Source of the DNA: Luteibacter sp. UNC138MFCol5.1
GTDB taxonomy: Bacteria > Pseudomonadota > Gammaproteobacteria > Xanthomonadales > Rhodanobacteraceae
Direction: 5' to 3'
DNA length: 64,000 bases
Assembly (NCBI RefSeq): GCF_900110505.1
Contig: NZ_FODZ01000001.1
Coordinates: 62,001-126,000, forward strand
Shown: positions 1-64,000 of the stretch, piece by piece
How the letters are laid out: each line of letters begins with the position of its first letter
Numbering within the stretch: position 1 is the first letter of the stretch
Translations under genes and position numbers: made by a program
Notes under the pieces: model-generated
The model's input: only the letters and a program-made list of their open reading frames with translations
Told to the model about the DNA's origin: nothing
The model's database searches: none

Positions 1-2
1 AG

Positions 3-632
3 AACGAAGAGAACGTGGCGCACCAGCGGCACGAATGGTGGGACGCCGCCTGCCGTCGCCACGGCGTGGCTGGTAGCTGGGAAGTGCAGCGCGGCGTGCA
101 CCGGCGCGTACTCGTGCGCCGTGCGAGCTTCGCCGACCTCCTCGTCGGGCGCCTGCCAGGAAGCGGCTCGGGCATACCGCTGGGGACCGGCCTCCTCGCC
201 CGCGTGCTGATGACCCGCGTCGCGCCGATGGTCCTGGTTCCCGACGCCTGTTCCGGCGCGCTGCCCAGACGCCTCCTCCTCGCATGGAACGGTTCCGCGG
301 TCGCCGCGCGTGCGATCCGGGCCGCCCTGCCGGTACTCACGCGCGCGCGCCACATCACCCTTCTGGCCGGCGACAGAGCGGGACGACTCAGGACAGGTGC
401 CGACGCGTTGCTGCGCGGGTGGCTGGAGCGGCATGGCATCGTGTGCGACTGGATCGAGTTGCCGGCGCAGGTGGCGGCGGGCGAAGCGATCTGCCGCTAT
501 GCCACGGAAGCCCGGGCCGACGCGATCGTGATGGGCGCGTGGGGTCGTTCGCGGCTTCGCGAACTCGCTCTCGGCGGCACGACCCGCCACCTCCTCGCCA
601 ACGCGTCGGTCCCGCTCTTCCTCTCGGCGTGA
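3..632 (+). CDS. Universal stress protein, C-terminal part (5' end outside window)
   Basis: The reading frame is open from the window edge, so the gene very probably begins upstream; a GTG at 15 is the first possible start inside the window but has no clear ribosome binding site. From about residue 80 of the visible part there is a Usp fold: a first strand (RRLLLAWNGS), a helix rich in Ala, and an end (MGAWGRSRLRELALGGTT) resembling the nucleotide-binding loop. The preceding residues look like the end of a first Usp domain, so this is probably a tandem-Usp protein of about 290 residues, like the complete genes at 13897 and 9354. Usp proteins are cytoplasmic stress or dormancy factors. The exact ligand is unknown. 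Confidence 0.8.
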   Translation, partial: NEENVAHQRHEWWDAACRRHGVAGSWEVQRGVHRRVLVRRASFADLLVGRLPGSGSGIPLGTGLLARVLMTRVAPMVLVPDACSGALPRRLLLAWNGSAVAARAIRAALPVLTRARHITLLAGDRAGRLRTGADALLRGWLERHGIVCDWIELPAQVAAGEAICRYATEARADAIVMGAWGRSRLRELALGGTTRHLLANASVPLFLSA

Positions 633-643
633 GGGCCTTCCGA

Positions 644-657
644 TTGATTTCGGTCAA
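644..657. promoter_or_regulatory. FNR/Dnr-type box upstream of the CBS gene
   Basis: TTGATTTCGGTCAA matches TTGAT-N4-ATCAA at nine of ten informative bases. Its centre is about 64 bp before the ATG at 715. A weak -10-like GACACT at 679-684 sits about 31 bp from the box centre, the geometry of a class II activated promoter. Confidence 0.65.
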
Positions 658-714
658 CGCCACGCGAGATGCGAGGCGGACACTCGGTGCGTCGCGGTAT
701 TCCGGAGAGCGTCC

Positions 715-1152
715 ATGAGAGCGATCGATATCGGGCGGCGCCACGTGCCGACAGTGGCGGGCGACACACCCGTGACCGAGGTAGTCCACCTCATGCGCCA
801 CCACCAGGTCTCGTGCATCGTCGTCGCGGAGGCGAGCCGCAGGCCGGAGGGCGTGGTCTGCGAACGCGACATCGTGATGCGCGGCATGCCACCCGACGCG
901 GACCTGACGCATCTCACCGCCGCCGCGATCATGTCCACGCCCGCCGTCGTCTGCCACGTCGACGGCTCGCTCGCGGACATCGTCCAGGCGATGGCGGGCG
1001 GTGGCGTCGGCCATCTTCCGCTGGTCGACGATCTCCACCGCCTGGCCGGGATCGTGTCGGCGACGGATGTGACAGCGGCGGTCGCCGAGCTTCTCGGCGA
1101 GCTGGCCAGGGCGCTCGCACCCGACGCGCTCGCCGACCGCCCCTACGCCTGA
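715..1152 (+). CDS. CBS-domain protein
   Basis: This 145-residue soluble protein consists of two CBS motifs (about residues 8-60 and 75-130). The pattern is recognisable from CERDIVMRG in the first and HLPLVDD...GIVSATDV in the second. CBS pairs bind adenosyl ligands such as AMP, ATP or SAM and act as sensors; no catalytic domain is attached, so it probably regulates a partner. The start is supported by GGAGAG seven bases before the ATG. The next gene starts six bases after the stop, so the two are probably cotranscribed from the FNR-type box at 644. The partner is not known from sequence. Confidence 0.85.
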   Translation: MRAIDIGRRHVPTVAGDTPVTEVVHLMRHHQVSCIVVAEASRRPEGVVCERDIVMRGMPPDADLTHLTAAAIMSTPAVVCHVDGSLADIVQAMAGGGVGHLPLVDDLHRLAGIVSATDVTAAVAELLGELARALAPDALADRPYA

Positions 1153-1158
1153 GCGGTC

Positions 1159-2424
1159 GTGTTCCCGCTCCCACCGGAAGTCACCGCGCTCAGCGTCGCG
1201 CTCGGGGTCGGTTTGTTGCTGGGTCTCGAGAGGGAGCGGGCAAAACGCCACGGCTCGCGCGTGGACCAGGCCGGTGTCAGGACGTTCGCGCTGTTGTCGC
1301 TCGCGGGAGCGATCGCGGGCCTCATCGGTCTACCCGCGGTGTACGTCGCGGGGTCCTTCGTGGTGCTGGTCGCGGCCCTCAAGCATGCCGCCGCCGAGCC
1401 GTCCGACGCGGGTCTCACCACCGAGGTCGCCATGGTGGTCACGTTCCTGCTCGGACTGCTCGCCGTGTCCGCTCCCGCCGTCGCAGGCGGCACCGGTGTC
1501 GTCGCGGCGATACTGCTGGCCAACCGTCGTCGCCTCCATCGTCTGTCCCGCCAGTGGCTGTCGGAAGAGGAGCTCGGCGACCTGCTGACGCTGGCGGCGG
1601 CCGCGTTCGTGGTGATGCCGTTGCTGCCGGACCGCCCCATCGACCCCTGGGCCGTGATCAATCCGCGCGAGCTGTGGATGCTGGCGGTGGCGATCATGGC
1701 CATCGCCTCGCTCGGGTACCTCTCGCTACGGCTGCTCGGACCGCGCTTCGGGCTCGTGATCGCGGGACTGGCGGGCGGATTCGTCTCGAGCACGGCGACC
1801 GTCGCCGCCATGGGCGATCGCGCGAAGAGCACACCAGCCGCGACCCGCCTCGCGATAGGCGCGGCTTTGATGTCGAACGTCGGGACGCTGGTGCAGCTGG
1901 GCGTGATCGTCGCCGCGGTGTCGCCTGTCCTGGCACGGCAACTTGCCGTGCCGCTCGCCGCCGCCGGCGGCGCGGCCGTCGTGGTCGCCCTCGCGGCCGG
2001 GTGGCGTTCGCCATCCCATGGCGAATCCTTGTCGACGCTGGATGGCGGCCGGCCCTTCGAACTCGGCGAGGTGTTGCGCTTCGTCGCCCTGCTCGGTGGC
2101 GTGACGTTGCTGGTCGCCATCGCACGTGACGAGCTCGGCGACGCGAGCCTCCCGTGGGTGATGGTCGTCTCGGGCATCGTCGATGTGCATGCTGCCGGCG
2201 CGTCGCTGGCACGAGCCGTCTCGGGAGCGCACCTGGACCCAGGCGCGGCAGCGGCCAACATGACCGCCGCGCTCGCCGCGAACGCGACCCTGAAATGTAC
2301 GCTGGCGGCGTGGCGCGGCGGACGCCGCTTCGCCCTCGGCGTCGTGCCCGGCGTGGCGTTCATCGTGCTCGTCTTCGCCGGCGGCGTGTTCCTCCCCTCG
2401 ATGCTCGACGAGATACGCCGCTAG
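1159..2424 (+). CDS. MgtC/SapB and DUF4010-type integral membrane protein
   Basis: A 421-residue, strongly hydrophobic protein with an N-terminal MgtC/SapB-like segment (LGVGLLLGLERERAKR near residues 15-30) and a longer DUF4010-like helical part. About eleven to twelve membrane helices are suggested by hydrophobic runs. The start is GTG at 1159, six bases after the CBS stop, which indicates translational coupling. MgtC-like proteins are linked with magnesium limitation and ATP synthase modulation in pathogens, but DUF4010 fusions have no settled function. The stop overlaps the stop of the convergent SDR gene. Confidence 0.8.
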   Translation: MFPLPPEVTALSVALGVGLLLGLERERAKRHGSRVDQAGVRTFALLSLAGAIAGLIGLPAVYVAGSFVVLVAALKHAAAEPSDAGLTTEVAMVVTFLLGLLAVSAPAVAGGTGVVAAILLANRRRLHRLSRQWLSEEELGDLLTLAAAAFVVMPLLPDRPIDPWAVINPRELWMLAVAIMAIASLGYLSLRLLGPRFGLVIAGLAGGFVSSTATVAAMGDRAKSTPAATRLAIGAALMSNVGTLVQLGVIVAAVSPVLARQLAVPLAAAGGAAVVVALAAGWRSPSHGESLSTLDGGRPFELGEVLRFVALLGGVTLLVAIARDELGDASLPWVMVVSGIVDVHAAGASLARAVSGAHLDPGAAAANMTAALAANATLKCTLAAWRGGRRFALGVVPGVAFIVLVFAGGVFLPSMLDEIRR

Positions 2425-3182
2425 CGGGCGGTGTAACCACCGTCGACGACCAGTTCCGCCCCCGTGACGAACGAGGATTCGTCCGAGGCGAGGAAGACGA
2501 CACACCAGGCCACTTCGTCGGCGGTACCGAGACGACACAGCGGATGCAGCGCGGCGAGCTCCTCGAAGTGTGCGGCATCGTCGCCGCCCATGCTCGCCAC
2601 GTGGCCCTCCACCATCGGCGTGCGGATGAACCCGGGATGGACCGAATTCACGCGGATGCGGTCTTTCGCGTAAAGCAGCGCGTCGGTCTTCGACATGAGG
2701 CGCACGGCGCCTTTCGACGCGTGGTAAGGCGGAAGGTCCGGCGCGCCGATGAGTCCGTAGATCGACGACAGGTTGACGATGCTGCCGCCGCCCGCCGCGC
2801 GCATCGGCCGTATCGCGTGCTTCGTGCCGAAGAACACGCCCTTGACGTTCACCTGCTGTACGCGGTCCCACTCATCCTCGGAGAGTTCGTCCGTCGGCTT
2901 GTTCGCGCCGGTGATCCCCGCGTTGTTCACCATCACGTCCAGCCGCCCGTAGAGGGAAAGCGCGTGCTCGACCGCGCCGGCGACGTCTTGCTCGCGACAC
3001 ACGTCGGTACGGATGAAGCTCACCGACGATGCCTGCAGGCGATCGAGGACCGAATCCGGCGGCCGATGGATGTCCGCGATCACGACGCGCGCGCCCTCGC
3101 CAGCCATGCGCTCGACGCACGCGGCGCCGATACCGACGGAACCACCGGTCACGACCGCGACCTTGCCGTTGAGTCTTTTCAT
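2421..3182 (-). CDS. SDR-family NAD(P)-dependent oxidoreductase
   Basis: A 253-residue classical short-chain dehydrogenase. The start ATG at 3182 gives the expected N-terminal cofactor motif (VAVVTGGSVGIG). It also has NNAG in strand 4, catalytic Ser in NLSSIYG, YHASK (Tyr and Lys of the active site) and PGFIRTPM. A longer open frame upstream is not needed. The basic-acid residues after strand 2 (IADIHR) suggest NAD preference. It lies 13 bases downstream of the alcohol dehydrogenase gene on the same strand, so both are probably one transcript from the promoter near 4290. The substrate cannot be told from sequence. Confidence 0.9.
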   Translation of the reverse strand: MKRLNGKVAVVTGGSVGIGAACVERMAGEGARVVIADIHRPPDSVLDRLQASSVSFIRTDVCREQDVAGAVEHALSLYGRLDVMVNNAGITGANKPTDELSEDEWDRVQQVNVKGVFFGTKHAIRPMRAAGGGSIVNLSSIYGLIGAPDLPPYHASKGAVRLMSKTDALLYAKDRIRVNSVHPGFIRTPMVEGHVASMGGDDAAHFEELAALHPLCRLGTADEVAWCVVFLASDESSFVTGAELVVDGGYTAR

Positions 3183-3195
3183 GGTTCGTACTCCG

Positions 3196-4224
3196 TCAGG
3201 GAACAAGGACCGCGGCGCCACGGATCCGCCCGTGCCGAAGGTCGTCCAGTGCTTCGTTGGCGCGCTCCAGCGGATAAGCCCGCGTAGTGGTGACGACGCC
3301 CGCGGATTCATCGGACGCGAAGAACGTGCGTGCGTCGTCACGCGTGAGATTGGCGATCGAGGCGATCGAACGCTCTTCCCACAGCCAGCGATAGTCGAAC
3401 GCCGGTATCGTCGACATGTGGATGCCCGCGCAGACCACCGTGCCGCCTTTCGCGAGCTGACGAAGCGCGCGCGGCACGAGGCTACCGTCGGGCGCGAAGA
3501 CGATCGCGGCGTCGAGCGGCACAGGCGGGTCGTCGAGCGACGAACCGGCCCAACCGACGCCGAGCGAGCGCGCGAACTCCTGCCCCGCGGCGTCGCCATC
3601 ACGGGTGAATGCGAGGACCTCGCGGCCCTGCGCGATCGCCACCTGGGCGACGATGTGCGCCGACGCGCCGAAGCCATAGAGGCCCAGACGCCGGGCGTCG
3701 CCCGCACGCCGCAAGGCGCGCCATCCGATCAGGCCCGCGCAGAGCAACGGCGCGAGCGCGACGGCTTCGCGATGCGTGGGCAGGGCTATGCAATAGGCCG
3801 CGCGCGCGACCACATGCGTCGCGAAGCCGCCCGGCCGCGTATACCCGGTGAACTCCGCCGCATCGCACAGGTTTTCCCGACCGCTACGGCAGTAACCGCA
3901 GACCTGGCAGGTGCTGCCCAGCCAGGGCACGCCCACGCGACTGCCCGCGGTCGGCCATTCGACGCCTCCGCCGACCGATTCCACCCGCCCCACGATCTCG
4001 TGCCCGGGAACGATGGGCGTCACGATGCCGGGGAGCTCGTCGTCCACGACGTGCAGGTCGGTGCGGCAGACGCCGCAGGCCTCGATACGTATCAGCACCT
4101 CGCCAGCCGACGGTACGCCGGGTGGCATGTACTCGAGCGACAGCGCTTCCCCCGGCCGACGCTGCACCATCGCGCGCGCTTCCATACGGCAACCGGCGTC
4201 GTTCGTGATCGGTCCCACCGCCAT
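3196..4224 (-). CDS. Zinc-dependent alcohol dehydrogenase (MDR family)
   Basis: A 342-residue medium-chain dehydrogenase. It has the catalytic zinc ligands in ACGVCRTDLH and GHE, the four-Cys structural zinc lobe (CQVCGYCRSGRENLC) and a Rossmann segment (LGLYGFGASAHI), in which one glycine of GxGxxG is replaced by Ala. This form is common in the AdhP/Adh-like subgroup found with Usp clusters. The ATG at 4224 is preceded by GGAGGT at good spacing. An FNR-type box is centred about 66 bp upstream, which would fit fermentative or low-oxygen induction. It probably oxidises a primary alcohol or reduces an aldehyde; the physiological substrate is not known. Confidence 0.9.
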   Translation of the reverse strand: MAVGPITNDAGCRMEARAMVQRRPGEALSLEYMPPGVPSAGEVLIRIEACGVCRTDLHVVDDELPGIVTPIVPGHEIVGRVESVGGGVEWPTAGSRVGVPWLGSTCQVCGYCRSGRENLCDAAEFTGYTRPGGFATHVVARAAYCIALPTHREAVALAPLLCAGLIGWRALRRAGDARRLGLYGFGASAHIVAQVAIAQGREVLAFTRDGDAAGQEFARSLGVGWAGSSLDDPPVPLDAAIVFAPDGSLVPRALRQLAKGGTVVCAGIHMSTIPAFDYRWLWEERSIASIANLTRDDARTFFASDESAGVVTTTRAYPLERANEALDDLRHGRIRGAAVLVP

Positions 4225-4283
4225 CCGGCACCTCCGCGCATCGTCGATGCGGGGCAGGATGCCGTGACGGCGTGTCGCACGCC

Positions 4284-4297
4284 TTGACCAGCATCAA
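4284..4297. promoter_or_regulatory. FNR/Dnr-type box between adh and the response regulator
   Basis: TTGACCAGCATCAA differs from TTGAT-N4-ATCAA by one base. It is centred 66 bp before the alcohol dehydrogenase start. It is 122 bp before the response-regulator start, so it more likely serves the former, with the reverse direction possible. Confidence 0.65.
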
Positions 4298-4412
4298 GTG
4301 GCACGGCCGTCGCGGTTGGCGCTATCGTAATCGGGTCCGGGGCGGCGACGGGGTACCGCGCCGCGGTACGGCATCCAGAGGTTCGACGGACGGCTCCGAG
4401 AAGGGTGGCCCG

Positions 4413-5144
4413 ATGAAGTCCAGCGACATGCCGGTCGACAGCCTGCTGATCGTCGACGACGAGCCCGACGTGCGGAACCTGCTCGCGCGCTATTTCAACG
4501 CGCAAGGATTCGCCACCGCGACAGCGGCCGACGGCGCGCAGATGCGCGAACACCTGCAGCGCAGCCGTGTCGATCTGGTGCTGCTCGACCTCGGGCTACC
4601 GGGCGAGGATGGCCTCTCCATCACCCGTTACCTTCGCGAGGCCTGGCAGGGTCCGGTGGTCATCGTGACCGGGCGCGGCGAGCCGGTCGATCGCGTCGTA
4701 GGGCTCGAGCTCGGGGCCGACGATTACGTCACCAAGCCCTTCGACCTCCGCGAGCTGTTGGCCCGCGTGCGTAGCGTGCTGCGTCGCGCGAGGCAGGCGT
4801 CGCAGGCCCCTGCGCGAAACACCCCGCCGGCCTTCGCCTTCGCCGGGTTCACGCTGGATACCGCGGCGCGCACGCTGCATGCGCCCGACGGGCGCCCCAT
4901 CGCGTTGACGACCGGCGAGTACGCGCTGCTGCGCGTGCTGGTGGACCATCCCAACCACGTGCTGACACGGGACCAGCTCATGACGAAGTTGCACGGGCGC
5001 GACACCGGTCCGTTCGACCGCGCCATCGACGCCCAGGTGGGCCGTTTGCGCCGGAAGATCGAAACCGATCCGCAGCGGCCCCGGCTGATCCAGTCCGTGC
5101 GCGGCACGGGTTATGTCTTCACGCCCACGGTGCGCAGCACATGA
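4413..5144 (+). CDS. OmpR/PhoB-family response regulator
   Basis: A 243-residue two-domain regulator. The receiver domain (about 10-125) has the acidic pocket DDE at 15-17, the phospho-acceptor Asp at about 59 in LLDLGLPG and the conserved Lys in TKPFD. The winged-helix domain (about 145-235) ends in RGTGYVF. The ATG at 4413 follows GAAGGGTGG, better than the in-frame ATG far upstream at 4272. The gene overlaps the next gene by ATGA, so regulator and kinase are translated together. It probably responds to the signal sensed by the PAS domain of the downstream kinase. Confidence 0.93.
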   Translation: MKSSDMPVDSLLIVDDEPDVRNLLARYFNAQGFATATAADGAQMREHLQRSRVDLVLLDLGLPGEDGLSITRYLREAWQGPVVIVTGRGEPVDRVVGLELGADDYVTKPFDLRELLARVRSVLRRARQASQAPARNTPPAFAFAGFTLDTAARTLHAPDGRPIALTTGEYALLRVLVDHPNHVLTRDQLMTKLHGRDTGPFDRAIDAQVGRLRRKIETDPQRPRLIQSVRGTGYVFTPTVRST

Positions 5145-7159
5145 CCGCGCCGGCGCCCGTGTTCGACACCGAGCTCTACCAGGCGCTCTTTCGCACCGCG
5201 CCCGATGCGATGGTCGTCGTCGACCGGAACGGTACGATCGTCCTGGCCAATCCCCAGGCGGACGTCCTGTTCGGTTACGCTGCGAATACACTGCGCGGGC
5301 ACCCGATCGAAGACCTGCTCCCGGGTGCGGTGCGTGACGTGCACGTCGCGCACCGGACGGCATACATGCGCAATCCGCGCGTACGTCCGATGGGGGCAGG
5401 CTACGAGCTGACGGGCGTTCGCGCGGATGGCACCGCGTTCCCCGTGGAAATCGGGCTCAGCCCAGTGTCCGGCGGCGCCACGCCGCTGTTCGCCGCGTCG
5501 ATCCGCGACATCTCCGAGACGCAGCGCGCACGCCAGGCGCTCGCGCGAGCCCGATACGACGGCGGACTCGCGGAGATCAGTCGGCGCATCCTGCTCGCCG
5601 CGAACGTCGAGGCTGCGATGGAGGGCATCCCCGCCCTCGTAGCGCAGGCGCTTTCCGTGAGCGTCGTCGCGCTGCTGCTTCCCGATCCGACACGGGCGGG
5701 ATTCCGTGTGCCCGCGGCCACGGGGGTGGACCTGGACGCGCTGGAGAACTTCGCGCGACGCATCGATGTCGCGACGCTTGCCGCGCTATTGCCTCCGGCC
5801 CTGGGGCCCGATCCGACCGCCCGCCTGCCATTTCCCGATCCGTCCGACGAAGCGGGCAAGCGTTCCGCCATCCGCGACGGCGTCTGGGCCGCTCTGCCCG
5901 ATCGCGAGGCACCGGCGGGATACATCGTCGTCGGGGTGCCGGCCGACGAATCGTTCGACTGGGACCGCAAGCATTTCCTCGGGTCCGTCGCCAACATCCT
6001 GGCCGCGACGATCCAGCGCAGCCGCAGCGAGGAGCAGCTGGCGCACGCGCAAAGGCTCGACGCACTGGGACAACTTACCGGAGGCATCGCGCACGACTTC
6101 AACAACCTGCTGACGATCGTGTCTGGCAACCTGCAACTGCTCGAGAGCGACATGCCCGTGGATCCCGAGGTACAGGAGACGATCGCCAGCGCGTCGCGTG
6201 CGGTGGAGCGTGGGTCCGTGCTGACGCGCAAGCTGCTCGCATTCTCGCGGCGGCAACGGCTCAATCCCCAGCCGGTGCGCTGCGAACTCCTGCTCGCCGA
6301 CCTCAACGACATGCTCGGCCGCACGCTGGGCGAACGAATCGCGCTCGTCGCCGAATGCCCGGAGGGCTTGCCCTCCGTCTATGCCGACCCCGGCGAGCTC
6401 GAAGCGGCGATCGTCAACCTCGCACTGAATGCCCGCGACGCCATGCCGCGCGGCGGCAAGCTGACGATATCCGCGCGGACACACGACGAACGACACGGCG
6501 GCGGCGACCTCGCGCCCGGGCGCTACGTCGTGTTTTCAGTGGTCGACACGGGCGAAGGCATGCCGCCGGAGGTGCTCGCACGCGCGCTCGAACCGTTCTA
6601 CACGACCAAGGGGCCGAACCACGGCAACGGGCTCGGACTCAGCATGGTTTACGGGTTCGCCACGCAGTCGCGCGGCCGCCTCGCGATTCACAGCCAGGCC
6701 GGTGCCGGCACGCGCGTCGAACTCTTCCTGCCCGGGGCAGTCGACGCGGCGGATGCCACCGCGCCACCCTGCGACATCCAGCAGGGCACGGAGACCGTGC
6801 TCGTGGTGGAAGACGAAGCGGGCGTGAGGCGCATCGCGGTCGCCTTCCTGCGTGGTCTCGGATACGAGGTCGTCGAGGCGGCCAGCGCGACGGCCGCGCG
6901 AGCGGCGCTGGAGATCCACCCCGGGATCGATGTGCTGTTCACCGACGTGGCGCTCGGCGAGGGGGAATCGGGTTTCGAACTCGCCGCGGAGCTGCGTGAA
7001 CGTCATCCTGCGCTGCGCGTGCTGTTCACGTCGGGATACGAGCATGGATCCAGCGAAGACGACGCAAATGCCCCCTTGCCGGGCATGCTGCTGCGCAAGC
7101 CCTATCGCCGCGAGCAGCTCGCGGCGGCGCTGCGACGGGTGCTCGATGGCGATCCTTGA
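5141..7159 (+). CDS. PAS-domain hybrid sensor histidine kinase with C-terminal receiver
   Basis: A 672-residue protein without clear membrane segments. The N-terminal PAS domain is at about 8-125 (TAPDAMVVVDRNGTIVLAN). A GAF-like region follows at about 145-300. Then come a HisKA box with phospho-acceptor His near 317 ([11 protein letters not shown]), an HATPase domain (NLALNARDAMP, GEGMPPE, GLGLSMVYGF) and a receiver domain from about 548 with Asp near 602 (LFTDVALG). The DFNNLL-type His box is that of orphan hybrid kinases. It overlaps the preceding regulator gene by four bases. Phosphotransfer to that regulator, with the fused receiver as sink or relay, is inferred. Confidence 0.92.
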   Translation: MTAPAPVFDTELYQALFRTAPDAMVVVDRNGTIVLANPQADVLFGYAANTLRGHPIEDLLPGAVRDVHVAHRTAYMRNPRVRPMGAGYELTGVRADGTAFPVEIGLSPVSGGATPLFAASIRDISETQRARQALARARYDGGLAEISRRILLAANVEAAMEGIPALVAQALSVSVVALLLPDPTRAGFRVPAATGVDLDALENFARRIDVATLAALLPPALGPDPTARLPFPDPSDEAGKRSAIRDGVWAALPDREAPAGYIVVGVPADESFDWDRKHFLGSVANILAATIQRSRSEEQLAHAQRLDALGQLTGGIAHDFNNLLTIVSGNLQLLESDMPVDPEVQETIASASRAVERGSVLTRKLLAFSRRQRLNPQPVRCELLLADLNDMLGRTLGERIALVAECPEGLPSVYADPGELEAAIVNLALNARDAMPRGGKLTISARTHDERHGGGDLAPGRYVVFSVVDTGEGMPPEVLARALEPFYTTKGPNHGNGLGLSMVYGFATQSRGRLAIHSQAGAGTRVELFLPGAVDAADATAPPCDIQQGTETVLVVEDEAGVRRIAVAFLRGLGYEVVEAASATAARAALEIHPGIDVLFTDVALGEGESGFELAAELRERHPALRVLFTSGYEHGSSEDDANAPLPGMLLRKPYRREQLAAALRRVLDGDP

Positions 7160-7160
7160 G

Positions 7161-7832
7161 TCATGCGGCCTGCGCCATGGCTCGCAGGCCGTCGATGTCG
7201 AGCAGGTGCACCTCGCGACGCCGCACGTCGATATAGCGCATGTCGACGAGCCTGCCGAGGACACGACTGACGGTCTCGTGCTTCAGCGCGAGGAAGCTCG
7301 CCATGTCGAGCCGTGTCATGCGCAGCACGAAATGGCTGGCACTCATGCCGAGACGCGCCTGGCGAGCCGCGAGGTCGATCAGGAAGGCCGCGACCCTCGG
7401 CTCGGCGGCAAGGGTGGCAAGCAGGAGCATCCATGCGTGATCGAAGCGGATCTCCGCGGCGAGCGCGGCGTGGATCTGCTCCTGCAGTCCGGGAATATCG
7501 GCGGCGGCTTTCAGCACGGCGGGATAGGGAAGCGCCCACGTCTCGCTGTCTTCCAGGGCGACGGCATCGCTCACGTAGTCGGCCAGTCCGATCGCATCGA
7601 CACCGACGAGTTCGTGTTTCATCTTGAACGCGGCCACCTTCTCGCGGCCGTCTTCGGTGAGGTCGGACACCTTGAAGGAGCCCTCGTGCACGAGGTGGAT
7701 CGCGCGGAATGGCTGTCCCGCGCGAAACAGGTGCTGTCCACAGGCGTGGCGCCGTCGCGCCAGCGGGAAGGCACGGCAGAGCGCGTCGATATCGATGGCG
7801 GGCAAAGCGATGGACGGGCGACCGGTGTTCAT
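7161..7832 (-). CDS. Crp/Fnr-family transcriptional regulator without FeS cysteines
   Basis: A 223-residue regulator with an N-terminal cyclic-nucleotide-binding-like beta barrel (about 20-120), dimer helix and C-terminal helix-turn-helix. The recognition helix LALKHETVSRVLGRL keeps Glu186, Ser189 and Arg190, the residues that give FNR-type proteins their TTGAT-N4-ATCAA specificity. Only Cys19 and Cys31 are present in the N-terminal region, so the four-Cys cluster of oxygen-sensing FNR/Anr is absent; this matches Dnr or FixK-like members. The island around it contains six matching boxes, so it is the best candidate for their regulator. No box lies close enough upstream to show autoregulation clearly. 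The stop is next to the convergent kinase stop. Confidence 0.9.
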   Translation of the reverse strand: MNTGRPSIALPAIDIDALCRAFPLARRRHACGQHLFRAGQPFRAIHLVHEGSFKVSDLTEDGREKVAAFKMKHELVGVDAIGLADYVSDAVALEDSETWALPYPAVLKAAADIPGLQEQIHAALAAEIRFDHAWMLLLATLAAEPRVAAFLIDLAARQARLGMSASHFVLRMTRLDMASFLALKHETVSRVLGRLVDMRYIDVRRREVHLLDIDGLRAMAQAA

Positions 7833-7882
7833 GCTCCCTCCCGGGGATTCACCATTCGGCTACGAGCTTATGGAGCGAGGAC

Positions 7883-7903
7883 TCCCGCAGCATGACTGCG
7901 GGA
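7883..7903. other. GC-rich hairpin between the crp/fnr gene and a short usp
   Basis: An eight-pair perfect stem (TCCCGCAG and CTGCGGGA) with the five-base loop CATGA. There is no T run on either side, so an ordinary terminator is unlikely. It lies in the leader of the crp/fnr gene, about 50 bp upstream of its start. Confidence 0.4.
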
Positions 7904-7910
7904 AGACGCC

Positions 7911-7940
7911 GCGTAACGGCGTGTAACGGCGTGTAACGGC
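7911..7940. repeat. Three tandem 10-bp repeats
   Basis: Three adjoining units GCGTAACGGC, GTGTAACGGC and GTGTAACGGC lie in the intergenic space between two divergent genes. The period is close to one DNA turn. They may be a regulatory array or slippage; no function is shown. Confidence 0.6.
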
Positions 7941-7963
7941 GGCCGGCGTGAACCTCACGGTGA

Positions 7964-7977
7964 TTGACCGGCATCAA
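7964..7977. promoter_or_regulatory. FNR/Dnr-type box upstream of a short usp gene
   Basis: TTGACCGGCATCAA is one base off the TTGAT-N4-ATCAA consensus. Its centre is 65 bp before the proposed TTG start at 8036, the same spacing as at the other boxes. Confidence 0.65.
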
Positions 7978-8035
7978 CGTCGGCACGGTCGTGGCGGGAT
8001 GTCATACCGTCCATGCCTGCCACGGGAATGCTTCC

Positions 8036-8428
8036 TTGTTCCGACACCTGCTCGTCGTCGTCGATGGTCGTCCGGAGTCGTTCCGGGCGGTACTCGTCGG
8101 CATGCGCCTCGCGTGGTGTCTCGGCGCGCGTGTCACGATCCTCTTCATCGTCCTGAAGCGGCCGGTGCCGGGCGCCCCGGCGCCCGGTGCGTCGCGCATC
8201 GGCGTCGGGAACGCGCGCACGCTCTTTCAGCGCGCTCGTCGTGTCGCGAAGGCCCTGGGGGTCGAGCACGCGTTTCGCTTCGCGTTCGGAAGCGATGAGA
8301 GCGTACTGATCGCCGCGACCGTCGATTCACAGGCCTGCGACCTCGTGATCGTCCGTTCCGGTTCCCGCCTGGAGGACGAGCCGCGGCTACGCCGTCCTCT
8401 AGCGGCGGACCTGCTTCTGTGCCGCTGA
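8036..8428 (+). CDS. Short, divergent universal stress protein (TTG start)
   Basis: A predicted 130-residue single Usp domain starting FRHLLVVVDGRPES. The open frame extends back to 7964, but that start would lie inside the FNR-type box. The TTG at 8036 aligns exactly with the ATG of the paralogue at 17880, including the preceding bases GGGAATGC. The C-terminal glycine-rich ATP loop is missing, replaced by SGSRLEDEPRLRR, so this is probably a non-ATP-binding member. It diverges from the crp/fnr gene and converges on the next usp gene. Its role is unknown beyond the stress-protein family. Confidence 0.75.
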   Translation: MFRHLLVVVDGRPESFRAVLVGMRLAWCLGARVTILFIVLKRPVPGAPAPGASRIGVGNARTLFQRARRVAKALGVEHAFRFAFGSDESVLIAATVDSQACDLVIVRSGSRLEDEPRLRRPLAADLLLCR

Positions 8429-8429
8429 G

Positions 8430-9341
8430 TCAGTGCGCCATCAGGATCGGCAAGCGGCAGCGCGAGAGGAGGTTGATCGTCGTGCCGCCAAACACGAACT
8501 CCAGCGCACGCGGATGCCCATAGGCGCCCGTCACGATCAGGTCGGCGCCCATCGCCCCCGCCTCGTCCATCAGCGCGTGTTCCGGCGGCCGGTTCTGCGC
8601 GTCGACGCAGGCAACGGTCGCGGTCACGCCGTGGCGCGCCAGGTGGCCACGAAGCCGCGCCTCGCCCGCCGCGGATTCCCGCTCCGCCTGGGAAAGCGAT
8701 GGCCCGAGCACGGTCACCACCCGGACGGCGTGCGCGGAGCGGAGCCAGGGCAGCGCTTCGTGGACGGCGCGACTCGACGCCGGACCGTCACGCCATGCGA
8801 CGAGTACGCGTCGTGGCCTCGTCACGAGATTCGCCTTGCGTGGCAACACCAGCAGCGGCCGGCCGGTGGCGACGAGCGCGTCCGTGAAGCGGCGATCCGG
8901 TGTCAGCGTGCGACCGATGTCCGCCGGCACGCCCAGCACCAGGAGGCGCGCCGTCCGAGCCACCGACAGGATGCTGCCAATCAGTCCATGGTTGGCATGT
9001 TCGAGTGCCAGGCAATCGACGATGCCACCGCAACGCGTCGCGGTGCGCCGGAGCATGGCGAGATGCGCGCTCGCGTCCTCGCGACGCGCGCGATGATCGG
9101 CGAGAAGCGCGCTCTGCGGCGACACACCCCAGGGACAGCGAACACGGTCCGGCAGGCCGACGGGCAAGATCGCTCGCGCCGGCATGCCGTCCGCGATCGC
9201 CACCGCCGCCTCGACCAACGCACCATCCTGCGGATCCATGGTGAGCAGCGCGAGCACGTCCGCGAAACAGGATGCTTGCATCGCACCGGCTGGCGATGAT
9301 GGGACCGGCTCCGTGGAGGGCGGTGCGGAGGTCGTGCTCAT
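8430..9341 (-). CDS. Tandem-domain universal stress protein
   Basis: A 303-residue protein with two Usp domains (about 27-155 and 165-303). The second has RRVLVAWRDGPASSRAV and the end GAYGHPRALEFVFGGTT. In that loop the S/T after the last Gly is shifted by one compared with the ATP-binding G-x2-G-x9-G-S/T pattern. ATG at 9341 is preceded by AAAGGGCG. It begins 12 bases after the stop of another tandem Usp gene and is probably the second gene of a two-gene operon from the promoter at 10270-10318. Expected to be cytoplasmic. Confidence 0.88.
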   Translation of the reverse strand: MSTTSAPPSTEPVPSSPAGAMQASCFADVLALLTMDPQDGALVEAAVAIADGMPARAILPVGLPDRVRCPWGVSPQSALLADHRARREDASAHLAMLRRTATRCGGIVDCLALEHANHGLIGSILSVARTARLLVLGVPADIGRTLTPDRRFTDALVATGRPLLVLPRKANLVTRPRRVLVAWRDGPASSRAVHEALPWLRSAHAVRVVTVLGPSLSQAERESAAGEARLRGHLARHGVTATVACVDAQNRPPEHALMDEAGAMGADLIVTGAYGHPRALEFVFGGTTINLLSRCRLPILMAH

Positions 9342-9353
9342 GGCGGCGCCCTT

Positions 9354-10250
9354 TCAGTGCGAGAAGAGGATGGGAATCGGTGCGTCGAGGAAGAGTTCGC
9401 GCGTCACGCCCCCGGCGGCCCACTCGCGCAGACGCGAATGTCCGTAGCCGCCCGATACCAGGAGCTGCGCGCGCGTGCGGGAAGCGTGCGACAGCAATGT
9501 GGCGGCGACCGTCGACTCGCCCGGGTCGACCACGAGGCTTCGTGCGTCCACGCCGTGGCGCCGCAGGTGCCTGCACAGGTCGTCGAGGCGACGCCCCGCG
9601 GGGGGCACCGCCGGGTCGCGGCGAACCGAGACGATGTCGACGGCGTCGCAGCCGCGCAGAAGCGGCAGCGCGTCGTTCACCGCGCGCGCGGCTTCCGGCG
9701 CGTCCGTCCAGGCGACCATCGCGCGACGCGGCGGCAGCGTGGCGGTCGAGGTCGACGGGACGACGAGCACGGGACGTCCCGCACCGGCGAGCAGTCCGCT
9801 GAAATACGCGTGCACGACGGAGGTGTCGATCGGCGCCCGGAACGGCAAGGACAGCACGACCAGATCCGTCGTGCGCGCGGCGTGCGCCGCCAGCGCGGAC
9901 GGTTCGATGTACAGCGCTTCCAGCACACGGACATCGCCTTCCACCCGCTGCGCCGCGAGCTTCCCACGCCACGCTTCGCTCTCCTTCCGCGCGAGCTGCC
10001 GCATGTCGTCGTACACCTGGTAGAAACTCGCGTCCGGCACCAGCGACCATGCATCGACGAACGGCGTGGGCATCAGGAGCATCTGTAGCAGCTCCAGCCG
10101 GCTGCCGAAATGCCGTGCGAGATCGACGGCTGCCTCGAAAGCGGACGAATCGCCCGGGACGCCCGTAAGCGCCACGGCGATATCGCGGAAGGCGTGGCCG
10201 ACCACGTGTTGGGAGGCCTCGACGGTTTCGTGCGCGGTCGATTCGGTCAT
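9354..10250 (-). CDS. Tandem-domain universal stress protein
   Basis: A 298-residue protein with two Usp domains (about 18-150 and 160-298). The first starts DIAVALTGVPGDSS and the second RRAMVAWTDAPEA, ending GGYGHSRLREWAAGGVT. It is clearly paralogous to the gene at 16830: both share the segment with DAWSLVPD or DAWALIPD and similar C termini. The ATG at 10250 was chosen because the longer open frame runs through the FNR-type box at 10305. A -10 TATAAC 31 bp from that box centre fits a class II activated promoter. It is first in an operon with the gene at 8430. Confidence 0.9.
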   Translation of the reverse strand: MTESTAHETVEASQHVVGHAFRDIAVALTGVPGDSSAFEAAVDLARHFGSRLELLQMLLMPTPFVDAWSLVPDASFYQVYDDMRQLARKESEAWRGKLAAQRVEGDVRVLEALYIEPSALAAHAARTTDLVVLSLPFRAPIDTSVVHAYFSGLLAGAGRPVLVVPSTSTATLPPRRAMVAWTDAPEAARAVNDALPLLRGCDAVDIVSVRRDPAVPPAGRRLDDLCRHLRRHGVDARSLVVDPGESTVAATLLSHASRTRAQLLVSGGYGHSRLREWAAGGVTRELFLDAPIPILFSH

Positions 10251-10277
10251 GGCGGGAGTCCGCTTGCTCGGGCTTTC

Positions 10278-10318
10278 GTTATAGTCGCGGGCGTCCGACT
10301 GGCCTTGATGTGGATCAA
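10278..10318 (-). promoter_or_regulatory. Class II FNR-type promoter of the usp operon
   Basis: The box TTGATGTGGATCAA (10305-10318) is a perfect TTGAT-N4-ATCAA. On the minus strand TATAAC (10278-10283) is centred exactly 31 bp downstream, as expected for a box at -41.5. The predicted transcript start is near 10270 and the ATG at 10250. The same palindromic box lies 54 bp before the GTG of the P-type ATPase on the plus strand and may act in both directions. Confidence 0.75.
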
Positions 10319-10371
10319 GGTGGCATCGCATGACATCGCGACCATGGCCACACCCACCAGAGGGACCCACC

Positions 10372-12966
10372 GTGGCCGCGGCGCAGCACGACGACCGTTC
10401 CGGAAGGAACCCGCCCGAACGGCGCGGGCTCGACGACGCTGAAGCACGCCGTCTCCTCGCGCAGGACGGCCCGAACGACCTTCCAGAAGGCGCCGGAGGT
10501 CGCTGTTCCGCCGTGCTGCTCGGCATCGTCGGGGAGCCGATGTTCCTTCTGCTGATCCTCGCCGCGACCGTGTACGCCTGGCTCGGCGACGCCGCGGAAG
10601 CCATTTTCCTGGGCGCATCGGTCGCGCTGGTTGTCGCGATCTCCGCGGTGCAGGAGTGGCGAGCACGCAGTGCGCTGGCCGCACTCAGGCGGCTCGCCGC
10701 ACCATCGGCAAGGGTGCTCCGCTCCGGCGTGCTGCGGACGATCCCGGCTCGCGAGGTCGTCCGTGGCGATGTTCTCCTGCTCTCCGAAGGCGAACGCGTG
10801 ATCGCTGACGGCGCTCTCCTCGAGGGGCACGTGTTGGTCGACGAATCGCTGCTGACGGGTGAATCGATCCCCGTCGAACACGAACCCGGTCAGCGAGGGC
10901 CGCCGCTTCGCGCTGGCACGCTCGTCCTGGCAGGCAGCGGCTGGATGGAGACCACGGCGACCGGAACGCGGACGATGCTCGGCGGCATCGGCACCTCGCT
11001 CGCAGACGCGCGTACCGTCGCGTCCGCGCTGCAGCGTGCCGCCAGCCGGATCGTCCGGTTCTTCGCCATCATCGCGCTGTTTCTCGCCGCCGGCGTCGCC
11101 GTCGGGTCGTGGTGGTGGGCTGGGCGTCCGCCCTCCGAGGCCGCGCTCTCGGGAATCGCGCTGGCCATGGCGATGCTGCCTGAGGAGATCCCCGTGATCC
11201 TCGTCGTGTTCTACGCGCTCGGGGCACACCGTATCGCGCGTCGGGCGGTCCTCACGAGACGATTGGCGGCCGTGGAGACCCTGGGCGCCATCTCGCTGCT
11301 GGCAGTGGACAAAACCGGGACGCTGACCTGCAACCGGATGTCGGTCGTCGCCGTCGCCAGCGCGGACGGTGTGGTGAATGCGACAGGCGCGGCGCCACGC
11401 GATCTTGTCGCCACGCTGATCGATGCGACTCCACCGCGATCGATCGACCCCACCGACGAGGCTATCGCCCGGTTCGCGCGCGACCGCCTCGATCGGCAGG
11501 GCACCGCCGTGCCGGCGCACGCTCCGGCGCGAGAGTTCCCGGTCGCGGAACACCGTCCGTTCACCGCGCGCGTCTTCGGCGTCCCCGGTGGCGGTCGCTG
11601 GACGTCCGTGGTGAAGGGTGCCCCCGAAGCGGTGCTCCGCCTTTGCGATGCCGACGAGCACCACCGGGACCGCATCGGCGAACTCGCCGCGTCCATGGCG
11701 TCGCGCGGCCAGCGCGTGCTGGCGGTCGCCACGGCAACGGTATGCTCGCCGCGCCTGCCGGACGACCCGTCCGTGGCGACATACCGCCTGGCGGGCCTCG
11801 TCGCGCTCGCCGATCCCCTCCGCGACGAAGTCCCTTCGGCGATCCGCGAATGCGCCCAGGCCGGAATCCGCGTGGTGATGCTGACGGGCGACCACGCGGC
11901 TACCGCCTGCTCGATCGCGGCGCAGGCGGGGCTGCGGCCGGGCAGCATCCTGACCGGCGACGACATCGATGCGATGGACGACGCGCAACTGGCGCGACGC
12001 ATGCGCGACGTGGACGTGTGCGCGCGTGTCCGGCCGACGCAGAAGCTACGCCTTGTCAGGGCGTTGCAGCGTGCAGGCCATGTCGTCGGGATGACGGGCG
12101 ACGGCGTGAACGATGCACCTGCGTTGCGCGCCGCCGATGTCGGTATCGCGATGGGCCGTCGCGGAAGCGATGTCGCACGCGACGCGGCGGACATCGTCCT
12201 TCTCGACGACCGCTTCGCGGCGCTGGTCGAGGGTATCCGCTCCGGCCGGCGGATCTTCGACAACGTGCGGCACGCCATGCGCTTCGTGGCCGCGGCGCAC
12301 GTGCCCGTTCTCGCCCTCACCGTCGTGCCCTTGATCCTGCGCTGGCCTCCCTTGCTCCTTCCCGTACAGATCGCGCTGCTCGAAATGGTCATCGATCCGG
12401 CGTGTTCCGTCGTGTTCGAGGCGATGCCCGAACGCGCCGGCATCATGCGACGGCCGCCACGCCGCGCCTCCGACTCGCCGTTCGGCTGGCGCAATGTTTC
12501 CACCGGCATGCTCCAGGGCGTGGGCGCTTCCGCCGCGCTGGTGGCCGGCCATGGCATGGCCCTCGCCGCTGGCGTGGCGCCTTCCACCGCCGCGCTTTCG
12601 TCGTTCCTCGGCATTCTCGCCGTCACGTTGCTTCTCGTGATGGCCGGTGCCCGTGTCCGGCACCCTTCGCGTTCGCCATGGCTCGCCGTTCTGGCACTGG
12701 TCACGGGACTTATCGGCGCGGCGGTCTGCGGCATTCCGTCCTTGCGCGCCCTGCTCGGCTTCGGTCCACCGACGCTCGCCACGGTCGCGCAGGTCGGCGG
12801 CGTCCTCACCCTCACAGCCGGCTGGCTCGTGGCGATGCACCGTGTCGTCGCGCTCGCCTTCGGCACCGCGCCGGCCCGGAACCATACGGGCTACGCGACG
12901 GTCGCCGGCTTCCATCGGAACGAAAGGAGACCTCGCCATGAAGATCCTGATTGCTGTCGACGGTAG
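10372..12966 (+). CDS. P-type (P2-like) cation-translocating ATPase
   Basis: About 864 residues with all P-type hallmarks: the TGES loop of the actuator domain, a membrane motif PEEIP, the phosphorylation motif DKTGT (Asp near residue 313), and the hinge GDGVNDAPAL. Around ten membrane helices are suggested. The ATG at 10330 lies only 12 bases after the FNR-type box; GTG at 10372, preceded by AGAGGG, is the more credible start. The motif PEEIP and overall layout place it with Ca/Mg/Na-type P2 pumps rather than heavy-metal pumps (no CPC). The ion is not identifiable. The 3' end overlaps the next usp gene by 29 bases. Confidence 0.9.
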   Translation: MAAAQHDDRSGRNPPERRGLDDAEARRLLAQDGPNDLPEGAGGRCSAVLLGIVGEPMFLLLILAATVYAWLGDAAEAIFLGASVALVVAISAVQEWRARSALAALRRLAAPSARVLRSGVLRTIPAREVVRGDVLLLSEGERVIADGALLEGHVLVDESLLTGESIPVEHEPGQRGPPLRAGTLVLAGSGWMETTATGTRTMLGGIGTSLADARTVASALQRAASRIVRFFAIIALFLAAGVAVGSWWWAGRPPSEAALSGIALAMAMLPEEIPVILVVFYALGAHRIARRAVLTRRLAAVETLGAISLLAVDKTGTLTCNRMSVVAVASADGVVNATGAAPRDLVATLIDATPPRSIDPTDEAIARFARDRLDRQGTAVPAHAPAREFPVAEHRPFTARVFGVPGGGRWTSVVKGAPEAVLRLCDADEHHRDRIGELAASMASRGQRVLAVATATVCSPRLPDDPSVATYRLAGLVALADPLRDEVPSAIRECAQAGIRVVMLTGDHAATACSIAAQAGLRPGSILTGDDIDAMDDAQLARRMRDVDVCARVRPTQKLRLVRALQRAGHVVGMTGDGVNDAPALRAADVGIAMGRRGSDVARDAADIVLLDDRFAALVEGIRSGRRIFDNVRHAMRFVAAAHVPVLALTVVPLILRWPPLLLPVQIALLEMVIDPACSVVFEAMPERAGIMRRPPRRASDSPFGWRNVSTGMLQGVGASAALVAGHGMALAAGVAPSTAALSSFLGILAVTLLLVMAGARVRHPSRSPWLAVLALVTGLIGAAVCGIPSLRALLGFGPPTLATVAQVGGVLTLTAGWLVAMHRVVALAFGTAPARNHTGYATVAGFHRNERRPRHEDPDCCRR

Positions 12967-13360
12967 TCCATACGGCGCGCGCGCCTTGCGGTTCGTGCTC
13001 CGCCAATGGGCAACATCCAGGAACGCGGCCGATCTCACTTTGCTGTATGTCGACCCCCCTCTCAGTGCGCACGTGAGCGGTTACCTCGACGCCGTGGCGG
13101 TGGCGCAGTTCCACGCGCACAACTACGCGCACGCCATGCGTGGCGTGCGGAGGCTGCTCGCCCGGGAGCGCCGGGCCCATGAAGAAGCCATGCTCGTCGG
13201 GGATCCGCCCGTGGAGATCGTGCAGTTCGCCCGCAAGGGACGCTTCGACCTCGTGGCCATGGGGTCGCATGGACGTGGCGCGGTCGGCAGCGTGCTGCTC
13301 GGCTCCGTCGTGCTCAAGGTGCTCTCACATTCGCGCGTTCCCGTCCTGGTGGTTCGCTAG
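12938..13360 (+). CDS. Universal stress protein, ATP-binding type
   Basis: A single-domain, 140-residue Usp beginning MKILIAVDGSPYGARAL. It has a canonical nucleotide loop GSHGRGAVGSVLLGS (G-x2-G-x9-G-S), so it should bind ATP like MJ0577-type proteins. AAAGGAG lies nine bases before the ATG. The gene starts inside the 3' end of the P-type ATPase gene in another frame, pointing to translational coupling. It belongs to the FNR-box-controlled island. Confidence 0.92.
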   Translation: MKILIAVDGSPYGARALRFVLRQWATSRNAADLTLLYVDPPLSAHVSGYLDAVAVAQFHAHNYAHAMRGVRRLLARERRAHEEAMLVGDPPVEIVQFARKGRFDLVAMGSHGRGAVGSVLLGSVVLKVLSHSRVPVLVVR

Positions 13361-13364
13361 TCGC

Positions 13365-13378
13365 TTGATCCACGTCAA
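13365..13378. promoter_or_regulatory. FNR/Dnr-type box upstream of usp
   Basis: TTGATCCACGTCAA matches the half-sites at nine of ten bases. Its centre is about 61 bp before the ATG at 13433, with a weak -10-like GACGAT at 13401-13406. Confidence 0.65.
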
Positions 13379-13432
13379 TAGGCCAGGCCGGGCGCCGAGA
13401 GACGATCGGTCCAGACCGACGAGGGCCTCTTC

Positions 13433-13888
13433 ATGTTCAAGCACCTGCTCGTGGCGACCGATGGCTCGTCCGTCGCCGCCATCGCCATACGTACCGCGAT
13501 GGGCCTTGCGAAGGCGTGCGGCGCATCCGTCACGGCCGTGCACGTCATCGAGCCATTCCGTGCGACCACCTACGGCGAGATGATGCTCCCCGGTTGTGAA
13601 ACGACGTACCTCGATACCGCACGCAACGACGCGGCGCGTTACCTGCTCGACGTCGAGCGTGCCGCCGCGGCTGCCGGCGTGACCTGCCACACGTTCTGCG
13701 AGATCGGTGCGCCGATCCATTGCACGATCGAGGAGGTCGCGAGAGCTCGCGGGTGCGACCTCCTCGTCGTCGGGTCGCATGGCCGACGTGGCCTGCAACG
13801 CCTGCTTCTCGGCAGCGAGACGCAGAAGATCCTCCTGACCACCCAGCTTCCCGTCCTCGTCTGTCGCGCCCCACATGTCGCCCACTGA
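13433..13888 (+). CDS. Universal stress protein, ATP-binding type
   Basis: A 151-residue single Usp domain, starting FKHLLVATDGSSVAA. It has the full nucleotide loop GSHGRRGLQRLLLGS near residues 125-139. GAGGG precedes the ATG. Its own FNR-type box lies upstream, so it can be transcribed apart from the ATPase-usp pair. The next usp gene starts nine bases after its stop, indicating a shared transcript. A cytoplasmic stress or survival role is inferred from the family. Confidence 0.92.
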   Translation: MFKHLLVATDGSSVAAIAIRTAMGLAKACGASVTAVHVIEPFRATTYGEMMLPGCETTYLDTARNDAARYLLDVERAAAAAGVTCHTFCEIGAPIHCTIEEVARARGCDLLVVGSHGRRGLQRLLLGSETQKILLTTQLPVLVCRAPHVAH

Positions 13889-13896
13889 GGCTCCCC

Positions 13897-14778
13897 ATGA
13901 CCAAGCAGACCTCCGCACCCAGTCCGTCGCTCACCGGCATGGACACATGCCTCCAGCCCGTCGGCGATGTGCTGGCGATCGTCGGCGCGCCGCGCGATGC
14001 CGCGTCATTCGTCGCCAGCCGCCTGGCGGCGCGCAACAAGGGCTCCGTGACCGGACTGGTCGTGTCGCCGGCTTTCCTCGGCGCTCACGAGCCGAGCCAT
14101 GACGCCACCATCTTCTCGCTGCTCGACCGGCCGCCCGAAGCCGTGCACGCACGTGATCTCGAGCCCGGGGGCGATGGCGACTGCTTTCTCCAGCTCGCCC
14201 GCACGGTCGGCACGTCGTCGGCACGATGGACGACGGCGGAGGTGGACGTCGCACGGCGTCTCGCTTCACTGGCCGCCTGGCATGACCTCATCGTCGTGCA
14301 GCGGCCTGGCGATCCGCATCTGAAGCCGCTCGATGGCCTCAGCCACCTGGTACGGCTCGGCGTTCCCTGTCTCATCCTGCCGACCGTATGCGCGCCGTCC
14401 GGTGTCTTCGACCGCGTCGTCGTCGCATGGGACGGCAGTCAGCCCGCCACGCGTTCGGTGCGCGCGGCACTCCCGTTCCTCTCCGCCGCCAGGGAGGTCC
14501 TGCTACTCGTCGGCGGCATGGAGAAGGCGCCCGACGATCTGCCGGTCTTCGACCCGATGGCCTTCCTGACGGGTCACGGCATCGAGACGACACGCGGCCG
14601 CCTCAGCGCGGCGCCGGCGGTCGCCGGCACCGCCCTGCTGGATCGGTGCCGCCGTTTCAAGGCCGACCTCCTGGTGATGGGTGCCTATGGCCATGCGCCG
14701 CTGCGCGAGCGCTTGTTCGGCGGCGCGACCCGTCACGTCCTGGAGCACGGGTCGATCGCCACCTTTCTCTGTCACTGA
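13897..14778 (+). CDS. Tandem-domain universal stress protein
   Basis: A 293-residue protein. The N-terminal half is a diverged Usp-like domain; the C-terminal half has FDRVVVAWDGSQPATRS and ends GAYGHAPLRERLFGGATR. The start at 13897 follows the preceding usp stop by nine bases; the longer frame from 13720 would overlap that gene. It resembles the truncated gene at the left window edge. It converges with the nuclease gene, with only three bases between the stops. Confidence 0.87.
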   Translation: MTKQTSAPSPSLTGMDTCLQPVGDVLAIVGAPRDAASFVASRLAARNKGSVTGLVVSPAFLGAHEPSHDATIFSLLDRPPEAVHARDLEPGGDGDCFLQLARTVGTSSARWTTAEVDVARRLASLAAWHDLIVVQRPGDPHLKPLDGLSHLVRLGVPCLILPTVCAPSGVFDRVVVAWDGSQPATRSVRAALPFLSAAREVLLLVGGMEKAPDDLPVFDPMAFLTGHGIETTRGRLSAAPAVAGTALLDRCRRFKADLLVMGAYGHAPLRERLFGGATRHVLEHGSIATFLCH

Positions 14779-14781
14779 CAC

Positions 14782-16161
14782 TCACGCCAGACGGCACGCC
14801 GTATCGAACGAGGGACAGACCACGGACACGCCGCGGTGGCGTAGCGTATCGCGCATCGCGGCCATGCCGCGCGTCGCCTCGCCATGGACGAGGAACACCC
14901 GCTGGCGGCGTGCGTCGCCCAGCCACGCCAGCAACTCGGGCGCGTCCGCATGCGCGGAGAATCCGTTGATCGTCCAGACCTTCGCCCGGACTGGAATGTC
15001 GTGGCGTCCGATGCGTACGCTCGTGCGGCCGTCGACGATCTCGCGCGCCAGCGTGCCTTCGGCGGCGTAGCCGACGAACACCACGGACGAACGGCTACGC
15101 GTGAGATTGTGGCGCAGGTGATGACGAACGCGGCCGCCGGTACACATGCCCGAACCGGCGAGGATGATCGCGCCACCCTCGATGTTGTTGATGGCCATCG
15201 ATTCCTCGACGCTGCGGGTGAAGTGCAGGTGCGGCGTGGCGAAGGGGTCCTCGCGCCGCAGTTCGTCGCGGAAGCGGTCGCTGAACATTTCCCCGTGCCG
15301 GCGAAACACCTCGGTGGCCGAAATCGCCATCGGCGAGTCGAGGAACACGGAAAGCGTGGACGGTAACATGCCGCCCCGCACGCCGCGGTGCAGGCAATAG
15401 AGGATCTCCTGCGCGCGCTCGAGCGCGAACGTCGGAATGACCACGTTGCCTCGGGCGGCCAGGGTGTGCGCGACGGCTCCGTAGAACTCCGCCCGCGTCG
15501 CTTCGAACGAACGGTGTGGCCGATCGCCGTATGTCGTCTCCATGACCACCACGTCGGCATCCGGCGCGGGCCGCGGCTCGCGAAGGATGCCTGATCCGTG
15601 GTGACCGAGGTCGCCGGAGAAGACCATGCGCCGCTGGCTTTTACCGTCGTCGAGATCGAGCACGATCGAGGCCGAACCGAGAATGTGGCCCGCGTCGACG
15701 AACGTCGCGCGGATGCCGGGTGCGACCTCGATCGCCTCGTCGTAGGTGGCGACGCGGTCGAACGACTCCAGGGCGCGGAACGCGTCGGCCAGATCGGAGA
15801 CCGGCCTCGCCGACGATCCGTGGGCGGCGGCGCGCCGCGCTTCTTCCTCCTGCAGCGAAGCCGCGTCGAGCAGCACGATACGGGCGAGTTCACGCGTCGC
15901 GGAGGTGGTATACACCGAACCCGTGAATCCGTCGCGCACCAGCTTGGGCAGACGGCCGCAGTGGTCGAGGTGTGCATGCGTCAGCAGCACGGCGTCGATG
16001 CTCCGCGGCTCGAATCCGAAGCCGCGAGCGTTCGCATCCATGGCGTCCGGTCCGCCCTGGAACAGGCCGCAGTCTATGAGCACCCGGCTCTCGCCACATT
16101 CGACGAGATGGCACGATCCCGTCACGCCAAGCGCGGCGCCGTGGCACGCGTACACGATCAT
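14782..16161 (-). CDS. Beta-CASP metallo-beta-lactamase-fold RNase-like protein
   Basis: A 459-residue protein of the MBL/beta-CASP/RMMBL family, the fold of archaeal and eukaryotic CPSF73 and of bacterial RNase J relatives. The zinc motif HAHLDH is at residues 62-67, with further metal ligands in DAGHILGSA and SGDLGHHG. The beta-CASP insert has PTFALERAQEIL and SGMCTGGR. The C-terminal RMMBL part has FSAHAD and VHGE. It is expected to be an RNA endonuclease or 5'-3' exonuclease in the cytoplasm. AAGGAG precedes the ATG at 16161. It is the third gene after usp (16830) and a GNAT gene, so RNA turnover may be part of the same stress response. Confidence 0.9.
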   Translation of the reverse strand: MIVYACHGAALGVTGSCHLVECGESRVLIDCGLFQGGPDAMDANARGFGFEPRSIDAVLLTHAHLDHCGRLPKLVRDGFTGSVYTTSATRELARIVLLDAASLQEEEARRAAAHGSSARPVSDLADAFRALESFDRVATYDEAIEVAPGIRATFVDAGHILGSASIVLDLDDGKSQRRMVFSGDLGHHGSGILREPRPAPDADVVVMETTYGDRPHRSFEATRAEFYGAVAHTLAARGNVVIPTFALERAQEILYCLHRGVRGGMLPSTLSVFLDSPMAISATEVFRRHGEMFSDRFRDELRREDPFATPHLHFTRSVEESMAINNIEGGAIILAGSGMCTGGRVRHHLRHNLTRSRSSVVFVGYAAEGTLAREIVDGRTSVRIGRHDIPVRAKVWTINGFSAHADAPELLAWLGDARRQRVFLVHGEATRGMAAMRDTLRHRGVSVVCPSFDTACRLA

Positions 16162-16222
16162 GCGACGTTCTCCTTGGACGGCCGGCCATCGCCGGCCAGG
16201 CGCGTGTACCGTGTTCGCGGCC

Positions 16223-16789
16223 TCAGAGCCTCAGCGAATGCATCACCAGCGTCGCATCTTCGGGGTCGCGCATGCGCGTGAATCCCAGATAGCGCGCGAG
16301 CTCTTCCATCTCGCCATTCTCGGCGAGGTCGATGGAGTACATCGTCTTGAATCCCTTGCTGCGCGCGACGGAGATGAGATGGCGCATCAGCGCGACGGCG
16401 AGACCTCGGTGGCGCCAGTCGTCCGCGACGGTGACCGCGCACTCGCATCGCGTCCCGTCGTCGGATGCCGCGTAGCGGCTGACGCCGACCTCACGGAGTT
16501 CACCGTCGTCATGCACGAGTGCGACGAAGGCCATCGCGTGCACGTAGTCGACTTCCATGAGGTTGTCGAGAAGTTCCTTCGAAGCTTCGCGCAGTTCGCC
16601 GAGGAAACGGCAACGTTTCGCTTCCGGCGACAAGCGGCGTATGAACGCCGCCTCGCGCTCGCGATCTTCCGGCTGCAGCGGACGGATGAGTACGTGACTG
16701 CCGTCCAGCAGCGTCTCGATCCAGTGATCGCCGTTGATCGAGGCGAAGGCGGGCGGCTTGTCCGTGGTTGCGGCGCTGGTGTTTGACAT
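16223..16789 (-). CDS. GNAT-family N-acetyltransferase (Pat-like domain)
   Basis: A 188-residue acetyltransferase. The central part LIRPLQPEDREREAAFIRRL resembles the start of GNAT domains attached to or related to Pat/YfiQ protein acetyltransferases. The acetyl-CoA loop is DDWRHRGLAVALMRHL (about 130-145). GGAG precedes the ATG at 16789. It lies between usp and the nuclease gene in the same direction with short gaps, so it is probably cotranscribed. Protein lysine acetylation is possible but not shown; small-molecule acetylation is the alternative. Confidence 0.85.
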   Translation of the reverse strand: MSNTSAATTDKPPAFASINGDHWIETLLDGSHVLIRPLQPEDREREAAFIRRLSPEAKRCRFLGELREASKELLDNLMEVDYVHAMAFVALVHDDGELREVGVSRYAASDDGTRCECAVTVADDWRHRGLAVALMRHLISVARSKGFKTMYSIDLAENGEMEELARYLGFTRMRDPEDATLVMHSLRL

Positions 16790-16829
16790 CGCGTTCTCCG
16801 GGAGTGTTCGGGAGGGCCTGCGCGGGCGA

Positions 16830-17729
16830 TCAGTGCGAGAAGAACAGCGGGACGGGCGAGTCGTGGAACAATGCGCGCGTGGTACCGCCCACGACCCATT
16901 CGCGCAGGCGACTGTGCCCGTAGCCACCCGCGACGATCAGATGCGCGCGCGAGCGGCTCGCGCGATCGAGGATGACGCGGCTCACGTGCCGTCCCCTCGA
17001 CTTTTCGACATGAAGCCGTGTATTCACGCCGTGGCGCTTCAGGTGCGCTGCGAGCGTGTCGCCGAAAGCGCCCGCTTCTTCGAGCTGGCTCGCGACAGGG
17101 TCGACCATGACGACGTCGACGCTCTCGGCCGTTCTCAACAGCGGCAGCGCATCGTGTACCGCGCGCGCCGACTCCGACGTATCGGCCCACGCGATGGTCA
17201 CGTGCCGCGGCGGCAAGCACGGCGTGTCGAGCTCCGCCGGCACCACGATGACGGGGCGCCCCGACTCCAGCAGCAGACCCGCGAACTGCGCGTGGACGCG
17301 GGCGGTGGACGCGGGGGCGTTCACCGGCCGGGCGAGGACACTGATGTCGGTGCGACGCGCCGCGGCCGCGAGGACGCTGGTCGGCGACTCGTAGAATGCC
17401 TCGAGAACCTGCACTCGGCCCTGCACGCCCAGCGTCGGCAGCCGCCGTTCCAGTTCGGTCGTATGCTTCGCCGCCGCGGCGCGGAGCTCCGAGTACCGTT
17501 CTGTCAATGATGGGTCGGGGATGAGTGCCCACGCGTCAACGGCCGGCAGCGGCATCGGCAGAACCTGAAGGACGTCCAGTTCGGCACCGTGGTTCCTGGC
17601 GAGCGCCGCGGCCGCCGCCAGTGCGGCGCCATCGGCGGGCATGTCCATGACGGCGACGGCTATGTCGCGGTATGCGGGCTGACCCAGCGCGGGTGCGGTG
17701 GATGGCTTGCTTGCGGTGGTCGTGGACAT
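16830..17729 (-). CDS. Tandem-domain universal stress protein
   Basis: A 299-residue protein with two Usp domains (about 20-150 and 160-299), closely similar in layout to the gene at 9354. Shared signs are RDIAVAVMDMPADGA, the DAWALIPD segment and the end GGYGHSRLREWVVGGTT. The ATG at 17729 was chosen from this similarity; the open frame extends more than 2 kb further but antisense to other genes. It is the first gene of a probable usp-GNAT-nuclease operon read from the FNR-type box at 17802. Confidence 0.9.
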   Translation of the reverse strand: MSTTTASKPSTAPALGQPAYRDIAVAVMDMPADGAALAAAAALARNHGAELDVLQVLPMPLPAVDAWALIPDPSLTERYSELRAAAAKHTTELERRLPTLGVQGRVQVLEAFYESPTSVLAAAARRTDISVLARPVNAPASTARVHAQFAGLLLESGRPVIVVPAELDTPCLPPRHVTIAWADTSESARAVHDALPLLRTAESVDVVMVDPVASQLEEAGAFGDTLAAHLKRHGVNTRLHVEKSRGRHVSRVILDRASRSRAHLIVAGGYGHSRLREWVVGGTTRALFHDSPVPLFFSH

Positions 17730-17801
17730 GGTGATCTCGTCTCCGTCGGTGGGCCATATGCTTCGACGACTGGAGTGTCCCCGGGAGGGCAGACGCTCGC
17801 C

Positions 17802-17815
17802 TTGATCCAGGTCAA
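17802..17815. promoter_or_regulatory. FNR/Dnr-type box between divergent usp genes
   Basis: TTGATCCAGGTCAA matches the consensus at nine of ten bases. On the minus strand GACACT (17774-17779) lies about 32 bp away, the same -10-like hexamer as near 680. The box is 80 bp from the minus-strand usp start and 71 bp from the plus-strand one, so it may serve both. Confidence 0.65.
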
Positions 17816-17879
17816 GTGGATGGCGCAGCGGTCTGGCAACGTGGTGTCGACGCCGGCCGCCGTCGGCGGGAATGCATCC

Positions 17880-18302
17880 ATGTTCCGCAACATCCTTCTC
17901 GTGATCGACAATTCGGAAGGGGCGCACCGATGCGCCGGGCGTTGCGTCGACCTTGCCCGCGCGTTGTCGAGCCGCCTGCAGGTGGTTTTCGTCATGTCGC
18001 CCTTGCCCGCGGTCGCCCGCCTGGCCGACTTCATCGGCCCCGACGCCTGCCAGCGCCGGGCGATCACCCACGCGCAGGACGCACTGGAGCACGTGGCGGC
18101 CATCGCAACGGCGCAGGGCGTCGCCGTCACCACGCGGTACATCATCGACACGCGCCATGCGGTGGCGATCGTGGACGCCGCCGACCACGGCGGATGCGAC
18201 CTCGTCGTGCTCTACGGACACCCCCAGGACTCGCGATCGCTGCGTCACGTGGCCCGGAACGTCGTACTGGATGGCGATACGCCCGTGATGGTGTTTCCGT
18301 AA
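17880..18302 (+). CDS. Short, divergent universal stress protein
   Basis: A 140-residue single Usp domain starting FRNILLVIDNSEGAH. It is paralogous to the gene at 8036, sharing the upstream GGGAATGC-TCC arrangement. The glycine-rich ATP loop is replaced by YGHPQDSRSLRHVAR, so nucleotide binding is doubtful. It reads divergently from the usp-GNAT-nuclease operon with an FNR-type box between. A perfect hairpin follows the stop. Confidence 0.8.
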   Translation: MFRNILLVIDNSEGAHRCAGRCVDLARALSSRLQVVFVMSPLPAVARLADFIGPDACQRRAITHAQDALEHVAAIATAQGVAVTTRYIIDTRHAVAIVDAADHGGCDLVVLYGHPQDSRSLRHVARNVVLDGDTPVMVFP

Positions 18303-18324
18303 CCGACGCCACACATGACGTCCC

Positions 18325-18348
18325 TGCTGACGGCACGCTGTCAGCAGA
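18325..18348 (+). terminator. Probable hairpin terminator after usp
   Basis: A perfect eight-pair stem (CTGCTGAC and GTCAGCAG) with an eight-base loop, 23 bases after the usp stop. No T run follows, so the terminator call is tentative. Confidence 0.4.
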
Positions 18349-18386
18349 CCACGCCCGTCCGGCGGTTTCCTCCGCCCGCGCCGCTG

Positions 18387-18392
18387 TAAAAT
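18387..18392 (+). promoter_or_regulatory. Possible -10 element of polB
   Basis: TAAAAT lies seven bases before the polB ATG, with no clear ribosome binding site in between. If it is the -10 hexamer, the transcript would start at or next to the ATG and be leaderless. No CTGT-N8-ACAG SOS box was seen here. Confidence 0.35.
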
Positions 18393-18398
18393 CGCGCG

Positions 18399-20768
18399 AT
18401 GGTTTCCCCCGCTCGACGTGGCTACATCCTCACGCGCCACTGGCGCGACACGCGCGATGGCGTGGAACTCGAATTCTGGCTGGCGACGGACGACGGCCCG
18501 CGACACGTCGTGGTGAATGGACAGACGGCGGTCGCCTTCGTGCGGGAATCGCAACGCGGCGAAGTCGAGGCGGCGGTCCGCAACGACCCGGTGTTCGAAC
18601 TCAGGCCCCTGGCGATGAAGACCCTGGACCAGGAGCCCGTGGTGGGGCTGTACGCCCGGAACTACCGCGCCATGCTGCGGCTCGAGAAGCGGCTCGCCGA
18701 ACGCGGCATCGCCCTGATCGAAGCCGATGTCCGGCCGACGGATCGGTATCTCATGGAACGCTTCATCACCGCCTCGGTGACGGTCGAAGCGGCTGAAGAC
18801 GACGCGCACGCCGTCCTCGTGAATCCGCGGATTCGCCCCGGCGAGCCCCATCGCCCGACGCTGCGCATCGTGTCGCTCGATATCGAAACCAGTGCGATGG
18901 GCGAGCTTTATTCCTTGGCGCTCGAGGGGTGTGGGCGGCGCGACGTCTACATGCTCGGCGAGCCACCTGCCGGCGAACCGGGCCCGCGGGACTTCGTCCT
19001 GACGTACTGCGCGGACCGCCGCGCGATGATCTACGCCATCAACGCATGGTTCCGCGAGCACGATCCCGATGCGATCATCGGCTGGAACCTCGTGCAGTTC
19101 GACCTTCGGCTCCTGCAGGCGTGCGCGGATCAGTACGGGCTCGTGCTGTCGCTGGGCCGCGGTGGCCGACCGGTCGACTGGCGCGAACACGGGCGCCGGG
19201 AGAACTACGTGTTCGCGTCGATCCCCGGTCGTCTCGCCATCGACGGCATCGAGGCGCTGCGTTCGGCGATGTGGTCGTTCCCTTCGTTCAGCCTCGAATC
19301 CGTCGCGCAGGCCTTGCTCGGCGAAGGCAAGGACGTCGACGATCCGTACCATCGCATGGACGAGATCGAGCGTCGTTTCCGCGAGGACAAACCGGCGCTC
19401 GCACGCTACAACCTGGTGGACTGCGAACTGGTGACGCGCATCTTCGCGAAGACGCGGCTGCTCGACTTCGTCCTCGAACGCGCGAACGCGACGGGCCTGC
19501 CCGCCGACCAGTCCGGCGGCTCCATCGCCGCCTTCAGCCACCACTACCTGCCGCGCATGCATCGCGAAGGCTACGTGGCACCGAGCGCCGGTGCCGCGCA
19601 TGGCGAGTCCTATCCCGGCGGCTTCGTGATGGATTCGCGGCCGGGCATCTACGACTCGGTCCTCGTGCTCGATTACAAGAGCCTGTATCCCTCGATCATC
19701 CGCACCTTCCTGGTCGACCCCATCGGGCTGGCCGAAGGCATGCTGGACCCGTCGAACGCCGTGCCCGGACCGAACGACACCTATTTCTCGCGTACCCGGC
19801 ATTGCCTTCCTGGCATCATCGACCACCTATGGAAGCGGCGCGATCAGGCCAAGGCCGAAAGCAACCAGGCCCTGTCGCAGGCGTTCAAGCTCCTCATGAA
19901 CGCGTTCGTCGGCGTGCTCGGCGCGTCCGGTGGCCGCTTCTTCGATCCCCGGCTCGCGGCCGCGGTCACGCTACGCGGCCACGAAGTCATGCGCAGCACG
20001 CGCAGGCTCGTGGAGGACGAAGGGTACGAGGCGATCTACGGGGATACCGATTCGATCTTCATCTGGCTGGGCCGCGCGCACGACGAGACCGAGGCGATGG
20101 CCGTCGCGGACCGGCTGCGGCAGCGGATCAACGACTGGTGGAAGACGTCGCTCGCATCCGCCCACGGCATCGAGAACCACCTCGAGATCGAGTTCGACAC
20201 GCACTATGCCCGCTTCTTCATGCCGACCGTTCGCGGCGGCGAGGCGGGAAGCAAGAAGCGTTATGCCGGCCTCTTCGTCAACGATGACGGCGAGGAGGAG
20301 CTCGCCTTCCGCGGCCTCGAAACGGTCCGCAGCGACTGGACACCGATGGCGCAGCGCTTCCAGCGCGAGCTCTACGGGCGCATCTTCCGTCGCGAGCCGT
20401 ATGCCGACTACGTCGTCGATTACGTGAACCGCCTGCAGGCCGGCGAGCTCGACGACCAGCTCGTCTACCGCAAGCGTCTGCGCGGAAAACTCGACTCGTA
20501 CGACCGCACCACTCCACCCCAGGTGCGCGCAGCGCGCATGGCCGACGAGTACAACGCGCGCCACGGCCGGCCGCTGCGCTATCAGAACGGCGGATGGATC
20601 AGCTATGTGATGACGCTGGCCGGTCCCGAGCCCATTGAGGCGCGCGCCTCGGCCATCGATCACGAGCATTACCTGTCGAACCAGCTGGAACCCATCGCCG
20701 ACGCGATCCTGGCGCCTCTGGGCGAAAGCCTCGCGGCGCTGACGAACCGCCAGCCGGGTTTGTTCTGA
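18399..20768 (+). CDS. polB: DNA polymerase II (family B)
   Basis: A 789-residue family B polymerase, close to the usual length of DNA polymerase II. The exonuclease domain has Exo I in SLDIETS (near residue 165) and Exo II in IIGWNLVQFDLRLL. The polymerase domain has motif A (LDYKSLYPSIIRTF), motif B (KLLMNAFVGVLGASG) and motif C (YGDTDSIF, near 547). All catalytic acids appear present. In enterobacteria PolB is an SOS-induced, proofreading polymerase used in replication restart and bypass; here no LexA-type site was seen. The ATG lacks a visible ribosome binding site. Confidence 0.96.
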   Translation: MVSPARRGYILTRHWRDTRDGVELEFWLATDDGPRHVVVNGQTAVAFVRESQRGEVEAAVRNDPVFELRPLAMKTLDQEPVVGLYARNYRAMLRLEKRLAERGIALIEADVRPTDRYLMERFITASVTVEAAEDDAHAVLVNPRIRPGEPHRPTLRIVSLDIETSAMGELYSLALEGCGRRDVYMLGEPPAGEPGPRDFVLTYCADRRAMIYAINAWFREHDPDAIIGWNLVQFDLRLLQACADQYGLVLSLGRGGRPVDWREHGRRENYVFASIPGRLAIDGIEALRSAMWSFPSFSLESVAQALLGEGKDVDDPYHRMDEIERRFREDKPALARYNLVDCELVTRIFAKTRLLDFVLERANATGLPADQSGGSIAAFSHHYLPRMHREGYVAPSAGAAHGESYPGGFVMDSRPGIYDSVLVLDYKSLYPSIIRTFLVDPIGLAEGMLDPSNAVPGPNDTYFSRTRHCLPGIIDHLWKRRDQAKAESNQALSQAFKLLMNAFVGVLGASGGRFFDPRLAAAVTLRGHEVMRSTRRLVEDEGYEAIYGDTDSIFIWLGRAHDETEAMAVADRLRQRINDWWKTSLASAHGIENHLEIEFDTHYARFFMPTVRGGEAGSKKRYAGLFVNDDGEEELAFRGLETVRSDWTPMAQRFQRELYGRIFRREPYADYVVDYVNRLQAGELDDQLVYRKRLRGKLDSYDRTTPPQVRAARMADEYNARHGRPLRYQNGGWISYVMTLAGPEPIEARASAIDHEHYLSNQLEPIADAILAPLGESLAALTNRQPGLF

Positions 20769-20795
20769 TCCCGGCTGAGCACGGGCGTCGCGCTT

Positions 20796-22877
20796 TCACC
20801 CGGCCGTCGATGCGCGGGCGAACATGCCGTTCACCGCCTGGCTGAAGGCCGCGAGTTCGAACGGCTTGAGGATCATGCTCATGCCGGGGTCGAGGAACGC
20901 CGAGCGTGTCGCGGCGCCTTGCGCATACCCCGTCATGAAAAGCACCGGTAGCGACGGCTGCGACTGGCGAACGATGCTGGCGAGCTCGCGGCCGCTGCGC
21001 CCCGGGAGGCCGACGTCCGTGATCAGCAGATCGATCGCGGGATCGTCCGCGAGCGTCGCGAGCGCGGCATCGGACGCGTCGGCCGTCCGTACCCGGTAGC
21101 CGAGTTCGGTGAGCAGGTCGGCCACGAGCACGCGCACCTGGGGATCGTCCTCGACGAGAAGGATGCGCTGGCCACGACCGTCGGACACGGCGGCGTCCTG
21201 GCGCGTGCTTCGCTCCGCGGCTTCCTTGTCATGGCATGGCGGCAGATAGAGCGCGACGGTGGTCCCGGCGCCGGGTCGCGAATGGACGCGGATGTGTCCC
21301 TGCGATTGCTGGATGAATCCGTAGATCATGGACATGCCGAGGCCGGTGCCCTGGCCGATCGGTTTCGTGGTGAAGAACGGCTCGAACACGCGGGACAGCG
21401 TGTCCTCGTCCATCCCGACGCCCGTGTCCGTGACGGAAATCACCACGTGCTCGCCCTCGGGGACGTCCCACCGCGTCGCCACGTCCGCGACCTCCCTACA
21501 ACCGACCACGCCCGACCGGGCGCCCACCGCGACGCAGAGATCACCGCCCTCGGGCATGGCGTCGCGGGCGTTGATCGCAAGATTGAGCAACGCGCTCTCG
21601 AGCTGGTTGCGGTCCACCATGGCCTTCGGAACATCGTCGTCGAGGGTGACGGTCAGGCGCACCCGCTCGCCAAGCGTGCGCGCAAGCAGGTCCTCGAGCG
21701 AACGCACGAGCCCGGCCACGTCGACCGGCCTCGGGTCCAGCGACTGACGGCGCGAGAACGCGAGCAACCGCTGCGTCAGCGCGGCCGCCCGCTCGGCCGA
21801 ACCGCTGGCCACGTCGATGAAGCGGCCGAGATCGTCGGTGCGACCCTGGGCGATACGCATCCGCATGACGTCCATGGCCGCAAGGATGCCCGTGAGCATG
21901 TTGTTGAAATCGTGCGCGATGCCGCCGGTCAGCTGGCCGACGGCTTCCATCTTCTGCGCCTGGCGCAGCGCGGCCTCGCTGCGTTCGCGCGCCACCATCT
22001 CCGCCTCGAGCTCGGCCGTGCGCTCGGCCACGCGGGCCTCCAGCCGCGCCGCCTCGTGCTCGATGGCCTGCAGGGCGACCTTCCTCGCGGTCACGTCGGT
22101 GGCGAACACGTGGAAGCCGTCGACGCTGCCGTCGGGGGCGTGCCGGGGCAAGTACCGTATCTCGGCGTCGCGCCGCTGGCCGCTGCGGTGAGGCCAGCTC
22201 ACCTCGATCCGCACGGGGCGCCCGAGCAGAGCCTGCGCGATGGCGTCCTTTCGCGTGGCCCAGGGCTCGGGTCCGATGACGTCCTCGACCTTTTGCCCGA
22301 CGATCTCACTCAGCGGCTTCCCGAGCCAGGATTCGTACGCGGCGTTGGCGAAACGGTAGACGAGATCGCGATCGATGAAGGCGATCAACACCGGGAGCGA
22401 GTCCGCGATCAGCCGGAGCTCGGCTTCGCTCGCGGCAAGCGCCGCCTGGCTCGCCGCCAGACGGAGGATCTGATCCCGGATGACGAACTGCCTCTGCCGG
22501 GCCTTCAGCGCCGCGGCCACCGCGCTGACCAACGAGGCCTCGCCCAAGGGCCGTTCCAGTTCGACGAGGTTGATGACCTCGGGCGGCAACGCGGCGCGGT
22601 GCGCCAGCGTGTGTGCACGCGCGGGACGCAGCAGGATGAAGGGAATGTCCGACCATGCCTCCTGACTTCGGAGCACCGCCACGAGGACCGACAGGTCGCC
22701 GGATATGGCTTCTTCGGTCAGCACGACGGCGCCGACGCGTTCGTCCAGCGCCGGCGCCATCGCCTCCAGCGACGGATGGACGGTCGAAAGGTAGCCGGCC
22801 CGGCGGAGCACGTCGGCGATCGTGTCCGCATCGCGGCGATAAGGCGCCGCGATATAGACGGGCTTGCTAGCCGGCAC
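20796..22877 (-). CDS. PAS hybrid histidine kinase, partner of KaiC-like ATPase
   Basis: About 693 residues. The N-terminal ~140 residues form a diverged receiver-like domain without the usual Asp motif. Then come a PAS domain (about 155-275), a coiled linker rich in Ala/Glu/Arg, a HisKA box ([13 protein letters not shown]), an HATPase ([30 protein letters not shown]) and a C-terminal receiver with [10 protein letters not shown]. An ATG at 22907 would overlap the KaiC-like gene by 41 bases; GTG at 22877, preceded by GGAG, overlaps by 11 and is preferred. Kinases placed directly after KaiC-like genes are thought to receive signals from them; that link is inferred from position. Confidence 0.88.
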
Positions 22878-24357
22878 CGCGCTGCTCCAGGAGCGCATCG
22901 GCGGCACCGACGAACTGCGGCGTGCCCGTCAGCACGCCGCGGAACTGATCCAGAGGCGCGCTGAGGCGCAGTCCGTGATCGTCGACGCGCAGCTCTCGAA
23001 TCGTGTCCTCGTGCGCGCCGCTACGGTTCTTGATGACCGAGATGGCCTTGCGGATACGGCCCTGTGCCTCGAAGAAGCGAAACAGGATCACGGTGTCCGC
23101 CATGTAGCTGACATTGATGTCACCCACCGACATCGATCCCACCAGTCCGTGCTGCGGGTGGATCAGGATCGTACTGACGCCGTTCTGGTTGAGGAACGAG
23201 AGCAGCTCGTGCACCTGCAACATCAGCTGCTTTTCCTGCGGCATCGACGTGAAGTACCCGTTGAGGCTGTCGATCACCAGTATCCGGCATCCATCCTCCA
23301 CCGCGCGGCGGATCGTCCAGGCGAACTCGCCGGGCGAGATCGCCGCGGGATCCATCTGGCGCAGCGTGAGCAATCCGCTCTCGATATGCGGCCGAAGATC
23401 CAGGCCGAGCGATTCCGCTCTCGTCAGCAGCGTCCCCGTGCGTTCGTCGAACTCGAAGATGGCGCATGCTTCTCCGCGACGGCAGGCCTCCGCGACGTAC
23501 TGCAACGCGAGATTCGTCTTGCCTGAGCCCGCAGGCCCGGTGAGGAGGGTGCTAGTACCGCGCAGGGGGCCGCCGCCGAGGAGCTCGTCGAGTTCGGCGA
23601 TCCCACTGAGCACCGGCTCGCCGACGAAAGGCGCGTGGTAAGCGGAAGCGATGAGACGGGGATACACCTCGAGCCCACCCGTGCGTATGGCAAGATCGTG
23701 ATAGCCGGCCATGAAGTCGACGCCGCGTAGTTTCTGGACCTGAAGCCGGCGCCGGGCCGCGCCGAAATCGAGTGTCAGGCGTTCGAGCGAAATGACGCCG
23801 TGGCAGAGGCTGTGCAGGTGGGCGTCGCGTCCTCCGCCCTCACCCGTCAGATCGTCCACCAGCATCACCGTGATGTTGCGCGGTGCGAAAAACTGCTTCA
23901 GGGCCAGGACCTGGCGCCGGTAGCGAAGCGGATCCTGCGCAAGCAGCCGCAATTCCGAAAGCGAATCGAAGACGATCCGGCTCGGATTGGTACGTTCCAC
24001 TTCGGTCTGGATCAACCGAACGGTGCCGTCGAGTTCCATCTCCCAGGGATGCAGCACCGACTGCTGGCGACCGTCGCCCAGAACGGCTTCCGCCGACGCG
24101 AGCTCGAACAGGTGGAGGCCTTCCAGTGACCAGCCATGCGCCTCGGCGACTTCGGCGAGCTCGTCGGCTGTTTCGGAAAGGGTGACGTAGAGGCAGCTCT
24201 CGCCCTTGGCCAGGCCGTCGAGCAGGTAACTCAATGAAAGCGTCGTCTTGCCCGAGCCGGGTTGTCCTTCGAGCAGATAGAGCCGGTTGGCGGGGAGCCC
24301 ACCGCCGAGGATGGTATCGAGACCGCTGGTACCGGTCGAAACGCGCTTTGGGGGCAT
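22867..24357 (-). CDS. KaiC-like double-domain ATPase
   Basis: A 496-residue protein with two RecA-type domains. Walker A motifs are GQPGSGKTT (near residue 31) and GPAGSGKTN (near 270); Walker B strands are RIVFDS and ILVIDS. By remembered alignment with cyanobacterial KaiC, the phosphorylation segment corresponds to SVGDINVSYMADT: the Ser431 position is Ser, Thr432 is Tyr and Thr426 is Gly. No kaiA or kaiB is nearby, so a circadian oscillator is not expected. The overlapping histidine-kinase gene downstream suggests a two-component signalling role. It is the first gene of that pair. Confidence 0.9.
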   Translation of the reverse strand: MPPKRVSTGTSGLDTILGGGLPANRLYLLEGQPGSGKTTLSLSYLLDGLAKGESCLYVTLSETADELAEVAEAHGWSLEGLHLFELASAEAVLGDGRQQSVLHPWEMELDGTVRLIQTEVERTNPSRIVFDSLSELRLLAQDPLRYRRQVLALKQFFAPRNITVMLVDDLTGEGGGRDAHLHSLCHGVISLERLTLDFGAARRRLQVQKLRGVDFMAGYHDLAIRTGGLEVYPRLIASAYHAPFVGEPVLSGIAELDELLGGGPLRGTSTLLTGPAGSGKTNLALQYVAEACRRGEACAIFEFDERTGTLLTRAESLGLDLRPHIESGLLTLRQMDPAAISPGEFAWTIRRAVEDGCRILVIDSLNGYFTSMPQEKQLMLQVHELLSFLNQNGVSTILIHPQHGLVGSMSVGDINVSYMADTVILFRFFEAQGRIRKAISVIKNRSGAHEDTIRELRVDDHGLRLSAPLDQFRGVLTGTPQFVGAADALLEQRGAG

Positions 24358-24490
24358 GGACGGCTACCGGACTATGAGGCGACAGGACGAGCCGGTACAT
24401 GACCGGCGCGGAGCGCTGTGTATCGTGGCCCGGCGTGAGTAAGCGCGACGTGAGCGCCCGCCACCAGGGTCGGGCGCTCGCATCGCATCG

Positions 24491-24958
24491 TCAGGCCGCC
24501 GCCTTCAGCTCGGCAAGCAGCTCGGCCTTGCGAGCCTCCATGCGGGCTCCCAGGTCCTGCAGCTCCTCCTTGCTCAGGAGCTTCTTCGCATCCTTGAACA
24601 TGTCGCCCTCTTCTTCCTCGACATGATGCTCGATCAGTTCCTTCAGGACCTTGGCGCGACCGGAGAACTGCTCGGTCGACGGGTCGGTGTTCAGGAGATC
24701 GGGCAGAACGAGGTCTTCCGCGGCACGATGCTCCTCGAGGGCCTCGTAATACATCTTTTCCTCGTCCTTCTTGCCGGCGGCCTTGAACGCCGGATAGAAG
24801 ATCTCCTCCTCGATGGTCGTATGCGCCTTGAGGTTCACGTGGATCTTCTGAAGAAGCTCCTGACGCTTCTTCACGGCACGGGTCGTGGACTCGGCGAGTT
24901 CTTCGAGCAGCTGCTTGACCACCTGGTGGTCCTGCTTGAGCAATGCGATGGCATCCAT
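24491..24958 (-). CDS. Hemerythrin-like (HHE) domain protein
   Basis: A 155-residue helical protein with the HHE cation-binding pattern: His11 in KQDHQ, His46 with Glu50 in HTTIEEEIFYPAF, His77 in EEHRAAEDL, and His111/112 with EEEEGDMF. These would bind a di-iron centre and oxygen or serve in iron or redox stress. AGGAG precedes the ATG at 24958; the longer frame starts without a good site. It is monocistronic, with the SGNH-type esterase gene divergent. It fits the oxygen-stress theme of the left part, but no FNR-type box was found upstream. Confidence 0.9.
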   Translation of the reverse strand: MDAIALLKQDHQVVKQLLEELAESTTRAVKKRQELLQKIHVNLKAHTTIEEEIFYPAFKAAGKKDEEKMYYEALEEHRAAEDLVLPDLLNTDPSTEQFSGRAKVLKELIEHHVEEEEGDMFKDAKKLLSKEELQDLGARMEARKAELLAELKAAA

Positions 24959-25171
24959 GGGTTCTCCTGGCGATGGCTGGGGAGGTCTAGCCTCACAGCG
25001 ACACGGTGACGGTCGCGTAGCGCCCAACCGTTATGCCGACGACGAAAAGTTGACCCGGAAGGGCGATCCCGATGGCGTGGGTTGGCGTGTCGCGATCGAT
25101 CGCTAGTCAATTTCGGCCAGAAGGCCGCCCGCGTGCCGTTTCGTCGACACGGCGCTTTCTTCAATGACGCC

Positions 25172-27369
25172 ATGAAGACACCACAGACAACGGCACAGGC
25201 GGTCGCGCACGACGAGACCGATGTCTCGCGACGCGCGTTTCTTCTCCGGAGTGCCACCGTCGCTGGCGGCCTCGGCCTTGCGGGCGCCGGATGGTCCTGG
25301 CTGCTCGCGACGCCCGCGGTCGCCGCCGATGCGCCGGCCGTGGAAACGATCGTCCGCGCGCGCCGGGAGCTCATCATGTTCCACGGCCAGTCCAATGCCG
25401 TGGGTACGGGCGGCCGGCCGGCGCTGACGCTCCAGCAGATCTATGCCAACGTCACCTTCAACGGCGGCGTGCGCCCGGGCACCGATACCACGGCGATGAC
25501 GAGCCTCGCGCCACTGGTCGAGTACGACGGGGGTCACGGCACCGGCGGCGAGGTGGGCACGAACGCCTGCGCGGACGGGCTCGTCGAATACACCGCCGCG
25601 CTCGATGGCGTTCCCTACGAAGCGCAGTACAGCCGCTACAGCGCCTTCACCAGCGCGGAGGGCGGCCGGCCGATCGGTTACTTCGCGACGTTCCTGGACG
25701 ATACGAACCCCGGTGGTTACCAGGGCTGGCTGAACAGCCAAACGCGTCTGAAGGCGATGCTCGCGTTGATGCGCGAGGAAGGCCGGCGCGACGGCACCAG
25801 CATCGGCTGGCTCGCGACGACATGGCAGCAGGGGGAAACGGATTCAACGGGTCTCACCGAAACGCGTGCCAGCTACCGCACGAAGCTCGTGGCGCTGGAG
25901 CGCGCGCACTGGCTGAAGCTCTGTCAGGTCGACCTGCCCGAGCAGGCATGGCGCCCGCTTTGGCTCGTCGCACAGGTATGCAGCCACAACAGCTACGGCG
26001 CGACGAGCATGGCGTTCTGCAATCCTTTCATCGCGCTCGCGCAGCGCGACGCCTGTGCGTCCAGCCCGTACCTCCGCATGGTGAACCCGCAGTACGTCTT
26101 CGATTACGTCGACGAATCGTCCCTCGACCAGCCGATGCTCCACCTGACCAACGAGAGCCACCGCTGGCAGGGCCGCTATTTCGCACGCGCCATCCATCAG
26201 CTGATCCGGGACCGCACCGCCGGCGTCCCGCTACGCCATCCGGCGCTGGACATGGTCGCGGCCGTCCGAGTCGACGCACGAACGATCGACATCGTCTTCA
26301 ACGTCCCCGCGGGTGGCGTGACGATCGATACGGGCTGGGTCGGCGCGACGCGCAACGCCGGCTTCGACGTGCGCGACGCCAACGACGCGCTCGTGATGGC
26401 GGACGACGCCGACGACAACCTGATCGACACGGTGGAGGTCGTCGCTGTCGACATGATTCGTCTTGGCCTGAAGACCGACTTGCCTGACCATGCGCGCAAG
26501 GTCACGCTGGGTTGGGGCGACGTCGCGGAGCCCGCCGGCATCGCGGGCCGTGTCGGCGGACCGCGCACCAACATCCGTGACGGTGCGGGCGACGTCGACG
26601 TCTACATCGCCAGCGACGGCAGCACGCGGCCGATGCACAACTACGCGCTAGTCGGCGACATCGACCTCGTCTGGATGGCGCGGACTCAGCCGGACGGCGA
26701 ATGGCATTTCGATGGCGATGCGCGCAACGACCTCATCGACCGATCGGGAACCGGCGCCGCCGCGCTCGCGCCGATCGGCCGGCCGGCATTCACGAGTCGT
26801 GGCGCGCTCTCGCCCAACAACACCCACGGCTTCCGGACGGACATCGACGAGACGGCGAGCATCACCTACGCCGCCGTGTTCAGCACGCCGGTCGGCGTCG
26901 GTCCGGCCAGTAACGCCGGTCGCGCGCTCGGGACGTTCCAGGGTTTCGCGCCGCGGCTCGCGGGTTCGACGCTGCAACACTCCTACGACGCCGCGGTCGA
27001 CGACTCCGGGCGCACCGGCTTCCGCCTGGCGCTGACGAACGAAGTGAAGGCCCTGACAACGGCGACGCCGCAACCGGTGGCGACCCGCGCGGAGCCGCGT
27101 TTCGCGATCGTGTCCATCGACGCGGCGAGGGGGACGGTACGTTTCTACTGCCCGGCCGTCGAAGGTGAGCTACGGGAAGAGGCTTACGGCGGGCTCGCGA
27201 CGCGGCCGCTCAACGGCAAGGTGCTCGTGAACGCGTGGAAGGACGGCGGCGACGCGGGCGGCATGGGGCGATCCTCACGCGCTACGTCGCGGTGTGGCAA
27301 CGGGCATTGAGCGCCGACGAGATGCGTCGGGAATACGAGCACGCGCGTCGCCTGTTCGGCCAAGTCTGA
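25172..27369 (+). pseudogene. Tat-exported SGNH/SASA-type esterase with 3' frameshift
   Basis: From ATG 25172 the protein has a Tat signal (SRRAFLLRSATVAGG, residues 19-33). An esterase-like block follows with HGQSNAVG (candidate nucleophile Ser74) and a later NESHRWQGRYFA that could hold the catalytic His. After about residue 380 a long beta-rich tail follows. In the present sequence the frame ends at 27310 with a low-complexity tail. Adding one G to the run at 27265-27268 continues to 27369 and gives VWQRALSADEMRREYEHARR, the usual end of LamG-like lectin domains. Either the gene is mutated or one base was lost in sequencing. Only the last 20-30 residues differ, so activity may survive. Confidence 0.75.
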
Positions 27370-27385
27370 CCGGATCGCGTGCCGG

Positions 27386-28285
27386 CTAGTGCAGGTGTGG
27401 ATGGGCGCGCAGGTATTCGACCAGCCGGTCGATGAACTGGCGAACCTTGATCGACCCGAACTTGCTCTCCCGATGGAGCACGTGGATCGGCCAGGGGGCT
27501 TCCTCGTACTCCGCCAGCACGACGACCAGCCGCCCCTCCTCCAGCTCCGCGGCGACCTGGTAGGACAACAGGCGTGCGATGCCGAGGCCGGCGACCGCGG
27601 CGGTGATGGCCGCGTCGTTGCTGGTGACGGTGAGTCGCGGATGCATGTGCACCATCGTCGGGTCGTCGGCGGTGCCGAACTTCCAGTCCACACGGGGCGA
27701 GACGCCGCTCGCGGCGACGATGGTGTGGCGAAGCAGGTCGGCGGGATGGTCGGGCGTGCCGTGGCGCGCCAGGTACTCCGGCGACGCGCATAGCACGCGA
27801 CGTGTGCGTCCCACCTGGGTGGCGCGCAGGCCGGAGTCGGGCAGCGGCCCGATGCGGATCGCCACGTCCATGCCCTCGTCCACGATGTTGACGACGCGAT
27901 CCAGGAAGTACGCGGCGATGTCGACCTCGGGAAAGTCCTTCAGGTAACGAACGATGCACGGCATGACGTACGCCTTGCCGAACAGCACCGGTGCCGTGAT
28001 GGCGAGATTCCCCCTGGGCGTGGCGTTGACGCCGGCGACGGCCTCGTTGGCTTCGGCGATGCTGGCCAGGATGTTGCGGCTGTCGTCGAGGTAGCGCCGG
28101 CCCGCGTCGGTGAGGCGCACGCTTCGCGTGGTGCGTGCCAGCAGCTTGACGCCGAGGTGCTCTTCCAGCGACGCGATGGCGCGCGTCACGGCGGCGGGCG
28201 ACAGGTCGAGGCGTCGCGATGCCGCGGCGAAGCTCTCTTCCTCGCCGACGCCCACGAAGACTTTCATGAGGTGGAGCTGATCCAT
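27386..28285 (-). CDS. LysR-family transcriptional regulator
   Basis: A 299-residue LysR protein with a winged helix (about 1-60: FVGVGEEESFAAASRRLDLS, LEEHLGVKLLARTTRSVRLT) and an effector-binding domain (90-295). The ATG at 28285 gives the normal family length; the open frame further upstream is not needed. It is transcribed away from the flavoprotein gene at 28449, the usual arrangement for a regulator and its target. The 163-bp space between them is the likely operator; the effector is unknown. Confidence 0.92.
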   Translation of the reverse strand: MDQLHLMKVFVGVGEEESFAAASRRLDLSPAAVTRAIASLEEHLGVKLLARTTRSVRLTDAGRRYLDDSRNILASIAEANEAVAGVNATPRGNLAITAPVLFGKAYVMPCIVRYLKDFPEVDIAAYFLDRVVNIVDEGMDVAIRIGPLPDSGLRATQVGRTRRVLCASPEYLARHGTPDHPADLLRHTIVAASGVSPRVDWKFGTADDPTMVHMHPRLTVTSNDAAITAAVAGLGIARLLSYQVAAELEEGRLVVVLAEYEEAPWPIHVLHRESKFGSIKVRQFIDRLVEYLRAHPHLH

Positions 28286-28448
28286 CGTGCGGTTCCGGAC
28301 GGGCGACGGTCCGATTATTTCGCAAGGCGACGGCGAGAGGTAGCTGGCGGCATCGTTCCGCAGGGCGAAAGAGTCAATTACGCCTCGCCACGTTCCGCCC
28401 GCTCGGGCCGCTGGCCAGAATGAACCCATTCCAGGCGAAACGACGGCC

Positions 28449-29381
28449 ATGAACGATTCCTTCTCCTTCCACCCCGGTGAACGCTCGGCGCAGGAACGGG
28501 CCGGTGAGTCCGCCATCGCGATGCGCAACCGGGCCATCGTGGCCAATTCCGTGGTAGCCGGTGCAAGACCCTTCATCGCGCAGCAGTTCATGGTGATCGT
28601 CGGGAACGTCGACGCATCCGGAAAGGTCTGGGCCTCGGTGCTGTATGGCCAGCCGGGCTTCGCGAAAACCCTCGACGGTCGATCCATCCACCTGACTCTG
28701 GCCGCTCAGGCGCGTGACCCGATGGATCCGATCTGGAGCGGTGTCGCTCCGGGCAACGACCTGGCCATGTTGTTCATCGAACTCGGCACGCGTCGCCGGT
28801 ATCGCGTCAACGGCACCGTGCTTCGCGTCGACGACGAAGGGATCGAGATGGCCGTGCACGAAGCGTTTCCCAACTGCCCGAAATACATCCAGCGACGCGA
28901 ACTGCGTGGGTTCGCCGATGTCGCAGCGGCCCCGCAGGCGGCTTCGGGCCGTGTGCTCCGTGGCAGCGTCCGCGATGTCGTCGATGCCGCCGACACCCTT
29001 TTCATCGCGAGCCAGCATGCCGAACACGGCGCGGACGTGTCGCATCGCGGTGGCGACGCCGGATTCGTGCGCGTCGTGGATGAGGCGACGCTGCGCATAC
29101 CCGATTTCGTGGGCAACAGCCTCTTCAACACGCTCGGCAACCTCGGCGTCGACCCGCGCGCCGGCCTCGCGATCCCCGACTTCGCCGGCGGCCGGTTGTT
29201 GCAACTGACTGGACGGGCGTCCGTGCGGTGGGACGGTCCGGACGCCGCGAACGAAACCGGCGGCACCGGACGGTTCCTCGAGTTCCACGTCGATCGGTGG
29301 GTGCTTCGCGACGCGATGCCACGCGCGGAGTGGGAATACCTCGACGCGTCGCCGTTCAACCCGCATAGCTCGGCACCCTGA
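28449..29381 (+). CDS. Pyridoxamine-5'-phosphate-oxidase-fold flavoprotein
   Basis: A 310-residue protein with two split-barrel-like halves. Recognisable parts are FIAQQFMVIVGNVDASGKVWASVL near residue 45, as in PPOX-type proteins, NDLAMLFIELGTRRRYRVNGT, and a second half with IASQHAEHGADVSHRGGDAGFV. It probably binds FMN or a related flavin and acts as an oxidoreductase on an unknown substrate. It is divergent from a LysR gene and followed 52 bases later by an alpha/beta hydrolase, so the three may form one small detoxification or catabolic unit. Confidence 0.85.
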   Translation: MNDSFSFHPGERSAQERAGESAIAMRNRAIVANSVVAGARPFIAQQFMVIVGNVDASGKVWASVLYGQPGFAKTLDGRSIHLTLAAQARDPMDPIWSGVAPGNDLAMLFIELGTRRRYRVNGTVLRVDDEGIEMAVHEAFPNCPKYIQRRELRGFADVAAAPQAASGRVLRGSVRDVVDAADTLFIASQHAEHGADVSHRGGDAGFVRVVDEATLRIPDFVGNSLFNTLGNLGVDPRAGLAIPDFAGGRLLQLTGRASVRWDGPDAANETGGTGRFLEFHVDRWVLRDAMPRAEWEYLDASPFNPHSSAP

Positions 29382-29433
29382 CCATCTCTCTACGAACCTC
29401 GCGCACACCCTCAAAGCACACGGAGAAACCGCC

Positions 29434-30321
29434 ATGAGCACCACGAACCTGAAGAAACTCCCCGTCACGTTCCATCGCCACGTCGATATCGACGGCGTCA
29501 AGGTCGCCTGGCGCGAAGCCGGCCCCGCCGACGGTCCCGTGATGCTCCTGCTGCATGGCTTCCCGACGTCGTCGCACATGTTCCGCAACCTGATCCCGGC
29601 CCTCGCGGACCGTTATCACGTGATCGCGCCGGACTACCCGGGCTACGGTGAAAGCGGCACGCCGGATCGATCGACGTTCGATTACACGTTCGAGAACTTC
29701 GGCAACCTCGTCCGCAAGCTGCTCGCGCACCTCGAGGTCGAGCGTTATGCGATGTACGTCATGGACTATGGCGCGCCGGTGGGCTGGCAGTTGTTCCTGA
29801 AGAATCCTGAGAAGCTGACCGCGCTCGTGATCCAGAACGGCAACGCCTACGAGGAGGGGCTGAAGGGTTTCTGGGATCCGATCAAGAAGTACTGGGCCGA
29901 CGGCTCGAAGGAGAGTCGCGACGCGATCCGCAACCTCGTGTCGCTCGAAACCACGATCTTTCAGTACACCGACGGCGTCGACGACAAGGAGCGCATCTCG
30001 CCCGACAACTGGATCCACGACCAGGCGCTGCTCGACCGGCCGGGTAACGAGGACATCCAGATGGACGTGATGTACGACTACCGGAAGAACGTGCCGCTGT
30101 ATCCCGAGGTGCAGCGTCTGCTGCGCGAGCACCAGCCGCCGTCGCTGCTGGTGTGGGGGGAGCGCGATGTCATCTTCCCCGCCGATGGTGCGCACCCGTA
30201 CAAGCGCGACCTGAAGGACCTGGAGTTCCACCTCATCCCGACCGGCCACTTCGTCCTCGAGGACCGCGGTGACGAGGTGATTCCGATGATCAGGGATTTC
30301 CTGGATCGCAAGCTCGCTTAG
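29434..30321 (+). CDS. Alpha/beta hydrolase, haloalkane dehalogenase/epoxide hydrolase type
   Basis: A 295-residue alpha/beta hydrolase. It has the oxyanion-hole motif LLHGFPTSSHMFRN, a nucleophile elbow VMDYGAPVG with Asp instead of Ser (near residue 113), a late acidic region in GERDVIFPADGA and a catalytic His in TGHFVLED. An Asp nucleophile is typical of dehalogenases and epoxide hydrolases. CGGAG precedes the ATG. It is likely cotranscribed with the preceding flavoprotein and under the same LysR regulator. Its stop overlaps that of a convergent GNAT gene. Confidence 0.9.
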   Translation: MSTTNLKKLPVTFHRHVDIDGVKVAWREAGPADGPVMLLLHGFPTSSHMFRNLIPALADRYHVIAPDYPGYGESGTPDRSTFDYTFENFGNLVRKLLAHLEVERYAMYVMDYGAPVGWQLFLKNPEKLTALVIQNGNAYEEGLKGFWDPIKKYWADGSKESRDAIRNLVSLETTIFQYTDGVDDKERISPDNWIHDQALLDRPGNEDIQMDVMYDYRKNVPLYPEVQRLLREHQPPSLLVWGERDVIFPADGAHPYKRDLKDLEFHLIPTGHFVLEDRGDEVIPMIRDFLDRKLA

Positions 30322-30869
30322 GATGCCGTCCGCGAGGACGTCGAGCCCGGGTGGAATGCCGCCCGGGCCGCGACGAAGACGAGGCTTTCGGCAAGCGGCG
30401 GCGCATCGTCGAGCGTGCCGAAACGGCGCATGCCGACCTTCTCGAGCACGCGGATCGATGCGGCGTGGTCCGGCCTGACGAGCGCATAGACGTCGTCGAG
30501 CCGGAGCGCGCCGAAGGCGTTTTCCAGGGCCACACGCGCGACTTCCGTCGCGTATCCCCTCCCCCACGCCTCGACAGCGAAGCGGTAGCCAAGGTTGATG
30601 CGGTTGACGCCGCCGTAGTCGTAATGCGACAGGCCGCCGAACCCGATGACGTGCGCAGGCTCGTCGTTGGTCGAGACCGCCCAGGGGCCGAAACCATGAT
30701 TCCGCCAGCAGGCCAGCCAGGTGTCCAGGACATGATCGGCCGTCGCCTGGTCGGGCAACGGGCCCGCGGGGTTGAACGTGTTGGTTGCCGGGTCGCCGTA
30801 GATGGCGAACACGCATGCCGCGTCGCCGGAGGCCACGGGCCGCAGTTGGAGACGCGCGGTTCTGGTCAT
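30318..30869 (-). CDS. GNAT acetyltransferase (RimJ/RimL type)
   Basis: A 183-residue acetyltransferase of the RimJ/RimL group: an N-terminal LQLRPVASGDAACVFAIYGD, the middle LGYRFAVEAWGRGYATEVARVAL with the CoA-binding loop, and VRPDHAASIRVLEKVGMRRFG. The stop overlaps the stop of the convergent hydrolase gene. It lies just downstream of a small membrane-protein gene on the same strand. The substrate could be a ribosomal protein N terminus or a small amine. Confidence 0.88.
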   Translation of the reverse strand: MTRTARLQLRPVASGDAACVFAIYGDPATNTFNPAGPLPDQATADHVLDTWLACWRNHGFGPWAVSTNDEPAHVIGFGGLSHYDYGGVNRINLGYRFAVEAWGRGYATEVARVALENAFGALRLDDVYALVRPDHAASIRVLEKVGMRRFGTLDDAPPLAESLVFVAARAAFHPGSTSSRTAS

Positions 30870-30878
30870 GCGGAAACG

Positions 30879-31037
30879 TTACTTCGCGACGAAGTAGATC
30901 GCCAGTACCAGCACGGCGACGACGACCAGCACCGCGAGACCGACCGCCGCGAGCCGCCCGAGCACGGACGCGCCCACGTCGCTCGGTGTCTCGTCGGGCT
31001 CCGCCTGGTGCGTCACGCGTGGGTCGTGCTTGGCCAT
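30879..31037 (-). CDS. Small single-span membrane protein
   Basis: A 52-residue protein with a charged N-terminal half and one clear transmembrane helix near the C terminus (LAAVGLAVLVVVAVLVLAIY, about residues 30-49). It has no recognised family. The open frame was extended upstream antisense to nothing useful; ATG 31037 is the natural start. It lies 73 bases downstream of the amine oxidase gene and nine bases before the GNAT gene, all on the minus strand. Confidence 0.6.
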   Translation of the reverse strand: MAKHDPRVTHQAEPDETPSDVGASVLGRLAAVGLAVLVVVAVLVLAIYFVAK

Positions 31038-31110
31038 GTCGTGTCTCCGTGTCTCGATGCACCGAGTGGAGCACCCGCCCGATGCGGGTTCGGTGAAGAT
31101 TCGCACGATG

Positions 31111-32379
31111 TCAGCGGGCGCCCGGTCCGGCCCGTCGATGCAGCAATCGGTCGAGAACCTCGTCCGCGGCGCGTGTGCCGGTCTCGAGTGCGCCATGGGC
31201 GGTGGAGAACGACGCGGCATGCGTCGCCTCTCCCGCGAAGAACAGCGTGTCCTCGAATGGCGCGGCCAGAACGGCGCGCTCGCCGGCATGAGTCGGCAGC
31301 GCGTGGCTGTAGGAGCCACGTACGTAGGTCTCGCTGCTCCACGACGAGGCGACCAGGGGGCGCAGGTGACGGCGCGCGTCGCTGCCGAGCAGGCCCTCCA
31401 GCATCCCGAGAAGAGCGTCGAATGTCGCGGCTTCGCCCTCGGCCGATACGCGCCATGCGCTCCGGCCGCCAAGGAAGGTTTCGATCACCGGACGGTCGAG
31501 CGGGCGCAGGTAGAACACCGGACTGTCCGGGTCGTGGGGATCGGCGATCAGGGCGGTTTCCGTCGGCAGGTCGATGTCGCCATCGATGCGCAGGAACAGC
31601 TTCTCGTCGCAGCCGAGGGGAAGGTGCGAGGCCGCGTGTCGCCATGGGTCGAGCGCGTCGGGAAGCCGCGGGGTGTCGCCGGTCAGGACGTTGGTCGACA
31701 TCGTCAGAATCGCGGCGCGGCAACGCACGGCGCCGGACGGCGTCGACAGCGTGACGCCCCGCGCGCCGAGCGAGATAGCCTCGACCGGTGTCGCCAGGCG
31801 ACACGCCACGTCCTGAGGCAGGCTCGCCGCGACCAGGGTGCCGTATCCACGTGGAACCCGCCAGTTGTTCTCGGTCGCCGCGCGCTCGTAGGCATTGTAG
31901 TCGGCCGCGGAGATGCGCTCGAGCGGTGCCCCGCTGATGTATCCGCTCATCGCCTGCAGGTAACCGTTCCAGCGTCCGTCGTCGGCGAGCGCGTCGGACG
32001 CCTTGTCCGACGCCGGCGGCGATGCCATGAGCCGATCGTGCCAGGCACGGAACGCCGCATGGGCCTCGGCCTGTTCGCTGGCGGAGAACCGTGGATGCGG
32101 CTGGGGTTTGTCCCACGCCGCGGGGCGGTGGTCGATCTCCCAGCCCAGGTCCTCGGCGATGGGCCGCCACGCGTTGCGGTCGGCCGTATGCAGCCAGCCG
32201 CAACCCATGTCGAGGGCCATGCCATCGACATGGCGTGTCCACGCGCGGCCGCCGAGGCGCTGCGACGCTTCGAGCAACCACACCGTCAGACCCTGCCCGG
32301 AAAGGCGACGTGCCGCGCCGATGCCGGCGGCACCGCCGCCGACGATCGCCACGTCGACATCGAACGTCTTGCCTGTCAC
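31111..32379 (-). CDS. FAD-dependent amine oxidase (monoamine oxidase family)
   Basis: A 422-residue flavoprotein. The N-terminal dinucleotide motif is VAIVGGGAAGIGAARRL, followed by the acidic strand end LLEAS and the GGRAWT motif. The C-terminal FAD motif is TLFFAGEATHAASFSTAHGALETG, typical for monoamine oxidases and related amino acid oxidases. The start is GTG, preceded by GGGAG. No signal peptide is visible, so it is probably cytoplasmic. The amine substrate is unknown. A strong dyad symmetry lies directly upstream. Confidence 0.9.
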   Translation of the reverse strand: MTGKTFDVDVAIVGGGAAGIGAARRLSGQGLTVWLLEASQRLGGRAWTRHVDGMALDMGCGWLHTADRNAWRPIAEDLGWEIDHRPAAWDKPQPHPRFSASEQAEAHAAFRAWHDRLMASPPASDKASDALADDGRWNGYLQAMSGYISGAPLERISAADYNAYERAATENNWRVPRGYGTLVAASLPQDVACRLATPVEAISLGARGVTLSTPSGAVRCRAAILTMSTNVLTGDTPRLPDALDPWRHAASHLPLGCDEKLFLRIDGDIDLPTETALIADPHDPDSPVFYLRPLDRPVIETFLGGRSAWRVSAEGEAATFDALLGMLEGLLGSDARRHLRPLVASSWSSETYVRGSYSHALPTHAGERAVLAAPFEDTLFFAGEATHAASFSTAHGALETGTRAADEVLDRLLHRRAGPGAR

Positions 32380-32382
32380 CCG

Positions 32383-32425
32383 ATGATCTCCCGGACGCCA
32401 CGAGACTATCGTGGCGCGGGAGTCA
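32383..32425. other. Interrupted inverted repeat between two minus-strand genes
   Basis: CGCCACGA (32396-32403) pairs with TCGTGGCG (32409-32416) around a five-base loop, and flanking CTCCCG/CGGGAG and GATGA/TCATC extend the stem. It could terminate the gene ending at 32440 or act in the leader of the amine oxidase; no T run is present. Confidence 0.45.
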
Positions 32426-32439
32426 TCGACGCCGCGTGA

Positions 32440-32796
32440 TCAGCCGCCGGCCTCGCACACGTCGTTCTCGCAAGCGAAGTCGATCTGGCTGTTGGCACCG
32501 ACACGGATCGGGATGTTCTTGCGTGTATCCACCGTCGTGCCGTCCTTGTCGAGCGTGACGGTGTACGTCCCCATGGGCAGGTTGCCCAGGCGATAACGAC
32601 CCTTCTTGTCGATCGTGGTGTCGCGGTGCAACCCCGCGCTGCTCACCGCCACGACCTTCGCCCCCGCCGGACCGTGACCGCCGATGGTGCCAGCGGTCGA
32701 CTGGGCCTGCACCGGCGCGCAGATCGCCGCTCCCACGGCGACGGCGGCGACGAGCGCCACGCGGCGCATGCCGTTCGTCGAAAGTATGTGGTTCAT
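32440..32796 (-). CDS. Secreted carboxypeptidase-regulatory-like domain protein
   Basis: A 118-residue protein with a signal peptide (VALVAAVAVGAAICAPVQAQ) followed by one beta-sandwich of the carboxypeptidase-regulatory/Oar N-terminal type (KKGRYRLGNLPMGTYTVTL). In this family such domains usually head TonB-dependent receptors; here the domain stands alone. Two Cys near the end (CENDVCEAGG) may form a disulfide. It is expected in the periplasm or outside the cell. Function is unknown. Confidence 0.75.
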   Translation of the reverse strand: MNHILSTNGMRRVALVAAVAVGAAICAPVQAQSTAGTIGGHGPAGAKVVAVSSAGLHRDTTIDKKGRYRLGNLPMGTYTVTLDKDGTTVDTRKNIPIRVGANSQIDFACENDVCEAGG

Positions 32797-33057
32797 GTGT
32801 TCCCCCTATGCATCGTTTGCTGCCCGCACGGCAATCTAAGCGATGAGGACGCCGCGGGAAAGCGGGATCGGCCTCGTCTGGAGCTTTGTTACAAAACGAT
32901 ACGAATGCGGCGGCGGGACGGCCGCGAATGGTGCGTCCAGGGAAGCGATCCTCGGTTCGAAGCGACCGGGTGGCGTCCCCCAGACCGTGTTTCACACAAT
33001 GAACCAATACTCGGGGGTCCGAAGGGGTAGGATCGGTGGACGCGCGAGGTAGGAATC

Positions 33058-33960
33058 ATGAAGAACATACTGCTGCAGACGACCATCGAACACGACGACA
33101 ACGACTGGGCGATTGAACGGTTCAGCCTGCTGAAGGCCCATCTCGAGGGTCTCCAGGACGAAACGGGCGAGGTCGCTTTTCGCGTCACGGCCCGGAATCG
33201 CGATCCGCTGCCGCAAGACGACAGCGTTCTGTCGCGCCTGCACGAGTCGGATGTCGACCAGCTCTGGCTTTTCGCGGTCGATACCGGGCACGGCCTCACG
33301 GCCAACGATTGCGAGGGCATCAGCCGGTTCCGCCGCAGAGGCGGAGCGCTGATGGTCACACGCGATCACATGGACCTCGGCAGCTCCGTCTGCACGCTCG
33401 GTGGGGTCGGCGCGGCGCACCACTTCCACTCGCAAAACCCGGAGCCGGATCCGAGCCGGCATTGCATCGACGATCGCGAAACCACCTATATCTCGTGGCC
33501 CAATTACCACTCGGGCGCCAACGGCGACTATCAGGACGTGTTCGTCGAAGGCCCGGCGCACGCGGTACTGGCCGATCCGGAATCCGAGACGGGCGTGATC
33601 CGTTTCCTCCCCGCGCATCCTCACGAAGGCGCCGTCGGCGCGCCGCCGGACGACCCGTCCGCTCGCGTGATCCTGCGCGGAAAGAGCCAGACCACCGGCC
33701 GCGACTTCAACGTCGCCGTCGCCTTCGAGGCATCGAACGAGGGCGGCCGTGCCATCGCGCAGTCCACCTTCCACCACTTCGCCGACTACAACTGGGACGT
33801 GCAGGCGGGTTGCCCGTCGTTCGTCTCGGAGGCACCCGGCGACAAGATGCTCGCGTTTCCCGAGGCGCTCCGCTCGACGCACCGCTACGTCCGCAATCTC
33901 GCGTTCTGGCTGAGCGAACATCCGCGGACGACTGGTGCCTCCAGGGAAACATCCCCTTGA
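33058..33960 (+). CDS. Conserved hypothetical, glutamine-amidotransferase-like fold suspected
   Basis: A 300-residue soluble protein. I do not recognise a named family with certainty. The layout - an N-terminal strand, VDQLWLFAVDTGHGLTANDCEGISRFRRRGGALMV, then DHMDLG and HHFHSQNPEPD - recalls ThuA or class I amidotransferase-like proteins. It is rich in His and Asp (HHFADYNWD near the end). GAGGTAGGA precedes the ATG. It has no signal peptide. The next gene in the same direction starts 91 bases later and encodes an NmrA-like oxidoreductase. Confidence 0.7.
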   Translation: MKNILLQTTIEHDDNDWAIERFSLLKAHLEGLQDETGEVAFRVTARNRDPLPQDDSVLSRLHESDVDQLWLFAVDTGHGLTANDCEGISRFRRRGGALMVTRDHMDLGSSVCTLGGVGAAHHFHSQNPEPDPSRHCIDDRETTYISWPNYHSGANGDYQDVFVEGPAHAVLADPESETGVIRFLPAHPHEGAVGAPPDDPSARVILRGKSQTTGRDFNVAVAFEASNEGGRAIAQSTFHHFADYNWDVQAGCPSFVSEAPGDKMLAFPEALRSTHRYVRNLAFWLSEHPRTTGASRETSP

Positions 33961-34050
33961 CCCGGCCGTGCCTATCGCGCCTTCCGCGGGCGGCATAGCA
34001 TCGAATGCCGGCGGCCGTTCCGCGTCGCCGGTCATCGTTGCGAGGTAGGC

Positions 34051-34815
34051 ATGAACATCGTCGTCCTGGGTGGCAAGGGTGTGGTGGGACACCATGTGGT
34101 GGACCGTCTGCGTCGCGAGGGTCACGACGTGACGGTCGCGTCGCGATCGACGGGTGTGGACATCGGCACCGGCGAAGGCCTGGTCGATGCGCTGGCAGGT
34201 GCGGACGTGGTCATCGACGCGACCAACGCATCGTCGTACACCACGCAAGAAACGTTCGACTTCTTCCGGAAGGGCATCGACAACATCCTGGAGGCCGAGC
34301 GGATCAACGGCGTCGGTCATCACATCGCCATTTCGGTCGTCGGCACCGAACGCATCGACGACAGCATCTACTTTCGCGGAAAGCGCTATCAGGACGAGCG
34401 GATCCGCAAGTCGGGCGTTCCTTTCTCGATCGTGCATGCGACGCAGTTCTACGAGTTTCTCGTGGCGATCGTCGTGTCGGCCGAGCGCGAGCAGATCGTC
34501 GAACTCGCGCCCGCGTGGATCGAACCGGTGGCCGCCGCCGATGTGGCGGCCGTGATCGCGGAACTCGCGTCGGGCGATCCCCTCCTTGGTTCGGTGGAGA
34601 TCGGCGGACCGGAGCGGGAACGCCTGTCCGACCTGATTCGTCGTTTCGTCACGATCATGGAAGCGCCGTGCGACGTACGCACCATCGAAGACGCCCCGTA
34701 CTTCGGCGCGCGGGTGAAGGAACGCGTGTTGTTGCCCTGCGACGGCGCGAGGCGAGGCGAACTCGGGTTCCAGGCCTGGCTGTCGCAGTCCGAGTTCGCC
34801 CGCGTGGACTGGTAG
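34051..34815 (+). CDS. NmrA/atypical SDR NAD(P)-binding oxidoreductase
   Basis: A 254-residue atypical short-chain dehydrogenase with the N-terminal cofactor motif VVLGGKGVVGHHVVDRL, DVVIDATNAS after strand 4 and a C-terminal EIGGPERERLSDLIRRF, as in NmrA/YwnB-type proteins. There is no YxxxK at the usual place, so it may be a redox sensor or reductase. GAGGTAGGC precedes the ATG. It converges with the TPR gene, with 13 bases between the stops. Confidence 0.85.
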   Translation: MNIVVLGGKGVVGHHVVDRLRREGHDVTVASRSTGVDIGTGEGLVDALAGADVVIDATNASSYTTQETFDFFRKGIDNILEAERINGVGHHIAISVVGTERIDDSIYFRGKRYQDERIRKSGVPFSIVHATQFYEFLVAIVVSAEREQIVELAPAWIEPVAAADVAAVIAELASGDPLLGSVEIGGPERERLSDLIRRFVTIMEAPCDVRTIEDAPYFGARVKERVLLPCDGARRGELGFQAWLSQSEFARVDW

Positions 34816-34828
34816 GTCACCGCGTCGT

Positions 34829-36667
34829 TCATCGCGATCCCAACGCTCCACCGTCCGCGGTGGCCACCTGGCGGACAGGCGGTTCGTCGGCCGGGTAATC
34901 GACACGGTGATCCCGCAACACCGCGAGCAACGCCGCGTCGCGGTATCCCCCGGCGCGCAGTCGCTCGATCAGCGGCGCCGCGTCGTCCTTGCGCTCCAGC
35001 GCCAGCAGCGCTTCGGCGCGCAACGCGAGCAGGCGCGGGTCGTCCTTCTCCCTCTTCGCGTTGGCGGTGTCGCGGAAGGCGTCGACGCGCAGCGCATGCG
35101 CGGTGCCCGGGTCGGCCGAGGCGTTGGCCTGCACCAGTCGCGCGGAAGCCATGGCCAGCACCGTCGCCCGGTCGTCGGGCTGCTTCGTGCGAAGGGGAGT
35201 CAGCAGGCGCAGCGCCGCCTGGGCCTGCTGTCGCGCCGCGGCGGCATCGCCGAGTGCGCGCCACTGCGCCGAGCGCTCGACAAGCGTCTCCGCGTACTCC
35301 CGCTGCCAGGCGGCGTTGGACGGATCCTGTCGCGTCAGCCGGAGGAAGATCGACTCGGCTTTCGTGGTCAGACGGATCGCCGCGAGCAGGTCGCCGGAAA
35401 GACGGCGGAGCCGCGCCAGTTGGGTCCCATACAAGGCGATCTGCTCCTGCAGGTCGGCGTTGCTGGGGTCGAGCGCGGCCAGTTCCGTCGCTTCGTCCAC
35501 GGCGTGCTGCAGGCGCTCCATTCCGGATGCGACGTCGCCCGCGAGCGCCTGCGTGCGACCGAGGATCGCCTGGACGCTGATCAGGTTGCCGCGGCGGTCG
35601 ATGTTCTTCGGGTCGGCAAGCGATAGCCGGGTCTGCAGGCGCTCGTCGAGCGAGTACTTGGCGACGGCGTCCCCGAGGTCGCCACGCATCAACGCGAGCT
35701 TGCCGAGGTTGTTGTACGCGATGCCGAGCGATTCGGCCCATTCGCCGTTCGCCGGCTGCAGGTCGACGAGGCGCCGCATCAGCACGAGCATGCGCCGGTA
35801 CTGCTTATCGGCATCGTCGAGCTGGCCACGCATCTCCATGACGTGCCCGATGTGGTTGTCCACCAGGGCCAGCTGGAACGTGAGCGCGGGATCGTCGGGC
35901 GTCTGCTCGAGCGCGCGTCGCAGGATCGCCTGCGCGGCGGCGTAACTCGTCTGCGCGTCGTCGAGACGGCCCTGCCGCCAGTGGACGATGCCGATGAACC
36001 CATGCACTTCCGCGAACGCGGCCTGGCTGGCCGCATCCTGCGGCCTGTTGCCCGCGAGTCGCGCCGCCAGGGGCAGCGCGGCCTGGTACGAGGCGAGCGC
36101 GTCGCCAGGCTGGCCCTGGTCGAGCCGCACGCTGCCGATCTTTTCCAGCGCGCTCACGCGCTGGGCGAGCGAGTGCGCGCTCAGCTCGTCGGCAGGCTGC
36201 GCCTGGAAATAGCGGATCGCCCGATCGTCGACGGCGGCCATGACGTCGAGGCGCGCGACCTGTGCGAGCTTGTCGTTGAGGTCGCCCAGCATGAACGCGA
36301 CGAGATCCTCGGCCTCTTTCTGCCGACGCTCGGCGGCGTGCCGCGCGAGCCAAGCCTGCACCGCGAGCGCGCTCGTGATCGCCATGACGCCGGCGGCGAC
36401 GACGGCGAGTGCGACGGCACGACGCGTCCGGCGCTGTACGTCCCGGCGCCCCAGCTCGTCGCTCACGCGAAAGGTAGGCCAAAGCTTTCGCGGTACCGGT
36501 CCGAACGCAGTGGGACGGCCGATCATCCTCCTCGGCACCGCGTAACTCTCCAGCGCGCGGTGCGGCCAACGCGCCCAGCCGTCGTCCTGATGGCTGTAGC
36601 TGACGAAGACGCGGTACCGGAATGCCGGAACCGGGGCGGCCTGGATCGTCACGCGCGTCGTTCCCAT
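34829..36667 (-). CDS. TPR membrane protein with a truncated TIR domain
   Basis: From ATG 36667 (preceded by GGGAG) the protein has 612 residues. It begins with the first part of a TIR domain (FRYRVFVSYSHQDDGWARW, near residues 16-34, to TFRVSDEL near 70). It then passes directly to a basic stretch and one membrane helix (VALAVVAAGVMAITSALAVQ). The rest is about ten TPR-like repeats to the C terminus. In related TIR-TPR proteins the TIR domain is about 150 residues and contains a catalytic Glu; here that part is missing, as if deleted. It is inner-membrane anchored, probably with TPRs in the periplasm. Confidence 0.8.
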   Translation of the reverse strand: MGTTRVTIQAAPVPAFRYRVFVSYSHQDDGWARWPHRALESYAVPRRMIGRPTAFGPVPRKLWPTFRVSDELGRRDVQRRTRRAVALAVVAAGVMAITSALAVQAWLARHAAERRQKEAEDLVAFMLGDLNDKLAQVARLDVMAAVDDRAIRYFQAQPADELSAHSLAQRVSALEKIGSVRLDQGQPGDALASYQAALPLAARLAGNRPQDAASQAAFAEVHGFIGIVHWRQGRLDDAQTSYAAAQAILRRALEQTPDDPALTFQLALVDNHIGHVMEMRGQLDDADKQYRRMLVLMRRLVDLQPANGEWAESLGIAYNNLGKLALMRGDLGDAVAKYSLDERLQTRLSLADPKNIDRRGNLISVQAILGRTQALAGDVASGMERLQHAVDEATELAALDPSNADLQEQIALYGTQLARLRRLSGDLLAAIRLTTKAESIFLRLTRQDPSNAAWQREYAETLVERSAQWRALGDAAAARQQAQAALRLLTPLRTKQPDDRATVLAMASARLVQANASADPGTAHALRVDAFRDTANAKREKDDPRLLALRAEALLALERKDDAAPLIERLRAGGYRDAALLAVLRDHRVDYPADEPPVRQVATADGGALGSR

Positions 36668-36785
36668 GGGCTGGCGCTCCCTGCACCGATGTCGGCATCC
36701 ACACGGGGTGGAAGCCGGACGTGGGCGACCGGCCCTGACGGTCGCGGGCAACCACCCTAGCACCAATAAAGGGGGACGCGCGTCA

Positions 36786-36873
36786 TACCTTTACGCGAAT
36801 TGCACGTTTCCGGCGCTCTCTTGCGCAAGTCTCGGCGCACCGCTTTACCTTTGCCCGAAAAGCCTCGTATAAG
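36786..36873 (+). promoter_or_regulatory. Direct repeats and -10 element before a lysR gene
   Basis: TACCTTTACGCGAA (36786-36799) and TACCTTTGCCCGAA (36846-36859) are exactly 60 bp apart. A -10-like TATAAG (36868-36873) lies 28 bp before the lysR ATG. They may be regulator-binding sites for autoregulation. Confidence 0.4.
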
Positions 36874-36900
36874 CGATTCATCCTTACGCAGGCGGCAACG

Positions 36901-37803
36901 ATGAACATCACGCTCGACGAGATCCAGAACTTCATCGCCGTGGTCGACACAGGATCGATCACCGCCGCCGCGCAGCAACTCGACCAGACCGTCTCCGCCG
37001 CGAGCCGCACCCTCGGTCGGCTCGAACAGAAACTGTCCACCACGCTGCTCCGACGCACGACGCGCCGTCTCGAGCTGACCGAGGAGGGCGAGGCGTTCCT
37101 GGAGCGTGCGCGAGAAATCGTCGCGGCCGTGGAAGGCGCCGAGGAACAGATGGCGTCGCGTCGCAGTCGTCCCGCCGGGCGACTGCGTGTGGATGCCGCG
37201 TCGCCCCTCATGCTCCACGTCGTCGTGCCGCTGGTCGCGGGCTATCGCGCGAGATACCCGGATGTCGAGCTGGAGCTGCACAGCAGCGAGGGCTACATCG
37301 ACCTCCTCGAACGTCGCACCGACGTCGCGCTGAGGATCGGGCGCCTGAGGGATTCCACGCTGCACGCGCGACCCATCGCCACGAGCCGCGTGCGCTGCCT
37401 GGCCAGCCCGGCGTATCTCGCGAAGGCGGGCACGCCCCGCAAGGTCGCCGACCTCGCGAAGCATTCGCTGCTCGGCTTCACCGAGCCGGACTCGCTGAAC
37501 CACTGGCCCGTGCTCGACCAGAAGGGGCAGAACGTGCACATCCGGCCGACGCTGAGTTCGTCCAGCGGCGAGACGCTCCGGCATCTCGCCCTGGAAGGGA
37601 ACGGCATCGTCTGCCTTTCCGATTTCATGACACGCGCCGATCGCGCATCGGGCGCACTGGTACCCGTGCTGGAGAAACACTGGTCCGAGCACCGTCAGCC
37701 GATCAACGCGGTGTATTACCGCAACACCGCCATCTCGGCGCGCATCGCGTCATTCGTCTCGTATCTCGTCGAGGCCATCGGCGACGACGGTTTCGAGTTC
37801 TGA
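36901..37803 (+). CDS. LysR-family transcriptional regulator
   Basis: A 300-residue LysR protein: helix-turn-helix at about 1-60 (FIAVVDTGSITAAAQQLDQT, LEQKLSTTLLRRTTRRLELT), linker, and effector domain from about 90 (RLRVDAASPLMLHVVVPLV). It is of the group often regulating neighbouring oxidoreductases, but here the divergent gene encodes a TPR protein 233 bp away. A promoter with TATAAG is visible upstream. The target is not evident. Confidence 0.92.
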   Translation: MNITLDEIQNFIAVVDTGSITAAAQQLDQTVSAASRTLGRLEQKLSTTLLRRTTRRLELTEEGEAFLERAREIVAAVEGAEEQMASRRSRPAGRLRVDAASPLMLHVVVPLVAGYRARYPDVELELHSSEGYIDLLERRTDVALRIGRLRDSTLHARPIATSRVRCLASPAYLAKAGTPRKVADLAKHSLLGFTEPDSLNHWPVLDQKGQNVHIRPTLSSSSGETLRHLALEGNGIVCLSDFMTRADRASGALVPVLEKHWSEHRQPINAVYYRNTAISARIASFVSYLVEAIGDDGFEF

Positions 37804-37846
37804 CGATCGGCTTCCTTGCCGAATGCGCGGCCAGACGAATGCTCGC

Positions 37847-38869
37847 TCAGACGCCCGGCGGGTTCGAGTCGAGGACCTTGACCTTCGGGCCCGTCGATTC
37901 GGGCTGCATGCTCTCGTCGGTCGCGAGGAGGACGGAACCCGGGGTAAGGAAGGGCAGCACCTTCTCCATGAATTCGCGTGGCACGGCGACGCGATCGACC
38001 AGCGCCTCGCTGACGACCTTGCCGGCTTCGTCACCGTGGCCGGGAATGCCGATGGTGATCCAGTTCGGCATGCGCAGGCCGTTCCGTTCCGGCATGAAGC
38101 CCGCGGCGACGATGAAGGCGTGCGTGCCCACCAGTGGGTCGGTGACCTGCACGCGGCTGCGTCCGATCTCGATGCCGTTGCGCATCACGATCACGGTGCC
38201 GTCCGCGACACTCAGGACCATGGAGATCGGACCGCTCGGCGACGCATCGGGCGTCCATCGATAGGGCTGCCCATCCGCCAGCGGCGCCAGCGCGAGATCG
38301 GCGCCGTTGCGCGGGTCGATCGGAATGACGGCGCTGGGATGCACCACGGATACCGGCGCCGTTCCTTCCTCGGCCACGACGACCGTCATGCCCATGTTCG
38401 TGGTGTCGAACAGGAGGCGCGCGAACTCCGTCGGCATGTGCACGCAGCCATGCGACTCCGGATACCCCGGCAATCCACCGGCGTGCAACGCCACACCATC
38501 CCAGGTGAGGCGCTCCTGATAGGGCATGGGCGCGTTGTCGTACTTCTTCGAGTGGTGATCCTTGTCCTTCTGCAGGATGGAGAAGACGCCGGTCGGTGTT
38601 TCGTGCCCCTTCTTGCCGGTGCTCACCGTGCTGACGCCGATCAGGATGCCGTTGCGATACACGTACGCGCGCTGCTCGGTGAGGCTGACGATCACCGCCA
38701 TCGGACCAGGCGACTTGTCGCGGGCGCCCCAGATCCATTGCCCGGGCTTGAGCGCGGATGGCGGCGTATCCGCCGGACTCGACTGGAGGGAGCCCCAGAT
38801 GGGTACGGCGGCCTGAGCGGCCGAGGCGAGCGCGACGGACAGCGCGATGCCGATGAGCAAGCGTTTCAT
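37847..38869 (-). CDS. Periplasmic L,D-transpeptidase (YkuD)
   Basis: A 340-residue protein with a signal peptide (LLIGIALSVALASAAQA). The YkuD catalytic domain has HAGGLPGYPESHGCVHMP, which gives the active-site His, Ser-His-Gly-Cys and downstream His. It should form 3-3 cross-links or attach proteins in the peptidoglycan. The C-terminal ~150 residues contain a second, degenerate repeat of the fold (VADGTVIVMRNGIEIGRSR) without the Cys motif. GGAG precedes the ATG at 38869. It is separated from the lanthipeptide genes by a strong hairpin. Confidence 0.92.
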   Translation of the reverse strand: MKRLLIGIALSVALASAAQAAVPIWGSLQSSPADTPPSALKPGQWIWGARDKSPGPMAVIVSLTEQRAYVYRNGILIGVSTVSTGKKGHETPTGVFSILQKDKDHHSKKYDNAPMPYQERLTWDGVALHAGGLPGYPESHGCVHMPTEFARLLFDTTNMGMTVVVAEEGTAPVSVVHPSAVIPIDPRNGADLALAPLADGQPYRWTPDASPSGPISMVLSVADGTVIVMRNGIEIGRSRVQVTDPLVGTHAFIVAAGFMPERNGLRMPNWITIGIPGHGDEAGKVVSEALVDRVAVPREFMEKVLPFLTPGSVLLATDESMQPESTGPKVKVLDSNPPGV

Positions 38870-38963
38870 AACGACTCCAGATCCCCGATGCGCCGCAGGT
38901 TAGCCGCATCGGCGGACGCGTGCGAGTACGTTCGTGCCGTCGATTGTCCACGCGCTTCGTCCC

Positions 38964-38993
38964 GCTCCCACCGGCACCGGCGCCGGTGGGAGC
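38964..38993. terminator. Strong hairpin after lanKC (terminator or REP-like)
   Basis: A perfect 12-pair stem (GCTCCCACCGGC and GCCGGTGGGAGC) with a six-base loop, 40 bases after the lanKC stop. It has no T run, so it could also be a REP-type palindrome; no second copy was seen in the window. Confidence 0.5.
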
Positions 38994-39032
38994 CGTCTTG
39001 CGCGACGACGCCTAGGGAAGCGCCATCGCGTG

Positions 39033-41726
39033 TCAGGCGGCCGCGTGGACCTGACGATGCACGTGGACCATCGGGAGGTGTTCGTCGAGCATGAACGACG
39101 CGGAGGCGCCACGCCGCAGTCGATCGAAGAAGGCGGCCACGCCGGCATTGCCGGTGGCGAGGTCGCAACTCAGGCGGAGCAGTTCGGTGCCAGGCACCGC
39201 GAGCCCCTGGGCACGCCGGACGAGGAACGGCTCGATGCCCCCTGCCACCTGGCGGGCCGCGGCGACATAGGCCTCCTCACCATCCGGGAACAGCATGGCG
39301 AGGTCGAGCAGGACCTCGCCGATGCCAGCGAGGCCTTCGGCCATGCCGGGCGAAATCGCGTGCCGTCGCATGAGGTCACGCTGCATTTCCTTCGTCATAT
39401 CGAGGTAGCGCTGCTCGCCGGTCACCGCGTGGAATCGCGCGGCGACGGCCGCCACACCCGCCGTGCCATGCCGGAGGTACGGGTACAGCGTCACCCCATC
39501 GACCTGCTTCGGCCAGCTGGGATCGCCATCGGGATTCGCGCGGCGTTGCGCGATGTCGAATGCCAGCGCTTCCCGCGCCGCGCGGAGGAAGCGCGCGTTC
39601 GCGCCCGCCGCGACATGCAGGTGAAGAAGGAAGAGCGCGACCCCCGAGGCGCCATGCCCCAGTCCGACCGGCTGTGGCCGGGACGAATCCCAGTGCAGCG
39701 TGCCGTCTCCACCCCGGTCGTAACCGGCGTCGTGCAACAGCGTTTCGCCCACGTCGATGGCCGCATCGAGGAAATCGTGATCGCCCGTCTCGTACCAGGC
39801 CTTCAGCCGCGCCAGGCCCCACCCCGCCATGCCGTCGTAGAGCCCGGCTCGCGCCCGGATAGCCTCGTCGAGCGGAGCCCTAAGCAACGTCAACGCCACT
39901 TCCCGCTCGCCGGCGTCCAACAGCACCCAGGCGATGCCGGCGTCGCCATACATCAGGCTCGACCCGCGGTCCCGCTTGCTGCGCGCACCGGCGAGGACAT
40001 AAGAAAGCAAACCCTCTGGCGCACGGCGGCCGCCGCGCATGTAGGCATGGAGAACGCCGGCGGCACCGTGCGCGACGCCCCACGGGTGGCTCTCGAATAC
40101 TTCGGGACCGGCGGGAACGAAGCGGTCCGGACGTGCCACGGACGCCATCGCGTCGATGAACGCGAAGAGCTCGCCGGCCGGGTCCATGCCGCCGGGATGT
40201 GTCGCGGGGCGCGCAGGCAACGGCCCGTCATCGCGGTGAAGCGCTTCGACCGCCTCGCGCAACGTGGCCATCGCCGCCGTCGGCGACGGACGCCGCGCGG
40301 GGTCGCTCGACAACAGCGCGTCGATGGTCTCGACGAACACCATCGGATAGCCCATGTCGCGGCACATCGTGCGCGTGAAACGCAGCGCCGCGTCGCGGTC
40401 GAGCGGCAGCATCGCGTTCATGGGCATCATCGCCGCGAGCAGGTTCGAGCCGAACGCGTATGCGTCCTCGGCGCGGGTGTCCACCGGTTCTTCACGCCGG
40501 GGGCGCGGCGATGCGAAGCCAGGCGTCCGCACGTCCAGGGGCATATCGAGCCCATCTTCGACCGCCGCCTCCATGTCGATGAGGCGGATGTCGCCATCCC
40601 GCATGACGATGCAGTTGTGGAACGACAGGTCGCCCAGCGACACACCCGCCGCATGCACGCGCTCCACCGCCTGCGCCATGCGCGTGAAAACCCGCACGAC
40701 GTCGTCGAGGTAGGCAAGTACGTCCTTGCGCCCGGCGCGCGTCTTCAGCCACGGGTACCGGCGCGCGAGCCAGCTGCGTAACGTATCGCCCTCGATGTAC
40801 TCCTGGACGAGATAACTGTGCTCCCAGTCCTGGAAGTGCGCGACGGGGAGCGGCGCCACGTGCAACGGCGCGAGGCGACGAAGCAGACGGAACTCCTTGC
40901 GCAACGTCGCGGTGGCGGTTTCGCCACCGCCGACATACGGCCGCGCCTCCTTGATGACGATGGGCCGGCCTTCGTCAAGATCGTCGCCCAGGTAGACGCC
41001 GCCCGCGGAAGAGAAGGTCAGAGCGCGGCGTATCCGATAGCGGCCGCCCGCGAGGTGCGCGCCGCGGATGCCCTTCGCATCGTCGTCGCGAGGAAAGGGG
41101 TCGCGCAGCCACTCGGGCAGGTGGAAGTGCGGCTTGCGCTCGTCGGGCTCCATCGCGCCGTCGGGCCGGCGCAAGAGCCACTCGCGCCGTCCATCCGCGA
41201 GGGTGCGATGCTCACCGGCGATCCCACCGTAGCGGTAGTAGAGCACCCGCGAGTCGCGGTAGCGCCGGTCGCTGAGCACATAGGGCCCCGCATAGCCGGA
41301 CAAGGCTTCGTGCAGGTCTTCGATCACGCGCCGGAAGTCTTCCACGCCGCGCGGGTACACCGTGATGAACTTGCCCGAGCCGCCGCGCGGCCAGCGCTTG
41401 CCGTTGACGGCCGCGTGCATGCGTGAGTCCGCGGCGAACTTGAATGCCGTTCCCGAGGCGACCAGCGTGGCCGCGGCGATGGCGAGCACGATGCGGGCCG
41501 TCGAAGCGACGCTGGAGATGTGGATTTTCCATCCCTGGGTGGGCAGACAGGCGCCCGGTGGTGTGCACTGCATCCAGATGCCCGACCTGTGGAAGGTCCA
41601 TGTGCCGGGAACGATGCGTCTTACGGGTTCAATGAAGTCGGCGGTATCGACATCGCGTCGTGCGAAGGGTTCGAAGAATTCCCGATCTACCGCCGTGTAC
41701 TGCAAAAGCTCGGTGCGTCGCTCCAT
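39033..41726 (-). CDS. lanKC: Class III lanthipeptide synthetase (lyase-kinase-cyclase)
   Basis: An 897-residue three-domain enzyme. The N-terminal lyase domain (about 1-215) has QGWKIHISS and GSGKFITVYP. The kinase domain (about 225-500) has the Lys in VIKEARP, catalytic GDLSFHN and metal motif LIDMEAA, replacing DFG. The C-terminal LanC-like cyclase (about 530-897) has GLYDGMAGW, GHGASGVALFL, YLRHGTAGVA and LATGNAGVAAFF; the zinc Cys-Cys-His set of class I, II and IV enzymes is not seen, which is typical of class III. It phosphorylates Ser/Thr of a precursor, eliminates phosphate and cyclises Cys onto the dehydro residues. It lies 154 bases downstream of the precursor gene. Confidence 0.95.
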   Translation of the reverse strand: MERRTELLQYTAVDREFFEPFARRDVDTADFIEPVRRIVPGTWTFHRSGIWMQCTPPGACLPTQGWKIHISSVASTARIVLAIAAATLVASGTAFKFAADSRMHAAVNGKRWPRGGSGKFITVYPRGVEDFRRVIEDLHEALSGYAGPYVLSDRRYRDSRVLYYRYGGIAGEHRTLADGRREWLLRRPDGAMEPDERKPHFHLPEWLRDPFPRDDDAKGIRGAHLAGGRYRIRRALTFSSAGGVYLGDDLDEGRPIVIKEARPYVGGGETATATLRKEFRLLRRLAPLHVAPLPVAHFQDWEHSYLVQEYIEGDTLRSWLARRYPWLKTRAGRKDVLAYLDDVVRVFTRMAQAVERVHAAGVSLGDLSFHNCIVMRDGDIRLIDMEAAVEDGLDMPLDVRTPGFASPRPRREEPVDTRAEDAYAFGSNLLAAMMPMNAMLPLDRDAALRFTRTMCRDMGYPMVFVETIDALLSSDPARRPSPTAAMATLREAVEALHRDDGPLPARPATHPGGMDPAGELFAFIDAMASVARPDRFVPAGPEVFESHPWGVAHGAAGVLHAYMRGGRRAPEGLLSYVLAGARSKRDRGSSLMYGDAGIAWVLLDAGEREVALTLLRAPLDEAIRARAGLYDGMAGWGLARLKAWYETGDHDFLDAAIDVGETLLHDAGYDRGGDGTLHWDSSRPQPVGLGHGASGVALFLLHLHVAAGANARFLRAAREALAFDIAQRRANPDGDPSWPKQVDGVTLYPYLRHGTAGVAAVAARFHAVTGEQRYLDMTKEMQRDLMRRHAISPGMAEGLAGIGEVLLDLAMLFPDGEEAYVAAARQVAGGIEPFLVRRAQGLAVPGTELLRLSCDLATGNAGVAAFFDRLRRGASASFMLDEHLPMVHVHRQVHAAA

Positions 41727-41880
41727 GGCTGCCGAATCGTCCCCTGGTGTTGTGACCGGAACCCGGCGGCGGACGAGGACTCCGCCCCATCCACCGCCTT
41801 CGCCTCCCGTCTTCCGTCGATGCCGCCGCCGCTACCCACAGCGGACGACATCACGCTTCCCGCGCGTCGTGGCGCGTCCC

Positions 41881-42009
41881 CTACTCTTCGAATCCGTCCG
41901 CGTTGGCGGCCGAGCAGCCTCGGTTGCTGCAGCTGCTGTAGTTCGTCGCAGTTTCGTCCGCCTGTCCCATGTCCGCTTCCAGGCGTTGTAAATCGAGTAT
42001 CCGCTCCAT
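41881..42009 (-). CDS. lanA: Class III lanthipeptide precursor peptide
   Basis: A 42-residue peptide read on the minus strand, preceded by GGAGG four bases before the ATG. Residues 4-11 are ILDLQRLE, the conserved class III leader motif recognised by LanKC. The C-terminal half (from about 23) is the likely core: it has Ser25, Ser26, Cys27, Ser28, Cys32 and Ser33, so Ser25-x2-Ser28-x3-Cys32 fits the labionin pattern. It ends with an acidic tail GFEE. Rare codons for this genome (ATA, TTA, CAA, CGA) occur. The gene is immediately followed by lanKC. The leader cleavage site and the protease are unknown. Confidence 0.88.
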   Translation of the reverse strand: MERILDLQRLEADMGQADETATNYSSCSNRGCSAANADGFEE

Positions 42010-42066
42010 CGTGCCTCCGTTGCTGGTTTGGAAACGTACGCCTGCGGAAGGTGCGGGCGCGGGCAG

Positions 42067-42096
42067 AATCTAGGACCGCCAGGAACGGGCAGACAA
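42067..42096 (-). promoter_or_regulatory. Predicted sigma-70-type promoter of lanA
   Basis: On the minus strand -35 TTGTCT (42091-42096) and -10 TAGATT (42067-42072) are 18 bases apart. The transcript would start near 42060, about 50 bases before the lanA ATG. Confidence 0.5.
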
Positions 42097-42179
42097 CACC
42101 CTGACTGCGGTTTGCGCGTCGATCGATGCCTGGCGCGTGATGTTTTTGTGCCGACCGTATCGAATCCGGTCAGACGGTC

Positions 42180-42213
42180 GTCCGGAAGCGGACGCACCCG
42201 TCCACTTCCGGAC
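42180..42213. promoter_or_regulatory. Tandem dyads, candidate response-regulator operator for lanA
   Basis: GTCCGGAAGCGGAC (42180-42193) and GTCCACTTCCGGAC (42200-42213) are each GTCC-N6-GGAC dyads with centres 20 bp apart; together they can also form a long hairpin with one mismatch. They lie about 120-150 bp upstream of the predicted lanA start. They could instead be a terminator after the kinase gene, but there is no T run. Confidence 0.5.
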
Positions 42214-42224
42214 AGCCGCGGATG

Positions 42225-43571
42225 TCATCGCAAGGGTTCGAGTGGAAGACGGACGCTCGCTATGGCGCCACGGCCGTCCCGGCGCGGAACGAGATCCACG
42301 CTGCCCGCATGCGACTCGACGATGAGCCGTACCAGGCTGAGTCCGATACCCGAGCCTTCCGCCTTCGTGGTGAAGAACGGCACGAACAGGGCATCGCTAT
42401 CCGGGAGCCCGGGTCCGTCGTCTTCGATCACGACGCAGACGAAGCGTTCGTCCGCCGACCAGTCGAGGCGGACGCCGCCGCCCAGGGGGAGCGCCGCCTC
42501 CACCGCGTTGCGCAGCAGGTTGATGAACGCCTGGGCGAGCTGGTCCTCGTCGCCGTGGATCGTGACAGGCGCCGTCCCCTCGACCACGATGCGTAGACGG
42601 CGCTCCAGGACCGCGAGGCGCAGCAGCGACAGGTCCAGCCGGAAGATGGATGGGCGCAGGGGCGGAAGTCTTGCCAGCTTCCCATAGCCCGAAAGGAAGC
42701 GACCGAGGGAATCGGCCCGGCGTCCGATCGCCTCGAGGCCCAGACGCATCTCCTCGGCCGCGTCGAGCTCCGGTCCGAGCAGCGAGGCAAGACTTCCTGC
42801 GAGTGAGCCGATGGGACCGAGCGAGTTGTTGAGTTCGTGGCTCAGCACGCGAATCAGTCGTTGCCATGCGCGGCGCTCTTCCTCACCCAGCGTGACGCTG
42901 AGGTCGCGCAACATGATCAGCCGGTGATCGCGCCCGTTACTGCGCCATGATGCGCGACGGATCGCCCAGCGCCCATGCCCCCCGGGAAAGCGACCGGAGA
43001 TCACGGCGTTGTCGGGCGCTTCGAGCGCTTCGCCGAGCGCGAGGCTCGACAGATCGCGGCCGACCACCGAGGTGCGTTCCGCGCCGATCAGGCGACGCGC
43101 CGCCGGATTGATGAGGCGCAACCTGTTCTGGTCGTCGACCACGAAGATCGGATCCTGCAAGGCGATCAGCGTCTTACCGAGGAACCGCGATGCCTCCGTG
43201 CGCTTGCGGCGCCCGTCCCGCAGCTCGTCGCCGAGACGGTTCACGTCGCGCACCAGTTGCTGCAGCGGGTCGTAGCCGGGCCGTACGCGACCGCGGATGC
43301 CCAGGTCTCCCTCGCTCATCGCGGCGAGCAGGTCGGACACCGTGGTGAGTGTGCCGAGCATGCGGTTCGTCGCGATCCAGCCAAGCAGGAGCGTCGCCCC
43401 CATGCCGAGGCAGAAGATGAGTAGCCGATCCGTCCAGCCGAGGTTGTCGATGAGTACCAGCGTCGCGCCGGCGATCGTCGTCGGCGCCAGACTCGCACCG
43501 ATCCATGCGGCCGCGCCGAGCCGGACGAGGCGTCCATCCACGAGTGCGATGCCGCTGGCGTCCTGCGTCAT
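42225..43571 (-). CDS. NtrY-like sensor histidine kinase
   Basis: A 448-residue kinase from ATG 43571. Two membrane helices (about 15-60) are followed by a HAMP-like region, a PAS domain (about 130-220: LQDPIFVVDDQNRLRLINPA), a HisKA box (VLSHELNNSLGPIG) and an HATPase domain (NLLRNAVEAALP, DDGPGLPD, GSGIGLSLV). SHELNNSL is the NtrY-type form of the H box. It starts seven bases after the regulator gene's stop, so both are cotranscribed. It probably phosphorylates that regulator in response to an envelope signal; the N-terminal sensor part has almost no periplasmic loop. Confidence 0.9.
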   Translation of the reverse strand: MTQDASGIALVDGRLVRLGAAAWIGASLAPTTIAGATLVLIDNLGWTDRLLIFCLGMGATLLLGWIATNRMLGTLTTVSDLLAAMSEGDLGIRGRVRPGYDPLQQLVRDVNRLGDELRDGRRKRTEASRFLGKTLIALQDPIFVVDDQNRLRLINPAARRLIGAERTSVVGRDLSSLALGEALEAPDNAVISGRFPGGHGRWAIRRASWRSNGRDHRLIMLRDLSVTLGEEERRAWQRLIRVLSHELNNSLGPIGSLAGSLASLLGPELDAAEEMRLGLEAIGRRADSLGRFLSGYGKLARLPPLRPSIFRLDLSLLRLAVLERRLRIVVEGTAPVTIHGDEDQLAQAFINLLRNAVEAALPLGGGVRLDWSADERFVCVVIEDDGPGLPDSDALFVPFFTTKAEGSGIGLSLVRLIVESHAGSVDLVPRRDGRGAIASVRLPLEPLR

Positions 43572-43578
43572 GGAGACC

Positions 43579-44958
43579 TCAATCGACGGACTCGAAGGTG
43601 CCACGCGATCGCTGCTTCTCGAGACGGCGGTACAGCGCTTGCCGCGAGATGCCGAGGTCGTCGGCGGCCCTCTGCAGATTCCGGCCATGACGGGCCAGCG
43701 CCTGCCGGATCAGCAGGTCCTCCGCTTCCGGCAGGGTCAGCGTGTCGAGCAGCAGCGGGGTGCCGGACGGACGGTGCAGGCCGAGCGAATCGGCGTCGAT
43801 CTCGTCTCCCGCCGCGAGGAGCACCGCGCGCTCGACCGCGTGCTCGAGCTCGCGGACGTTGCCGGGCCAGTCGTACCCGCGCAGCGCGCGCTCCGCCGAT
43901 GGCGCGAACGACATGGCCGAGCGCGACCGCCGCCGGCACTCGTAGAGCAGAAAGTGGCGCGCGAGCGGCACGATGTCGTCCGAGCGCTCGCGAAGCGGCG
44001 GCAATCTCACCTGCATCGCATTCAGGCGGTAGAGGAGGTCCCTCCGGAAACGCTCGCTGCGTATGGCCGCCTCGAGGTCCATGTTCGTGGTGGAGATCAC
44101 GCGTACGTCGACACGCCGTGTGCGCATGGTGCCGCCACGCTCGAGCTCGCCCTCCTCCAGGACGCGCAGCAGCTTCGCCTGTTGCGAAGGCTGGATGCTG
44201 CCGATTTCTTCCATGATCAGCGTGCCGCCGTTCGCCAGTTCGAAGCGCCCGGGCCGCGACACGGGACCCTCCTCGCCGAACATCTCGTCCGCGAAGCGCG
44301 ACTCCGGCAGGCTGCTCATGTCCACGCGGATGACCGGCTCCTCCGCACGCGGCGAGCGCGCGTGGATCTCGCGCGCGAACAGCGATTTGCCGGTACCGTT
44401 CTCCCCGCTGATGAGCACATGGGCGTCACCACGGGCGATGCGGTCGATGAGCTCCACCACCCGGCGCATGGCCGAGGATTCGCAAGCCCGAAGAATGTCT
44501 CCCGCCTGTCGTGCGAGCGCCGTTTCTTCACGCAGGCGCCGGTTTTCGTCCCGCATCGTCCGCAGCGCGATCTGGCTACGGACCGAGTGGACCAGCCTTG
44601 CGTTATTCCACGGCTTTTCGACGAAGTCGGCGGCGCCGAGCTTCATGGCGCGAACCGCGAGGTCGACGCTCCCCCAGCCGGTCATCGCGATCAACGGTAC
44701 ATCCGGCGCTTCGTGGCGCATGCGCGTGACGAGTTCCAGGCCCTCGTGCCCCGAGGTCGTGTCCGCGGCATAGTTCAGGTCGACGAGCGCGCACCCGAAG
44801 TCTTCACGAGCGATCGCGTTCATCGCGCCCGCCGGCGAGTCGACTTCGACCGAGCGAATCCCCTCGGCGCGGAGCAGGATGCGCATGGCCAGCCGAACAT
44901 CGGGGTGGTCGTCGACGACGAGCACGGCGGCGCCCGCAGCGTGGGCATCGAACTTCAT
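43579..44958 (-). CDS. NtrC-type response regulator lacking the GAFTGA loop
   Basis: A 459-residue protein with receiver (about 10-130, phospho-Asp in CALVDLNY), AAA+ domain (about 150-385) and Fis-type helix-turn-helix (AADDLGISRQALYRRL). Walker A is GENGTGKS. Where sigma-54 activators have GAFTGA, this protein reads FGEEGPVSRPGRFE, so the sigma-54 contact loop is gone; Walker B is LIMEEI instead of the usual L-x-DE. It probably controls sigma-70 promoters as a DNA-binding switch. GAGGTG before the ATG at 44958 is better than the site of the upstream in-frame ATG. Confidence 0.9.
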   Translation of the reverse strand: MKFDAHAAGAAVLVVDDHPDVRLAMRILLRAEGIRSVEVDSPAGAMNAIAREDFGCALVDLNYAADTTSGHEGLELVTRMRHEAPDVPLIAMTGWGSVDLAVRAMKLGAADFVEKPWNNARLVHSVRSQIALRTMRDENRRLREETALARQAGDILRACESSAMRRVVELIDRIARGDAHVLISGENGTGKSLFAREIHARSPRAEEPVIRVDMSSLPESRFADEMFGEEGPVSRPGRFELANGGTLIMEEIGSIQPSQQAKLLRVLEEGELERGGTMRTRRVDVRVISTTNMDLEAAIRSERFRRDLLYRLNAMQVRLPPLRERSDDIVPLARHFLLYECRRRSRSAMSFAPSAERALRGYDWPGNVRELEHAVERAVLLAAGDEIDADSLGLHRPSGTPLLLDTLTLPEAEDLLIRQALARHGRNLQRAADDLGISRQALYRRLEKQRSRGTFESVD

Positions 44959-44995
44959 GGCACACCTCATCTGGACGTTGTGACGCCACGGCGCG

Positions 44996-47389
44996 TCACT
45001 CGCGGCGAAACGCGCGCCACGGGTCGATCGATGCCGCGCGAAGCGCCGGCCCGAGGACGGCGAGCGTCGTGAAGAGAATCATGATCGCCGCACCCGTGGC
45101 GGCATCGGAACCATCGACGGCCTGCGCGCCGGCGTGCGTCGGCGACAGCCAGTGACGGAGTACGAGAACGCCCAGCAGGCCCAGCGCGACGCCGGGCACC
45201 GCGTTGCCGAGCGCGTGGCGTACGATCAGTGTCACGAGAGCCGCGGGCGTTGCGCCGAGCGCGCTACGAATCGCGAGAGTGCGCGTTCCCGCGGCTACCT
45301 CGAAAGCCTGTACCGAATAATGGCCGACGCAGGCGAGCGACACCGCGAACGCGGCGAGCGTGGCGAACAGGACCGCATCGCGTCGCGCAGCCGCGTTCGC
45401 AAGTCTGGCTATCCGGTCGAGGGGGCGTACATGGCCGAGCGCAAGCCCGGGGGCGATGCCACGCACCAGATCGGTGAACGCTTCGTGCGCCGCGATGCGC
45501 GCTCCGGGCCCGCGCAGGACCGCGTAGATGGGCAGGAGATTTCGCACCGCGCCGTATGACGCCGTCACCTGGGCGATAGGCATCACCACCAGGGGCTCGC
45601 CGTCCATGGCGTCGCTGCTCTCCGATCGCCGGGTATCGGCGAGGACGCCGACGATCCGGGCCGTTCCGGTCGCCGACCCGGCCTGACGCAGGTCCGCGCC
45701 GAGTCCTCGCCCGTCGATCTTCTCGAGATAGGCGCGGTTGACGATCGCCACCGCCGGCGCGCCGGCGACGTCACCCTCGTCGAACCAGCGCCCGGCGACC
45801 TTCTGGAACCCGAGCGCCTTGGCGGCACCCGGCGTCACCATCGCGAACCTCAGGTAGTCGGTGCCGCCGTCGCCCCGACGGAATGGCATGACGAAGCGCG
45901 TGCCGAGCGGTAGTTCGCTGGACCACCCGAACATCGCGACGCCCGGCAGCCCCGTCGCCTTCCGCCTGATCTCATCCAGCAGGCTCATGACGTTCCTCGT
46001 CTCGGGATAGCGGTTCCGGTCCGGATGCACTTCGACCACGGCGGTGTTCGCCTGATCGAAGCCGAGCGGCAGGCCCTCGAGTTGCGTGTATCGGGTGACG
46101 GTGGCGACGCCGAGGATCAGAAGTACCGTCGCCAGCGCCGACTGCGAGAGGGTCACCATCGCTCGTGCGCGACGCATGCCAGGGCTGCCGATACCGGCGC
46201 CGTTCGCGGCGAGTTGCTGTCGCAGGATCGCGTCCGACGTCCGCCGCGCGGCGACGCAGAGCGCGGCGACCAGCGCGATCGCGGCCGTGACGAGGAAGGT
46301 GGCGCATACCGTGCGAACTTCGGGAAAGGGCGGCGCCGCGGAGGCGATCCACAGGTCCGGCAGGAACGGGCGGTACACGACGACGACCAGCGTGCCGAGC
46401 GGAAGGCCCAGGAGCGTGGCCACGATCGCGACCATGGCGCCCTCGGTCAAGGCGGGAATGAAGGGGCGCCACCCGCTCGCCCCGAGCGCGACCTGGAGGG
46501 CTATCTCCGGCGAACGCCGGAGCGAGCGGACGAGCATCAGGTTCGCTACGTTCAGTGCGGCGAGGATGAGTACCAGCCAGGCACAGAACACGAACGGCCA
46601 GACCGGTGCGCGTCCGGTGCGCGCGACGAGATCGTCGATCGGCGTCGCCCCGTACCACGGCATGTCGTCCGGACCGAGGTGCAACGCCGCGGCATCGCGG
46701 TTCACGGCCAGGGCGACGGCGCGCGACAGGGCGTCCGGACCCACCCCAGGGCCAAGCAGACCGACCGCGGTCATGTTTTCCGCGGTGGCGCTGCCCACGG
46801 GCGGTGCGGCCGGCAGGATGAGCAGGTCGACATCGCTGAAGAAGCGGTAGTCACGCGGCAGCACGCCGACGACATGCATCGCGCTTCCGTCGACGACGAT
46901 CGTGCTCCCGACCGCACCCCCGCTTCCGCCGAAGCCACGTTTCCACAAGGCATGCGAGAGCATGACTTCGCTGTTGCCGGTCCCGCCGCGAAAAACACGA
47001 CCGGCATCGGCACGCACCCCCAGGGTATCGAGGAATCCCGCGTCGACGCGCTGGGCGCGCAGCAGTTCGTCACGGCCGTTCCATGTCGCGTTGACCGGCT
47101 CGGGCATGTAGGCAAGACCATGCGACTTCAACAGGGGCGAAGGCGCGATGGCCGCGTAGAGTCGTGGCGAGATCGCGCGCATCGGGTCGCCCGCGGTTCG
47201 CCCGCCGAAGATGACGACGCGCTCGTGGTTGGGCCACGGGAGCGGGCGGACGAACAGCGCGTCGAGCAAGGTGAATGCACCGAGCAACGCGGCGACGCCC
47301 AGGGAGAGAGTGACCGAAGCGAGCGCAAGGAAGGCGGGCTGGCGCAAGAGCGCACCACCCGCTCTTGCGACCTCGGTCGCCCATGTCAC
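44996..47389 (-). CDS. MacB/FtsX-type ABC transporter permease
   Basis: A 797-residue membrane protein starting with GTG that overlaps the ATPase stop by GTGA. One helix lies near the N terminus (FLALASVTLSLGVAALLGAF). A large extracytoplasmic MacB-type domain follows, then two FtsX-like helix bundles (about 280-420 and 680-790) with a second extracytoplasmic domain between. This duplicated-permease form is frequent in proteobacteria and acidobacteria next to NtrC-type regulators. Together with the ATPase it should form an exporter or a mechanotransducing pump. Export of, or protection from, the lanthipeptide is inferred from position only. Confidence 0.88.
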   Translation of the reverse strand: MTWATEVARAGGALLRQPAFLALASVTLSLGVAALLGAFTLLDALFVRPLPWPNHERVVIFGGRTAGDPMRAISPRLYAAIAPSPLLKSHGLAYMPEPVNATWNGRDELLRAQRVDAGFLDTLGVRADAGRVFRGGTGNSEVMLSHALWKRGFGGSGGAVGSTIVVDGSAMHVVGVLPRDYRFFSDVDLLILPAAPPVGSATAENMTAVGLLGPGVGPDALSRAVALAVNRDAAALHLGPDDMPWYGATPIDDLVARTGRAPVWPFVFCAWLVLILAALNVANLMLVRSLRRSPEIALQVALGASGWRPFIPALTEGAMVAIVATLLGLPLGTLVVVVYRPFLPDLWIASAAPPFPEVRTVCATFLVTAAIALVAALCVAARRTSDAILRQQLAANGAGIGSPGMRRARAMVTLSQSALATVLLILGVATVTRYTQLEGLPLGFDQANTAVVEVHPDRNRYPETRNVMSLLDEIRRKATGLPGVAMFGWSSELPLGTRFVMPFRRGDGGTDYLRFAMVTPGAAKALGFQKVAGRWFDEGDVAGAPAVAIVNRAYLEKIDGRGLGADLRQAGSATGTARIVGVLADTRRSESSDAMDGEPLVVMPIAQVTASYGAVRNLLPIYAVLRGPGARIAAHEAFTDLVRGIAPGLALGHVRPLDRIARLANAAARRDAVLFATLAAFAVSLACVGHYSVQAFEVAAGTRTLAIRSALGATPAALVTLIVRHALGNAVPGVALGLLGVLVLRHWLSPTHAGAQAVDGSDAATGAAIMILFTTLAVLGPALRAASIDPWRAFRRE

Positions 47390-48180
47390 CACAGCGTATC
47401 GCCGGCGCGCAGGGCTTCCAGTCCCGACTCGGACTCGCTGCGCAGCTGCTGGAACGTCGACTCGTCGACGACGCGGCCGTCGAGGAGGCGGATCGTACGT
47501 TCGGCCATCGCGGCGAAACGGTCGTCGTGCGTCACCATGCAGACGGTCCGGCCGGCGGCGTGCTGGCGGGCGAGCAGGCCCATGACGATCTCGCCATTGC
47601 GCAGATCCAGGTTTCCCGTCGGTTCGTCGGCCAGCAGGATGGCTGGATCGCCCACGAGCGCCCGCGCGACCGCGACCCGCTGCTGCTGCCCGCCCGACAG
47701 CTGCGTGGGGAAGTGTCGCATGCGATGGGCCATGTCCACGCTGGCCAGCGCGCTCGCGACCATCCTCGTGCGCTCGCGCCAGCCGATGTCCTTGCGGTAG
47801 GCCAAGGGCAACGCGACGTTGTCGGCCACGGTGAGGTCGTCGATCAGGTTGAACGACTGGAACACGAATCCGATGTGCTGGTTGCGCAGCCGCGAACGCT
47901 CCGCTCGGCCGAGCCCGCGCATGGATTCGCCCGCGAAACGGAAATCGCCGTAGGAAGGCACGTCGAGGAGTCCCATGAGCGACAGCAGCGTGGTCTTGCC
48001 GCATCCGGACGGGCCGCCGATCGCCACGAATTCTCCAGCGCGCACGGAGAGATGGATGTCGGTAAGCACGTGCGTCTCGACCGACCCGGTCTGGAAGACC
48101 TTGCCGACCCCTCTCATCTCGACGATCACGGGCCGATCCGGGGCTTGCATGGGCGCACTCACTTCGGGAGCGATTCGCAT
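47386..48180 (-). CDS. ABC transporter ATP-binding protein (MacB/LolD type)
   Basis: A 264-residue ATPase. It has Walker A GPSGCGKTT, Q loop FVFQSFNLIDDLT, signature LSGGQQQRVAVARAL, Walker B AILLADEPTGNLD and the switch His in MVTHDDR. These are the hallmarks of the MacB/LolD/FtsE group. An internal ATG (codon 11) is an alternative start. It is first in the five-gene row ATPase-permease-regulator-kinase, then lanA and lanKC, all on the minus strand. Confidence 0.93.
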   Translation of the reverse strand: MRIAPEVSAPMQAPDRPVIVEMRGVGKVFQTGSVETHVLTDIHLSVRAGEFVAIGGPSGCGKTTLLSLMGLLDVPSYGDFRFAGESMRGLGRAERSRLRNQHIGFVFQSFNLIDDLTVADNVALPLAYRKDIGWRERTRMVASALASVDMAHRMRHFPTQLSGGQQQRVAVARALVGDPAILLADEPTGNLDLRNGEIVMGLLARQHAAGRTVCMVTHDDRFAAMAERTIRLLDGRVVDESTFQQLRSESESGLEALRAGDTLW

Positions 48181-48480
48181 GAAGCCTAGCGCCGCCGTTC
48201 ACGCGTGTCGCGGGGCGCACCACGTTTCGGGCGAATTAAAGGTCAAAGCTGCCGAAAAGACACAGCGATTGGAAAACCCTGCGGTCGGGGGCGCATGGTT
48301 TAACTAGATTCTAACCGTGACGAAAGCTGATCCTAGGTCCGGTATCGCTAGAAAGTGCGACGCGCCTTACAATTCGCTGATGGGGAGGAACGCGCCTCGA
48401 TCGGCGCGGTGTTTCGACGTGTCGGAACCGGACCGCGAGCGGGGGCGCCGCGGCGAGGTACCGACGCACGGAGATCTCTC
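48181..48480. promoter_or_regulatory. Divergent intergenic region with candidate promoter
   Basis: Three hundred bases without a gene, poorer in G+C than the surroundings. On the minus strand TTTAAT (48235-48240) is a good -10 candidate for the ABC operon, about 55 bases before its ATG, with no clear -35. On the plus strand TACAAT (48368-48373) may serve the kinase-like gene. No GTCC-N6-GGAC dyad pair like that before lanA was found here. Confidence 0.35.
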
Positions 48481-49290
48481 ATGGTTCAACGTTTGTCCCT
48501 TGGCGGCAGCGCCGCCTGGCTGAAGCGCTACGACCCCGACGGCTGGCTTCGCCCCGCACTGGTCCGGCTCTGGAATGGTCTCGCCCGTCGCCTCGGGCTC
48601 GACGCGCTGCGATCGCCGCCGCGTCACGTGGGCGAACGTGCGAAGGAAGTCGAGGCGCGCCGCCTCGAAGCCCTGCGTGCGTGTGGCGCTCCCGTGCCCC
48701 GGATCCTCGGAGAGGGCCCGCGCAGCCTCATCCTCAGCGACATGGGGCCGACGCTGGCGCATCGCCTGAAGCGCCTCGAGAGCGCCAACGACGCCGACAT
48801 GCTTGTCCGGCAGACGGCGCACGCGATCGGCAGGCTGCACCGCCGGGGCGGCTATCACGGCCAGGCCTTCGCGCGCAACATCACCGTGGGCGACCAGGGT
48901 GTCGGCTTCATCGATTTCGAGGAAGATCCCAGCGAAATCATGAGCCTCGCGCAGGCGCAGGCCCGTGACTGGGTGATGTTCACCACCGGCGTCGGCATCT
49001 ACTACACCGGTCGGATGGACGTGCTCATCGGCCTCATCCGCGACGAAGCCCACGAGGTCGAGCCACAGGTGGCGCGCGAGGTCCAACGGATCGCCGGACG
49101 GCTAGGGTTTCTCGAACGCACCGGCCGCCTGTTGGGCCGCCGGATGGGCGTTCTCGGAGCTGCCGTCGGCGCGATGCGCAAAGGATTCGCCAGCGTGGCC
49201 ATCGCCGCCCTGCTGCTGGATGTCCTGAGCGACGGGGACTGCGACGTCCTGATCGCGGTTGTCGACGCCGTGCGCCAGGCCGCCATCTGA
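48481..49290 (+). CDS. Kinase-fold protein (RIO/LPS-kinase-like)
   Basis: A 269-residue protein with reduced protein-kinase features: an Asn- and Asp-containing stretch HGQAFARNITVGDQGVGFIDFEEDP resembles the catalytic and metal loops of RIO or lipopolysaccharide core kinases, and LKRY near residue 20 may supply the Lys. A C-terminal hydrophobic stretch (VAIAALLLDVLSDG) may touch the membrane. The ATG at 48481 follows CGGAGATC; an in-frame ATG further upstream lacks support. It is divergent from the ABC operon. The substrate is unknown; a sugar or lipid in the envelope is as likely as a protein. Confidence 0.75.
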   Translation: MVQRLSLGGSAAWLKRYDPDGWLRPALVRLWNGLARRLGLDALRSPPRHVGERAKEVEARRLEALRACGAPVPRILGEGPRSLILSDMGPTLAHRLKRLESANDADMLVRQTAHAIGRLHRRGGYHGQAFARNITVGDQGVGFIDFEEDPSEIMSLAQAQARDWVMFTTGVGIYYTGRMDVLIGLIRDEAHEVEPQVAREVQRIAGRLGFLERTGRLLGRRMGVLGAAVGAMRKGFASVAIAALLLDVLSDGDCDVLIAVVDAVRQAAI

Positions 49291-49310
49291 CCGTTCCGGA
49301 GGCTCACGAT

Positions 49311-49355
49311 TTCACGTGCGTGAAGTCATTGCGGCCCAAGGCCGTAATCGTTTAC
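49311..49355. promoter_or_regulatory. Palindromes upstream of the beta-glucosidase gene
   Basis: TTCACGTGCGTGAA (49311-49324) is a perfect six-base-arm palindrome, and GTAATCGTTTAC (49344-49355) has GTAA/TTAC ends. TTCACGTGCG recurs near 49380. They may be operators of a sugar-responsive repressor; none is encoded next to them. Confidence 0.35.
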
Positions 49356-49454
49356 GTGTAACGCCATTTACGTGCCCACTTCACGTGCGGATGCCGGTAT
49401 CCTTGCCCGCCTGACGCGCCGCCGCCGCGTCATCCCGTCCCCAAGGCCTTACCC

Positions 49455-51632
49455 ATGAAACGTAACCCCCGCATCGAAGACCTGATCGCCCGCATGACCG
49501 TCGAGGAAAAGATCGGACAGCTGGGGGTATTCGCCGATGCGGTGCGTCCCTTCGCGCCCGACATCAATCCGGAGGTCAACGCGAAGGGCGCCGCCGAAGT
49601 GCTCGACCAGGTGCGGGCCGGGCGCGTGGGTGCGCTGTTCAACGGCGTGGGCGCCGCCGAAGGTCGCGAAGCACAGCGCGTGGCGGTGGAGGAGAGCCGT
49701 CTCGGCATTCCGCTGCTGTTTGGCGCCGACGTGATCCATGGCATGCGTACCGTGTTCCCCATTCCCCTGGGAGAGGCGGCGTCGTTCGAGCCGGACCTCG
49801 CGGAGCGCACCGCGCGCGCGACCGCGATCGAAGCCACCGCGGCGGGCGTCCACTGGACGTTCGCGCCCGCCGTCGACATCGCGCGCGATCAGCGCTGGGG
49901 CCGCGTCGCGGAAGCCGCGGGTGAAGACGTGGTGCTGGGATCGGCGTTCGCGGCCGCGCGCGTGCGCGGTTTCCAGGGCCCGGATCTCAAGGCGTCCGAC
50001 GCGCTGCTCGCCACGCCGAAGCATTTCGCCGCCTACGGCGCCGTGGCTGGCGGCATGGAATACAACGCGGTCGACATCGCGCCGCAGACCCTGCGCGACG
50101 TGCACCTTCCGCCCTTCAAGGCGGCGCTCGATGCCGGTGCGCTCACCTTCATGAGCGCCTTCAACGACATCAACGGCGTGCCCGCGTCGGCGAATCGTGA
50201 GCTGATGACCGACATCCTCCGCGGCGAGTGGGGATTCAAGGGCCTCGTGGTATCCGATTACACGGCCGACATGGAGCTGATCGCGCACGGCTTCGCCGCC
50301 GACGAGCGCGACGCCACGCGCCTCGCCTTCCTCGCCGGCGTCGACATGAGCATGCAGAGCGGCTTCTACGCCGACCACCTGGGCGACCTCGTCGCCTCGG
50401 GCGAGGTTCCGATGGACGTGCTCGACGAAGGTGTCCGCCGCGTCCTTTCGGTAAAGGATGCGATCGGGCTGTTCGACAATCCCTACCGCTCGCTCGACCC
50501 CGCCGTCGAGGCCGACACGTCGACGAACGGGGCGCATGCGGCACTGGCGCGCGACGGCGCGCGCCGTTCGATCGTGATGCTGAAGAACGACGGCGTGCTG
50601 CCGCTGAGCAAATCGGGGACGAAGATCGCACTGATCGGGCCGTTCGGTGCCGACATCGACAACCTCGAAGGATGCTGGACGCTCTTCGGCGATGCCCGTC
50701 GTCACGTGAACATCGAGACGGGCATCCGCGACGCGCTCGGCGACGACGCCTCGATCGAGGTGGTCGCCGGCTCCGGTATCGAGGCGGCGATCGAAGGCGG
50801 CATCGAGGCCGCCGTCGCCGCGGCGCGCCGCGCGGATGTCGTGCTGCTCGCCATCGGCGAGCCGCAGAATTATTCCGGCGAAGCGCAGTCGCGCACGCAG
50901 ATCATCGTGCCGCCTGCGCAGCAGGCGCTCGCGGACGCCGTGATCGGGGCCGGTACGCCAGTCGTCGTGCTGCTGAAGAACGGCCGCGCGCTGGCGCTTA
51001 CGGGCAAGGTGCGCGACGCCAGCGCGATCCTCGTCACGTGGTTCCTCGGTAGCCAGACCGGTCCGGCCATCGCCGACGTGGTTTTCGGCGACTACAACCC
51101 GGCGGCGCGCCTGCCCGTCAGCTTCCCGCAGGACGCCGGCCAGCAGCCCTATTTCTACAACCACCCGCGTACCGGTCGTCCCGAACTGGCCGACCAACCG
51201 CCGGCGTTCAAGTCGCGGTACCGCGAGATCACCTTCGACGCCCTGTACCCGTTCGGGCACGGCCTGAGCTACACGACGTTCGCGTACACGGCACCGGAGG
51301 TACAGGCCAGCATCGGCTGGAACGAGACCATCGCCGTCTCCACGACCGTGACGAACACCGGCAAGGTCGCCGGCGAAGAGGTGGTGCAGCTCTACATCCA
51401 CGACCGCGTCGCCAGTCGCGTCCGGCCGGTGCGTGAACTGAAGGCGTTCCGGAAGATCATGCTCGCACCGGGAGAGTCGGAAGACGTGTCGTTCGAACTC
51501 ACGCGACGGGACCTCGCGTTCACCCACCGCGACGGCACCACCTTCGACGCCGAGCCGGGCGAGTTCGACGTCTGGATTGCGGGCTCATCGGCTTCCGGCG
51601 AAAGCGCGCGCTTCGTGCTCCGCGATTCCTGA
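49455..51632 (+). CDS. Glycoside hydrolase family 3 beta-glucosidase
   Basis: A 725-residue GH3 enzyme. The N-terminal barrel has LLFGADVIHGMRTVFP, KHFAAYG and the nucleophile region LVVSDYTADMEL (Asp near residue 265). The C-terminal sandwich has the acid/base region around GEPQNYSGEAQSR. A fibronectin III-like domain closes the protein (VTNTGKVAGEEVVQLYI). It resembles BglX but has no signal peptide, so it should be cytoplasmic and act on imported oligosaccharides. No transporter gene is adjacent. Palindromes upstream may be regulatory. Confidence 0.94.
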   Translation: MKRNPRIEDLIARMTVEEKIGQLGVFADAVRPFAPDINPEVNAKGAAEVLDQVRAGRVGALFNGVGAAEGREAQRVAVEESRLGIPLLFGADVIHGMRTVFPIPLGEAASFEPDLAERTARATAIEATAAGVHWTFAPAVDIARDQRWGRVAEAAGEDVVLGSAFAAARVRGFQGPDLKASDALLATPKHFAAYGAVAGGMEYNAVDIAPQTLRDVHLPPFKAALDAGALTFMSAFNDINGVPASANRELMTDILRGEWGFKGLVVSDYTADMELIAHGFAADERDATRLAFLAGVDMSMQSGFYADHLGDLVASGEVPMDVLDEGVRRVLSVKDAIGLFDNPYRSLDPAVEADTSTNGAHAALARDGARRSIVMLKNDGVLPLSKSGTKIALIGPFGADIDNLEGCWTLFGDARRHVNIETGIRDALGDDASIEVVAGSGIEAAIEGGIEAAVAAARRADVVLLAIGEPQNYSGEAQSRTQIIVPPAQQALADAVIGAGTPVVVLLKNGRALALTGKVRDASAILVTWFLGSQTGPAIADVVFGDYNPAARLPVSFPQDAGQQPYFYNHPRTGRPELADQPPAFKSRYREITFDALYPFGHGLSYTTFAYTAPEVQASIGWNETIAVSTTVTNTGKVAGEEVVQLYIHDRVASRVRPVRELKAFRKIMLAPGESEDVSFELTRRDLAFTHRDGTTFDAEPGEFDVWIAGSSASGESARFVLRDS

Positions 51633-51732
51633 CGGCTTCGCCCGCGGACGCGGCGAGGGACTCTCGCACGGCCGCCATCCGACGCCACCGCTAAAGCCGG
51701 CTCGGTAGCCTCCCTACGGTAGGCGCTCCCCA

Positions 51733-51793
51733 CCCAAGGAGCGTCACCCATGACACCACGCGTTCGTCCTCTTTCCCTTGCCATCGCCGCCGC
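51733..51793. repeat. 61-bp identical segment, copy 1
   Basis: This stretch, from the ribosome binding site AAGGAG through the signal-peptide codons, is identical to 53641-53701 in the next paralogue. The bodies of the two genes are much more diverged. Confidence 0.85.
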
Positions 51794-53435
51794 GGCGCTG
51801 GCGCTGACCGTGTGCCGCACCGCCGCGGCGGAGACCACCCCCTACCCTCCGGTCATAGCGTGGGGCCCCTGTTCGCCGGAGCAGGTCGACGAGGGCGCCA
51901 TCGACGATTTCGGTGCCCGCCTGGAATGCGGCACCATGAAAGCGCCTCTGGACGAGGACGCTCCGTTGCCCCAGCTCGTCGATGTCGGCGTCATACGCGT
52001 CAAGGCGGGTAATGCCGCCGCCCGACAGGGCTCCCTCTTCCTCAACTTCGGCGGTCCCAGTGGCAATCCCCTGATCTTCATGCCGATGCTGGCGGGAGCG
52101 TGGTCGAAGACGGAAGACGACGGTTCGGTCCGGGGTTATCGGCGCCGGCTCGCAGATCGCTACGATCTCGTCGCCGTCATTCCTCGCGGGCTGCGTGGCG
52201 GCATTGAGTTCACCTGCAGCGAGCCCCGGGCGATCATCGGAGACCCCTCGTTGTTCAGGAGCGACGAGGATTGGATCACGGCCATCCACAGCGGCATACG
52301 CTTCGCCGACAGCTGCGCCGCCGGAATGCATGCGAGCGTCGGTACGCTCGGTCATGTGCGCGACATGGAGCGCGCCCGGGTCGCGCTCGGCGAGCCGACC
52401 CTGAACTTCCTCGGTTACTCGTACGGCACGTGGGTCGGCGCGTTCTACGCCGCTACGTATCCCGAGCATGCCGGCCGCGTCGTCCTCGATTCTTCCGTCA
52501 ACTTCCGAAGCACGTTCGAACACCACTTCGAAGCGGTCACGAACGAGCGCAGCGCGTCCTTCCGTCGTGAGGCGCTCCTCCCGGCCCTCGCGGATCCCGC
52601 GTACGGCCTCGGCAGTGACCCGGACGACATCATCCGGCGCCTGCGCGACATGCCGCTTTCGGCGCGCAAAGCATGGGCCGCCGACATCGAAACGCCGGCT
52701 CAGCTTGCCGCCGCGCTCACCCTCGCCGATTGGATGGCGGAGAATCCCGATATCGAACCGACGGCCGTCATCGATCGGGTGACACATCACCATTTCAGTC
52801 AGGTGCCAGCCGTCGACGAAGCGATTCGTGACGCGGCTACCGAGTACGCGTCCACGCTTCAACCGGTTGGGTCGGCGAAGTCGTCAGAGCAGGAAGAGGA
52901 CGAGCCGTCCTGGTTCAATGAGCACATCTACTTCGGCGTGGTGTGTGGCGATTCCGCATGGAATCACGACTTCAGCATGGTGCGAAAGCGCGCTCGGGAA
53001 ATTGGAGAGACACAGCCGGAGTCCCATGCGACCTACCTTGCCATGAACCTCGTCTGTCGCCAGTGGCCTATCGCCACCCAGTGGCGGCCACCGTTGAACG
53101 CACTGTCGTCTGCGCCGCCGCTGCTCATGGCACAGGCCGAGTTCGATGGCGCCACGCCATTGGTCACTGCCCGGGAGGCATTCACGGAGACGCCCGGCGC
53201 GTACATGGTGATGGCGCGGGGGATGCGCGGACATTCCATCTTCAGCATGACGAGTACGCCTTGCGTCGAGAAGACGGTAGGCGACTATCTGCTGGATGGC
53301 GTGCTCCCGAAGGAGCACGACATCCAATGCGATTACGAGCCGGACCTGGCCGACGCCGTGAACGAGCGTACGGGCGAGGGCGATTCGTTGCAGGCATTGC
53401 GCGAGCGCCTGCGGCGAATACTGGAGAAGAGCTGA
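51750..53435 (+). CDS. Secreted TAP-type alpha/beta hydrolase, array copy 1
   Basis: A 561-residue protein with a signal peptide (LAIAAAALALTVCRTAAA). The fold is that of the tripeptidyl-aminopeptidase/S33 group: oxyanion region LNFGGPSGNP, nucleophile Ser224 in GYSYGTWVG, and C-terminal AQAEFDGATPL with the acid Asp and GMRGHSIFS with the His. The last ~100 residues form the TAP-like C-terminal domain. AAGGAG precedes the ATG. It should act in the periplasm or outside on peptides or esters; the substrate is unknown. It is the first of four tandem paralogues. Confidence 0.88.
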   Translation: MTPRVRPLSLAIAAAALALTVCRTAAAETTPYPPVIAWGPCSPEQVDEGAIDDFGARLECGTMKAPLDEDAPLPQLVDVGVIRVKAGNAAARQGSLFLNFGGPSGNPLIFMPMLAGAWSKTEDDGSVRGYRRRLADRYDLVAVIPRGLRGGIEFTCSEPRAIIGDPSLFRSDEDWITAIHSGIRFADSCAAGMHASVGTLGHVRDMERARVALGEPTLNFLGYSYGTWVGAFYAATYPEHAGRVVLDSSVNFRSTFEHHFEAVTNERSASFRREALLPALADPAYGLGSDPDDIIRRLRDMPLSARKAWAADIETPAQLAAALTLADWMAENPDIEPTAVIDRVTHHHFSQVPAVDEAIRDAATEYASTLQPVGSAKSSEQEEDEPSWFNEHIYFGVVCGDSAWNHDFSMVRKRAREIGETQPESHATYLAMNLVCRQWPIATQWRPPLNALSSAPPLLMAQAEFDGATPLVTAREAFTETPGAYMVMARGMRGHSIFSMTSTPCVEKTVGDYLLDGVLPKEHDIQCDYEPDLADAVNERTGEGDSLQALRERLRRILEKS

Positions 53436-53456
53436 GCCCAGGCAACGCGGGAGCCG

Positions 53457-53485
53457 AGGCCGGGACGAGCGCTCGGCCCCGGCCT
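53457..53485 (+). terminator. Hairpin after hydrolase copy 1
   Basis: An eight-pair stem (AGGCCGGG and CCCGGCCT) around a 13-base loop, 22 bases after the stop, followed by only two T. A moderate intrinsic terminator is possible. Confidence 0.45.
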
Positions 53486-53640
53486 TTCGAATGCTCGGCG
53501 CCCGCACGTCGCCGGTGTGCTTCGCCTGTCACGTCGTATGACGGCGACGCCCGCGGAAACGACGAGGCTCATTCGTACCAATGCGCTGCACGTTCGCCGC
53601 TGACGCCGGCTCGACGCCGTCCTTAAGGTGAGCGCTCCCC

Positions 53641-53701
53641 CCCAAGGAGCGTCACCCATGACACCACGCGTTCGTCCTCTTTCCCTTGCCATCGCCGCCG
53701 C
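53641..53701. repeat. 61-bp identical segment, copy 2
   Basis: Identical to 51733-51793, covering the Shine-Dalgarno site, start codon and most of the signal-peptide codons. It suggests gene conversion or a recent exchange of 5' ends between the two paralogues. Confidence 0.85.
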
Positions 53702-55319
53702 CGCGCTGGCGCTCACGGTTTGTCGCGCCGCCGATGCGGCATCGACCGCGGCGGATCCCGCCATCGCCTGGACCTCCTGCGCGGCCGAATTCGTCGATGC
53801 CACGTTCATCGACGCCCTCGGCGACCGGCTCGAGTGCGGCGTCATGAAGGCACCGCTCAGCGAGGCCGAGGCGCTGCCTCGCCTCATCGACGTCGGCGTC
53901 GTGCGGATCCGGGCGGGCAAACCCGCGGCGAGGCAGGGCTCCCTGTTCTTCAACTTCGGCGGGCCCGGCGGCAACCCGCTCAGCTTCCTTCCGCTTTACG
54001 GCTACGTCTGGTCGGAAACCCCGGACGATGACTCGCCCGCCGCCTACCGACGTCGCATCGCCGACCGCTACGATCTCGTCGCCGTCATCCCGCGTGGGAT
54101 GCACGGCGGGGAGCGCTTCACGTGCAAGGATCCCTACCCCTACTTCATGCACGATCCCGCCGTCCGCCGCAGCGACGACGACTTCCTGCAGTTCATCGAA
54201 TCGGGCACCGCGTTCGCCCATGGCTGCGGCGGCGAAAATGGCATGCCCGCCAGCGCGGGAACACTGGGCCATGTGAGAGACATGGAGCGGGCACGAGTCG
54301 CCCTGGGCGAATCCAGGATGAATTTCCTGGGGGTCTCCTACGGAGCGTGGGTGGGCGCGTTCTACGCCGCGACCTATCCGCAGCACACCGGCCGCATGGT
54401 ACTCGATTCCTCGATGAACTACGCGGGCACCATCGAACAGCAGTTCGACGACCAGCCGGCGGAACGCAGCGACCTCTTCCGCCGTCTGGCACTGCTGCCT
54501 GCCACGTCAACGCCCGCCTACGGTCTCGGATGCGATCCGGATGCCGTGATGCGACGACTGGGCGACATGCCGCCACTCGCGCGCGAGGCCTGGGCCTCGT
54601 CGATCACCACGCCTGCACAACTGGCGGCGGCGCTCACGATGGCCGACTGGATCGGCGACGAGGCCAGCGTGACGGCGGCCGACCTCATCGAACGCGCCGG
54701 GGTGCACCACTTCAGCGAGGAAGCCGACATCGACGACGAGATCCGCAAGGCGGCGATCGAGCTGGCACCGACGATCCGCCCGAAGCCCACGTCGTTCATC
54801 GACTGGAACGTGTATTACAGCGTGATCTGCGGCGATACACCGTGGCAGCGCGACCTTCGTGGACTGCGGACACTGGCGAACGAGATCGGTACGACGAGGC
54901 CCGAGGCTTCGGGTGAGGGCATCAGCGCCGCGCTCGCCTGCAGGGCCTGGCCCAACCCCACCCAGTGGCGACCGCTCCTCAGTTCACTGTCGGAGGCGCA
55001 GCCATTGCTTCTCGTGCAGGCGGAGTTCGATCCTGCCACGCCGCTGAAGCTCGCACGCAAGGCATTCGAAGCATCGCACGATGCATACATGGTCACGGCG
55101 CGCGGCATGTTTGGCCACGGCGTCTTCGGCATGTCGGACACGCCCTGCATCGAGGCTTCGGTCGGCGATTATCTGCTCGACGGCAAGCTTCCCACGTCGC
55201 ACGACACGCAATGCGACTTCGTTCCGACCGTCCGCGCGACGGAAGAGGGGCGTTCGGACGAGCGTGACGCCGTGCGAATGGCTCAGGACGAGCTGCGACG
55301 GATGCTCCGTCATAGCTAA
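53658..55319 (+). CDS. Secreted TAP-type alpha/beta hydrolase, array copy 2
   Basis: A 553-residue paralogue of copy 1 with the same signal-peptide start. Catalytic signs are FNFGGPGGNP, Ser227 in GVSYGAWVG, VQAEFDPATPL and GMFGHGVFGMSDTPC. The ATG at 53658 follows AAGGAG exactly as in copy 1; the longer frame from 53628 is ignored. It ends 98 bases before copy 3 and is followed by a strong hairpin, so the copies may be transcribed separately. Confidence 0.9.
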   Translation: MTPRVRPLSLAIAAAALALTVCRAADAASTAADPAIAWTSCAAEFVDATFIDALGDRLECGVMKAPLSEAEALPRLIDVGVVRIRAGKPAARQGSLFFNFGGPGGNPLSFLPLYGYVWSETPDDDSPAAYRRRIADRYDLVAVIPRGMHGGERFTCKDPYPYFMHDPAVRRSDDDFLQFIESGTAFAHGCGGENGMPASAGTLGHVRDMERARVALGESRMNFLGVSYGAWVGAFYAATYPQHTGRMVLDSSMNYAGTIEQQFDDQPAERSDLFRRLALLPATSTPAYGLGCDPDAVMRRLGDMPPLAREAWASSITTPAQLAAALTMADWIGDEASVTAADLIERAGVHHFSEEADIDDEIRKAAIELAPTIRPKPTSFIDWNVYYSVICGDTPWQRDLRGLRTLANEIGTTRPEASGEGISAALACRAWPNPTQWRPLLSSLSEAQPLLLVQAEFDPATPLKLARKAFEASHDAYMVTARGMFGHGVFGMSDTPCIEASVGDYLLDGKLPTSHDTQCDFVPTVRATEEGRSDERDAVRMAQDELRRMLRHS

Positions 55320-55326
55320 GCGATTC

Positions 55327-55359
55327 GGGCAAGGCCGACACGATTTCTCGGCCTTGCCC
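55327..55359 (+). terminator. Hairpin after hydrolase copy 2
   Basis: A perfect 12-pair stem (GGGCAAGGCCGA and TCGGCCTTGCCC) with a nine-base loop, seven bases after the stop. The T tract is poor, but the stem is strong. Confidence 0.6.
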
Positions 55360-55416
55360 TCTGTCTGACCCGGCGATGGGAACCTACGGTAGCGCTCCGC
55401 TTCCGTGGACCCTTCG

Positions 55417-57096
55417 ATGCACCTCCAACACCATTCCCTTGTTCTCGCTGCGTTGTGCCTGGCGGCATCCGCACCCCTTGTTTCCGCGACACCGACGGCG
55501 CCGGCTACCTCGTCGCTCATGTGGTCGGTGTGCCCGGCCTCGCTCGTCGAGTCGCACTGGCAACACACATTCGGTCCGCGTCTGCAGTGCGCCACGATGC
55601 GCGTTCCACTGGACTACGACGAACCGGGTTCGCGCGAGATCGAGGTAACGCTGATCCGGGTACGTGCCCGAGACTCTCCGACCCGCCAGGGTGCGTTGTT
55701 CGTCAACTTCGGAGGGCCGGGCGTCAGCCCACTGGGCATGCTTCCGGACCTCGCGCTGTTGCTGCGCCTGTCGCCTTCCGAACAGGACGCGAACATCGAC
55801 AGGCAGCGGATTCCCCGCGAATTCGATCTGGTCGCCGTGGTGCCTCGAGGGTTGCCGGGGAGCGCGCCGTTCACTTGCCCGCAGCCCTTGCCGATTCCAG
55901 CGTGGCTCGACTCGACGGTCTACCTTGCCGACTGGAACTGGGCGGGCTTCGTTCGCGACACGCGAACCTTCGCTGAGGGCTGCACCGCCGAACCGATGCA
56001 CCGGCACATGGGCACGTACGAGCACATCCGCGACATGGAACGTGCTCGTATCGCGCTCGGCGAACCGAGACTGAACTTCTACGGCGTGTCCTACGGCACC
56101 TATGTGGGCGCGAGCTATGCGGCGACATTTCCCACGACGACAGGACGAATCGTCCTCGACTCGGTGATGGATTATTCCGGGACGTTCGAGAGCCAGTTCG
56201 CGCGACACGCGCCGGCGCGACACGGGCTCTTCAAACGCCTCGCTCTCGAGCGGGCGGTCGCGAACCCGGCGTATGGCCTGGGTACGGATCAGGAGGCCAT
56301 CATGCGACGGCTGACGAACATGCCATCGCGTTTGCAGGGACCGTGGCAGGCGAAAGTCGATTCGCCGGCACGGCTCGCAGCGACGCTCACACTGGCGGAC
56401 TGGGCACGCGACGACATGGCGGGGTGGCAGACCGACGACTGGCAGGCACTCGGCGACCGGCTCCTGACGCGCGCCGGCACGCATCGCTTCAGCAATGACA
56501 CGGCGATCGACGGCGAGATCCGGGCCGCCGCGATCGCGCTGGCCTCACCGCTTCGTGCGGGTCCCGGTGCGCGCAGCGATCTGTCCGCGTACTACGCCGT
56601 CGTCTGTGGCGACACGCCGTGGCGCAAGGATATCGGCGACCTGCGCACGATGGCGAACACGATCGCCGCGACGTATCCGACGGGCGGCGGAGCCCCCGTC
56701 ACCGTCGGCCTGATCTGTCGCCATTGGCAGTCGACGCCACGTCCCGCGGCGTCGATGGCCTCGCTGGCGCAAGCGCCCGCCATGTTGATGCTCCAGGCGG
56801 AATTCGATCCCGCGACCCCCCTCGAAGGCGCGCTGAACGCCTTCGACGTCTCGCCGGGGTCCCGTCTGGTCGCTGTGCGTGGCATGTACGGCCACGGCGT
56901 CTTCGGCATGTCGGCCACGCCCTGTGCCGAGCAGTCCGTCGCGCGGTTCCTGCTGACGGGCGTCCTGCCGACGGAGCGGTTCAGCTACTGCGACTATGTG
57001 CCGAGCCCGGCGGTCCGAGCCCGGCGGGACGAAGGCGAAGAAAGGACCCTCCACGAGGTACGCGAGGACCTCCGCGCGCGCCTCGCCGATAGCTGA
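55417..57096 (+). CDS. Secreted TAP-type alpha/beta hydrolase, array copy 3
   Basis: About 559 residues, paralogous to its neighbours but more diverged. It has a signal peptide (LVLAALCLAASAPLVSA). Catalytic signs are VNFGGPGVSP, GVSYGTYVG (nucleophile), LQAEFDPATPL and GMYGHGVFGMSATPC. A GTG at 55405 is an alternative start; neither has a good ribosome binding site, and ATG 55417 gives the better signal peptide. The next copy starts 22 bases after its stop, so copies 3 and 4 form an operon. Confidence 0.87.
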   Translation: MHLQHHSLVLAALCLAASAPLVSATPTAPATSSLMWSVCPASLVESHWQHTFGPRLQCATMRVPLDYDEPGSREIEVTLIRVRARDSPTRQGALFVNFGGPGVSPLGMLPDLALLLRLSPSEQDANIDRQRIPREFDLVAVVPRGLPGSAPFTCPQPLPIPAWLDSTVYLADWNWAGFVRDTRTFAEGCTAEPMHRHMGTYEHIRDMERARIALGEPRLNFYGVSYGTYVGASYAATFPTTTGRIVLDSVMDYSGTFESQFARHAPARHGLFKRLALERAVANPAYGLGTDQEAIMRRLTNMPSRLQGPWQAKVDSPARLAATLTLADWARDDMAGWQTDDWQALGDRLLTRAGTHRFSNDTAIDGEIRAAAIALASPLRAGPGARSDLSAYYAVVCGDTPWRKDIGDLRTMANTIAATYPTGGGAPVTVGLICRHWQSTPRPAASMASLAQAPAMLMLQAEFDPATPLEGALNAFDVSPGSRLVAVRGMYGHGVFGMSATPCAEQSVARFLLTGVLPTERFSYCDYVPSPAVRARRDEGEERTLHEVREDLRARLADS

Positions 57097-57118
57097 GCGA
57101 AACGAAAAGGAGTTCCTC

Positions 57119-58816
57119 ATGACGTTCTTAAGAACACGCTTGCTCTCCGCGAGCCTCACGCTCGTGGCCCTGGTCCCCGTCGCCGGCATGGCAGCCACTG
57201 ACCAACTGGCTCCGGGACGGATCACCTGGGCGGCCTGCACCGATGACCTGGTCGACGCCGAGTGGAGGGATGCCTGGGGACCCAGGCTCCAGTGCGGAAC
57301 CCTCTCCGTGCCCCGTGCCTACGGCGCGCCCGAATCCGGCGCGGTCGACATCGGTCTCGTCCGCGTCCGCGCGGGTGAGATGTCCCAACGACAGGGCACG
57401 ATCTTCTTCCATTTCGGCGGCCCCGGTGCGAACCCGCTCGACTTCCTTCCGCAGGTGGCTGCGACGTGGGCGCTCGCCTCGCCGGATAGCGCCATCGACG
57501 GAGACAAGCGTCGTCTTGCCGACCGTTACGACCTGTTGGCGATCGTTCCGCGCGGACTGCGCGGCGGTCCGCGCGTCACCTGCGGGACACCGCCCGGCTT
57601 CAGCGGTGGCCCCGATCCCACCATCGACCTGGCGGACTGGAACTGGTCGGCGTTCGTGCGCGAAGCGCGCGAGTTCGCGACGGCATGCTCCGCCGACGCG
57701 GTGCAGAGCACGGTGAACACACATACGCACGTCCTGGACATGGAGAAGGTGCGCCGCTCACTCGGCGAGCCCACGGTCCATTTCCTGGGGGTGTCCTACG
57801 GCAGCTGGGTCGGCGCGTTCTATGCCGCCCTTTTCCCAGGCAATGCCGGACGGATGGTGCTCGACTCGTCGATGGACTACACCGGCACGTTCGAGCAGCA
57901 GATCGACAGCCTTGCCCCCGAAACGCACGACCTCCTCCTGCGCCGCGCGGTACGGCCCGCGTTGCGCGACCCTGCTTACGGTTGGCGCGAGCGAACCGAA
58001 GCCAGCGTGCTGGATGCCATTCGCGCCGTACCCGGTGAAGCGCTCCGCGCATGGCTGGGCGGCATTGAAACGCCCGACGAACTGGTGGCCATGCTCTCGC
58101 TCGCGGAATGGATCCGCGAAGTGCGCGCGACATGGACGGATGCCGAGCGGTGGGCGGACGTTCCCGCGCAATTGACGCGACGCGCGCGAGACCACGTGTT
58201 CAGTCCCGACGCGGCGACCGACGCGCGAGTCCGCGATGCCGCCGCCGAGCTCATCGACCGGCTCGATTCGCCGCAGGCGCCGTCGTCCATGACCGATATG
58301 GCCGTCTACTTCGGCACCACCTGCGGCGACGGCCGCTGGACGAAAGACCTCAAGCAACTTCGCCACCTTGCCGGTGTGCTCGGGCAGCGCTATCCCCTGC
58401 ACGGTGGCGGGCCCGTACTCACCGGCCTCATCTGCCGGTTCTGGCCCCATGCGCCGCGCCTGACCATCCCGACACAGCGCCTCGCGGAATCGGTTCCACC
58501 GATTCTCATGGTGCATGCGGAGTTCGATGTCATCACGCCCATCGACGGTGCGTTGCGCGCTTTCGAGGGCACACGCGACGCTCGCATGGTGGTCGCGCAG
58601 GGCATGGTGGGTCACGGTGTATTCGGTATGTCCGACACCCCTTGCGTGGAGCACACGGTCGGCCGTTTCCTGCTGACGGGCACGCTCCCGGACGAGCGCG
58701 TCACGGCGTGCCCGTTCGTGCCGCGGGCCGCGGGCCGCGAGGAACGTGCGGCGGACGGCTGGCCGTCTCTCGACAGTATCCGCGAGACCCTGCGCGAGCG
58801 ACTGCGGCGAAGCTGA
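57119..58816 (+). CDS. Secreted TAP-type alpha/beta hydrolase, array copy 4
   Basis: A 565-residue paralogue with a signal peptide (LLSASLTLVALVPVAGMA). Catalytic signs are FHFGGPGANP, GVSYGSWVG, VHAEFDVITPI and GMVGHGVFGMSDTPC. AAAAGGAG precedes the ATG at 57119, better than the earlier in-frame ATG at 56996. It is translationally close to copy 3. It is followed by bdhA after 93 bases. Confidence 0.9.
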   Translation: MTFLRTRLLSASLTLVALVPVAGMAATDQLAPGRITWAACTDDLVDAEWRDAWGPRLQCGTLSVPRAYGAPESGAVDIGLVRVRAGEMSQRQGTIFFHFGGPGANPLDFLPQVAATWALASPDSAIDGDKRRLADRYDLLAIVPRGLRGGPRVTCGTPPGFSGGPDPTIDLADWNWSAFVREAREFATACSADAVQSTVNTHTHVLDMEKVRRSLGEPTVHFLGVSYGSWVGAFYAALFPGNAGRMVLDSSMDYTGTFEQQIDSLAPETHDLLLRRAVRPALRDPAYGWRERTEASVLDAIRAVPGEALRAWLGGIETPDELVAMLSLAEWIREVRATWTDAERWADVPAQLTRRARDHVFSPDAATDARVRDAAAELIDRLDSPQAPSSMTDMAVYFGTTCGDGRWTKDLKQLRHLAGVLGQRYPLHGGGPVLTGLICRFWPHAPRLTIPTQRLAESVPPILMVHAEFDVITPIDGALRAFEGTRDARMVVAQGMVGHGVFGMSDTPCVEHTVGRFLLTGTLPDERVTACPFVPRAAGREERAADGWPSLDSIRETLRERLRRS

Positions 58817-58909
58817 CGCCGTCGCCGGTCCCGCCACGTACCTTCGTACGATGCCACCTGGGGTGCGCGACGCGCATAATCGTCCGCGACATTCCTCAGG
58901 AACCCATCG

Positions 58910-59686
58910 ATGAAAGAGCTCGAAGGCAAGGTCGCCCTCGTCACGGGCGCGGCCAGCGGCATCGGTCGCGCCATCGCGACGGCTTACGCGAACGCGGGCG
59001 CGCGGGTCATCGTCGCCGACCTGGCCATCGATGCCGCGCGCGAAGCGGCGGCGTCGATGGCCAACGGCGCCCTCGGCATCGCGATGGACGTCGCCGACGA
59101 GGCGCAGGTCGACGACGGCTTCGCGCGGACGGCGCGCGACATCGGTCCCGTCGACATCCTCGTCAGCAATGCCGGCGTGCAGATCATTTCGCCGCTGGTG
59201 GAATTCGCGTTCGCCGACTGGAAGCGCATGCTCGCCATCCACATGGACGGCGCGTTCCTCACCAGCCGCGCCGCGATGCGGCAGATGATCGCCTCCGGGC
59301 GAGGCGGCTCCATCATCCTGATGGGCTCGGCGCATTCGCACGTCGCATCGAAATTCAAGGCGCCGTACGTCGCGGCCAAGCATGGTCTGCTGGGCCTCGC
59401 GCGGGTGATCGCGAAGGAAGGCGCGCCCGACAACATCCGTTCGAACGTGATCTGCCCCGGCTTCGTGCGCACGCCGCTCGTGGAGAAGCAGATCCCGGAA
59501 CAGGCGCGCGGGCTGGGAATCAGCGAAGACGAGGTGGTGCGGAACGTGATGCTGCGCGATACCGTCGACGGCGAGTTCACGACACTGGAGGACATCGCCG
59601 AAGCCGCGCTGTTCCTCGCCGGCTTCCGTTCGAACGCGCTGACCGGCCAGTCGCTCGTCGTCACGCACGGCTGGCACATGCAGTAG
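58910..59686 (+). CDS. bdhA: 3-hydroxybutyrate dehydrogenase (SDR family)
   Basis: A 258-residue SDR. It has [21 protein letters not shown], catalytic Ser in MGSAHSH, YVAAK and the C-terminal [12 protein letters not shown] that is characteristic of D-3-hydroxybutyrate dehydrogenases; [16 protein letters not shown] is also typical. It oxidises 3-hydroxybutyrate to acetoacetate with NAD, the last step of polyhydroxybutyrate use. A CATAAT 30 bases upstream may be a -10 element, and AGGAA precedes the ATG. It sits between the hydrolase array and the fragment of a fifth copy. Confidence 0.92.
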
Positions 59687-59870
59687 GCGCGCGACATCTT
59701 CGATGCGGGCGCAGGCGGACGCGGTGCTGGCGTCCGTCCTATCGCCGCGGGGGCGTGGACGACGCGCGCGAAAGAAGTCGGCGTCTGCGTGTTCGCCGCG
59801 GCGGTCGCTACGCTACCGGCGCCCACACGGGCACCTCCGGCCGGCAAGCCCGCCGGGGTCCACCCTGGAC

Positions 59871-60272
59871 ATGGATCGCCATGGCGCCGACAGCCACTAC
59901 TGGCACGAACGCATGCGCGAACTCGACGCGTCGTGGCCGGGCAGCGTCGGCAACGAGCTCTTCCAGGGCATGGTGTGCAGCTACTGGCCGGGCGCATTCG
60001 GGCCATCGTCGGTCCCGGTGCTGATGCGGTCGTTCCTGATGGTGCACGCGGAGTTCGACGCCGAAGCGCCGCTGCGCGGCGCCGCCATGTCGATGCAGGC
60101 GCACGCCAATGCGAAGCTCGTCGTCGCGCGTGGATTACGCGGGCACGCCGTCGCCACGCGTCACGACCGTCCCTGTGTGAGCGGCGCCGTGGCGCGCTAT
60201 CTCGGCGAAGGCGTCTTGCCGTCGATGCCGCTGACGAACTGCCGCCCACCGGAGAATCCGCCGGCGAAGTGA
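59871..60272 (+). pseudogene. Remnant of a fifth TAP-type hydrolase
   Basis: A 133-codon open frame that matches only the C-terminal quarter of the neighbouring hydrolases: FLMVHAEFDAEAPLRGAA corresponds to VHAEFDVITPIDGAL, VVARGLRGHAVATRHDRPC to the GHGVFGMSDTPC region, and YLGEGVLPS to the end. The signal peptide, oxyanion region and nucleophile Ser are gone. The 184 bases upstream show no coding continuity. The Asp and His are kept, but the protein cannot be an active hydrolase alone. It is probably a decayed duplicate separated from the array by bdhA. Confidence 0.75.
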
Positions 60273-60306
60273 TCTCGCCGGGCGGCGTCCGACTCGTGCG
60301 ACAACG

Positions 60307-61479
60307 TCAGAACATGATCTGGGCGCGCACCTCGAGGATGCGCGGGTCGGCGCGGATGTCGCGCCGATCGCTCACGGCGCGCACATAGTTGGCCTGCAGC
60401 TTCAGGTATTTCGTGACGTACCAGTTGGCGCCGATCGTCCAGTCGTGCTCGGTGCCGCCGAGCACCAGGCCGTCGTCCAGGTCGAGCGTGCTGTAGCGAA
60501 GCAGCACCTCGACCGCTCCCCAGGGTCCTTTCGGAACGACGTCCGCGTTGTTGCCACCGCTGTAGCCACGCGATTCACCGGTCAACACCCAGCTTCCGAA
60601 CGCGTACCAGCCGTGGGCCCTGTACGCCGGTTTGTCGACGAGCTTCACGCGGGCATCGAGGTATTCGCCCTGCACGGACCACGGGCCACCGATCCACAGA
60701 AGTTCGGTACCCCGCCGGTCGACGTGGTCGGCGACGGCGAGCACACCGGTGTCCACGAGACGCGTGGTGGCGAGCCCCGCCTCGGGCACGGCGCGCAGAC
60801 GAATACCGGGCGGCGTGTAACGGCCGCGACCGTCGGTACTGCCATAGGGAACTTCGCGCGATGCCGAGATGCCGAGATGCAGGACGTCGCCGGGATCGTT
60901 GCGCGGCGTCCACGCCGCGCGCCCCGCCACCATGCGGCCGTCGAGTTTCCCCTGTAGATTGCCGCCGTTGTAGTAACCCAGCTGCAGCAGGTACCGCTTC
61001 CGTGTCAGGGCCCAGTCCACGCCGACGCGCCGGTTGGCGTAAATGGCCTGCATGGGAATCGACGCTTCGAGGAACGACGTGCTGCCGGTGTTCGTGTTGC
61101 CTTCGAAGCCCACGGGTGTCTTCGTGAAGCCGACGCGCACGGCGCCGAGATCGTTGCCGACCACGGCTTTGGTCTGCAGCCGGAAGAACACGTCGAGCCA
61201 CACCTTCGCCTGGAAATCGAACAGACCCATGGCGTCGTAGACGCCCTTCTTCTTCACGAAGAATCCCAGCTCCTTCCGCCGGAAGCTTTGCGCATTTTCG
61301 TAAAGATCGCCGTCGTGCGAGAAGCGATCGACGTCGTACTGGTACTTCAGCATGAGGCCGAGATCGGTACCGTCGGCGAAGACATGATGGGTCGGCCAGT
61401 GCTCGCGCCAGCTGAAATCGGCGGTTCTGGCGGCGAAAGGTGCCAGCAACGCCAGCGCGCCGATGATGAACGTCTTCAA
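60307..61479 (-). CDS. OprP/OprO-type phosphate-selective porin
   Basis: A 390-residue outer-membrane beta barrel with a signal peptide (FIIGALALLAPFAART). It has alternating amphipathic strands, the N-terminal YDVDRFSHDGDLYENAQSFRR and an aromatic C terminus ending in Phe, the recognition signal for barrel assembly. The start is TTG at 61479, preceded by AAGGA at proper spacing. Such porins carry phosphate, polyphosphate or other anions; no Pho box was seen. It is downstream of the glutamine cyclotransferase gene on the same strand, 99 bases apart. Confidence 0.88.
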   Translation of the reverse strand: MKTFIIGALALLAPFAARTADFSWREHWPTHHVFADGTDLGLMLKYQYDVDRFSHDGDLYENAQSFRRKELGFFVKKKGVYDAMGLFDFQAKVWLDVFFRLQTKAVVGNDLGAVRVGFTKTPVGFEGNTNTGSTSFLEASIPMQAIYANRRVGVDWALTRKRYLLQLGYYNGGNLQGKLDGRMVAGRAAWTPRNDPGDVLHLGISASREVPYGSTDGRGRYTPPGIRLRAVPEAGLATTRLVDTGVLAVADHVDRRGTELLWIGGPWSVQGEYLDARVKLVDKPAYRAHGWYAFGSWVLTGESRGYSGGNNADVVPKGPWGAVEVLLRYSTLDLDDGLVLGGTEHDWTIGANWYVTKYLKLQANYVRAVSDRRDIRADPRILEVRAQIMF

Positions 61480-61578
61480 GGATCCTTGCCCCTTCCAGGG
61501 CGCGCTACGGAGGTTGGCGCGCGAGTCAGCCCCCGACCTTACCCCGCGCGGAAGACGCCGATCAATCCGGCGCGCGAC

Positions 61579-62370
61579 TCAGCGTTTCGGAACCAACCGG
61601 ATCTCGAACACCTTCGGCCAATGCTTGCCGGTGACGAACAGGCGGTCATGCGCGGCATCGTAAGCGATGCCGTTGAGCACGTCGTCCACCGGATTGTCGA
61701 GCTTCGAGACATCGAGCAGTCCGGCGAGATCGATCCAGCCGACGACATGGCCCGTCTTCGGATCGATGCGCGCGATGCGTTCGGTCTGCCAGATGTTCGC
61801 GTAGATCTCGCCCTTGACCCACTCCAGCTCGTTGACCTGCCGCACAGGCTTCCCGTTCGCGGTGACGTCGATCGACCCGGTGCGCTGGAAGCTGGCCGGA
61901 TCCAGCACGCGGATGGTCGGCGTGCCGTCGCTCATGTAGATGTGCGTCGCGTCGCGCGTCAGCGCCCAGCCTTCGCCGGGATAACGGAAGCCGCCCGCGA
62001 GTTTCATCGTGGCCTTGTCGTAGACGAAGGCCACGCCATCCTGCCAGGTGAGCTGCACGAGTTTCGTGCCCGAGGCGATGATGCCCTCGCCGAAATAGCC
62101 CTTCGGCGTATCGACCTGCTGTACCACCTCGCCGGTGTCGAGACGGACCTTGCGCACCGTCGACGCGCCGAGTTCGCCGGTGCTCTCGTAGAGGAACCCG
62201 TCTTCATAGAAGAGACCTTCGGTGAAGGCGCCCGGATCATGCGGAAATTCGCGCACGATCTTGTACCCGTAGACCGGGATCGTCGCCGCGGCCAGCGAAG
62301 GGACGCACGCGAGGGATAGAAGGGCCGCGGCGAGGCGGAGATACGGGAACCTGGGCACGAGAGACTCCAT
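61579..62370 (-). CDS. Glutaminyl-peptide cyclotransferase (plant-type QC)
   Basis: A 263-residue secreted protein with a signal peptide (LAAALLSLACVPSLAAA). It then has the five-bladed propeller of the plant/bacterial glutamine cyclotransferase family: REFPHDPGAFTEGLFYEDG, YESTGELGASTVRKV, NELEWVKGEIYANIWQT, and NGIAYDAAHDRLFVTGKHW. This enzyme turns N-terminal Gln into pyroglutamate; related enzymes are known from Xanthomonas and papaya. It acts in the periplasm or outside. A strong bidirectional terminator separates it from glnA. Confidence 0.93.
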   Translation of the reverse strand: MESLVPRFPYLRLAAALLSLACVPSLAAATIPVYGYKIVREFPHDPGAFTEGLFYEDGFLYESTGELGASTVRKVRLDTGEVVQQVDTPKGYFGEGIIASGTKLVQLTWQDGVAFVYDKATMKLAGGFRYPGEGWALTRDATHIYMSDGTPTIRVLDPASFQRTGSIDVTANGKPVRQVNELEWVKGEIYANIWQTERIARIDPKTGHVVGWIDLAGLLDVSKLDNPVDDVLNGIAYDAAHDRLFVTGKHWPKVFEIRLVPKR

Positions 62371-62390
62371 GGCGGACGGCGCATGGTAAG

Positions 62391-62418
62391 AAAAAGGGGC
62401 GCCGGAGCGCCCCTTTTC
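62391..62418. terminator. Bidirectional rho-independent terminator after glnA
   Basis: AAAAGGGGCGC (62392-62402) pairs perfectly with GCGCCCCTTTT (62407-62417) around a four-base loop, with A and T runs on both sides. On the minus strand it ends glnA, 27 bases after the stop. Confidence 0.9.
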
Positions 62419-62443
62419 GTCGCACGCACGCGATCCGGGAGGA

Positions 62444-63856
62444 TCAGATGGCGTAGTACATCTGGAACTCGAGCGGATGCGTGCTCGCGCGGTAGCGCGT
62501 GACTTCCTGCATCTTCAGCGCGATGTAGCCGTCGATGAAGTCGTCGGTGAACACGCCGCCCGCCTTGAGGAACTCACGATCCTTGTCGAGCGCGACCAGC
62601 GCCTCGTCGAGGCTCGCGCAGACCTGCGGGATGTTCTTCTCTTCTTCCGGCGGCAGGTCGTAGAGATCCTTGTCGGCCGGCGCACCCGGGTCGATCTTGT
62701 TCAGGATGCCGTCGAGGCCGGCCATCATCAGCACGGTGAACGTCAGGTAGCCCGACTGCATCGGATCCGGGAAGCGGATCTCGATGCGGCGACCCTTCGG
62801 GCTCGACACGTACGGGATGCGGCACGAGGCCGAGCGGTTGCGCGCCGAGTAGGCGAGCATGACCGGTGCCTCGTAGCCCGGGACGAGGCGCTTGTAGCTG
62901 TTCGTCGTCGAGTTGGCGAAGGCGTTGATGGCCTTGGCGTGCTTGAAGATGCCGCCGATGTACCACAGCGCGGTCTGCGAGAGGCCACCGTAGAGGTCGC
63001 CCGCGAAGAGGTTCTCGCCGTTCTTCGACAGCGACTGGTGCACGTGCATGCCCGAGCCGTTGTCGCCGACGATCGGCTTCGGCATGAACGTCACGGTCTT
63101 GCCGGCCTGGTGCGCGACGTTCTTGATGACGTACTTCATCGTCATCAGTTCGTCAGCCTTCTTCACCAGCGTGTTGAAGCGCGTGCCGATCTCGCACTGG
63201 CCGGCGTTCGCGACTTCATGGTGGTGCACTTCCACCACCTGGCCGAGCGACTCCAGCACCTTGCACATGTCGGCGCGCAGGTCGCCGAGGCTATCGACCG
63301 GGCTGACCGGGAAATAGCCGCCCTTCACGCCCGGACGGTGGCCGGTGTTGGTGCCGTCGTACTTGTAACGCGAGGCCCAGGCGGCTTCTTCCGAGTTGAT
63401 CTCGTAGAACACGCGGCCCATGTCGTTCTGCCAGCGGATCGAGTCGAAGATGAAGAACTCGGGCTCCGGACCGAAGAACGCCGTGTCGGCGATGCCGGTG
63501 GACTTCAGGTACGCCTCGGCGCGCTTCGCGATGGAACGCGGATCGCGGCCATAGGCCTGCATGGTGCTCGGCTCGAGCACGTCGCAATGCATGATCAGCT
63601 GCTTGTGGGCGCTGAACGGATCGAGGTGCGCCGTTTCCGGGTCCGGCATGAGGACCATGTCCGACTCGTTGATGCCCTTCCAGCCCGCGATCGACGAGCC
63701 GTCGAACATCTTGCCGTCTTCGAAGGTGCCTTCGTCGATGGCATGCGAGGGGAACGTCACGTGATGGTGCTTGCCGAGGATGTCGGCGAAGCGCAGGTCG
63801 ACGAACTCGATTTCCTCGTCCTTGATCAGGTTCAGCACTTTGGAGACGGCGGACAT
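62444..63856 (-). CDS. glnA: Glutamine synthetase, type I
   Basis: A 470-residue GSI enzyme. The beta-grasp domain starts [20 protein letters not shown]. Active-site segments are [35 protein letters not shown] and [28 protein letters not shown] carries the adenylylation Tyr near residue 399. It makes glutamine from glutamate, ammonia and ATP in the cytoplasm. GAGGT precedes the ATG. A sigma-54 promoter and an NtrC site lie upstream, so it is induced in nitrogen limitation and inactivated by adenylylation. Confidence 0.98.
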
Positions 63857-63891
63857 ACAAACCTCGAATGGGTGTTGGGCTTCGGGGACGG

Positions 63892-63907
63892 AGCAAACGT
63901 TGTGCCA
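63892..63907 (-). promoter_or_regulatory. glnA: Sigma-54 promoter of glnA
   Basis: Minus strand TGGCACAACGTTTGCT fits TGGCAC-N5-TTGCW exactly, with GG at -24 and GC at -12. Transcription should start near 63881, about 25 bases before the ATG. Confidence 0.88.
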
Positions 63908-63981
63908 GCGCTTCCGCGTCTCGCGGACCGGCCTGGGCCAAGCCCCGGCATCATAGACCGGGCGGGGCGGCCATGTGCAAA

Positions 63982-63998
63982 TGCACCGATATGGTGCA
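63982..63998. promoter_or_regulatory. glnA: NtrC-binding site upstream of glnA
   Basis: TGCACCGATATGGTGCA is a perfect dyad of the NtrC type (TGCACC-N5-GGTGCA), centred about 109 bp upstream of the predicted sigma-54 start. A second site may lie beyond the window edge. Confidence 0.88.
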
Positions 63999-64000
63999 AC

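Follow-up and report, generated by a model that had tools for sequence, protein, structure and literature searches.

We describe a six-gene unit of Luteibacter sp. UNC138MFCol5.1 that carries lanA, a short gene for a candidate lanthipeptide precursor. The unit lies in a window of 64,000 nucleotides (the whole stretch of DNA that was analysed), and its genes run in one direction in the order ABC ATPase, ADOP-like permease, response regulator, histidine kinase, lanA, and lanKC. The features of the locus are as follows.

47386..48180, minus strand: LolD/MacB-type ABC ATPase, assigned from family models.
44996..47386, minus strand, start approximate: ADOP-like (duplicated MacB_PCD/FtsX) ABC permease, assigned from family models.
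43579..44958, minus strand, start approximate: response regulator with receiver, AAA, and Fis-type HTH domains and no GAFTGA loop.
42225..43571, minus strand, start approximate: histidine kinase with two short hydrophobic N-terminal segments, PAS, and HATPase.
42199..42214, minus strand: distal palindrome TGTCCG-N4-TGGACG of the predicted operator, 20 bp from the proximal one.
42179..42194, minus strand: proximal palindrome CGTCCG-N4-CGGACG of the predicted operator.
42091..42096, minus strand: predicted -35-like element TTGTCT, followed by an 18-bp spacer, assigned from conservation.
42067..42072, minus strand: predicted -10-like element TAGATT, assigned from conservation.
42014..42018, minus strand: GGAGG ribosome-binding site, read directly, with a 4-nt gap to the ATG.
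41881..42009, minus strand: lanA, class III lanthipeptide precursor of 42 aa, assigned from family models and genus-wide conservation.
41977..42000, minus strand: leader motif ILDLQRLE, residues 4-11, with L7 and Q8 invariant in 21/21 precursors.
41914..41937, minus strand: core ring motif S25-x2-S28-x3-C32, with C27 (present in 12/21 precursors) inside it.
39033..41726, minus strand: lanKC, class III lanthionine synthetase of 897 aa (lyase, kinase, and LanC-like cyclase), assigned from NF038151, PF25816, PF00069, and PF05147.

The frame from 42009 to 41881 translates to MERILDLQRLEADMGQADETATNYSSCSNRGCSAANADGFEE followed by a stop. A sequence-only reading of this DNA had proposed a 42-codon minus-strand gene with a strong GGAGG site, the leader motif ILDLQRLE at residues 4-11, and a Ser25-x2-Ser28-x3-Cys32 core with an extra Cys27. 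Direct translation bears out the gene, and the other elements are present as described, the GGAGG site at 42018-42014, 4 nt before the ATG. The LDLQ of the leader is of the LxLQ type, and the core fits the pattern S-x2-S-x(2-5)-C. The peptide passes the NCBIfam model "class III lanthipeptide" (NF038154; 24.2 bits, cut-off 22) and scores below the cut-offs of the SapB/AmfS model NF033212 (19.1 bits, cut-off 25) and the Pfam RamS model PF19402 (16.1 bits, cut-off 24.3); among the other Luteibacter precursor peptides, none of the nine scanned (of 20) reaches any NCBIfam cut-off. Elsewhere in its own genome the peptide has one further, weak match (E 1.3), which contains a stop and which we regard as fortuitous.

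The next gene on the same strand, complete and separated from lanA by 154 bp, is lanKC. Its product has RamC_N, kinase, and LanC-like domains (PF25816, PF00069, PF05147), passes the class III model NF038151 (727.6 bits, cut-off 575), stays below the cut-off of the class IV (LanL) model NF038150 (563.2 bits, cut-off 650), and matches LanKC crystal structures in sequence, for example 8sao at 8e-73. The catalytic lyase and kinase motifs are conserved in the genus LanKC alignment. Cys residues occur only at positions 54, 60, 372, 455, and 854, just one of them in the cyclase region; the Cys-Cys-His/Cys zinc triad is absent from the cyclase, and the inferred His-equivalent position is acidic in 20/20 sequences.

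We followed the synthetase through a Luteibacter set made up of the window genome and 22 others. LanKC is present in 21 of these 23 genomes and is split over two contigs in one of them (G007); G015 gives only a weak kinase-domain match and G020 none. A sample of the order holds LanKC at E<=1e-60 in 32/398 genomes, 19 of them Luteibacter, and a class-wide sample holds it in 1/369, the window genome. Together, these counts indicate that class III LanKC is nearly constant in Luteibacter and sporadic around it. One Luteibacter genome has a second LanKC-like gene (G018:C1:2277541-2280168, locus L126; 34% identity, 549 bits, below the class III cut-off), and no LQ-type precursor was found in the 900 bp upstream of it.

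A small frame with an LQ leader and a [S/T]-x2-S-x2/3-C core lies 40-168 bp upstream of the LanKC match at all 21 Luteibacter LanKC loci. A stricter regular expression recovers it at 18/20 genus loci and a looser one at 21/21; in the two late finds, G016 and G017, the leader is longer and the core very short. Relatives might have lacked a small frame beside LanKC or kept a different one in its place; what they keep, at every locus, is this frame, which together with the NF038154 match upholds the proposal of a class III precursor next to LanKC. In the alignment of the 21 precursors, L7, Q8, S28, and C32 are invariant, and position 25 is Ser in 19 and Thr in two. Cys27 is found in 12 (the window species included) and Asp38 in 19, with a gap in the two short peptides, and the residues between S28 and the ring Cys number three in 20 precursors and two in G016. 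A combined leader-and-core expression matches within 400 bp before LanKC at 20 of the 21 loci (the miss is G017) and elsewhere only twice in 947,826 bases, both strands counted. In addition, dN is lower than dS in 10/10 species pairs tested, with dN/dS of about 0.10-0.52 by NG86 on only 42-44 codons and dS >1 in three pairs. This enrichment before LanKC and the low dN mark the small frame as more than a chance occurrence. At two loci, L047 (G017, 9719-9841) and L049 (G016, 9707-9832), the cores are very short and end at or just past the ring Cys; in G017 the ring Cys is the last residue, and the other 20 cores end in another residue.

The six-gene order is identical in 20/20 complete Luteibacter loci, and G007 agrees with it up to the contig end. 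The ADOP-like permease scores 391.8 bits against TIGR03434, below the cut-off of 622.3, and the histidine kinase has no recognised sensor domain ahead of its PAS domain. A GAFTGA loop is a mark of sigma-54 activators; it is absent from 20/20 Luteibacter response regulators. In the two genomes without the unit, G015 and G020, no permease, response regulator, LanKC, or close ABC or histidine kinase match was found across some 14 kb next to the glycosidase gene that flanks the site, and the response regulator ortholog is absent genome-wide (best match 45% and 43%, respectively); G012 has it at 78%, with a second-best match at 43%. No leader protease was recognised in the six-gene unit. A conserved tailoring or protease gene was also sought downstream of lanKC; the window has an L,D-transpeptidase gene there (37847-38869), and the other 19 complete loci share conserved opposite-strand open frames instead.

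Upstream of lanA, the genus consensus is a pair of 16-bp palindromes, YGTCCG-N4-CGGACR, 20 bp apart (19 in G018). The 36-bp tandem scores 22-24 of 24 at 18/21 loci, and the background does not exceed 19; the exceptions are G018, with its shorter spacer, G001, and G013. The exact tandem (a spacer of 5-7 between inner 14-mers) occurs once per genome in 17/23 Luteibacter genomes, that of the window among them, and always before lanA, with none in a backward-pattern control. The six genomes without it comprise G010 and G016 (one mismatch), G001 and G013 (proximal box alone), and G015 and G020 (no unit). Within the window, the tandem pattern gives 1 match, against 0 in 100 shuffles. Such a near-unique operator makes the regulation of lanA directly testable.

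The predicted -35 and -10 elements rest on conservation; a scan for sigma-70 consensus promoters and for terminators found 0 of either. The distance from the proximal box to the -35-like element is 96-98 bp in 21/21 loci, while that from the -35-like element to the ATG varies over 65-97 bp. The promoter match is poor (at least 2 mismatches) in G007, G009, G013, and G014, the spacer is 17 bp in G005 and G009, and CTG replaces TTG in G006, G010, G018, and G019. A sigma-54 promoter was considered and set aside as improbable on two grounds: GAFTGA is missing from the response regulator, and the conserved elements look like TTG-18-TAGATT.

Relatives of the response regulator at E<=1e-110 are found in 30/78 genomes of a family sample, five of them Luteibacter. 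We examined nine of the 25 genomes from other genera, and the second response regulator of G009. The nine outside modules (L162-L169, L171 and L172-L179) have the arrangement MFP-ABC-ADOP(2-3)-RR-HK, and their response regulators are 54-57% identical to that of Luteibacter, with a near-identical recognition helix. A pair of boxes, 20-21 bp apart, precedes the MFP gene in 9/9, the gene starts being estimated from BLAST. Of the two boxes, the stronger reaches 11-12 of 12 in eight modules and 10 in G282; both boxes reach at least 11, clearly above background, in four (G031, G227, G231, and G207), and in the other five the weaker box scores 9-10, a common background score, with the background itself reaching 11 in two loci. 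No LanKC match was found in the 16-kb stretches around the nine modules, and a motif filter for lanA-like frames over ten 16-kb stretches gave one match, which lies in L169 past the histidine kinase gene, on the opposite strand and over another predicted gene.

These modules resemble the Luteibacter unit in response regulator, helix, and boxes, and differ from it in having two or three permeases and an MFP gene, in the placement of the boxes before that gene, and in lacking an adjacent LanKC or lanA-like frame. Similar boxes and a near-identical helix in LanKC-free modules suggest that lanA and lanKC probably joined an older transporter-signalling module: the response regulator was probably paired with such boxes before lanA-lanKC arrived, and lanA is the gene that the box now precedes. 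GAYTDA or GAFTDA is present in the 10 relative response regulators compared and absent from those of Luteibacter, which would suit a promoter that is not of the sigma-54 type.

Comparison among genomes supports the gene as real, its family assignment, the six-gene unit, and the conservation of ring motif, operator, and promoter, and we put the probability that lanA encodes the precursor of a class III lanthipeptide kept almost genus-wide in Luteibacter at about 0.9. The interpretation given in the sequence-only reading mostly holds. A rival view would make the unit a vestige, or the small frame an ORF that arose by chance in GC-rich sequence, as might be argued from the many long overlapping ORFs of the region and the altered cyclase position in the window species; a precursor at 21/21 loci, purifying selection, and a fixed promoter geometry make this very improbable, and its chance-ORF version is already contradicted. 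A separate question is whether the ABC, response regulator, and histidine kinase genes are mere neighbors of lanA with an unrelated job. Relatives of the module stand without an adjacent LanKC in nine genomes of other genera, and the permeases are the fastest-diverging genes in LanKC-free modules too. The linkage is genus-wide, however, the response regulator ortholog is jointly absent from G015 and G020, and the predicted operator lies in front of lanA, so that independence of these genes from lanA is quite unlikely. Permease and lanA show similar divergence across the genus (mean identity 0.386 for the permease and 0.396 for lanA). That the permease coevolves with the peptide was considered and rejected, since permeases are the fastest of the compared genes even without LanKC and their divergence is therefore no sign of it.

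Taking lanA as a class III precursor gene, we infer a course of events from regulator binding and a transcriptional switch, through ring chemistry and leader removal, to export or sensing and a function. The neighboring two-component system would switch lanA on through the tandem TGTCCG-N4-CGGACA operator and the TTG-18-TAGATT-like promoter. The LQ leader helix would dock LanA onto LanKC, much as the LELQL leader motif is critical in ThurKC (PMC10604976). LanKC would then phosphorylate and eliminate Ser28 and Ser25, the latter replaced by Thr in two species, and connect them with Cys32, giving either a single labionin or a lanthionine and a dehydroalanine. These two outcomes have equal mass; the calculated monoisotopic mass of the window peptide is 4567.96 Da unmodified and 4531.94 Da after loss of two waters. 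Leader removal would fall to a protease encoded elsewhere, and the ADOP-type ABC transporter may export the peptide or sense it together with the kinase. A doubtful extension, which we put forward tentatively, is that the bacterium senses its own peptide as a signal: the mature lanthipeptide would be read by the ABC/ADOP transporter together with the kinase, which has no apparent sensor domain, and the response regulator would act mainly at a single operator per genome, that of the lanA promoter, in a closed loop that arose when lanA-lanKC was added to the older module.

The sequence-only reading had called the core labionin-type. The motif stands, as Ser25 or Thr25, Ser28, and Cys32 are the conserved part of the core; labionin itself is not established, because the same motif can yield lanthionine (PMC7268733). 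LanA could thus be real and carry a plain Ser-Cys lanthionine, its other Ser left as dehydroalanine or unmodified, an outcome to which we give somewhat less than even odds. Some class III peptides with Sx2Sx3C do form lanthionine (PMC7268733, PMC11251773), Thr takes the first motif position in two species, and the window LanKC has Ala796 at the position that, with a numbering offset of 3, appears to align with Phe770 of ThurKC, whose F770A mutant lost the protected ring (PMC10604976). This Ala is the main sequence-based doubt on ring formation in the window species; across 20 genus LanKCs the position is Phe in 15, Tyr in 1, Ala in 2 (the window species and G005), Gln in 1, and Cys in 1, and the residue next to it is acidic in 20/20. 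Against lanthionine stands the three-residue motif itself, kept in 21/21, although one Ser-Cys lanthionine has no obvious need of all three residues.

The earlier suggestion that Cys27 serves a second ring or stays free is of narrower reach: since Cys27 is absent in 9/21 precursors, a second ring cannot be general, and it was rejected as a genus-wide feature that does not hold across species. Where Cys27 is present, pairing with Thr20 or Thr22 could add an N-terminal (methyl)lanthionine, and we consider two rings in these species unlikely. The residue is found in more than half of the precursors, that of the window species included, and Thr22 goes with it (10/12 precursors with Cys27, 3/9 without), a weak association among related species; the species without Cys27 include G012, the closest by LanKC (79% identical, with Phe at the inferred Phe770 position), and G010 and G019 have Cys27 and neither Thr. 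Decarboxylation of a C-terminal Cys to give avionin, as in a lipolanthine-like product, is hardly credible: G017 has the terminal Cys for it and the other 20 cores do not, and the one flavoprotein-family gene in each of G017, G016, and G000 (409-472 codons) is not near lanKC. It was rejected, with no flavoprotein Cys decarboxylase found near lanKC in these three genomes. What decides labionin formation has been named as an open question (PMC10604976), and the Luteibacter peptides, with or without Cys27, with Ser or Thr first, and with variation at the Phe770-like position, offer a short series of class III substrates for asking it.

On the evidence of these comparisons, the class III lanthipeptide system of Luteibacter is genuine and present in nearly the whole genus. 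With SapB/RamS, AmfS, labyrinthopeptins, and erythreapeptin it shares the LQ leader, the S-x2-S-x3-C core, and a single LanKC that combines lyase, kinase, and a cyclase without the zinc triad. SapB, AmfS, and labyrinthopeptins have two ring motifs, and RamR/AmfR are orphan regulators; the Luteibacter peptide has one conserved ring motif, a gammaproteobacterial host, and an adjacent histidine kinase and response regulator, and does not pass the SapB/AmfS (NF033212) and RamS models. ThurKC/ThurA of Bacillus thuringiensis has the same synthetase architecture, with an acidic residue in place of the zinc-ligand His (PMC10604976). Its leader motif is LELQL, against LDLQ in LanA, and the inferred Phe770 position is Phe, against Ala in the window LanKC. 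The ThurKC/ThurA system has seven precursors and an identified two-component leader protease (PMC10604976), whereas the Luteibacter unit has one precursor and no recognised protease.

That a proteobacterial class III system is notable, as the sequence-only reading held, is only partly right: calls in Luteibacter (PMC11165876) and Lysobacter (PMC11451712) and a product from Myxococcus fulvus (PMC9576775) have already been published. antiSMASH calls class III clusters in 4/5 strains of Luteibacter mycovicinus (PMC11165876, Table 1) and, in Lysobacter, eight clusters with three unique precursors (PMC11451712). These are of the same class and from the same genus or order, and the accessible parts of the two papers describe no precursor sequence, operator, or product. 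Experimentally identified class III lanthipeptides come from Actinobacteria, Firmicutes, and Myxobacteria (PMC12328550); the M. fulvus product was made in Escherichia coli in a study whose discussion mentions class III in Pseudomonadota (PMC9576775). The rhodanocins of that study are also lanthipeptides of Rhodanobacteraceae and differ in coming from a class II BGC with a DUF6229 precursor (PMC9576775). The main text of a Luteibacter-fungus transcriptome paper (PMC9040847) mentions no lanthi-, lanti- or bacteriocin terms. Among the matches listed from open-licence literature, neither a gammaproteobacterial class III product nor the predicted lanA operator was found. Cluster-level Luteibacter calls are thus already in print, and the regulatory and transporter setting was not met in the literature searched. 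Its retention in 21/23 genomes and the variation of its core around an unchanging ring motif suggest that the lanthipeptide has a steady role in Luteibacter, whose members include soil, plant-associated, and endohyphal strains.

Precursor-like frames also accompany LanKC beyond the genus. Each of 18 LanKC loci outside Luteibacter (13 in the order, five in other groups) has a candidate precursor, 17 with LQ and one, from a Deltaproteobacteria MAG, with MQ. In one locus set, 15 of 80 loci were scanned for precursors, namely nine from Luteibacter (L041-L049) and L051-L054, L056, and L088. Small LQ- or MQ-type frames precede LanKC in Saccharicrinis (L053), a candidate division WOR-3 MAG (L054), a Chloroflexi MAG (L051), and a Deltaproteobacteria MAG (L088). 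Two other genomes of the order, G115 (L136) and G146 (L134), have two precursor-like genes each before LanKC. At L137 (G165, 4858-5067), a longer precursor-like frame of up to 69 aa has VSGG before the core, perhaps a double-glycine leader within a class III system.
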